29,534 nt of DNA from the IMG/VR virus record IMGVR_UViG_3300027836_000030, positions 1-29,534 of that record, one strand, 5' to 3'. Origin of the DNA: a virus. This document shows positions 1-29,534 of this stretch, in pieces (position 1 is the first letter of the stretch; the number at the start of each line of letters is the position of its first letter). The notes below the pieces were generated by a model. The model saw only the letters and a program-made list of their open reading frames with translations, had not been told where the DNA came from and ran no database searches. The position numbers and the translations under genes were made by a program.

Positions 1-213
1 AGAGTAATTGCAGCGTTGAATTCATTAGAAGGCAACGCTTACTTTGAGGAGATCTGTACGTGGCTCAACGTGTCGTTGAGTGACATTCGCAAGATCACCG
101 ATTCCACTCGGGATGAAGTTCAGACCAGGTGGAATCAGGGTGCAGCCCAGGCGCTGGAGGAGTTCTTAGTGAAGAAGGCCACAGCGCGGGAGACGCTCCA
201 AAGGATGAGATAA
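1..213 (+). CDS. Small phage protein upstream of scaffold, 5' end cut by the window
   Basis: The reading frame is open from the first base (frame 1), so the true start may lie outside the window. A TTG at 16 is the only internal start candidate, and it has no obvious Shine-Dalgarno sequence. The visible 70 residues form a compact, mostly helical, soluble protein with a charged C-terminus ending in LQRMR. There are no membrane segments or cysteine clusters. Small proteins of this kind, with a motif like TRDEVQTRWNQG, often sit between the portal and scaffold genes of podoviruses, so the portal gene is probably just upstream. I do not know its function. It is likely co-transcribed with the scaffold gene. 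Confidence 0.6.
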   Translation, partial: RVIAALNSLEGNAYFEEICTWLNVSLSDIRKITDSTRDEVQTRWNQGAAQALEEFLVKKATARETLQRMR

Positions 214-234
214 CGCCCACCAGGGCACACGCTT

Positions 235-254
235 GCCAGTGGCGCTTCACTGGC
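235..254 (+). other. Hairpin upstream of the scaffold gene
   Basis: A perfect 7-bp inverted repeat (gccagtg at 235-241, cactggc at 248-254) encloses a 6-base loop; a G-T pair could extend it inward. No T-run follows, so it is not a classical intrinsic terminator. It lies in the 121-base gap between the small upstream gene and the scaffold gene, the longest intergenic gap in the head region. It could be an RNA-processing or transcript-stability element, or a weak pause site. A smaller AGGG/CCCT hairpin follows near 282-293. I see no confident promoter in this gap. Confidence 0.4.
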
Positions 255-322
255 GACCGAGAACACCGGAACTACCAACTTAGGGAAAACCCTCAGAGGC
301 CCCTGAAAGGAAGTGAAGGCTC

Positions 323-328
323 AAGGAG
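323..328 (+). promoter_or_regulatory. Shine-Dalgarno that fixes the TTG start of the scaffold gene
   Basis: AAGGAG ends 6 bases before the TTG at 335. No in-frame ATG occurs near the beginning of this reading frame, so this site supports a TTG start. The strong SD with a weak start codon may tune scaffold output relative to capsid. Confidence 0.7.
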
Positions 329-334
329 AAAAAA

Positions 335-1264
335 TTGAACCTACCACGCGCCGTCATTGAGGCGGAAAGAAAGGCAGAAGAAGCTCTTCAACGACTTGCA
401 GCGTCCAAGCAGCAGCCATCACAGGTCGAGGGTGCAACTCCCCCGACCGATGCACCGGCCCCCAGCACGGAGCCTGTGAGCGCTACCCCGGCACCTGCGG
501 CGTCTGATCCAGCACCAGCTCCAGCCCCCACTGAGGGAGACGAGAAATGGGAAGCTCGATACAAGACCCTGCACGGCAAGTACAACGCCGAGGTCCCGCG
601 ATTGCATGCCGCGATCAAGGAACGCGATGCGAAGTTGAATAGCCTGACCGAAGAAGTGGAGGCGTTGAAGGCACTGATGGCGAAGCCCAAGGAATCGCTG
701 ATCAAGCCTGAGGAAGTGAGTGAGTACGGCGAGCCCCTTGTTGATTTGATCCGTCGCGCAGCGCGTGAAGAGGTATCGAACAAGGATGGTGAGATCGCTG
801 AACTCCGGCGCGAGCTGGGTGAAGTTAAGGTCAAAACGACCGAGACCAAGGAAGTTGACTTTTATGAGAAGTTGGCCAACGCGGTTCCGGACTGGATGGC
901 GGTTAACGACGACCCGAACTTCCATGAGTGGCTTGGCGAGCTCGATGAGCTCACAGGTGCCCAACGTCAAGTGCTTCTGTCGCAGGCTGAAGAGGGGCGC
1001 GATGCGGATCGCGTTGCCAGATTCTTTAAGGCGTACAGGCGGGTTCAGGAACAAACGTCGGCAGCAGCCGATAACTCATTGGCGTCCCAGGTCGCCCCGG
1101 TTGGCTCTCGTGTAGATGCCCCACCGGCTGGCAAGAAGATCTGGACCCGAGCCGAGATAGCGGATTTCTATTCGCGTGACCGCAAGGGTGAGTTCACTGA
1201 GGAAAAAGCTGCTGCCATTGATACTGAAATCCAGTTGGCAATCCGAGAACAACGAGTCCGGTGA
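335..1264 (+). CDS. Capsid scaffolding protein
   Basis: This 309-residue protein would act inside the procapsid, guiding assembly of the coat protein encoded directly downstream, and then leave the shell. The sequence supports this by composition and position. A short basic helix is followed by a Pro/Ala/Ser-rich linker (about residues 25-70), then a long charged helical or coiled-coil part (about 75-175). After that come a segment with VPDWMAVNDDPNFHEW and a basic C-terminal helix region starting near KKIWTRAE. Short basic C-termini bind coat protein in known scaffolds. There are no cysteine clusters or membrane segments. The start is TTG, supported by a well-spaced AAGGAG. It ends 26 bases before the capsid gene. 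Low sequence conservation is normal for scaffolds, so the call rests mostly on composition and neighbours. Confidence 0.8.
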   Translation: MNLPRAVIEAERKAEEALQRLAASKQQPSQVEGATPPTDAPAPSTEPVSATPAPAASDPAPAPAPTEGDEKWEARYKTLHGKYNAEVPRLHAAIKERDAKLNSLTEEVEALKALMAKPKESLIKPEEVSEYGEPLVDLIRRAAREEVSNKDGEIAELRRELGEVKVKTTETKEVDFYEKLANAVPDWMAVNDDPNFHEWLGELDELTGAQRQVLLSQAEEGRDADRVARFFKAYRRVQEQTSAAADNSLASQVAPVGSRVDAPPAGKKIWTRAEIADFYSRDRKGEFTEEKAAAIDTEIQLAIREQRVR

Positions 1265-1290
1265 GCCAGCTCTCGTAAGAGGAAATCAAA

Positions 1291-2274
1291 ATGTCTATTG
1301 CAGCAACCAGTGGCTACTATGTAGCCGGTCAAACCACTGATACCTACGCCGGTGCAAACGGCTTCATCCCCGAGTTGTGGTCGGGCAAGCTCCAGGTCAA
1401 GTTCTACAAGAGCACCGTCCTGGGCGAGATCACCAACAACGACTGGGAAGGCGAGATCAAGTCGATGGGCGACAAGATCACCATCCGCACGATCCCCACG
1501 ATCACCATCCGCGCCTACACCAAGGGTCAGAACTTGACCAACGAAGTGCCCCAAAGCACCCCGTTGGAACTGAACATCGACAAGGGCCGCTACTTCAGCG
1601 TGGTCCTGGACGATGTGGACGAAGTTCAGGCCGACATCAAGTTGATGGACATCTTCACCAATGACGCAAGTCAGCAAATGAAGATCGCCATCGACGGCGA
1701 CGTGTTGGGCAACGTCTTCGCTGACGCCGCCACCGCCAACAAGGGTGCCAACGCTGGCGCTTTGTCTGGTGGCTTGAACCTGGGCGCTACCGGCGCTCCC
1801 CGCCAGATCACCAAGGACACCGTCCTGGATCTGTTGCTGGACATGGGCCAGGCCTTGGACGAGCAGAACGTGCCCGAAGACGGCCGTTGGGCTGTGTTGC
1901 CCGCCTGGATGGCTTCGCTGATCAAGCGCTCTGACTTGAAGCAAGCCTACTTGACCGGTGACAGCGTTACCCCGCTGCGCAACGGCAAGATCGGCATGAT
2001 CGACCGCTTCACGGTCTACATCAGCAACAACCTGACCAGTGTCACCGACCTGGGTGCTAACGCTACCGCTGGTGGTTCTGGCGCTGACGCCGACACCACC
2101 GCCTGGAACGTCATGGCCGGTACCCGTGATGCCATCACCTTCGCTTCGCAAATCACGAACGTCGAAACTCTGCGTGCTCAGAGCACCTTCGGCAACATCG
2201 TGCGCGGCTTGAACGTGTACGGCTACAAGGTTGCCAAGCCTGAGGCTTTGGTCGCCGCCTACGTGAAGAAGTAA
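1291..2274 (+). CDS. Major capsid protein, probably HK97 fold
   Basis: This 327-residue protein is the likely shell subunit. It has the look of podovirus coat proteins. The N-terminal part contains IPELWSGKLQVKFYKSTVLG. A strand-rich section follows (GDKITIRTIPTITIRAY), then an acidic helix with DDVDEVQADIKLMDIF, a central domain with AVLPAWMASLIKRSD, and a C-terminal part rich in beta strands ending in a lysine pair. There is no signal peptide or membrane segment. AGAGGAAA at 1278-1285 precedes the ATG. Codon use is strongly biased and regular, as expected for the most abundant virion protein. It follows the scaffold gene and is followed by an intrinsic terminator, the same order as T7 gene 9, gene 10 and Tphi. 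Size is close to the T7 coat protein (about 345 residues). The exact family needs a profile search. Confidence 0.9.
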   Translation: MSIAATSGYYVAGQTTDTYAGANGFIPELWSGKLQVKFYKSTVLGEITNNDWEGEIKSMGDKITIRTIPTITIRAYTKGQNLTNEVPQSTPLELNIDKGRYFSVVLDDVDEVQADIKLMDIFTNDASQQMKIAIDGDVLGNVFADAATANKGANAGALSGGLNLGATGAPRQITKDTVLDLLLDMGQALDEQNVPEDGRWAVLPAWMASLIKRSDLKQAYLTGDSVTPLRNGKIGMIDRFTVYISNNLTSVTDLGANATAGGSGADADTTAWNVMAGTRDAITFASQITNVETLRAQSTFGNIVRGLNVYGYKVAKPEALVAAYVKK

Positions 2275-2290
2275 TTCTTCTCAACCCGAG

Positions 2291-2322
2291 AGGGGGAGGG
2301 GGTAACTCCCCTCCCTTTTTTT
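2291..2322 (+). terminator. Intrinsic terminator after the capsid gene
   Basis: A GC-rich stem pairs 2294-2302 with 2307-2315 (eight Watson-Crick pairs plus one G-T pair) around the 4-base loop taac. It is followed directly by seven T at 2316-2322. This is a textbook Rho-independent terminator on the + strand, 17 bases after the capsid stop codon. It would let capsid mRNA outnumber downstream tail mRNA. The next gene's ATG begins at 2323, directly after the T-run, so the terminator also serves as that gene's 5' leader. Confidence 0.9.
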
Positions 2323-2592
2323 ATGCGCAAACTACTGAAACAAAAAACCACTGGCACGATCTACGTCTGGACTGAGAACCTCGCTCAGCGCCCCGACATG
2401 GAGCTCTACGTCCCCGAGCCCAAGCTCCCGGCTGAGCCAGAGCCGCAGCCAGAAAACACCAGTCAAAATCCAACCCAAGCCAGCGCGGACCAAGAGCCAG
2501 ACAACGAGTTGTCAACGGCCATCACGGCGTTTCGCAGACAGGTGTCCAAAGCAGGGCGTAAGCCCTCAACCAAGTCTTCGGAACAGGCATGA
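2323..2592 (+). CDS. Small post-capsid protein, function unknown
   Basis: This 89-residue protein has two parts. The N-terminal 30 residues contain MRKLLKQKTTGTIYVWTENL and a following RPDMELY. The rest is Pro/Glu/Gln-rich and probably disordered, with a basic end. Short proteins with this kind of N-terminus often follow the capsid gene in podoviruses, which supports the ATG at 2323 rather than the internal Met codon near 2398. The start abuts the T-run of the terminator. The only Shine-Dalgarno-like bases upstream lie inside the terminator stem, so translation should be low or depend on how the RNA folds. The end overlaps the next gene by four bases (ATGA), which suggests translational coupling. 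It could be a minor head protein; I cannot assign a role. Confidence 0.7.
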   Translation: MRKLLKQKTTGTIYVWTENLAQRPDMELYVPEPKLPAEPEPQPENTSQNPTQASADQEPDNELSTAITAFRRQVSKAGRKPSTKSSEQA

Positions 2593-3284
2593 ACGTCTCA
2601 GAGCTTATCTCTCGCGCTCGCAAGCTGCTCAACGATGAGGAGGTCGATCAGTATCGCTGGTCGGACTCTGAGTTGATTAGCTGGATCAACGACGCCCAGC
2701 GAGCGGTTGCAACCGTTCGACCCGACGCCAGTCCCGACCCCAAGGTTGTGACTTTGGTCGCTGGCTCCAAGCAGTCGATCCCTGCTGACAACTTCCGCTT
2801 GCTCGATGTGGTCCGCAACATGGCTGCTGACGGCGTTTCGCCCGGTCGTGCTGTGCGCATCATCGAACGCGAGACGCTTGACCAGTTTGACCCCTACTGG
2901 CACCAAGCCACCAAGAAGGCCGAGGTCCGTCACTTCACCTATGACGAGCGCATCCCGACCTCCTACTTCGTGTACCCGCCAGTGACGGCCGGTACCAAGA
3001 TCGAAGCGGTCTTCTCCAAGTACCCGGCCAAGGTCAACGTCGTTGCCGATGAACTGAGCCTGTCCGAGGCTTACTTCGAGCCGACTCTGAACTACGTGAT
3101 GTTCCGCGCTTACAGCAAGGACACCGAGTTCACCTCGAAGCCTCAGGTCGCTGGCGCTTACCTGGCGGCGTTCAACGGCGCGATGGGCATCAAGACGGCC
3201 AAGGACAACGCCTACTCGCCCAACCTCAACCGCAAGGGCGCTGAGCCCAATGTGCCTGCTGCACAGATGGGTGGTGTCGTATGA
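2589..3284 (+). CDS. Head-tail adaptor-like protein (DUF6682-like)
   Basis: This 231-residue soluble protein begins with a helical domain (MNVSELISRARKLLNDE, then RWSDSELISWINDAQRAV). It continues into a strand-rich domain with QSIPADNFRLLDVVRNM and a C-terminal helical region. Helix-rich N-terminal domains of this type are found in phage adaptor or gatekeeper proteins that sit under the portal and join it to the tail. The family resemblance is to the phage adaptor group DUF6682, recognised by eye only. It overlaps both neighbours by four bases (ATGA), so all three are probably translated as a coupled set. The location immediately after the capsid genes and before tail genes fits a connector role. 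Confidence 0.7.
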   Translation: MNVSELISRARKLLNDEEVDQYRWSDSELISWINDAQRAVATVRPDASPDPKVVTLVAGSKQSIPADNFRLLDVVRNMAADGVSPGRAVRIIERETLDQFDPYWHQATKKAEVRHFTYDERIPTSYFVYPPVTAGTKIEAVFSKYPAKVNVVADELSLSEAYFEPTLNYVMFRAYSKDTEFTSKPQVAGAYLAAFNGAMGIKTAKDNAYSPNLNRKGAEPNVPAAQMGGVV

Positions 3285-3934
3285 CGAGCTACGAGAGCTT
3301 CTTCCCCTACGTCCTGCCCGAGGTTGCAGGCGCACCCGAGCCAGTGGTCTTGCTGGCCATTCGCAATTCGGCGATCGAGTTCTGCGAGCGCAGCCTGATC
3401 CTGACCCGCGACCACGACCCCGTGACCATCCGCGAAGGCTTGATCGACTACGACCTCGAGCCCCCGGTCAAGGAAACCCTGATCATCAAGATCCAGCGAG
3501 CCTGGGTCAATGGCAACAAGATCGACCCGCTGGCACCCGACTTCATCGCTGCCGCATCGGTCTATAACCGCCTGTACGACGAGTACGAGTCCAAACCCTC
3601 CACACCCCAGTACTACCTCCAGAAGGAGGAGCGCTCGGTCACCGTGTGGCCTGTGCCTGACAAGACCTACCGCAACGGCCTGACGATGCGCGTGGCCCTC
3701 AAGCCCACCCGCAGCTCCGAGTCTGTCGAGGACGTGATCTTCGAAGACTACGCCGAGGTGATCGCTGCTGGCGCACTGACACGACTCATGTCGTCTGCGG
3801 GTAAACCCTATACCAACATTCAGATGGCCGCGGTCAACAAGATGATCTTCGATCGCGGCGTCAACAATGCAAAGCTCCGCGCCAACGCTGGGCATGTTCG
3901 CTCGAACCAGAGCGTGAAGATGCGGAGGATTTGA
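3281..3934 (+). CDS. Second head-tail connector-type protein
   Basis: This 217-residue soluble protein starts with a segment typical of phage connector proteins (YESFFPYVLPEVAGAPEPVV, followed by ALRNSAIEFCERS-like text, here AIRNSAIEFCERS). A strand-rich middle follows (DYDLEPPVKETLIIKI, SVTVWPVPD), then a helical C-terminus ending in basic residues. Proteins with this order occur in podovirus tail operons and are usually annotated as hypothetical or tail proteins. The four-base overlap with the adaptor-like gene argues that the two work together at the portal vertex. No catalytic motif is visible. Alternatives are a tail completion protein or a minor head protein. Confidence 0.65.
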   Translation: MTSYESFFPYVLPEVAGAPEPVVLLAIRNSAIEFCERSLILTRDHDPVTIREGLIDYDLEPPVKETLIIKIQRAWVNGNKIDPLAPDFIAAASVYNRLYDEYESKPSTPQYYLQKEERSVTVWPVPDKTYRNGLTMRVALKPTRSSESVEDVIFEDYAEVIAAGALTRLMSSAGKPYTNIQMAAVNKMIFDRGVNNAKLRANAGHVRSNQSVKMRRI

Positions 3935-3935
3935 G

Positions 3936-4268
3936 ATGAGCGAAAAGATCAAGCTGGTCCAAGGTGACACCCGTCCCGCGATCGTCTGCAACATTGCCGA
4001 TGACAAGACCGGTCTGCCGGTCGATGTCACTGGCTGCACTCCTCGACTGAAGTTCCGTCAGGCGGGCGTGTCCACACTGCAAGCTACTGTGGTCGGCACC
4101 GTGGTCAACGGCCCCACTGGTCAGGTCGTGTTCTACCCGGCCTCTGCCCCGGAGATGCTCCAGGGTCAGGCAGGCGACTACGAGGGCGAGATCGAGATCA
4201 CCTTCCAGGACGGCCAGGTGCAGACGGTGTTCGACCTGCTCAAGTTCAAGGTGCGTGAGGACTTCTGA
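3936..4268 (+). CDS. BppU-N-like phage structural protein
   Basis: This 110-residue all-beta protein matches the pattern of the BppU N-terminal domain seen in many phages. It begins with KLVQGDTRPAIVCNIADD, continues with a PVDVTG segment and FRQAG, and ends with GDYEGEIEITFQDGQVQTV. In lactococcal phages this domain anchors receptor-binding proteins to the baseplate. In podoviruses a free-standing copy near the fibre genes probably anchors or decorates the fibre attachment site. GGAGG at 3924-3928 precedes the ATG. The stop overlaps the next gene's start by one base (TGATG), which suggests coupled expression with the repeat protein that follows. Confidence 0.75.
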   Translation: MSEKIKLVQGDTRPAIVCNIADDKTGLPVDVTGCTPRLKFRQAGVSTLQATVVGTVVNGPTGQVVFYPASAPEMLQGQAGDYEGEIEITFQDGQVQTVFDLLKFKVREDF

Positions 4269-5182
4269 TGACCCTGCGTACCTCGATCGTTGTTCAGGGG
4301 ACCCCGACCAGCTCGAGCTACGTCTTGATGGCGACCGAGATCGCCTATATCAACCTGACCGTCTCGGCTCAGCCGACTCCGGACATGGTGTCCAACACCG
4401 CCTGGGTGACGCTCGCGTCCGATGGCGTTGCTGATGCCACTGGTCGCTACCGCTACATCCAGCACTCCGTGGTGACCACGGATGGTGCGGCCCTGCTGCT
4501 GAGCAAGCCGTTCGAGGACCAGGTCTCCACGAGCGACAGCGACTTCATCGAGTTCGACAAGTCTCTGGCTGACAGCGTCTCGCTCCAGGAGTCGTTCCTA
4601 ACCACGATCATCTTCCTGCGCGACTTCTTCGACTCGATCGGCCTGACCGATGCGACCGTCGTTGATGTCGTCAAGGCTGCGTCTGACTCTGTTCTTGCTT
4701 CCGATGCTGCTTCCCGCAGCTTTGACAAGTCCCTGGCTGACGCGCAGAGCGTTTTCGATGCCGCGGTCATCTCTGTGTCCAAGGCGCTCGCGCACTCGTT
4801 GGCCACCGATGACGCTCAAACAATTTCTTACAGCAAGCTGCTTGCAGATGCATCCACGATTTCGGATGCGGCCGTCCTCGATTCGATCAAGGCTCTGGAC
4901 GATTTGCAGCTTGTGTTGGATGCCAGCTCGTACGAGTACAGCAAGTCGCTGTCTGACGGCGTTGGCATCAATGATGGGTTCGGTGCCAGCGACGGTCTTG
5001 ACTTCGTGTTCTCGACCACGTTTGTAAACGTTGCCTTCGCTTCAGACGAGCTGAACCGAGCTGTCAGTCCTGTCTATCAAGACGCGCTCAGCGTCTCCGA
5101 CAGCGGGACGATTCTTAACCAGGATTACTGTGATCCAACGTACTTCGCCGAAGCCTACGTTGGCGCGGTCACTAGCTTCTAA
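4268..5182 (+). CDS. Tail protein with 18-residue tandem repeats
   Basis: This 304-residue protein has three parts. Residues 1-80 form a strand-rich domain (with YVLMATEIAYINLTVSAQPT). Residues 81-242 are a tandem array of units that are almost all exactly 18 residues long, ending in Lys or Arg with Asp at position 4 and Asp near position 10. Examples are SLADAQSVFDAAVISVSK and LLADASTISDAAVLDSIK. The C-terminus contains QDYCDPTYFAEAYVGA, a tail often seen in phage proteins of this locus. The regular repeat suggests an elongated solenoid or shaft. It is acidic and Ser-rich, with no membrane segment. Its place between the BppU-N-like gene and further fibre-type genes suggests a virion tail appendage. 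The function is inferred, not shown. Confidence 0.7.
   Translation: MTLRTSIVVQGTPTSSSYVLMATEIAYINLTVSAQPTPDMVSNTAWVTLASDGVADATGRYRYIQHSVVTTDGAALLLSKPFEDQVSTSDSDFIEFDKSLADSVSLQESFLTTIIFLRDFFDSIGLTDATVVDVVKAASDSVLASDAASRSFDKSLADAQSVFDAAVISVSKALAHSLATDDAQTISYSKLLADASTISDAAVLDSIKALDDLQLVLDASSYEYSKSLSDGVGINDGFGASDGLDFVFSTTFVNVAFASDELNRAVSPVYQDALSVSDSGTILNQDYCDPTYFAEAYVGAVTSF
4508..4993 (+). repeat. Degenerate 54-bp (18-codon) coding repeat array, about nine units
   Basis: The units begin at residues 81, 99, 119, 137, 155, 173, 191, 209 and 227 of the encoded protein. All complete units are 18 codons except the second, which is 20. The last is incomplete. DNA identity between units is low while the protein periodicity is kept, so the repeat is old or maintained by selection on structure. 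Confidence 0.75.
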
Positions 5183-5193
5183 GGAGAGCTTCA

Positions 5194-5643
5194 ATGCTTA
5201 ATGAACAAATCAAAATCACGGGTGCTGTCAGCATCGTTCTGCTCGACGAGAGCGGCAACGTCAAGGACAAGCGCGACATCAAGAACCTGGTGCTCGACAC
5301 TGGCAAGGGGTTCATCGCCGCCAGCATGCTCAAGACCACCACCAACAGTCCTGTGGCAATGACTCACATGGCTGTCGGTACTGACGGCACGTCTCCTGCT
5401 GGTGCCAACACTGGCCTGGGCACCGAGATCGGTCGCGTGGCCCTGTCTGGCGCGAGCTCAGCCGCCAACGTGGTGACCTACACCGCAACCTTCCCCGCTG
5501 GTACCGGCACTGGCGCATTGGTCGAGGCTGGCATCTTCAACGCTGGCTCCGCTGGTACTGCTCTTTGCCGCACCGCGTTCCCTGTGGTGAACAAGCAGGC
5601 CAACGACGCAATGGCTATCACCTGGACCATCACGGTTTCGTAG
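5194..5643 (+). CDS. Tail-fibre-locus structural protein
   Basis: This 149-residue, mostly beta protein opens with LNEQIKITGAVSIVLLDESG and contains MTHMAVGTDGTSPAG and a C-terminal strand region (AMAITWTITVS). Small proteins of this type are common in podovirus tail-fibre loci and resemble N-terminal attachment or spacer domains of longer fibres. The start is well supported: AAGGAG at 5181-5186 overlaps the previous stop codon and is 7 bases from the ATG. No enzymatic motif is visible. It is followed immediately by an HNH endonuclease gene, which may have been inserted between this gene and the next fibre gene. Confidence 0.65.
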   Translation: MLNEQIKITGAVSIVLLDESGNVKDKRDIKNLVLDTGKGFIAASMLKTTTNSPVAMTHMAVGTDGTSPAGANTGLGTEIGRVALSGASSAANVVTYTATFPAGTGTGALVEAGIFNAGSAGTALCRTAFPVVNKQANDAMAITWTITVS

Positions 5644-5651
5644 GTTTCAAC

Positions 5652-6101
5652 ATGGCTAACAAGTGGGACACACAGCACATGACCGTTGATGAGCGGTTCT
5701 TGCACTACACCAACAAGTCTGATGGCTGCTGGTTGTGGTCTGGAACCGTGAACAGCAATGGTTATGGCGTACTCGCCGTCGGCGGCGGGTCAAAGATGCT
5801 CGCCCATCGCTGGGCCTACGAGCACTTTGTTGCCCCTCTTGAAGGCAAGCATGCCTGTCATCGTTGCGACAATCCACTGTGCGTCAACCCTGAGCACCTG
5901 TTTGCAGGTACTGATGCTGACAACCACATCGACAAAGCAATGAAGCTTAGGGCTGGAAAGGCGCTTACTCCTGAGCAGGTGTTCGAGATCAAGTCTTTGG
6001 TGGCGCAGTCCGTGCCCTTGAACAGAATCGCGGAATCATTTTGCTGCTCGCGTAAGTCCATTCAGCGCATCAAGAACGGCTACGCCTGGAGGTTTGCATA
6101 A
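5652..6101 (+). CDS. HNH homing endonuclease with C-terminal helix-turn-helix
   Basis: This 149-residue protein carries a compact HNH motif near residues 69-84 (CHRCDNPLCVNPEHLF). His70, Asn79 and His82 are the likely metal and catalytic residues, and an upstream AHRW box lies at 51-54. Residues 106-146 (from LTPEQVFEIKSLV to QRIKNGYAW) look like a helix-turn-helix that would contact target DNA. The ATG at 5652 is preferred because it starts just after the upstream stop codon, although its SD is weak. The stop codon ends directly before the next gene's ATG. HNH genes of this type are selfish elements that cut alleles lacking them. Here it stands free between two fibre genes; there is no sign of an intron. 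It plays no role in the virion. Confidence 0.85.
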   Translation: MANKWDTQHMTVDERFLHYTNKSDGCWLWSGTVNSNGYGVLAVGGGSKMLAHRWAYEHFVAPLEGKHACHRCDNPLCVNPEHLFAGTDADNHIDKAMKLRAGKALTPEQVFEIKSLVAQSVPLNRIAESFCCSRKSIQRIKNGYAWRFA

Positions 6102-6503
6102 ATGGCTGACATCACCACCCGCGCTGGCAAAGGGTCTCCGCTGACCAATGCGGAGGTCGATGCCAACTTCACAAACCTGAACGACAAGAAGGTCGAGCAG
6201 ACCGCGGTCACGGGCTCCGCAAAGATCCCAACTGGCACCGAGGTTCAGCGTGATGCAACGCCTGAGGCCGGTCTCTTCCGCTTCAACACTGACACCCAGT
6301 CCTTCGAGGGCTACGACGGTGCCGAGTGGGGCGCGGTGGGTGGCGGTAACGCGACTTCCGCGGGCTTGTGGGAGCACTCGGCCACCATCGCGGAAAGCTA
6401 CGCGATCACCGCTGGCAACAACGCGATGTCTACTGGTCCGATCACGATCAACGATGGCGTTTCAGTAACCGTTCCAAGCGGCTCTCGCTGGGTCATTCTT
6501 TAA
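6102..6503 (+). CDS. Tail-fibre module protein
   Basis: This 133-residue protein has an N-terminal helical segment (ADITTRAGKGSPLTNAEVDA, then NFTNLNDKK) that elsewhere occurs at the start of long phage fibre proteins. A middle part reads FRFNTDTQSFEGYDGAEWG. The C-terminal part runs from GLWEHSATIAESYAITAGNN to VPSGSRWVIL and is a beta-rich trimerising-type ending common in phage fibre loci. It stands alone as a short gene instead of being fused to a receptor-binding domain. There is no gap between the HNH stop and this ATG, so it may be translated by coupling. It probably forms part of a multi-subunit tail fibre. Confidence 0.7.
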   Translation: MADITTRAGKGSPLTNAEVDANFTNLNDKKVEQTAVTGSAKIPTGTEVQRDATPEAGLFRFNTDTQSFEGYDGAEWGAVGGGNATSAGLWEHSATIAESYAITAGNNAMSTGPITINDGVSVTVPSGSRWVIL

Positions 6504-6512
6504 GGGGAAGCC

Positions 6513-7007
6513 ATGTCACTTGTATTGGATGGCACCACCGGCGCATCGAAAGTCTCCGCAACATCGGCGCAGTTCCTGGTGAGCCAGGTTTGCTTCTTCG
6601 CTCGAGAGACGGCTCCTGACGGCTTCCTTAAGTGCAACGGTGCGGCAGTGTCCCGCACGGCCTACGCGGATCTGTTTGCCGCAATCGGCACGACTTACGG
6701 GGCTGGTGACGGCTCGACCACATTCTTGCTGCCTGATCTACGAGGCGAGTTCATTCGCGGGTGGGCTGATGGGCGGGCTGTTGATACGGGCCGAGCATTT
6801 GGCACTTTCCAAGACCAGGCCTTTGCAAGCCACACGCACACATCCGACTCACAACTCTGGTTTGGCTCTCGCTGGACAAGTAGTTACACGTCCACCCAAA
6901 TTGGGGCAGATGTAACTATTGGCCATAAAGCAGCAACAATTAATAGCACTGGCGGCACCGAAACTCGCCCCCGCAACGTGGCTCTGCTGGCCTGCATTAA
7001 GTACTGA
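6513..7007 (+). CDS. Tail collar domain fibre protein, copy 1
   Basis: This 164-residue protein opens with SLVLDGTTGASKVSA, a short segment often found at fibre-module starts. Residues 25-85 form a phage tail collar domain: PDGFLKCNGAAVSRTAYADL, followed by FLLPDLRGEFIRGW. Collar domains occur at the ends of short and long tail fibres and often contribute to receptor contact. A single HxH pair is seen (His107, His109), in the place where related fibres bind iron. The C-terminus ETRPRNVALLACIKY is almost identical to that of the second collar protein at 10858-11370. The middle of the C-terminal half differs strongly, as expected of a host-range region. AGGGGA precedes the ATG. Confidence 0.8.
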   Translation: MSLVLDGTTGASKVSATSAQFLVSQVCFFARETAPDGFLKCNGAAVSRTAYADLFAAIGTTYGAGDGSTTFLLPDLRGEFIRGWADGRAVDTGRAFGTFQDQAFASHTHTSDSQLWFGSRWTSSYTSTQIGADVTIGHKAATINSTGGTETRPRNVALLACIKY

Positions 7008-7015
7008 GGTAAGCA

Positions 7016-7444
7016 ATGTCCAAAGTAGCTGTACAAGGAAACGTCAACGGCACCGGCATCCTCACGATCGCCGCGCCTGACACCAACACCGACCGAACTT
7101 TTGCTCTGCCAGACAACAGCGGCACCCTTGGGTTCGCTGGAGTTCCGCGCTCTGGTTTAGCAAAGACCTCTTCGTACACGCTTGCAGTCGGCGACGTTGG
7201 CCAACTCATCGAGGTTGGCACTGGTGGCTCGATCACCATTCCTAACGGCGTGTTTCAGACGGGCGACATTGTCTCCGTGTTCAACAACACGTCGGCCAGT
7301 ATCACGGTCACTTGCTCGATCACCACGGCCTACATCTCAGGCGCTGATTCCGACAAGGCCACGGTATCGCTACTCACTCGTGGCGTGTGCTCTGTGCTGT
7401 TTGTCAGTGGCACCGTTTGCGTGATTACCGGGAGCGTCGCGTGA
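7016..7444 (+). CDS. Tail-fibre module protein with beta-rich C-terminus
   Basis: This 142-residue protein starts with VAVQGNVNGTGILTIAAPDT and NTDRTFALPDNSGTL, a segment widely shared by phage tail fibres. Residues 50-142 form a second beta-rich domain (SYTLAVGDVGQLIEVGTGGS onward) that resembles small trimeric fibre head or spacer domains. There is no catalytic motif. GAGGT sits just upstream, and the same stop-plus-GAGGT junction is seen after the second collar gene. The end overlaps the glycine-rich gene by four bases (GTGA), so the two are likely translated together and may assemble into one fibre. Confidence 0.65.
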   Translation: MSKVAVQGNVNGTGILTIAAPDTNTDRTFALPDNSGTLGFAGVPRSGLAKTSSYTLAVGDVGQLIEVGTGGSITIPNGVFQTGDIVSVFNNTSASITVTCSITTAYISGADSDKATVSLLTRGVCSVLFVSGTVCVITGSVA

Positions 7445-8304
7445 CCGGTATTGTTGCCCTCGCCACTGGCCCAAGGCGTCCTTTCGTGAACGCTTCTGGC
7501 GGCACGGAATCGACCTACTCGGCCGGGGGTGTGACTTACAAGGTTCACACCTTCACCGGCACTGGCACGTTCCAAATCCTCGAGTCCGGCGCTATCAACA
7601 ACAACGTTGAGTATCTCGTTGTGGCGGGTGGTGGCGGCGGTAATGGAAACGCTGGCGGTGGTGGTGGTGCTGGAGGCATGCTGACCGGAGCTGTTTCTCC
7701 GGCACCGGGATCACACTCGATCGTCATCGGTGGCGGTGGAGGTCACGCCGCAAGCGGAGGGAGCTCATCCGCTCTGGGCATTTCTACCGTTGGTGGAGGT
7801 CGCGGCGGCTCAGCAAACGATAACCCCTCTAGCGGCGGCTCTGGCGGTGGCGGTGGCTGGCTGAGCCCTCCCGGATTCATCAACGGCGCTGCTGGCACCA
7901 GCGGCCAGGGCAACAGCGGTGGCCGAGGCATCCACGTATCCGGTTCTTACATCGCAGCGGGCGGCGGCGGCGGTAAAGGTGGGGCTGGAGCACAGTACGT
8001 CGCTGGCACATCTTCCGGCGGCCGTGGTGGCGACGGAGGTGGCGGAGCCAACAATGCGCTGCAAACCGGGTCAAACATTACATACGCTGGCGGTGGTGGT
8101 GGTGGCGGCTCCGTCAACAGGAGTACGCAGGGCGGCTCTGGCGGCTCTGGCGGCGGCGGATTTGGCGCTGGATCGAACCGTGCAAACCCAACTGCTGGCG
8201 CAGCAAACACAGGCGGCGGCGGTGGCGGTGGAACGTACACGCCGTACACCAATGGCGCGTCTGGCGGCTCCGGCATTGTTGTCCTTCGATACAGGATTGC
8301 GTAA
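7441..8304 (+). CDS. Glycine-rich tail fibre or receptor-binding protein
   Basis: This 287-residue protein is chosen from the GTG at 7441, which overlaps the previous stop by four bases and has GGGAG at 7430-7434 six bases upstream. An in-frame start at 7387 would overlap the previous gene by about 58 bases and is rejected. Residues 25-60 form a strand-rich entry (VTYKVHTFTGTGTF, then VEYLVVAGGGGG). Residues 62-270 carry more than ten runs of Gly separated by short variable loops. The end, GGSGIVVLRYRIA, is the usual closing strand of this family. The pattern matches glycine-rich domains that pack as polyglycine-type helices, as in the S16-type adhesin gp38, where the loops bind the receptor. 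A receptor-binding role is therefore likely. Confidence 0.75.
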   Translation: MTGIVALATGPRRPFVNASGGTESTYSAGGVTYKVHTFTGTGTFQILESGAINNNVEYLVVAGGGGGNGNAGGGGGAGGMLTGAVSPAPGSHSIVIGGGGGHAASGGSSSALGISTVGGGRGGSANDNPSSGGSGGGGGWLSPPGFINGAAGTSGQGNSGGRGIHVSGSYIAAGGGGGKGGAGAQYVAGTSSGGRGGDGGGGANNALQTGSNITYAGGGGGGGSVNRSTQGGSGGSGGGGFGAGSNRANPTAGAANTGGGGGGGTYTPYTNGASGGSGIVVLRYRIA

Positions 8305-8675
8305 TGGCCCACTTCGCACAGATCAACGAACAAGGCACGGTGATTCAAGTCATCGTGGTGAACAACAGCGACATCCTGGACGAGAACGGCCAGGAGTCTG
8401 AAGCCATCGGTAAGCAGTTCTGCCAGAGCCTTCTCGGCGGCGAGTGGGTGCAGACCAGCTACAACGGCAACATGCGCAAGCAGTACGCCTGCATCGGCGG
8501 CAGCTATGACGCAGTGAACGATGTGTTCATTTCGCCCAGTCCGTACCCGAGCTGGGTGCTGAACGCCAGCTTCGACTGGCAAGCCCCCGTGCCGTACCCC
8601 GACGATGGCGGCGAGTACTTCTGGGACGAAGAAAACCAAGTATGGGCTGAGATGCCTGTGGAGCCTCAACCATGA
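8304..8675 (+). CDS. Small fibre-locus protein, function unknown
   Basis: This 123-residue protein begins MAHFAQINEQGTVIQVIVVN and contains a Trp/Tyr/Pro-rich middle (SPSPYPSWVLNASFDW) with an acidic end. Proteins with this opening are frequent in the fibre loci of cyanophages and other environmental phages, generally next to structural genes. I do not know the function. A small structural subunit or a fibre-assembly chaperone are both possible. The start overlaps the previous stop by one base (TAATG), and the end overlaps the next gene by four bases (ATGA). It therefore sits in a tightly coupled group with the glycine-rich protein and the jelly-roll-like fibre. Confidence 0.65.
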   Translation: MAHFAQINEQGTVIQVIVVNNSDILDENGQESEAIGKQFCQSLLGGEWVQTSYNGNMRKQYACIGGSYDAVNDVFISPSPYPSWVLNASFDWQAPVPYPDDGGEYFWDEENQVWAEMPVEPQP

Positions 8676-9796
8676 GCGAGCTATTACTCGACAACATCAA
8701 AGACCGCAACGGCGGCAACACCTCGAAGATCAACGGCATGACCCCGACAGCCCAGAGCTTGCAGGGCTTTCGCAACCGCATCATCAACGGTGACATGCGG
8801 ATCGACCAGAGGAACGCTGGGGCGAGTGTGACACCGACTGACGGCGTATATACGCTTGACCGATGGCTTTCTCAAACCAATGTTGGAAATAAATTTTCTG
8901 TTCAGCGAAACGCTGGTGCTGTCACGCCGCCCACCGGATTTACAAACTACTTGGGCGTCACTTCTACTTCTGCGTACACCGTTGGCGCGGCTGAGTTTTC
9001 TACCGTCCAACAAAATATTGAGGGATTCAATGTCGCTGACCTTGGATGGGGGACAGCAAGCGCTCAAGCAGTGACGGTTACTTTTTGGGTTCGCAGTTCC
9101 TTGACGGGAACATTTGGTGGAACTGTTGCCAACTCGGCGCAGAACAGAACCTATCCGTTCACCTATGCAATCAGCTCTGCGAATACTTGGGAGCAAAAGA
9201 CTTTGACGATTCCCGGAGATACCACCGGGACTTGGTTAACCGACAACGGGCTTGGTATTCGGCTTCGGTTTGGCCTTGGTTGTGGAGCGACCAGAAGCGC
9301 CACCGCTGGGGCATGGACAGCAGACTTGGTTTTGTCTGCTACCGGGGCAGTGAGCGTCCTTGCCACAAGCGGAGCCACCTTCTACATCACCGGAGTCCAA
9401 CTCGAAGCTGGCTCAGTCGCCACGCCTTTTGAGCGTCGGCCTTATGGTACTGAGTTGGCGTTGTGTCAGCGGTACTACACGCGCTTGAACACTGGCGGTG
9501 GAATCTACACAGGCTTTGCGTTGGGGTATCAAGTATCAACAACTGGCGCGTATTTCATAATGTCGTTCCCAGTAAGCATGCGGGCGTCACCAACGCTAGC
9601 CCAATCAAATTGCGCTGTAAATGACACCAACACCTTCACAGCCCCTATAACTTCTTTGGATAACTTGTTTGTAGGCCCAAACACCGCACGATTTAGGGCG
9701 GTCTGGTCAACGGGGTACGGAGCAGCGTATCGTCCTGTTGATTTAATTGCAAACGCAAACGCTGCTGCGTATTTTGAACTCACTGCGGAGCTTTGA
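8672..9796 (+). CDS. Tail fibre with predicted carbohydrate-binding jelly-roll domain
   Basis: This 374-residue protein has an N-terminal adaptor segment ([20 protein letters not shown]). It then has the conserved [18 protein letters not shown] and YTLDRW pair that opens a beta-sandwich found in many phage fibres. The following strands ([48 protein letters not shown]) fit a carbohydrate-binding-type jelly roll. The last 110 residues form a separate variable domain. From about 8840 onward the codons are visibly more A/T-rich than in the neighbouring structural genes (for example aaataaattttctg), which suggests a receptor-binding module swapped in recently. It starts with a four-base overlap. 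Confidence 0.75.
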
Positions 9797-9798
9797 CT

Positions 9799-9975
9799 AT
9801 GTACCAACTACACCCAAGCCACCCAAGATTCGGAGAAGCCCAGAGCGTTTCTAGGCTGTCGGACAATGCCTTCATCCCATTCGACCCCGCCAACACGGAC
9901 TACCAAGCGTACTTGAGCTGGCTGGCCGAGGGTAATGAGCCGCTGCCAGCAGACGATTTGAGTGGCGGCGAATAA
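9799..9975 (+). CDS. Small fibre-locus protein
   Basis: This 58-residue protein contains [20 protein letters not shown] followed by [11 protein letters not shown]. This sequence type is common in short phage proteins and at the end of tail fibre assembly-type proteins. The ATG at 9799 is chosen because GGAG at 9787-9790 lies 8 bases upstream. A TTG at 9793 would have only 2 bases of spacing. It may be a small assembly helper for the upstream fibre. No catalytic motif or membrane segment is visible. Confidence 0.65.
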
Positions 9976-10016
9976 GCCATCACCAGTCAAAATACCCGGA
10001 ACACGAGGGCCACGTA

Positions 10017-10844
10017 ATGCCACAACTCTTTAACAACAATGCTCGCGCCTTGCTTAGTGCAGCGATCAACGAATCCGCCACCAGCATCACGATCGAGGCG
10101 GTCAAAGCCGACCTGTTTCCAGTGGCCAACGTGGGAGCTGGTGCTCTGCCGTCAGTGAATAGCTGGTTCAAGGCGGTCATCCAGGACTCGCTGGGCAACA
10201 TCGAGATCGTTTACGTGAGGACTCGGACTTCTGGTTCTGGAGTTTTCAGCAACGTGCTCCGCGCTCAAGAGGGCACGACTGCTCGAGCGTTCCTCGCTGG
10301 CGCTGTTGTTGGCCTTCGGTTGACCGCCCTGGACATTGAGCAGTCCATCAACGCCCTGTCAGGCAACAACACCTATTACGGCGACAACACGTTCCTGGGT
10401 CAGAACCGCTTTGAACCCGGCATCCGTGTCGGCCCAGATGACGACGTAGCCTTCTACTACAACGTGGCGCAGCAGGCTGCTTACGTCCAGACGGGCACGA
10501 CTGGCGACTACAAGCAGTTCCGCTTTGGCGACACGGGCGACTTCACTGCCCCAGGCAACGTTTCTGCCTTCTCCGACATCCGCCTCAAGAAGGACCTGCA
10601 TGTCATCGAGCATGCGATGGACAAGGTCAGCCGCCTGACGGGCTACACCTACACCCGCATCGACTCAGGTTCTCGCCAGACGGGCTTGATTGCCCAGGAT
10701 GTCATTCGCGTCATGCCTGAGGCCGTGGTGCCAGGCGATCACCTCTCCGTTGCTTACGGCAACCTGGTCGGCCTCCTGGTCGAGGCGATCAAGGAGCTCG
10801 AGCACCGCATCGACAAATTAGAGAGCGCCGCCTCGGCCAAGTAA
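10017..10844 (+). CDS. Tail fibre with C-terminal self-cleaving S74 chaperone domain
   Basis: This 275-residue protein has an N-terminal beta-rich attachment domain (residues 1-105, with NESATSITIEAVKADLFPV and VYVRTRTSGSG). A short shaft follows (about 115-180), then an intramolecular chaperone of the peptidase S74 type (about 183-270). The motif SDIRLKKDL starts at Ser186, and Lys191 lies five residues later. This matches the Ser-Lys pair and spacing known from endosialidase and related fibres, where the chaperone cuts itself off just before the Ser once the trimer has folded. Downstream, TGLIAQDVIRVMPEAV and the final coiled coil (LLVEAIKELEHRIDKLES) are also typical. Cleavage would leave a mature fibre of about 185 residues. 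Confidence 0.88.
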   Translation: MPQLFNNNARALLSAAINESATSITIEAVKADLFPVANVGAGALPSVNSWFKAVIQDSLGNIEIVYVRTRTSGSGVFSNVLRAQEGTTARAFLAGAVVGLRLTALDIEQSINALSGNNTYYGDNTFLGQNRFEPGIRVGPDDDVAFYYNVAQQAAYVQTGTTGDYKQFRFGDTGDFTAPGNVSAFSDIRLKKDLHVIEHAMDKVSRLTGYTYTRIDSGSRQTGLIAQDVIRVMPEAVVPGDHLSVAYGNLVGLLVEAIKELEHRIDKLESAASAK

Positions 10845-10857
10845 TGGAGAAGAACTG

Positions 10858-11370
10858 ATGCCGCAAACCAGAACCATGATTCAAGTCCAGCCCTCGGGGA
10901 TGGTGGCGCACTTCGCCAACTCAGCCCCTCCAGAAGGCTGGCTCAAGTGCAACGGTGCAGCGATCTCGCGCACTACGTTCTCCGACCTTTTCGAGGCCAT
11001 TGGCACTGCCTACGGGGCTGGCAACGGTTCCACGACCTTCAACGTGCCCGACCTCCGCGGTGAGTTCATCCGCGGTTGGGACGACGGCCGTGGCGCTGAT
11101 CCGAGTCGTGGATTTGGCAATGCTCAGGGCCATGCATTTGGTAGCCACGCCCACTCGGCATCCACGAACACGGTTGGCAACCACGTCCACTCGCAGGTGG
11201 GTGTTAACGAGCTTCAGCAATTTACCCAAGGTGGCGCAGGTTGGGCTTCCGGCGCTACCGCCAACACCGGCGGCGCTGGCTCGCACTCCCACAGCGTTAG
11301 CGTTGACGCTGCTGGCAGCTCCGAGACCCGCCCCCGCAACGTGTCCCTGTTGGCTTGCATTAAGTATTGA
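10858..11370 (+). CDS. Tail collar domain fibre protein, copy 2, with three HxH motifs
   Basis: This 170-residue protein has a collar domain at about residues 14-75 (PEGWLKCNGAAISRTTFSDL, then FNVPDLRGEFIRGW). A Gly/Ser-rich tip contains three HxH pairs (His97/99, His109/111, His143/145). In the T4 long tail fibre tip, repeated HxH motifs from three chains hold a row of iron ions. The same arrangement is inferred here. The last residues (ETRPRNVSLLACIKY) nearly match those of the protein at 6513-7007, so the two are paralogues. GGAGAAG precedes the ATG. It follows the S74 fibre gene and may form the tip of that or another fibre. Confidence 0.82.
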   Translation: MPQTRTMIQVQPSGMVAHFANSAPPEGWLKCNGAAISRTTFSDLFEAIGTAYGAGNGSTTFNVPDLRGEFIRGWDDGRGADPSRGFGNAQGHAFGSHAHSASTNTVGNHVHSQVGVNELQQFTQGGAGWASGATANTGGAGSHSHSVSVDAAGSSETRPRNVSLLACIKY

Positions 11371-11378
11371 GGTAGCAA

Positions 11379-11699
11379 ATGAATCAAAAACAAGTTGTTC
11401 AACTGGATCAAGGTGGTTACTTCGTCGGCGTCACCACTGCCGATGAGTCTCCGCTCGAGCCCGGTGTCTTTCATATGCCTGCCGGGACGATCGAGGCCAC
11501 GCCTCCATTTGTTCCCGCTGGTAAGAGGGTGAAGTGGATTGGTAGCGGCTGGGTGGCCGAAGACATTCCTCGTCCGCCCAAACCCAATCCCGGCCCAGGC
11601 TTCGTTGTCGAGTTCAACGAGGTCACTGGCGAGTGGGATGTCATGCCGGAGCCTGTTCCGGAACCCGAGCCAGCAACCAATGAAGGAGAACTCCAATGA
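11379..11699 (+). CDS. Tail fibre assembly-like protein
   Basis: This 106-residue protein contains a pattern shared with phage fibre assembly and fibre-linked proteins: GGYFVGVTTADESPLEPGVF, then a PPFVPAGKRVKWIGSGWV segment. The C-terminus is Pro/Glu-rich (VPEPEPATNEGELQ) and probably flexible. It directly follows the second collar gene, as fibre assembly genes commonly follow their fibre, so a chaperone or adaptor role for that collar protein is the best guess. The gene end overlaps the downstream lipoprotein gene by four bases (ATGA). No enzyme motif is visible. Confidence 0.65.
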   Translation: MNQKQVVQLDQGGYFVGVTTADESPLEPGVFHMPAGTIEATPPFVPAGKRVKWIGSGWVAEDIPRPPKPNPGPGFVVEFNEVTGEWDVMPEPVPEPEPATNEGELQ

Positions 11700-12157
11700 A
11701 GCTACTTGCAATCGCCGCAGCAGCCTTGACGCTGACGGCCTGTGCCACCAACCAAGATGCCTACTACAACGCCTTGACCGAGCGCGAGAAGCGTTTGGCC
11801 GAGCAGGAACTCCGCGCCGACATGGCTATCACGCAGATGGCCTCTGGCGGTGACGCGCAAGCCAGGGGCATGGCCATCATGTACTTCGCTCAGAAGTCCA
11901 GCGGCTCCAAGTCAAACCAGCAAGCCATCGCCGCACCCAAGTCCACTGCTGAGGCGTTGCTGCCCTGGGCCTCGCTGATCATCCCCAGCATCACCCAGTT
12001 CTATTCGATCACCAAGAACGCCGAGATCGCCCTGAACAGCAGCAACAACGCGCTGGCTGGCAAGAAGGATGACAACGACATGATCGTTGACTTGGTGAAG
12101 GGCCGCATCGACCCAATCGTCGGTGACGCTGATGACGTTCTTCTGTACCCCAACTAA
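11696..12157 (+). CDS. Phage lipoprotein
   Basis: This 153-residue protein has a clear lipoprotein signal: MK at the start, a hydrophobic stretch (LLAIAAAALTLT), and the lipobox LTAC with Cys16 as the lipid site. The mature part begins with a charged helix (NALTEREKRLAEQELRAD). It continues with a hydrophobic section (ALLPWASLIIPSITQFY) that could touch membrane, then a polar end. It would be sorted to the inner or outer membrane. AAGGAGAA precedes the ATG. It is at the head of the lysis cassette. Phage lipoproteins of this kind can block superinfection or serve lysis. It is longer than usual o-spanins and lacks their proline-rich linker, and a separate Rz1 is present, so it is probably not the o-spanin. 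Confidence 0.75.
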   Translation: MKLLAIAAAALTLTACATNQDAYYNALTEREKRLAEQELRADMAITQMASGGDAQARGMAIMYFAQKSSGSKSNQQAIAAPKSTAEALLPWASLIIPSITQFYSITKNAEIALNSSNNALAGKKDDNDMIVDLVKGRIDPIVGDADDVLLYPN

Positions 12158-12181
12158 GGCAATGCCAGAAAGAGCCGTGAT

Positions 12182-12394
12182 GTGGAACCCGGTGAAATTG
12201 ACCCCGTAAAGTATGGCGTGCTGTGGGAGCGCGTCACGCAGATGGACAAGAAGATCGACAAGATGGAAGGTCAGATCGCAGAACTGCTTGAGCTTGCCAA
12301 CAAGGGCAAGGGCGGCTTCTGGATGGGCATGACCATCGCGTCCAGCGTGGGCGCGGCTGTCGCTTGGGTCGCTGGGCATATGAAGGGCAGCTGA
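12182..12394 (+). CDS. XhlA-like holin candidate
   Basis: This 70-residue protein has a charged coiled-coil N-terminal half (WERVTQMDKKIDKMEGQIAE, then LLELANKG) followed by one hydrophobic segment at about residues 46-64 (FWMGMTIASSVGAAVAWVA) and a short basic tail. This layout matches XhlA-type small membrane proteins that act with a holin in phage lysis. The start is GTG at 12182 with a weak SD-like AGAAAGAG at 12167-12174. An ATG at 12180 overlaps it in another frame but leads to an early stop. The gene lies between a lipoprotein and another membrane protein in the lysis cassette. It could be the holin itself or a holin partner. Confidence 0.7.
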   Translation: MEPGEIDPVKYGVLWERVTQMDKKIDKMEGQIAELLELANKGKGGFWMGMTIASSVGAAVAWVAGHMKGS

Positions 12395-12396
12395 CC

Positions 12397-12858
12397 ATGC
12401 TCGCCGAACTCGCCATTGCCAACGCCGCCTTCTCCGTCATCAAGGAGGCGGTGCAGAACAGTGGCGACATCATGGCCGCTGGCGAGTCGCTGTTCAAATA
12501 CTTCGACACCAAGGACGAGATCCAAAAGAAGGCCAAGGCCAGTGGTGGCTCAGATAGGGGCGACCTCGAAGCGTTCATGGCTCTTGAGAAGCTCAAGAAG
12601 CAAGAGGAAGAACTCAAGCTGATGATGATTTACCAAGGCCGTGGTGGCCTGTGGCAAGACTGGCTCAAGTTCCAGTCGGACGCCAAGCGCAAACGCGAAG
12701 AGGCAGAGAAGGAGCGGGCGCGCGCCGAGATCGCCAAGAAGGAGCGGCGCATGTACTACCTCATGAACGCCTTCTGGACTGCTTGCTTGTTTGCCCTGCT
12801 GTACGTCGCTTACTGGCTGGCTGAATTGATTTACACGTTGATGAAGGATCGCAAATGA
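12397..12858 (+). CDS. Coiled-coil membrane protein of the lysis cassette
   Basis: This 153-residue protein opens with LAELAIANAAFSVIKEAVQN, a start also seen in proteins encoded near lysis genes of cyanophages. The middle is a long, highly charged helix (LEKLKKQEEELKL, then residues 94-118 rich in Lys, Arg and Glu). A transmembrane segment lies at about 121-147 (MNAFWTACLFALLYVAYWLA) with a short basic end. The ATG at 12397 is used because the TTG at 12364 would overlap the previous gene and has no SD. It may be a holin partner or a membrane anchor. The function is not established. It overlaps the EF-hand gene by four bases. Confidence 0.65.
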   Translation: MLAELAIANAAFSVIKEAVQNSGDIMAAGESLFKYFDTKDEIQKKAKASGGSDRGDLEAFMALEKLKKQEEELKLMMIYQGRGGLWQDWLKFQSDAKRKREEAEKERARAEIAKKERRMYYLMNAFWTACLFALLYVAYWLAELIYTLMKDRK

Positions 12859-13193
12859 GCGAGCACAAACAACTTGAGAGCGGCTCCAAGTACGGCCAGT
12901 TCGACATGAACAACGACGGCACTGTGACCGATGAAGAACTCAACCGCAGTGAGCGGATGATGCAGATCGAGAACATGGACAAGTTGCAGGACCAGCAACG
13001 AGTCATGGCCTGGGCGGCGCTCTGGCTTCCGTTCTTCTTGATCATGTTCATGGTGATCTACGCCAGCACTGACACGATCAACGCCCTGATGGGCATTGCC
13101 ACCACCTACGTGGGCGCGATGGGCACCATCGTGGTTGCGTTCATGGCTGTGTCTGGCTGGGTTCGTACCAGCATGAACAAGGCAAGTGAATGA
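12855..13193 (+). CDS. EF-hand membrane protein, putative holin-like
   Basis: This 112-residue protein combines one EF-hand loop with two membrane segments. Residues 17-28 read DMNNDGTVTDEE, a full 12-residue calcium loop: Asp1, Asn3, Asp5, Gly6, Val8 and Glu12 are all in the usual places. A polar amphipathic helix follows (to about 50), then TM1 at about 52-69 (AWAALWLPFFLIMFMVIY) and TM2 at about 81-100 (IATTYVGAMGTIVVAFMAVS). The two-TM hairpin and small size fit a holin or antiholin, and it sits directly before the Rz/Rz1 and endolysin genes. Calcium binding has not been shown. Only one EF hand is present, so pairing with a second subunit would be expected. Confidence 0.75.
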   Translation: MSEHKQLESGSKYGQFDMNNDGTVTDEELNRSERMMQIENMDKLQDQQRVMAWAALWLPFFLIMFMVIYASTDTINALMGIATTYVGAMGTIVVAFMAVSGWVRTSMNKASE

Positions 13194-13675
13194 TCAACCC
13201 GTTCAGCGCCTTCAACACCCAGGCGGTCCTAATCGCTGCGGCCGTCTCGCTTGTTGCGGGGCTGGCTGGTGGCTGGGTCGTCAACGGCTGGAGGCTCAAC
13301 TCTAAGATCGAGAGCATGGTCTCCGATCACGCGCTGGCGGTGCAGGCCGCGACTGAAAAGGTGATGGCCGAGAACGCCAGACTTCAAAAGGAGAAAGACG
13401 ATGCACTCGCCAAGGCTCAAGTTCAAATCAAGGCCAATGCTGTGGCTGCTGCTGCCGCTCGTGATGAGCGTGACCGCCTGCGGGACGACCTCGTTGCAAG
13501 TCGTTCAGTCATCCCCGACGCTACCCACGCCTCCCTTTCCAAGTACGCCCAAACCCTCAGTGTCGTATTCGAGCAATGCACAAAAGAATATCTCAGCGTG
13601 GCAGAAAAAGCTGATGGACACGCCGTTGATTCAGAACTCCTCTTCAACGCCTGGACAGCAATGAGCAAGCAATAA
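13190..13675 (+). CDS. Rz: Inner-membrane spanin, Rz-like
   Basis: This 161-residue protein has one N-terminal membrane anchor at about residues 12-31 (AVLIAAAVSLVAGLAGGWVV) with a short cytoplasmic leader. A long periplasmic coiled coil rich in Ala, Lys, Glu and Arg follows (about 36-108). A C-terminal helical part contains one cysteine (VVFEQCTKEYLSVAEKA). This is the i-spanin layout: it spans the periplasm and joins an outer-membrane partner to fuse the two membranes at the end of lysis. The o-spanin gene is nested inside it in the +1 frame, as in phage lambda. The start overlaps the EF-hand gene by four bases, and the endolysin gene follows 15 bases after the stop. Confidence 0.88.
   Translation: MINPFSAFNTQAVLIAAAVSLVAGLAGGWVVNGWRLNSKIESMVSDHALAVQAATEKVMAENARLQKEKDDALAKAQVQIKANAVAAAAARDERDRLRDDLVASRSVIPDATHASLSKYAQTLSVVFEQCTKEYLSVAEKADGHAVDSELLFNAWTAMSKQ
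13388..13393 (+). promoter_or_regulatory. Shine-Dalgarno for the nested Rz1 gene
   Basis: AAGGAG ends 7 bases before the ATG at 13401. It lies inside the Rz coding sequence, where no ribosome site is needed for Rz itself, and so is strong evidence that the nested frame is translated. Confidence 0.8.
13401..13664 (+). CDS. Rz1: Outer-membrane spanin lipoprotein, Rz1-like, nested in Rz
   Basis: This 87-residue protein is read in the +1 frame wholly inside the Rz-like gene. It has a basic leader (MHSPRLKFKSRP), a hydrophobic core (MLWLLLPLVMSV) and a lipobox VTAC with Cys27 as the lipid site. The mature part of 61 residues is rich in Ser, Thr and Pro at first (SSPTLPTPPFPSTPKP), which is the usual proline-rich linker of o-spanins, followed by a short helical C-terminus. 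Lipoprotein signal, proline-rich linker, nested location and strong SD all agree. It would be anchored in the inner leaflet of the outer membrane and bind the Rz-like protein through the C-terminus. It ends 11 bases before the Rz stop. Confidence 0.88.
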   Translation: MHSPRLKFKSRPMLWLLLPLVMSVTACGTTSLQVVQSSPTLPTPPFPSTPKPSVSYSSNAQKNISAWQKKLMDTPLIQNSSSTPGQQ

Positions 13676-13690
13676 CCAGAGAACTTTTCA

Positions 13691-14350
13691 ATGACTGAAC
13701 TGACCACCGAATACTTGATGGCCGCAACCGGCGCAACCCGTGAGAACGCGGCGAAGTTTCTGCCCCACGTCCAGGAAGCCTGCAAGCGCTTCAACATCGA
13801 CACGCCCAAGCGCATCGCCGGGTTCCTGAGCCAGATCGGTCACGAGTCTGCCGGTATGGCCAGCCTCCAGGAGAACCTGAACTACAAGGTCGAGGCAATC
13901 CTCAAGCTCTTCGGTCGTCACCGCATCAGCGAAGCCGATGCTCGCAAGTTTGGTCGCAATGAAGCCACGGGCCAGAAGGCCAACCAGAAGGCTCTGGCCG
14001 ACATCCTGTACGGCGGTGAGTTCGGTCGCAAGAACCTGGGTAACACCGAGCCGGGTGATGGCAGCGCTTTCATGGGCCGAGGTCTCAAACAGCTCACTGG
14101 CCGTTCGAATTACAAACGCTGTGGCGATGCCATTGGCGTGGACCTGATCGCCAACCCTGAGAAGCTGCTCGAGCCAGCCTACGCAGCTTTGTCTGCCGCA
14201 TGGTTCTGGAGCACCAACAACCTCAACGAGCTGGCCGACAAGGGTGACGTGGTCGCCATGACCAAGCGCATCAACGGCGGCACCATCGGCCTCGAGCAAC
14301 GTCAGAAGCTCTACGACGTGGCAATGGCCTCCGCTGCCAGCATGGCCTGA
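13691..14350 (+). CDS. Endolysin of glycoside hydrolase family 19
   Basis: This 219-residue protein matches phage GH19 (chitinase-like) endolysins, which cut the glycan strands of peptidoglycan. The catalytic region has IAGFLSQIGHESAGMASLQE with Glu52 as the likely acid. Glu61, in ENLNY, is the probable base. GRGLKQLTGRSNYKR at about 129-143 forms the substrate cleft, and a C-terminal segment with RINGGTIGLEQRQKLY follows. The N-terminus (TTEYLMAATGATRENAAKFL) is also usual for the family. There is no signal peptide or membrane anchor, so it needs holins to reach the wall. The full family length is present with no truncation. It follows the spanin pair directly, completing the lysis cassette. 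Confidence 0.92.
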   Translation: MTELTTEYLMAATGATRENAAKFLPHVQEACKRFNIDTPKRIAGFLSQIGHESAGMASLQENLNYKVEAILKLFGRHRISEADARKFGRNEATGQKANQKALADILYGGEFGRKNLGNTEPGDGSAFMGRGLKQLTGRSNYKRCGDAIGVDLIANPEKLLEPAYAALSAAWFWSTNNLNELADKGDVVAMTKRINGGTIGLEQRQKLYDVAMASAASMA

Positions 14351-14367
14351 TCAATCAAGGGGTCAAG

Positions 14368-16386
14368 ATGACTGCCATCAACATCAAAGCATTCCGAGGG
14401 CAGGTTCCGCGCACGTCCAGCCGACTCCTGACCCCCAATCGTGCAGCTCGCGCCATGAACTGCAAGCTCACCTCTGGGCGTCTCGACCCCCTCAAGGGCT
14501 TGGGCCTGGAGCTGACCTCGTCCGTGTCTCTGATCAAGAGCATGTTCCGCTACCGCCACTTCGGCGAGTCCGGCCCCACCGACAACTGGCTTGTTTGGAA
14601 CTCCGATGTTGATGCCGTGCTCTCGCCCTTGGCCAACGATTCCTTGGGTCGGGTGTACTTCACCTCCGAGGACTTCGAGCCCCGCATGACGACCTATGAG
14701 TCGGCTATTGCTGGTGCGAAGTACCCGGCTGCGTGGTTTGCCCTGGGCGTCTTTGCTCCCACGGTAGCCCCCACGGTTACGGCCGTTGGCGGTTCCGGTG
14801 CAGCAGAGGCTCGCGCATACGTCTACACCTACGTCACCCGCTTCGGCGAGGAGTCTGCGCCCAGCCCTGTCTCCGGCGTGATCAACGGCTTCACCAACAG
14901 CACCTGGACGGTCTCCGGCATGCAGGCCGCTCCGCCCAACAGTGGCACGGTGACAGATGCCCAGGCGAACAATCCATCTCCAGGTCGTGTCGAGGTCACC
15001 CTCAACAACGTCTTCGGCCTCGAGGCTCAGAGCGTGATCCGCTTCTCGGGCGTGACCGGTATGGAAGACCTCAACGGCACCCACCGGATTCTTAGCGTTG
15101 ACACTGCGAACAACCAGGTTGTGATCGCGCTGGTCACTTCTCAGACCTACGTCAGCGGCGGCTCCTGGTTCAAGGATGCTCCGCACAACACGACCGGCAT
15201 GGTCAAGCGCATCTACCGCACGGCTGGTGTTGTGGCCGACCTGCTGTTTGTTGAGGAGGTCGCAGTCAACACCACGTCCTACGTGGACGCCAAGACGGCG
15301 GCTCAGCTCGGCGAGACCCTGCCCTCCCTGGCGACCTTGATGCCTCCCAAGAACTTGACCAGCCTGATCTCGCTGCCCAACGGCTGCTTGGTCGGCCTGT
15401 CCGGTAACCAGTTGTGCTTCAGCGAGCCGTACAAGCCGCACTTCTGGCCAGATGCCAGCCGATACAGCTTCAGCGGCAACGGCGTTGCTCTGTGCCCGAC
15501 CGGCAACTCCGTGATCGTGCTGACCGAGTCTCTACCCATCCTGTTCACCGGCAGCGATCCCGCTGGCATGAGCCCCTCCGTGATGGAGACCTACGCCCCG
15601 TGTATTGCAAAGCGCGGCGTGGCCATCCTTGGCGGCGGTTGCTTGTACCCCAGCTATGACGGCTTGTGGCTGGCGACTCCTGCCCAGATCACCAACCTGA
15701 CCAAGAATCTGTATCGCGTTGACGAGTGGGCCTTGCTCAACCCCGAATCATTCGTCGCCTCCTTCCGTGACGGCCAGTACTACGCCTCGTTCCAGGATGT
15801 CAACGAGCGCCGAATTTTCATCATTGACGCGAACGAGCCTGATGGCTCTACCGAGGTTGACGAGTCCGCCGACGAGCTCTACTTCAACGAGTACGACGGC
15901 CGTCTCTACATCTCCAAGGGCAACAAGATCTACGCCTGGGACTCAAACCAGGGTTTCAGCTACGAGAGTGACTGGCTGAGCGCCGAAGTGCAGCTCGGCA
16001 AGCCCACGAACTTCTCCGTCGCTCAGGTACACGCCCAGTTCGCCAAGCAGGTTCCTCTGGACACTGGCCAGATCTCCGCGAACCAGTTGCTCATGCTGGA
16101 CACGGAGCTGGTGCGAGGGTCGTTCGCTGACGATGAGCTGCTGGTCCACGAGGTGTGCGGCTCCTTCATCGTCCCCGTGGTCCAGAACCAATCCAAGCGT
16201 GTGCAGTTCACCCTGTACACCAACAACGTGCCGGTGTTCACGCGAGAGGTCTTCTCCTCGAGCCCGTTCCGCCTGCCGTCTGGTTTTCGTGGAGAGATTG
16301 TCGCCATCGGTCTAAGTGCCACCGTGCCGACCTACTCGGTCACGATCGCCGAGTCCCTTGAAGAGCTCGGGGCGGCATCGGTATGA
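14368..16386 (+). CDS. Tail nozzle or tubular-type protein
   Basis: This 672-residue, almost all-beta protein opens with INIKAFRGQVPRTSSRLLTP, a start characteristic of short-tail nozzle-type proteins in podoviruses. A fibronectin-like part lies at about 130-180 (ARAYVYTYVTRFGEESAPSP). A repeated strand region follows at about 320-520, with LPNGCLVGLSGNQLCFSEPY, SVIVLTESLPILFTG and YPSYDGLWLATP, which resembles a beta-propeller. The C-terminal part is beta-rich. P22 gp10 and T7 gp12 play the nozzle role and have similar size and architecture. AAGGGG precedes the ATG. The last bases overlap the next gene by four (ATGA). The family match is by pattern, not by search. Confidence 0.78.
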   Translation: MTAINIKAFRGQVPRTSSRLLTPNRAARAMNCKLTSGRLDPLKGLGLELTSSVSLIKSMFRYRHFGESGPTDNWLVWNSDVDAVLSPLANDSLGRVYFTSEDFEPRMTTYESAIAGAKYPAAWFALGVFAPTVAPTVTAVGGSGAAEARAYVYTYVTRFGEESAPSPVSGVINGFTNSTWTVSGMQAAPPNSGTVTDAQANNPSPGRVEVTLNNVFGLEAQSVIRFSGVTGMEDLNGTHRILSVDTANNQVVIALVTSQTYVSGGSWFKDAPHNTTGMVKRIYRTAGVVADLLFVEEVAVNTTSYVDAKTAAQLGETLPSLATLMPPKNLTSLISLPNGCLVGLSGNQLCFSEPYKPHFWPDASRYSFSGNGVALCPTGNSVIVLTESLPILFTGSDPAGMSPSVMETYAPCIAKRGVAILGGGCLYPSYDGLWLATPAQITNLTKNLYRVDEWALLNPESFVASFRDGQYYASFQDVNERRIFIIDANEPDGSTEVDESADELYFNEYDGRLYISKGNKIYAWDSNQGFSYESDWLSAEVQLGKPTNFSVAQVHAQFAKQVPLDTGQISANQLLMLDTELVRGSFADDELLVHEVCGSFIVPVVQNQSKRVQFTLYTNNVPVFTREVFSSSPFRLPSGFRGEIVAIGLSATVPTYSVTIAESLEELGAASV

Positions 16387-16577
16387 AGAAGGCCGCAGTC
16401 CCAACCGTTCGCACTGGTCAGCCCAACGTTGACCGGGCGTTCGACGCCATCAAGCAGAACCTGGACGCCATTATGGGTCAGACACGCGGCCTGGATAAGC
16501 TCCAGCCCCTTCCTTCAACTGCCACTCTGGCTCAGGTCATCACGCGCCTGAACGAGATCTTGGCTCGCATTCAGTGA
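16383..16577 (+). CDS. Small helical protein next to the nozzle gene
   Basis: This 64-residue protein has a short Pro-containing start (AAVPTVRTGQPNVDR) followed by two helices (AFDAIKQNLDAIMG and ATLAQVITRLNEILARIQ) joined by a Pro-containing loop. Small proteins of this type are often encoded right after the nozzle-type gene in podoviruses and could be a minor tail component or a helper. No catalytic residues or membrane segments are visible. It is coupled to the previous gene by a four-base overlap. Confidence 0.6.
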   Translation: MKKAAVPTVRTGQPNVDRAFDAIKQNLDAIMGQTRGLDKLQPLPSTATLAQVITRLNEILARIQ

Positions 16578-16585
16578 GGTGACCC

Positions 16586-16897
16586 ATGAAAGCATCCAGC
16601 GTCAAACGTGAGGGCGGCAAGATCGTCTACCGCGGTGAGAAGTTCGATGGGTTCAACAAGCCCAAGAACGCGCCACCTGGTGACAAGCACAAGAAGGTGG
16701 TCCTGGCCAAGAAGGGTGACGACGTGAAGCTCGTTCGCTTCGGCCTGCGTGGGATGGAGGATTTCACCCAGCACAAGGACCCCGAGCGGCGCAAAAACTA
16801 CCTGGCTCGCTCTGCTGGCATCAAGGACAAAAGCGGCAACTCCACCAAGGACGACAAGTTCAGCGCCAACCACTGGGCTCGCAAGGTTCTGTGGTGA
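16586..16897 (+). CDS. Small basic protein, DUF5754-like
   Basis: This 103-residue protein is strongly basic (many Lys and Arg). A first beta-rich half contains KVVLAKKGDDVKLVRFGLRG. The second half has DPERRKNYLARSAGIKDKSG and ends with FSANHWARKVLW. The combination of RKNYL and a closing SANxWARxxLW is a pattern found in a family of small phage and viral proteins (DUF5754-type) of unknown function. The positive charge suggests binding to nucleic acid, which is inference. GAGGTGA precedes the ATG. A 36-base gap separates it from the GNAT-like gene. Confidence 0.65.
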   Translation: MKASSVKREGGKIVYRGEKFDGFNKPKNAPPGDKHKKVVLAKKGDDVKLVRFGLRGMEDFTQHKDPERRKNYLARSAGIKDKSGNSTKDDKFSANHWARKVLW

Positions 16898-16933
16898 GCG
16901 CATAACCCCTCCTCCCAAATAGAATTGGTCTCT

Positions 16934-17542
16934 ATGAGCAACCTCCAGCAATTCAGAAGCGCGATGGTCAAATATCTTGGCCAGGAGCTGACGCCGGAGG
17001 TCGCTGCTGCGATCGAGACCGAAGCCTTTCAGACTCCTGACAACTCCCACAACCCCAAGAAGTTCGGGTCCAAGGAGTACAAGGGCATGTTCTTCCAGGC
17101 GGAGAAGTTCGCCGACATCGTTGACGAGATCCATCCCTTGCACGAGGCTCACTTTCAGGAGACTGAGAAGCACCGCCTCGGGTTCGGTCTGAACATGGAT
17201 TACGACCAGCTCAAGTCTTACGAGCGGGCTGGGCGCATGGTGCAATTCACCTGCCGGGACATTGAGTCCGGCAAGCTCGTGGGCAACATTCGCATGTACA
17301 TCGACACCAGTCTCCACACTGGCACGTTGTACGCGACCGAGGATACGTACTACGTCCTGCCTGAGTTCAGGCTTGGATTCGCCGCCCTCCGGTTTTGGCA
17401 GTTCATGGAGGACTGCTTGAAATCAATCGGGGTGCGGGAGATCCGCACTGATAGCAAGGTACTGAACAAGGTACACAAGCTCAACGAGTACTGTGGCTAC
17501 AAACATGTGGCCAATAAGTACGTCAAGGTATTTCAGGAGTGA
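16934..17542 (+). CDS. GNAT-like acyltransferase, possible internal virion protein A
   Basis: This 202-residue protein has a GNAT-type core at about residues 100-190: strand text LVGNIRMYIDTSLHTGTLYA, then YYVLPEFRLGFAALRFWQFM at the place of the acetyl-CoA-binding loop and helix, then VREIRTDSK and YCGYKHVANKYVKVF. The usual R/QxxGxG/A loop appears only in modified form (RLGFAA), so catalytic activity is uncertain. T7 gp13, the first of the internal virion gene group, was also predicted to have an acyltransferase fold. Here too the gene directly precedes the ejection-protein genes. The start is the ATG at 16934; the TTG at 16925 has no SD. Either an enzyme acting in the host or a virion assembly factor is possible. 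Confidence 0.6.
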   Translation: MSNLQQFRSAMVKYLGQELTPEVAAAIETEAFQTPDNSHNPKKFGSKEYKGMFFQAEKFADIVDEIHPLHEAHFQETEKHRLGFGLNMDYDQLKSYERAGRMVQFTCRDIESGKLVGNIRMYIDTSLHTGTLYATEDTYYVLPEFRLGFAALRFWQFMEDCLKSIGVREIRTDSKVLNKVHKLNEYCGYKHVANKYVKVFQE

Positions 17543-17545
17543 CCT

Positions 17546-18559
17546 ATGTGTAAGGACGCGCCAGCACCAGATCCGCAGATCGGCGAAGCCGCCAAAAAGA
17601 ACGCCGCGATCGCCGAGGAGGCGATGAACTTCTACAAGTCGGTCTACAAGAACGACATCCTTCCTATGCAAAAGGAAGACCTCGCGCTTCGCAAGGGTCT
17701 GATCACTGACTTGCGAGCTTCGATGCAGCAGCAGGACAAGTTTGCCCGCGAGCAGAACGAATACTACAAAGAGGTGTACCAGCCCATCGAGCGCAAGAGC
17801 GCCTCCGATGCAATGGACTACGACTCTGAGGCGAACGTCAACCGTCGCATGGGTATCGCTGCCAGCTCGGTGAACAGCCAGTTCTCGAACGCTGCCAACC
17901 AGAACCGCAGGGCTCTTGCCGCTTACGGCATCAACCCCAACTCTGGCGCTTTCGCTCGAGCCAACAACACGCTGACCACGCAGCAGGCGATCGCCTCCGC
18001 ATCCGGTCAGACTGGGGCGGCTTTCGACACCGAAGACCGAGCCATCGCGCTTCGTGCTGGCGTGGCCAACTTCGGTCGCAACATGCCTAACACGGCGGCT
18101 CAGTACTACTCCAACGCTGGGGCGACTGCATCCAACGCGGCGAACATCTCGAGCCAGGGCATGGCCAACGTGAACCAGAACGCGTCAAACGTCGGGATGG
18201 GCTTCAACACCGGAATCCAAGGCAACGCCTCTTCCGCGAACATGTTGACCAACCTGTACAACTCGAATATGCAGGGTCACATGGCCAAGATGCAAATGAT
18301 CGGCGACCTCGCTGGCGCTGCTGGCACGGCTTACGGCATGAGGCGGGCTGACGGCGGGATCATCCACAAGGGCAAGGGCGCTGTTCGCGGACCTGGCGGA
18401 CCTGTGGACGACCAGGTTCCAGCCATGTTGTCTGACGGTGAGTACGTTCTCCCGGCCGACACGGTCAAGCGCATCGGCAAGAAGAAGCTCGATGCAATCG
18501 TCAAGAAGACGCACACGCCCGCTGCCAAACAGCGCCGTGGCTTGAAGGGGAAACGATAA
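17546..18559 (+). CDS. Internal virion (ejection) protein, gp14-like
   Basis: This 337-residue protein has a long helical, Ala/Asn/Gln-rich body. The opening is CKDAPAPDPQIGEAAKKNAA, and long repeats of Asn, Ala and Ser follow (for example NAGATASNAANISSQGMANV). The C-terminal segment (about 268-320), ADGGIIHKGKGAVRGPGGPV then QVPAMLSDGEYVLPADTV, is a motif that recurs in podovirus internal or ejected proteins. T7 gp14 has a similar size class and gene place and forms the outer-membrane pore of the ejection channel. AGGAGTGA precedes the ATG. The stop and the next start share one base. The call depends mainly on gene order and the C-terminal motif. Confidence 0.7.
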   Translation: MCKDAPAPDPQIGEAAKKNAAIAEEAMNFYKSVYKNDILPMQKEDLALRKGLITDLRASMQQQDKFAREQNEYYKEVYQPIERKSASDAMDYDSEANVNRRMGIAASSVNSQFSNAANQNRRALAAYGINPNSGAFARANNTLTTQQAIASASGQTGAAFDTEDRAIALRAGVANFGRNMPNTAAQYYSNAGATASNAANISSQGMANVNQNASNVGMGFNTGIQGNASSANMLTNLYNSNMQGHMAKMQMIGDLAGAAGTAYGMRRADGGIIHKGKGAVRGPGGPVDDQVPAMLSDGEYVLPADTVKRIGKKKLDAIVKKTHTPAAKQRRGLKGKR

Positions 18560-19662
18560 TGTCTGGACTCGCAGCAGCAATTACCGGCTTCGTTGGCGGC
18601 TACGCCAAGGGCAAGCAAATCAAGTCTGACCTCGAGGACGCAGAGTCCCGCCGCGGTCTCCAGAACCTGCAAAAGCAGTCTGCCGAGCTCACCATTGAGC
18701 GTGAGAAGCAGATGGCAGAACTGTCCAAGCAGATCGGCGACAAGGTCATGAACTTCAAGCCAGCCACGCTGGATGATGTTGAGTCCTTCGACACCCACTA
18801 CAACGAGATGGAAGGTCTGCTGGTCAAGCAAGCCGCCATCGCGGGCAAAGATCCTCTGGCGGTCAAAGGCCAGATGGACTCTCTTCGCCGCGAGAAGTAC
18901 GCCGAGCGCGTGTTCGCCGCAACCAAGATGTTCGAGACGGGCAACGAGGCAGGCTTCGAGATCTTGAAGCCGGTCTACAACCGCCTGTTCAAGGACGGCA
19001 ACATGCTCATGGGCGGCGTCTACAACAAGGCTGACGACAGCTTTGACATCCGCTACATGGGCAAGGGTGGCGAAGAGAAGACCATCACCGTGGGCCGTGA
19101 GGCGCTGGTCAAGCAGTACCTACCAATGGGCCTGAATACGGGTGACGCCTTGAAGCTCGCTCTCAAAGAGCTTGAGGTGGACGAAGAGCGCAAGTTCCAG
19201 ACCGGCCGCGACACCGTAAAGATGGAGTTCCAGGCTGGCGAGGGCGCAAAGGATCGCGCATCGGCCGAGAAGCGCACCGGCATGCAGATCGCTGGAGATA
19301 AAGCTGTCGCTGGTCTGCGCCGTTCCAACGCTGGCGAGGACCGTGCGCTCGACCGCATCGAGAGGAACGAGGACGATGTCCGCAAGGGTCTTGCCGCCGC
19401 CTTCGGCTTTGACTCTAAGTTCTCAACACCGGATAAGCTGGCTGAGTTCAACACCAAGGCAACTGCCGGTATGAACATCTGGCGAGCCACCCAAAAGTAC
19501 GCTGGCCAGTCGCTGTCCGAGTACGACGTTGCGACGATCGTCGGTGGCATCCAGTCCGGCAAAGCTCGAGTTGCTCCAGCTCCTGGTCTCAAGGGCTTCA
19601 ACGTGGTGGACTTTGGCGGCGCTCGTGCCGTGGTGCCGGAGGGCATTGTTCGTCTGAAGTAA
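18559..19662 (+). CDS. Internal virion (ejection) protein, gp15-like
   Basis: This 367-residue protein starts with a weakly hydrophobic Gly/Ala helix (SGLAAAITGFVGGYAKGK). Long charged helices follow (LQNLQKQSAELTIEREKQMA, ELSKQIGDKV, and a second set at about 205-275 with many Arg and Glu). A small beta-rich end closes it (LKGFNVVDFGGARAVVPEG). There is no catalytic motif. It sits between the gp14-like gene and the giant gene, which corresponds to T7 gp15, a periplasmic tunnel component. A 1-base overlap (TAATG) ties its translation to the gp14-like gene. Sequence conservation in this class is low, so the role rests on order, composition and helical character. Confidence 0.6.
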   Translation: MSGLAAAITGFVGGYAKGKQIKSDLEDAESRRGLQNLQKQSAELTIEREKQMAELSKQIGDKVMNFKPATLDDVESFDTHYNEMEGLLVKQAAIAGKDPLAVKGQMDSLRREKYAERVFAATKMFETGNEAGFEILKPVYNRLFKDGNMLMGGVYNKADDSFDIRYMGKGGEEKTITVGREALVKQYLPMGLNTGDALKLALKELEVDEERKFQTGRDTVKMEFQAGEGAKDRASAEKRTGMQIAGDKAVAGLRRSNAGEDRALDRIERNEDDVRKGLAAAFGFDSKFSTPDKLAEFNTKATAGMNIWRATQKYAGQSLSEYDVATIVGGIQSGKARVAPAPGLKGFNVVDFGGARAVVPEGIVRLK

Positions 19663-19683
19663 GAATCAAGTAAGGAAAATTCG

Positions 19684-22600
19684 ATGGCCACGCCGCTGAT
19701 CAACCTGAGTGACGACTCAATTTTTGGAAATTCTCAGGGTGATTCAGCACCCCGCCGCGGTCTGAGCACCTCGTCGCAGAGGGTCAACCTCAACGACGAT
19801 GCGATGTTCAAGACGGCCGAAGAGGCCCGTTCGACCGACGTGCAGTCGGGCAAGTACGTTTCCATCTTCGACCAGGAAGCCAAGATCGAGCCGCCCAAGC
19901 GCGGCATCGGTCGCATGATCGACGACACCATCACCAGCGTTGTCGGCACGAACAAGGCCAACCCCGAAGACATCCGTCCCGATGGCCTGGCCAGGGTCCG
20001 TCAGGAGGCTGCGCAGACCGAGCAGCAGGTTGGACAGCGCCGGGTGGAGTTGGGCACCGATGACCCAGATCGCGGCTACGCGATGCAGACCTTCGACTCC
20101 GCTGCCGCTGGCATGGCCAACATTGTCGGCGTGACGATGGAGTACGCCGGTCGCCAGTTCGGCATCAAGAAGATGGAAGAGCTGGGCCAGAAGGCTCAGG
20201 TTGATGGCGCTGCGCTCACCCCCAAAGAGCAGGACACCATCCAGAAGGTTTTTGGCGGTGTGGGCTCTGCCCTCCCGATCGTTGCTGGCGGCATGCTCGC
20301 TGGCGGCGGTTTGCTCGCTGCTGGCGCTGGTACTGGTGTGGCTCTTGCTGGCGCATCCGCAGTCGGCGCTGCTCTGGAAGCCCCCTCGATCGCACAAGAA
20401 GCCTACGAGGGCGCGCTCAAGGAGACCGGCAACGACGCTCGCGCCGAGACCCAAGGCTACAAGGCTGCTGCCTTGAACCTGCCCATCAGCTTCATCATGA
20501 ACCGCATCGGCATCTTCGGTGGCGGCGGTGGCCGCGCCAAGCAGACCGGCAAAGCCATCCTGGCCGAAGGCACTGAGGAAGGTACCCAGAAGGCACTGAC
20601 CAACTACTTGGGCTACCAGCCCACGGGTGAGGGCGTGTCTGAGGATGCGGTCATCGGCGGCTTGACTGGCGGCGTCCTGAAGCAGATCACCTTCCGCCCC
20701 GACGCTCCCGAGTCCAAGCCCAGCCAGAAGCCTGCCGGTGAAGAGACTGGCAATCTGACCAGCGAAGACACCAGTGGCTCACCAAGTGAGCCTGTTGGTG
20801 ATTTGCCCGAGGGCGTCCAGACCCTGGGCTTCAAAGAGGTCTACCAGACCCTCAAGACCAAGCCAGCGGTTGCAGCCGTCCTCTACCAAGAGGCGACCAC
20901 GCCCGAGCAGAAGGAGCTGGTCAAGCGAGCCGTCGATCGCGCCGAGATCCAGAACGAGTTCCAAGAAGCTCTTGGAGATGCGAACCTGCTCAATGACACT
21001 CGTCAAGAGATGCAGGCGTTCCCAGAGTTCACTGACTCGCTGGCGTTCTCCCTGACCAGTTTCGTGAATGACATGCCCCCGGCCAACATCTTCAAGGCCG
21101 AGCGCCGTCGCGCACCCTCTGAGCAAGAGGTGAACTCCGCCTTCGATGCAGCCTGGGAAGACTCCAACTACGTGGCCTCCCTCGAGGCAGAAGCCGAGAC
21201 CATTGCCGCTGAGCGCGAAGAGCGTCAGGGTCGCCGCCCTGGTTTCCAGGCGAACACCCAGCCCAACAACGAGATGGAAGCTCTGGTCTCCAACGCGGAG
21301 TCAGGGTTTACCCGACCCAATACCACCGAGGGCATGACCCAGACCGAGGCGACCGAGGCATCCTTGCCAGAGTCCCTGCGTGGTGCCCGTGTCAACGACG
21401 GCAACCGAGTCTTACTCGAGGCTTACTTCGAAGAGTCGCTGGGCACGATCTTGCCCCGCAACCCATCGAAGACCCGCACCCGCGCCTTGGCGAAGCTCCA
21501 GAAACAGATGGAGATGGTCGGCTTCCCGCCCGAGCAGATCCAGGTGGCCATCAATACCGGCTCGTTTGACAACGCTTCGGCACTGGCTGACGTTCTGTCG
21601 CCACCCACGCAGGCCGTTTCTGCGCCCGTGGAGGCCCCTGCCGAGCGCGTGGTGGCCCCAAGTACCCCAGCACCCGCAACAGCGCCTTCTAGCCCCGCTC
21701 CTGCGGCTGTGGAAAGCTTTGCTCCCAATGCTGGTACGGCGGGAAGTAGTGTTCAGTTTTCCGAGGGTGATGGCGCAAACCTGTTTACGCCAGAAGCTGT
21801 TATGACCTCCGGGGACATGACTGTCAGCCGAACCGGCGCATCAACATCGGTGACTTTCGCAAACCCCATTAAGACCGGCGACATCAGCATCTCTGGGGTC
21901 TCTGTCAATCAAGAGAGAACCAGGTTTAACGCCACATCTCCTCGGTCTGGTTCTGTGGTCGTTCTGGTTGACGACAACTTCCTTGAGGTGGATGCGGTTG
22001 AGGCTGGCAAGTTCGCCAGGATCTCCAAGGCAGATGGCCCTAAGCCCAACTCCGCAGAGGAGAGGGCAATCCGAAGGGCTATTGGCGACGCCGCCGTTGA
22101 TGCGTTTTTCAGCACCCCCAAGGCGAATGTCCAAGCCGCTGTCTCAGACGTTATGCTTGGGCGTGACATCTCTCCAGAGGTAGAGCGCATCAGCCAAGCA
22201 TTTGGCGATCGCTTTATGGCCTCTCCTGACGCTGGTACGCCTGACCAGGTCGCCGCCCAGACACAAGAGCAAGCCCCAGAAGCTGCTGAACCTAGGGTTA
22301 ACCCTGAGATCCAGCGAGCCAAGGATGACGTGTTCGACGCTGCTGCCGAACTGGCGGACGTGTTCGCTGACGTGATCTCTGTTCGCAAGAACATCACCGG
22401 CCAGCAGTACACCGCCAAGGATCTGCCTCCGGCGATCGCCAAGGTCATGACCCGTCTGGCCGATCTTGGATACGTGAAGTTCAAGGACATGGTCCGCGAG
22501 CTGATGAAGCGCATGCGAGCCAGCAAGGACTGGGCACCCCTGGCCGACCAGGTCACCCCGTTCATGCTGCGTCAGGCGTACAAGAAGCTGCCCAAGTTCG

Positions 22601-25600
22601 AGGGCAAGGAAGTTGATCGCGATGTCGATAGCGTCAAGGGCGGCGAAGTTGCCATCCTGATCTCAGAAGGCCGCGAGAAGACCGAGGCCGAAGAGACCAA
22701 GGAAGCCGAGGACGAAGTCACCACGGCTGGCATGAGCTTCACAAAGGCGGAGCCGAAGAAGCCCGTCAAGAAGCAGGCCAAGGCCGAACGGAAATCTGAC
22801 GAGGTGGACACCCCGGCCGAGTACGGCTTGAAGGAGAGGTACCAGCTCCCCAAGGGCAAACAGGCTTCCCTGGGTCTTGAGCGCTTCCAGCGCGACGACG
22901 AAACGCCGCAGATGAAGACTTTGCGCGGTCGCCTCGAAGGCATCGTGCGCAGCGCCACCCAGATCAAGTTTTTCGAAGACACCATCCTGATGCTGCAAAA
23001 GCAGATCACCGATGTCGAGTCCAAGATGAGGGCGCTGGACACCCTGACCGTGACCGAGGGTGGCAAGACCACGACTTTCCGCGCTCGCAACGAGGAGGAC
23101 GAGAACCCTGGCCTGTGGGCGACCAACGACATGAACGCCTACGACCGTTTCATCGACGGTCAGTTGCCCAACAAGCCCACCACTAAGATGGCTCTGATGG
23201 ATCAGCGCCGCATGCTGGTCGAGGAGCTCGGGCGTGTGCGCGACAAGTCCACCGCCAGCCGTGCCCGTCTGTACATGCGCTCCATGTCTCGCATGATGGA
23301 TCAGATGATGACCGTCACGCAGAACGCCATGTCTGCCGGTATGCCAGCGGAACAGGCTCGCGCTGTGTTCGGCAAGTTCTACCAGGCCATCTCCTTCCGC
23401 GACACCAAGCCCGCTCCCGAAGCCGACACCGTCGAAGCCGACCAGGACCAAGACGCTCAGGTCGATGCGTTCGAGGGCGCCAAGGCGGCTATGGGCATCG
23501 TCTCCGACTTCCGCAACAAGCAGATCACTCAGCGCCAGCTCGACGATCTGATCGACCGCGGTGTTCGTGATGGCGACTTCACCTACATGGATGTGGGTGA
23601 CGCCTTCCGCGCTTTCAACATGAGCGTTCCTCGCGGCGTCATGGACACGAGCAGCCAGTTGTCGGTGCGCAAGCGCCTCAAAGACTTCATGGCCGAGAAC
23701 GGCAACACCACCGCTTCCCGCATGGAGTGGATGGTGAACATGGAGAAGGTGGTCAAGTCCAACCCCGGTTCCCTTGGCACTAAGTTCACCGCCGAAGAGG
23801 TGGCGTACTACAACATGTGGAAGCAGGACCGCGAAGCGCTGCGCAGCCGCCGCAAGGTGACTGATGACATGCGAGAAGGTCGCACTGCCGATGAGGCGTT
23901 CCCCAACCTGCTGTTCAACCGTTTCCGCTTGAGCCAGGTGCGCAACCCAGACTCGATCAACGAGGCCGAGTCCACCCGCACAGCAGTTCGAGCCATCGCC
24001 GGTGGCGATCCTGACACCGTTTACTTCGAGGACATTGCCTACGCACTGCGCCGCCGCCCCGACCTTGAGGCAGACATCTTCGAGTCGATGACTGCTGACG
24101 AAGGTCGCCAGTTCAAAGAGTGGGTTGCCCGCAAGAAAGCCGCCATTGAGCAAGAGTCGATGATGCTCGCCAAGGTCGAGGCCTTCACCACCCTGCGCAA
24201 CTTGGGTCACGCTGACGCCATCCTGCTGGATTCTAAGCCTGTTCGAGATGAGGTGGTTCAGGAGACGACAGCCGCCGAGGTTGTGTCTCCCCAGACCCTT
24301 ATGGACGAGGCTGTCATTGCCATTGAGAGCTTTGCTGCGGCGAACGGCATCCGGGTCTTTGACATCAAGAGCGTAGAGGGCCGCTCCAGAAGCGGTGATC
24401 GTGGCTTCTCGAACTACACCTTCACCCTCAAAGATGGCCGCAAGCTGCAAGGCGAAAACCTTGACCTGTTCCCAGGAATCAGTGAGGTGAGCAAGGCTTC
24501 TGACTACGGCATCGCCATCCCAGAGGTGATGAACGCCGCCCTGAAAAACGATGTGGCCAAGGTCTTTGACCTGGTTGCTCGTGGCGATAAGCGAGCCAAG
24601 CCCCGCACGACTACACGAGATGTGCCAGCCGCTCCCGCAGGAGGCCGTCCAAACACCACCCCAAGTGAGCGTGAGCGCATCTATACCAGCCTGGTCAATG
24701 CCGAGCTGAGCGAGCTGCCTGCGGTGATGGACGCCATCGCCCGACTGAACTCCGTTCTGGTGGGTCGCGTCGATCCCGAGACGGGTGAGATCCTGACCGA
24801 CGAGCAGGCCGAGCAGTACGCCGCTGACTTCGTAGACTCGCTGGCCCAGCGGGCAATGATGGGCTCCGTGGTTTCGGCCACTGGTGCTGAGATGTCGCAG
24901 TTCGGCGCAAGCACTGGCTTCGGCGCTGATGCTCCTGCCGGTCTCAAGCGTGGCGAGTTCGGCTTCGGCGAAACCGTCGAGGATGCCGGTGATGCTATGC
25001 GAGCCAGCGGTCCCCAGAGCACGACCGACCTGACCGCAGAGGAGCAGCTCCAGGACGAGATGATCTCCGAGGCTGACCTCATGGAAGCTGGCCGCGAGAT
25101 GAGCGAAGCCGGTACCGAAGAGGACGCCGAGGGTGAGTCCGCCACCGCCGCAGAGCAAGAGACCGCCACCGAGAAAGAGGCTGGCACTCGCAGGGCCGCA
25201 GTCCCTGGCTCCTTGGTCGCCAAACAGGAGTACCGCTTCCGCCGTGCCCCGTTCTCCGGAGAGCTCACCAACTCTATCGTCGCCGAGCACGTTCTCAAGA
25301 TCGTCTCGAAGTGGACTGGTGCGCCACGCATCAACGTGGTCCCCAACGTGCAGATGCTGCCCGAGGGTATCCGTGAGCAGGTCATGTCCAAGCTGTCGAA
25401 GGACTCTGGCGCTGCCGGTCTGTTCGTCAACGGCGAGGTCTACATCTTCTCCGACCACATCAGCAGCCTGTCCGACGCTGAGTTCACCCTGTTCCACGAG
25501 ACCTACGGCCACTACGGCATGCGGGCTTTCCTGGGTGCGAAGTTCGACTCGTTTCTCGAGCTGGCCTACAACACCAACACCCGCATCCGTGCGGAGGCTG

Positions 25601-28600
25601 ACGCGCTGATGGCCAGCAAGCCGATCGGCAAGCTCGAAGCCATCGACGAAGTGCTCTCGGACATGGCTGGTGCCAATGAGCCGATGGGCCTGGTCAAGCA
25701 GTGGCTGGGCAAGGTCATCGCTGGCCTGCGCCAAATCGGCATGAACCGCGTTGCTGGCTGGATGTCTGCCAAGACCGACGCCGAGATCGGCTATACCCTG
25801 ATGATGGCCCGCAAGGCTGTGCAAGAGGGTGCGCCTACCATCTTCAACGGCGCTCCTGATGAGGTTCGCTTGGCCGAGGCCCGTCTGCCCTACGAGATGT
25901 TCTCCTCTCGTGACGGCAACACCACGGCGTACACCCGCTACAACCCGATCACCCAGACCTACGCGGTATTCACTGCCACCGGCAATGACATCCGCAAGGG
26001 CTGGAACACCACGATCGTCACCGAGTTCGAAGATGCCATCGCGCTCATGCGCAAGAGCGGCAAGGTCGATCGTCGTCTGCGCAGCGGCCTGTACATCGAC
26101 AACAAGATCCCCTCGGACCTCCAGAAGATCCCTGAGTTCCGCATCGCCACGGACGACCTGTCCTTGACGACCGCCGAGGGCTTGAAGAACTACGGCCGAC
26201 TGATCAAGCGCAACGCGATCATCTTCTTCCAGAACGAGTACAAGGCCGTCCACGAGGTCGCCTCGTACCTGCGTTCCAAGGGTCGCATGTCTGACGCCTT
26301 CGACCCGACCCGTGACCTCGAAGGTCTGCATGAGCGCAAGACTGCGGTGAAGCTGGAGAACTTGAACCGCCGCTTCGTGAAGCCCCTGCTCGAGCTCGCG
26401 GGCGAGGCTGGCAAGCTTGGTGCCAACTCCGACACCGTCAACAAGTACCTGGTCGCCAAACACGCCGAGGAGCGCAACAATCACATCGCCAAGATCAATA
26501 AGGGCATGCCTGACGGCGGCTCTGGCATGAGGACCAAGGAGGCCAAAGACTTCCTCAAGTCCATCCAGAACGAGAAGTTCATGCCTAAGCTCGAAGAGAT
26601 CTCGGCACTGCTCAAGCAGTTGTCTGATCAGAAGCTGGCGATGATGAAAGAGGCTGGCCTCATCAGCCACGATGAGTACATGGCTCGCGCCCAGTACAAG
26701 AACTACGTGAACCTGTCCGGCGTGAAGGAAGGCCTAGACGCATTCGATGACCTGGCCGTCCTGGCTGGCAGCAGCAAGTTCTCCACCCGCAAGGACAAGC
26801 GAGCTCTCGGTCGTGGCGATATGGCCACCGACGTGTTGGCCCGCACCATCCAGTCGGCCGAGGCTGCTGTGCTCAACTCCAGCAAGAACCGCGTCAAGCA
26901 GAAGATCCTGGCCATGTTCGAGGTCAACTACGACCCCGACTTCGTTTCCATCAACAAGCAGGCGTACAAGCGTGTGCTCGATGAGAACGGCGAGGTCACC
27001 GAGAAGATGGATGAGACCTACATCCGCAACAAGAACGTGATGGTCGTCCATGTGAACGGTCGCCCGGTCACGATTGAGTTCAAGAAGACGGGCAAGGGCA
27101 CGTTTGCCGATGCCATCCACGGCGCGATCTACCCATCCGAGGCTGATTCCACCGTGGCTCGGGCGCTGGGCCGCTACAACCGCATCGTCGGTCAGATGCT
27201 CACCACCTGGAACCCAGTGTGGGTGCTGGTCAACTTCGTGCGTGACGCCCAGACCCTGTACTACAACTCGGTGGCCGACAAGCGCGTGACCAAACAGATG
27301 GCCAAGGAGATGGTCAAGACCATCCCCGCCGCCATGAAGGCCACGTTCCACTACGCCACTGATGGCCGTCGCGGCAACAGCGCAGACCCAGACATGATCC
27401 GCGCCTTCCGCGAGATGCGTGAGGCCGGTGGTGCCACCAGCTTCCTGAACCTTCAAGGTCTGGAGAAGCAGGTCAGCGCCATCGAGGACATGATCAATCC
27501 TCAGAAGAAGAGCGACATCGTGAAGGTTGGTCAGTTCCTAGCCGACAAGCTCGAGGAGTTCAACATCCCAATCGAACTGGCCCCACGTCTCGCCGCCTAC
27601 AAGGTGATGCGCGACAACGGCTACTCGAGGGACGAGGCCGCTCAGTACGCTGGCGAGATCACGGTGAACTTCAACATGCGCGGCTCCTCCAAGTTCATGC
27701 GCAACATGTACTTGTTCTTCAACCCCGCTGTGCAGGGCTCGGCCAAGCTGGTCAAGCTCGCATCCGAGAACCCCAAGACGTTCAGCAAGATCGCAATGGG
27801 CATGGCTGCTGTGGGCTTCATCTCCAGCGTGATCGGTCGCGCAATGGGTGGCGAGGACGAGGACGGCATCGACAAGATCGACAAGGTGCCCGTGTTCAAG
27901 CGAGCCACTACGCTGATCCTGTCGCCTGACGTGCCTGGTGCTGCCATCCCTGTGCCCTATGGCTGGAACGCCTTCTTCGCCGCTGGCGTGTTCATGGCCG
28001 ACACCTTGTGGGCTGGCGCTCAACCAGCTGCAACGAGCGCCAAGCGTATCGCTCAGTCTGCTTTCGAGGGCTTCTCGCCCATCGGTAGCGCTGGCCTGTC
28101 GTCCAACTCCAACCTGGGCACGGTCTTCAAAGGCCTGTCGCCCACGGCTGCTCTGCCGCTGCTGGAGATCATGCTCAACGAGAACCGCTTCGGCGCTCCA
28201 ATCGTCAAAGAGGCTGGCCTCTTCGGTGGTGGCAAGCGACCCAACGCGGAGATGGCATTCGACTCGGCGTCCCCGATCTCGGCTGGCATCTTCAAGGGCT
28301 TGAACCGTGCAACCGGTGGCGACTACGTCAACCCTGGCGCGATCGACGTGAACCCCGGCATCGTGGATCACTTGATCAGCTCGTACATCCCAGGCCTGGT
28401 TTCCGAGAGCTACAAGTTCGCTTCGTGGGCTACCAAGAGCGCACTGGGCTACGACACCAAGTCGGCGTCCATCCCGTTGGTTGACCGCCTCACGGCCAAG
28501 GTTCCCGAGAGCTACGACTTCGGCATGTACCGCCGCGCCAAGGAGTACGTGGCCACCAAGTACGATGACTTCAAGCTCAACCCCGAGCGCCGCGACAAGA

Positions 28601-28842
28601 TCCTTGCCGATTTCCCAGGTCTGGGCGGTGCCAAGGGTGTGCTCGACACGACCGACAGCCGCATCCAGGACCTGCGCGAGTACCGCAAGAACGTGGAGCG
28701 CGACGAGTCGATGTCTCGCGAGGACAAGGTGAAGATGATCAACGAGGCTCGTGCGCGGGAGAAGGAGATCGTCACCCGTGCCGTGCGCACCCTGCTCGAG
28801 AACAGCCCCGCGCTGAAGCCGGTCCTGATTGAAAGCGAGTGA
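19684..28842 (+). CDS. Giant polyvalent internal virion protein with HExxGH and LPD38-like regions
   Basis: This 3052-residue protein (about 330 kDa) occupies the place of T7 gp16 but is more than twice its size. A Gly/Ala-rich hydrophobic segment at about 193-232 could insert in membrane. A Pro/Ala linker lies at about 640-680, and an acidic/basic linker at about 990-1050. His1938, Glu1939 and His1943 form HETYGH, with EAIDEVLSD near 1985-1993 as a possible third metal ligand; this is a zincin-like motif with non-standard spacing. From about 2490 an LPD38-like region (MLTTWNPVWVLVNFVRDAQT, MYLFFNPAVQG) is followed by hydrophobic segments near 2700-2720 and 2760-2780. Such polyvalent proteins are thought to be ejected with the DNA to protect it or act on host defences. 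No lytic transglycosylase motif was found. TAAGGAAA precedes the ATG. Confidence 0.75.
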   Translation: MATPLINLSDDSIFGNSQGDSAPRRGLSTSSQRVNLNDDAMFKTAEEARSTDVQSGKYVSIFDQEAKIEPPKRGIGRMIDDTITSVVGTNKANPEDIRPDGLARVRQEAAQTEQQVGQRRVELGTDDPDRGYAMQTFDSAAAGMANIVGVTMEYAGRQFGIKKMEELGQKAQVDGAALTPKEQDTIQKVFGGVGSALPIVAGGMLAGGGLLAAGAGTGVALAGASAVGAALEAPSIAQEAYEGALKETGNDARAETQGYKAAALNLPISFIMNRIGIFGGGGGRAKQTGKAILAEGTEEGTQKALTNYLGYQPTGEGVSEDAVIGGLTGGVLKQITFRPDAPESKPSQKPAGEETGNLTSEDTSGSPSEPVGDLPEGVQTLGFKEVYQTLKTKPAVAAVLYQEATTPEQKELVKRAVDRAEIQNEFQEALGDANLLNDTRQEMQAFPEFTDSLAFSLTSFVNDMPPANIFKAERRRAPSEQEVNSAFDAAWEDSNYVASLEAEAETIAAEREERQGRRPGFQANTQPNNEMEALVSNAESGFTRPNTTEGMTQTEATEASLPESLRGARVNDGNRVLLEAYFEESLGTILPRNPSKTRTRALAKLQKQMEMVGFPPEQIQVAINTGSFDNASALADVLSPPTQAVSAPVEAPAERVVAPSTPAPATAPSSPAPAAVESFAPNAGTAGSSVQFSEGDGANLFTPEAVMTSGDMTVSRTGASTSVTFANPIKTGDISISGVSVNQERTRFNATSPRSGSVVVLVDDNFLEVDAVEAGKFARISKADGPKPNSAEERAIRRAIGDAAVDAFFSTPKANVQAAVSDVMLGRDISPEVERISQAFGDRFMASPDAGTPDQVAAQTQEQAPEAAEPRVNPEIQRAKDDVFDAAAELADVFADVISVRKNITGQQYTAKDLPPAIAKVMTRLADLGYVKFKDMVRELMKRMRASKDWAPLADQVTPFMLRQAYKKLPKFEGKEVDRDVDSVKGGEVAILISEGREKTEAEETKEAEDEVTTAGMSFTKAEPKKPVKKQAKAERKSDEVDTPAEYGLKERYQLPKGKQASLGLERFQRDDETPQMKTLRGRLEGIVRSATQIKFFEDTILMLQKQITDVESKMRALDTLTVTEGGKTTTFRARNEEDENPGLWATNDMNAYDRFIDGQLPNKPTTKMALMDQRRMLVEELGRVRDKSTASRARLYMRSMSRMMDQMMTVTQNAMSAGMPAEQARAVFGKFYQAISFRDTKPAPEADTVEADQDQDAQVDAFEGAKAAMGIVSDFRNKQITQRQLDDLIDRGVRDGDFTYMDVGDAFRAFNMSVPRGVMDTSSQLSVRKRLKDFMAENGNTTASRMEWMVNMEKVVKSNPGSLGTKFTAEEVAYYNMWKQDREALRSRRKVTDDMREGRTADEAFPNLLFNRFRLSQVRNPDSINEAESTRTAVRAIAGGDPDTVYFEDIAYALRRRPDLEADIFESMTADEGRQFKEWVARKKAAIEQESMMLAKVEAFTTLRNLGHADAILLDSKPVRDEVVQETTAAEVVSPQTLMDEAVIAIESFAAANGIRVFDIKSVEGRSRSGDRGFSNYTFTLKDGRKLQGENLDLFPGISEVSKASDYGIAIPEVMNAALKNDVAKVFDLVARGDKRAKPRTTTRDVPAAPAGGRPNTTPSERERIYTSLVNAELSELPAVMDAIARLNSVLVGRVDPETGEILTDEQAEQYAADFVDSLAQRAMMGSVVSATGAEMSQFGASTGFGADAPAGLKRGEFGFGETVEDAGDAMRASGPQSTTDLTAEEQLQDEMISEADLMEAGREMSEAGTEEDAEGESATAAEQETATEKEAGTRRAAVPGSLVAKQEYRFRRAPFSGELTNSIVAEHVLKIVSKWTGAPRINVVPNVQMLPEGIREQVMSKLSKDSGAAGLFVNGEVYIFSDHISSLSDAEFTLFHETYGHYGMRAFLGAKFDSFLELAYNTNTRIRAEADALMASKPIGKLEAIDEVLSDMAGANEPMGLVKQWLGKVIAGLRQIGMNRVAGWMSAKTDAEIGYTLMMARKAVQEGAPTIFNGAPDEVRLAEARLPYEMFSSRDGNTTAYTRYNPITQTYAVFTATGNDIRKGWNTTIVTEFEDAIALMRKSGKVDRRLRSGLYIDNKIPSDLQKIPEFRIATDDLSLTTAEGLKNYGRLIKRNAIIFFQNEYKAVHEVASYLRSKGRMSDAFDPTRDLEGLHERKTAVKLENLNRRFVKPLLELAGEAGKLGANSDTVNKYLVAKHAEERNNHIAKINKGMPDGGSGMRTKEAKDFLKSIQNEKFMPKLEEISALLKQLSDQKLAMMKEAGLISHDEYMARAQYKNYVNLSGVKEGLDAFDDLAVLAGSSKFSTRKDKRALGRGDMATDVLARTIQSAEAAVLNSSKNRVKQKILAMFEVNYDPDFVSINKQAYKRVLDENGEVTEKMDETYIRNKNVMVVHVNGRPVTIEFKKTGKGTFADAIHGAIYPSEADSTVARALGRYNRIVGQMLTTWNPVWVLVNFVRDAQTLYYNSVADKRVTKQMAKEMVKTIPAAMKATFHYATDGRRGNSADPDMIRAFREMREAGGATSFLNLQGLEKQVSAIEDMINPQKKSDIVKVGQFLADKLEEFNIPIELAPRLAAYKVMRDNGYSRDEAAQYAGEITVNFNMRGSSKFMRNMYLFFNPAVQGSAKLVKLASENPKTFSKIAMGMAAVGFISSVIGRAMGGEDEDGIDKIDKVPVFKRATTLILSPDVPGAAIPVPYGWNAFFAAGVFMADTLWAGAQPAATSAKRIAQSAFEGFSPIGSAGLSSNSNLGTVFKGLSPTAALPLLEIMLNENRFGAPIVKEAGLFGGGKRPNAEMAFDSASPISAGIFKGLNRATGGDYVNPGAIDVNPGIVDHLISSYIPGLVSESYKFASWATKSALGYDTKSASIPLVDRLTAKVPESYDFGMYRRAKEYVATKYDDFKLNPERRDKILADFPGLGGAKGVLDTTDSRIQDLREYRKNVERDESMSREDKVKMINEARAREKEIVTRAVRTLLENSPALKPVLIESE

Positions 28843-28844
28843 CC

Positions 28845-29027
28845 ATGACCAAGACAAAGTCCAAGGTGAACGAGGCGGGGAACTACACCAAGCCCAGCAT
28901 GCGCAAGTCCCTGTTCGAGAAGATCAAGGCCGGTGGCAAAGGTGGTGACCCAGGCGAGTGGTCTGCCCGCAAGGCGCAGATGCTGGCCAAAGAGTACAAA
29001 GCGAAAGGTGGAGGTTACAAATCATGA
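28845..29027 (+). CDS. Small basic protein, DUF6321-like
   Basis: This 60-residue protein contains KVNEAGNYTKPSMRKSLFEK and then GEWSARKAQMLAKEYKAKGG. The pattern belongs to a small phage protein family (DUF6321-type) of unknown function. It is very basic and probably binds nucleic acid or acidic protein. The ATG at 28845 is preferred. A GTG at 28839 overlapping the giant gene by four bases is also possible and would add two residues. It is followed by two more small basic genes. Confidence 0.7.
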   Translation: MTKTKSKVNEAGNYTKPSMRKSLFEKIKAGGKGGDPGEWSARKAQMLAKEYKAKGGGYKS

Positions 29028-29170
29028 GCAAGAACGCAAAGCACTACCTGCCCAACGGCAAAGAGTATGTCGGGCCAACCCACAAGATGGGAGCTGAACT
29101 GCACACGGGAGCGAAGCACTCGGCCAAGAGCCAGAAGCTCACCCAAACGCCACCGAAGGGCAAGAAGTGA
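29024..29170 (+). CDS. Small His/Lys-rich phage protein
   Basis: This 48-residue protein starts at the ATG at 29024, which overlaps the previous stop by four bases (ATGA). It contains KHYLPNGKEYVGPTHKMGAE and LHTGAKHSAKSQKLTQ. Small proteins with a KHYLP start and a GPTHKMG and HTGAKH pair are common in environmental phages, always of unknown function. It has four His residues and many Lys residues. It may bind metal or nucleic acid; this is inference. Confidence 0.7.
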   Translation: MSKNAKHYLPNGKEYVGPTHKMGAELHTGAKHSAKSQKLTQTPPKGKK

Positions 29171-29400
29171 AAGAGTCACAGAAGTCACTCAAGCGCTGGA
29201 CCGATCAGAAGTGGCGCACCAGCGATGGCTCGCCCTCTGAGGGCAAGAAGCGATACCTGCCTGACGCCGCGTGGAAGTCGCTGTCCCCAGCGGAGAAGGC
29301 TGCAACCAACAAGGCCAAGGCCGAAGGCAACAAGGCTGGCAAGCAGTTCGTGGCTCAGCCCAAGACCATCGCCAAGAAAGTCGCCAAGCACCGCAAGTGA
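29167..29400 (+). CDS. Small basic protein, DUF5872-like
   Basis: This 77-residue protein uses a GTG start at 29167 that overlaps the previous stop by four bases (GTGA). It has the pattern LKRWTDQKWRTSDGSPSEGK, RYLPDAAWKSLSPAEKAATN and a basic tail (QPKTIAKKVAKHRK). This matches a family seen in phages and large DNA viruses (DUF5872-type). Nearly a third of the residues are Lys or Arg. The role is unknown; binding to DNA or involvement in packaging is only a guess. It is the last gene of the window and of this operon. Confidence 0.72.
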   Translation: MKESQKSLKRWTDQKWRTSDGSPSEGKKRYLPDAAWKSLSPAEKAATNKAKAEGNKAGKQFVAQPKTIAKKVAKHRK

Positions 29401-29419
29401 CTGTGTAAGAAACGTGTCA

Positions 29420-29502
29420 GGCGGGTACGTTGCCGTGCATTGGTCGAGAGCGGCCCTCGAACGGCAAGTGGTTGATTAACCAGCACAAAGCAACGTACCG
29501 CC
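29420..29502 (+). other. Structured non-coding element at the operon end
   Basis: A 13-bp inverted repeat with one bulged G pairs 29420-29433 with 29490-29502. Between the arms lie a GTGC/GCAC pair (29435-29438 with 29483-29486), a hairpin TCGAG/CTCGA (29444-29448 with 29456-29460) and a hairpin TGGTT/AACCA (29469-29473 with 29478-29482). Together they would give a two-hairpin junction closed by a long stem. A competing helix is possible between TGCCGT (29431-29436) and ACGGCA (29461-29466). No T-run follows, so it is not a standard terminator. The rest of 29401-29534 holds no gene or clear promoter. It may be a regulatory RNA structure, an RNA-processing site or a DNA signal. Confidence 0.5.
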
Positions 29503-29534
29503 TTCCACTACTTCACCGCCTCATCAGACTCTCT

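Follow-up and report, generated by a model that had tools for sequence, protein, structure and literature searches.

The question raised by this locus is whether the HExxGH motif in a giant phage protein marks a working metallopeptidase and, if so, what such an enzyme would be doing there. The window, meaning the whole stretch of DNA analysed, is a complete virus record of 29,534 bases. The giant gene begins with ATG about 8 bases downstream of a Shine-Dalgarno-like AAGGA (19672-19676); its coordinates, its 3052 residues and the HETYGH at residues 1938-1943 are as the first-pass annotation gave them. The features discussed here are the following.

14368..16386, plus strand: internal virion protein (phrog_511), homologous to the JC1 'head closure' protein gp61 and to an internal virion protein of a Vibrio podophage
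16925..17542, plus strand: GNAT-type acetyltransferase lying among structural genes, an arrangement also seen in Bcep22-like phages
17546..18559, plus strand: virion structural protein (phrog_8003, by PHROG)
18559..19662, plus strand: virion structural protein (phrog_9667, weak, by PHROG)
19684..28842, plus strand: giant polyvalent protein gene, open reading frame of 3052 aa
20074..20703, plus strand: N-terminal conserved region, residues 131-340, 69% identical to the closest relative (L013), with a putative membrane segment
21124..22923, plus strand: linker region, residues 481-1080, rich in Pro, Ser, Thr and Glu and diverging fast
22924..24213, plus strand: conserved middle domain, residues 1081-1510, common to L013-L020, function unassigned
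25231..25878, plus strand: zincin-like metallopeptidase domain of the HExxxH clade, residues 1850-2065, very probable from alignment, AF2 and hhalign
25252..25260, plus strand: FSG, residues 1857-1859, [FY]S junction motif at the N-terminal metallopeptidase border, a lead only
25495..25512, plus strand: HETYGH, residues 1938-1943, with two predicted metal-ligand histidines and the predicted general base Glu1939, from conservation
25648..25650, plus strand: Glu1989, predicted third metal ligand on the next helix, from conservation and AF2
25900..25911, plus strand: FSSR, residues 2073-2076, [FY]S junction motif at the C-terminal metallopeptidase border, a lead only
26251..28839, plus strand: conserved C-terminal module, residues 2190-3052, of which 2470-2925 are predicted mainly alpha-helical
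27877..28425, plus strand: LPD38 (PF18857), residues 2732-2914, by Pfam

HETYGH is the sole HExxH or HExxxH within the 3052 residues, of which 14 are histidine, and an HE...H is expected by chance 0.005 times. In a 9-sequence alignment the only invariant columns are H1938, E1939, H1943 and E1989; the rows were picked by HE...H, leaving E1989 as the independent evidence there. Scanning with the domain alignment yielded viral loci (80 of 243) together with 78 loci from bacterial genomes. Across the 180-row profile alignment H1938 and E1939 are each present in 179 rows, H1943 in 178 and E1989 in 175, although most rows were retrieved by a pattern with HE..[GA]H, which favours the first three residues. 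Glu1989, which lies 46 residues past His1943 and had been called conserved-looking from the single sequence, is part of neither pattern and occurs in 175 of the 177 rows having a residue at that column. Among the 25 rows without the exact HE..[GA]H pattern, 18 carry HExxxH and 5 HExxH, and the spacing from the second histidine to the glutamate in the 180-row set is mostly 38-66 with a mode of 47. The 70-row alignment used for folding has H1938, E1939, H1943, G1945 and E1989 as its sole invariant columns. Judged by conservation, HExxGH is a real active-site signature and no chance near-miss.

The first-pass annotation had taken the spacing of the motif as a reason to doubt a peptidase. This objection does not stand, because Iyer et al. 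2017 (PMC5512222) described HEXXXH metallopeptidases in polyvalent proteins, DPP III (M49) has HExxGH, and MATCAP/TMCP1 has HExxxH together with a putative third ligand in an EEG motif. MATCAP/TMCP1 (PDB 7z5g) and DPP III are verified HExxxH and HExxGH metallopeptidases with a downstream Glu ligand; they differ from the window domain in giving no significant sequence or fold match, MATCAP standing at E 0.52 and the M49 profile having no Pfam match in the giant protein at E<=1. Canonical HExxH motifs (HEAFH, HELTH and HESIH) precede the LPD38 module in L171 8466-22469 (BcepIL02 gp70), L007 and L010. There HExxH occupies the slot that HExxxH has in the window, so motif length varies within one architecture. 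Among the relatives with HExxxH is the isolated Vibrio phage 252E42.2, where the motif reads HEILAH.

The structure prediction proposed earlier for this region was carried out with AF2 on the 70-row alignment (mean pLDDT 85.6, pTM 0.77) and gave a helix, strands, a long helix bearing HETYGH and then a helix with E1989. In model numbering the strands are 33-37, 63-66 and 69-73, the motif helix is 80-115 and the E1989 helix 134-147; the borders of the domain are of low confidence. The predicted topology fits the zincin core as defined in PMC5512222. Profile comparison with hhalign against the metallopeptidase alignment of the N4 virion RNA polymerase (vRNAP; 32 N4-type domains) gave 95.3% and E 2.4e-8, and with both motifs masked still 89.9% and E 1.7e-6, whereas the 20 controls with permuted columns ranged from E 0.12 to 0.74 and the reversed control stood at 0.054. 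As the match goes well beyond these controls, the window domain is homologous to the N4 domain, which Iyer et al. called zincin-like (PMC5512222).

The PDB fold search with the metallopeptidase domain gave no match at E<=0.001, the top entry being MATCAP at E 0.52, suggestive only; in a viral fold library the best matches were large polyvalent proteins. In PDB sequence-profile searches, profile A1 matched designed helical repeats alone, rejected as compositional, and profile A3 gave nothing credible, while Pfam on 70 metallopeptidase domains gave scattered matches with no family covering the domain. With conservation, predicted topology and profile homology in agreement, the metalloenzyme proposed by the first-pass annotation is borne out as a domain, very probably a zincin-like metallopeptidase. 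Metal binding and proteolysis would follow from the conserved residues; no catalytic assay of any HExxxH polyvalent metallopeptidase was found in the literature.

The remainder of the protein places it among the polyvalent proteins, as had been proposed. LPD38 is the sole confident Pfam domain (E 1.1e-23, 84.8 bits against a curated cut-off of 27), E<=1 adding just a chance TetR_C_27 match, and the gene lies in a late, structural neighbourhood. The LPD38-like region of the first-pass annotation is thus confirmed in kind and shifted in place, its true extent (2732-2914) being slightly more C-terminal. Of the strongest hydrophobic stretches, one is at 2700-2721; the other, a Gly/Ala-rich stretch at 189-237 near the N-terminus, had gone unmentioned. 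The C-terminal structure prediction gave a mainly alpha-helical fold, and the fold search of that module returned no match. PHROG families 14770, 616 and 10691, all of unknown function, match the C-terminal third, 14770 extending up to residue 1923. Identity to L013 is highest at 131-340, 1851-2200 and 2451-2930 and drops to 22-32% at 481-1080. The middle domain carries the motifs AFPNLLF and RRPDL and gave no Pfam, NCBIfam or convincing PDB match by profile search. An antisense ORF of 1335 aa (minus strand, 22663-26670) lies inside the giant gene; it was rejected as a gene, having no Pfam match and shrinking to 963, 716, 286 and 329 open codons in four relatives, and is probably a by-product of codon usage.

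LPD38 was present in all 14 family members scanned, and the 8 phage loci with the C-terminal module that were examined all have an HExxH or HExxxH N-terminal to it. In the listed relatives the metallopeptidase comes first and the gap to the module is 56 to 668 residues. Other cassettes are mixed among the 14 members: SLT (in 3 of them), ART-PolyVal, InPase, FtsK gamma, RadC, helicase and Eco57I methylase. The window protein showed none of these cassettes, and the metallopeptidase is the only catalytic domain that the domain scans recognised in it. The giant protein is therefore a new member of a known polyvalent, ejection-type kind, made of a hydrophobic N-terminal region, a metallopeptidase and a helical LPD38 module. 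Homologues of the C-terminal module also appear for Shiga-toxin phages in the search tables.

The genes ahead of the giant one encode the internal virion protein, a DUF5754 protein, the GNAT acetyltransferase and two structural proteins. BcepIL02 has the order internal virion protein, structural protein, acyltransferase, structural proteins and giant protein, and JC1 has the same order as BcepIL02. JC1 gp69, of 4515 aa, was detected in purified virions by mass spectrometry with 51 unique peptides (PMC9144972); because this giant homologue is syntenic, delivery in the virion, as earlier suggested, is probable by analogy for the window protein. The 'gp16 position' assigned to the gene stands as far as position goes, with an internal virion protein, a GNAT and two structural genes preceding it, and like T7 gp16 the product is a large protein encoded at the end of a group of ejection-type genes. 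It differs from gp16 in being more than twice as long, in carrying a metallopeptidase and in having no transglycosylase (SLT, T7-gp16 type) domain found by Pfam. Envelope crossing by the giant protein is plausible from its hydrophobic N-terminus. By analogy of position only, the stretch 189-237 recalls the putative membrane helices 224-278 of N4 vRNAP, whose N-terminal domain enters nanodiscs according to a 2025 N4 structure preprint.

Besides MATCAP/TMCP1, DPP III and T7 gp16, three known systems are close. The HEXXXH clade of Iyer et al. 2017 (PMC5512222) shares HExxxH on the first core helix, a Glu on the next helix, a small sheet and residence in giant phage proteins beside late genes; no difference in kind from the window domain was found in this comparison, made with the published description rather than with clade alignments. 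HExxGH is in this way tied to a described enzyme family that is represented in a very large number of giant phage proteins. The Bcep22-like (Lessievirus) giants JC1 gp69 and BcepIL02 gp70 share the gene order and a metallopeptidase-like HExxH region just before the module, which in BcepIL02 gp70 is a homologous LPD38 module (E about 1e-43). They differ in their size (4.5-4.7 kaa), in transglycosylase, helicase and methylase annotations that are absent from the window protein and, for BcepIL02 gp70, in a canonical HEAFH 200 residues before the shared module. N4 vRNAP gp50 contains in subdomain C1 the homologous metallopeptidase domain (hhalign E 2e-8), followed by a large C-terminal region. It has HELVH, with the glutamate at position 2229, instead of HExxxH, and its polymerase domain was not found in the window protein (no Pfam or PHROG match); its C2 compared with the LPD38 module gave hhalign E 0.33, the same as permuted controls, and thus no detectable homology.

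The reading preferred here is that of a packaged polyvalent protein of a Bcep22/JC1-like short-tailed phage whose metallopeptidase cuts its own chain, which we hold to have an even chance of being right. The giant protein would travel inside the head and leave it together with the DNA. The hydrophobic N-terminal region, the HExxxH-clade metallopeptidase and the alpha-helical LPD38 module would form a fixed chassis with a replaceable region between them. His1938, His1943 and Glu1989 would bind the metal and Glu1939 would activate water; the enzyme would then cut its own giant chain within the flexible inter-module linkers, during head assembly or after ejection, and the modules would be freed or seated. 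Packaging in this phage and cutting in cis are both inferred. Self-processing, itself evenly balanced between right and wrong, is the most economical role because the peptidase belongs to the chassis, the linkers combine great length with strong divergence and, according to Iyer et al. (PMC5512222), processing of P1 DdrB has been reported. The low-confidence domain borders in the AF2 model, the linkers as the fastest-diverging parts and an [FY]S enrichment at the borders were counted in its favour. Self-cutting is not universal, since N4 vRNAP has a domain of this type and is packaged without being processed (PMC5512222).

The enrichment concerns [FY]S followed by R/K/L/M/S/N/T/I/V, which occurs 22 times against 4.6 expected directly after the metallopeptidase domain and 35 times against 9.3 in the 40 residues before it, with background levels elsewhere. 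In 29 phage-type members of less than 50% identity, FS leads the 400 dipeptides at the C-terminal border (14 against 2.4, p 2.6e-7); at the N-terminal border the first two places among the 400 go to SR and FS. The enrichment of [FY]S holds in flanks sharing no 4-mer (18 against 6.4 and 20 against 7.6, p ~1e-4 each), and a further peak lies 40-60 residues ahead of the C-terminal module (8 against 1.4). DIRFSR and VALFSREG are border examples from L001-L170. The motif could mark cleavage sites or fusion seams. It is kept as a lead only, since the choice of bins and borders followed inspection of the data, some of the sites belong to the conserved ends of other domains, and the copies in the window itself, FSG at 1857 and FSSR at 2073, are imperfect. 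Decidedly unlikely, on present evidence, is the general statement that common [F/Y]-S-(R/K/L) junctions of polyvalent proteins are cut by the built-in HExxxH/HExxH metallopeptidase; if true, that enzyme would split a single ejected chain into separate tools. Taken together, the conserved residues and the [FY]S junctions make self-processing by built-in peptidases testable. N4-type proteins (alignment A6) have a nearly invariant DMFSNLLFN after the metallopeptidase domain that resembles the [FY]S motif, and N4 vRNAP is packaged whole.

The fate of N4 vRNAP also underlies the first alternative, a structural or regulatory metal site that aids packaging or controls a neighbouring domain, with proteolysis absent or vestigial. 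Packaging in N4 requires the region that contains the metallopeptidase domain, yet the protein remains in one piece (PMC5512222), and the 2025 preprint, in the part consulted, describes an autoinhibitory C-terminal domain including the HExxH subdomain and does not mention protease activity. Without catalysis it would be hard to account for the almost complete conservation of Glu1939, the general base, alongside the three ligands, and the reading is rated unlikely.

An injected effector, in which the metallopeptidase cuts a host protein (for example of defence or of the envelope) soon after entry instead of the giant protein itself, was named as a possibility by Iyer et al. (PMC5512222) and accords with the ART, methylase, helicase and transglycosylase cassettes of the relatives, which make delivery of active enzymes a family habit. 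Host-aimed effectors are usually replaceable, however, whereas this metallopeptidase belongs to the chassis across a wide diversity of phages and prophages, and no host target is known; this explanation too is doubtful. The anti-defence role once attached to the window protein loses its footing, as the helicase, methylase and ART domains suggesting it in relatives were not found here by Pfam and further domain scans. A DarB-type anti-restriction factor shielding the incoming DNA is very improbable. In its favour, the Bcep22-like homologues carry a DarB-like annotation, and DarB of P1 belongs to the virion and is believed to act during entry; but the methylase and helicase domains on which that annotation rests did not turn up in the window protein, and the part shared with those homologues is the C-terminal module.

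Self-processing by the packaged giant thus remains the preferred reading. Elsewhere in the window, an HNH homing-type endonuclease gene (5643-6101) is inserted among tail genes and overlaps the end of the preceding ORF. Two tail-collar domain genes (6513-7007 and 10858-11370) share one strand, with about 4 kb separating them, and are possibly a duplication.
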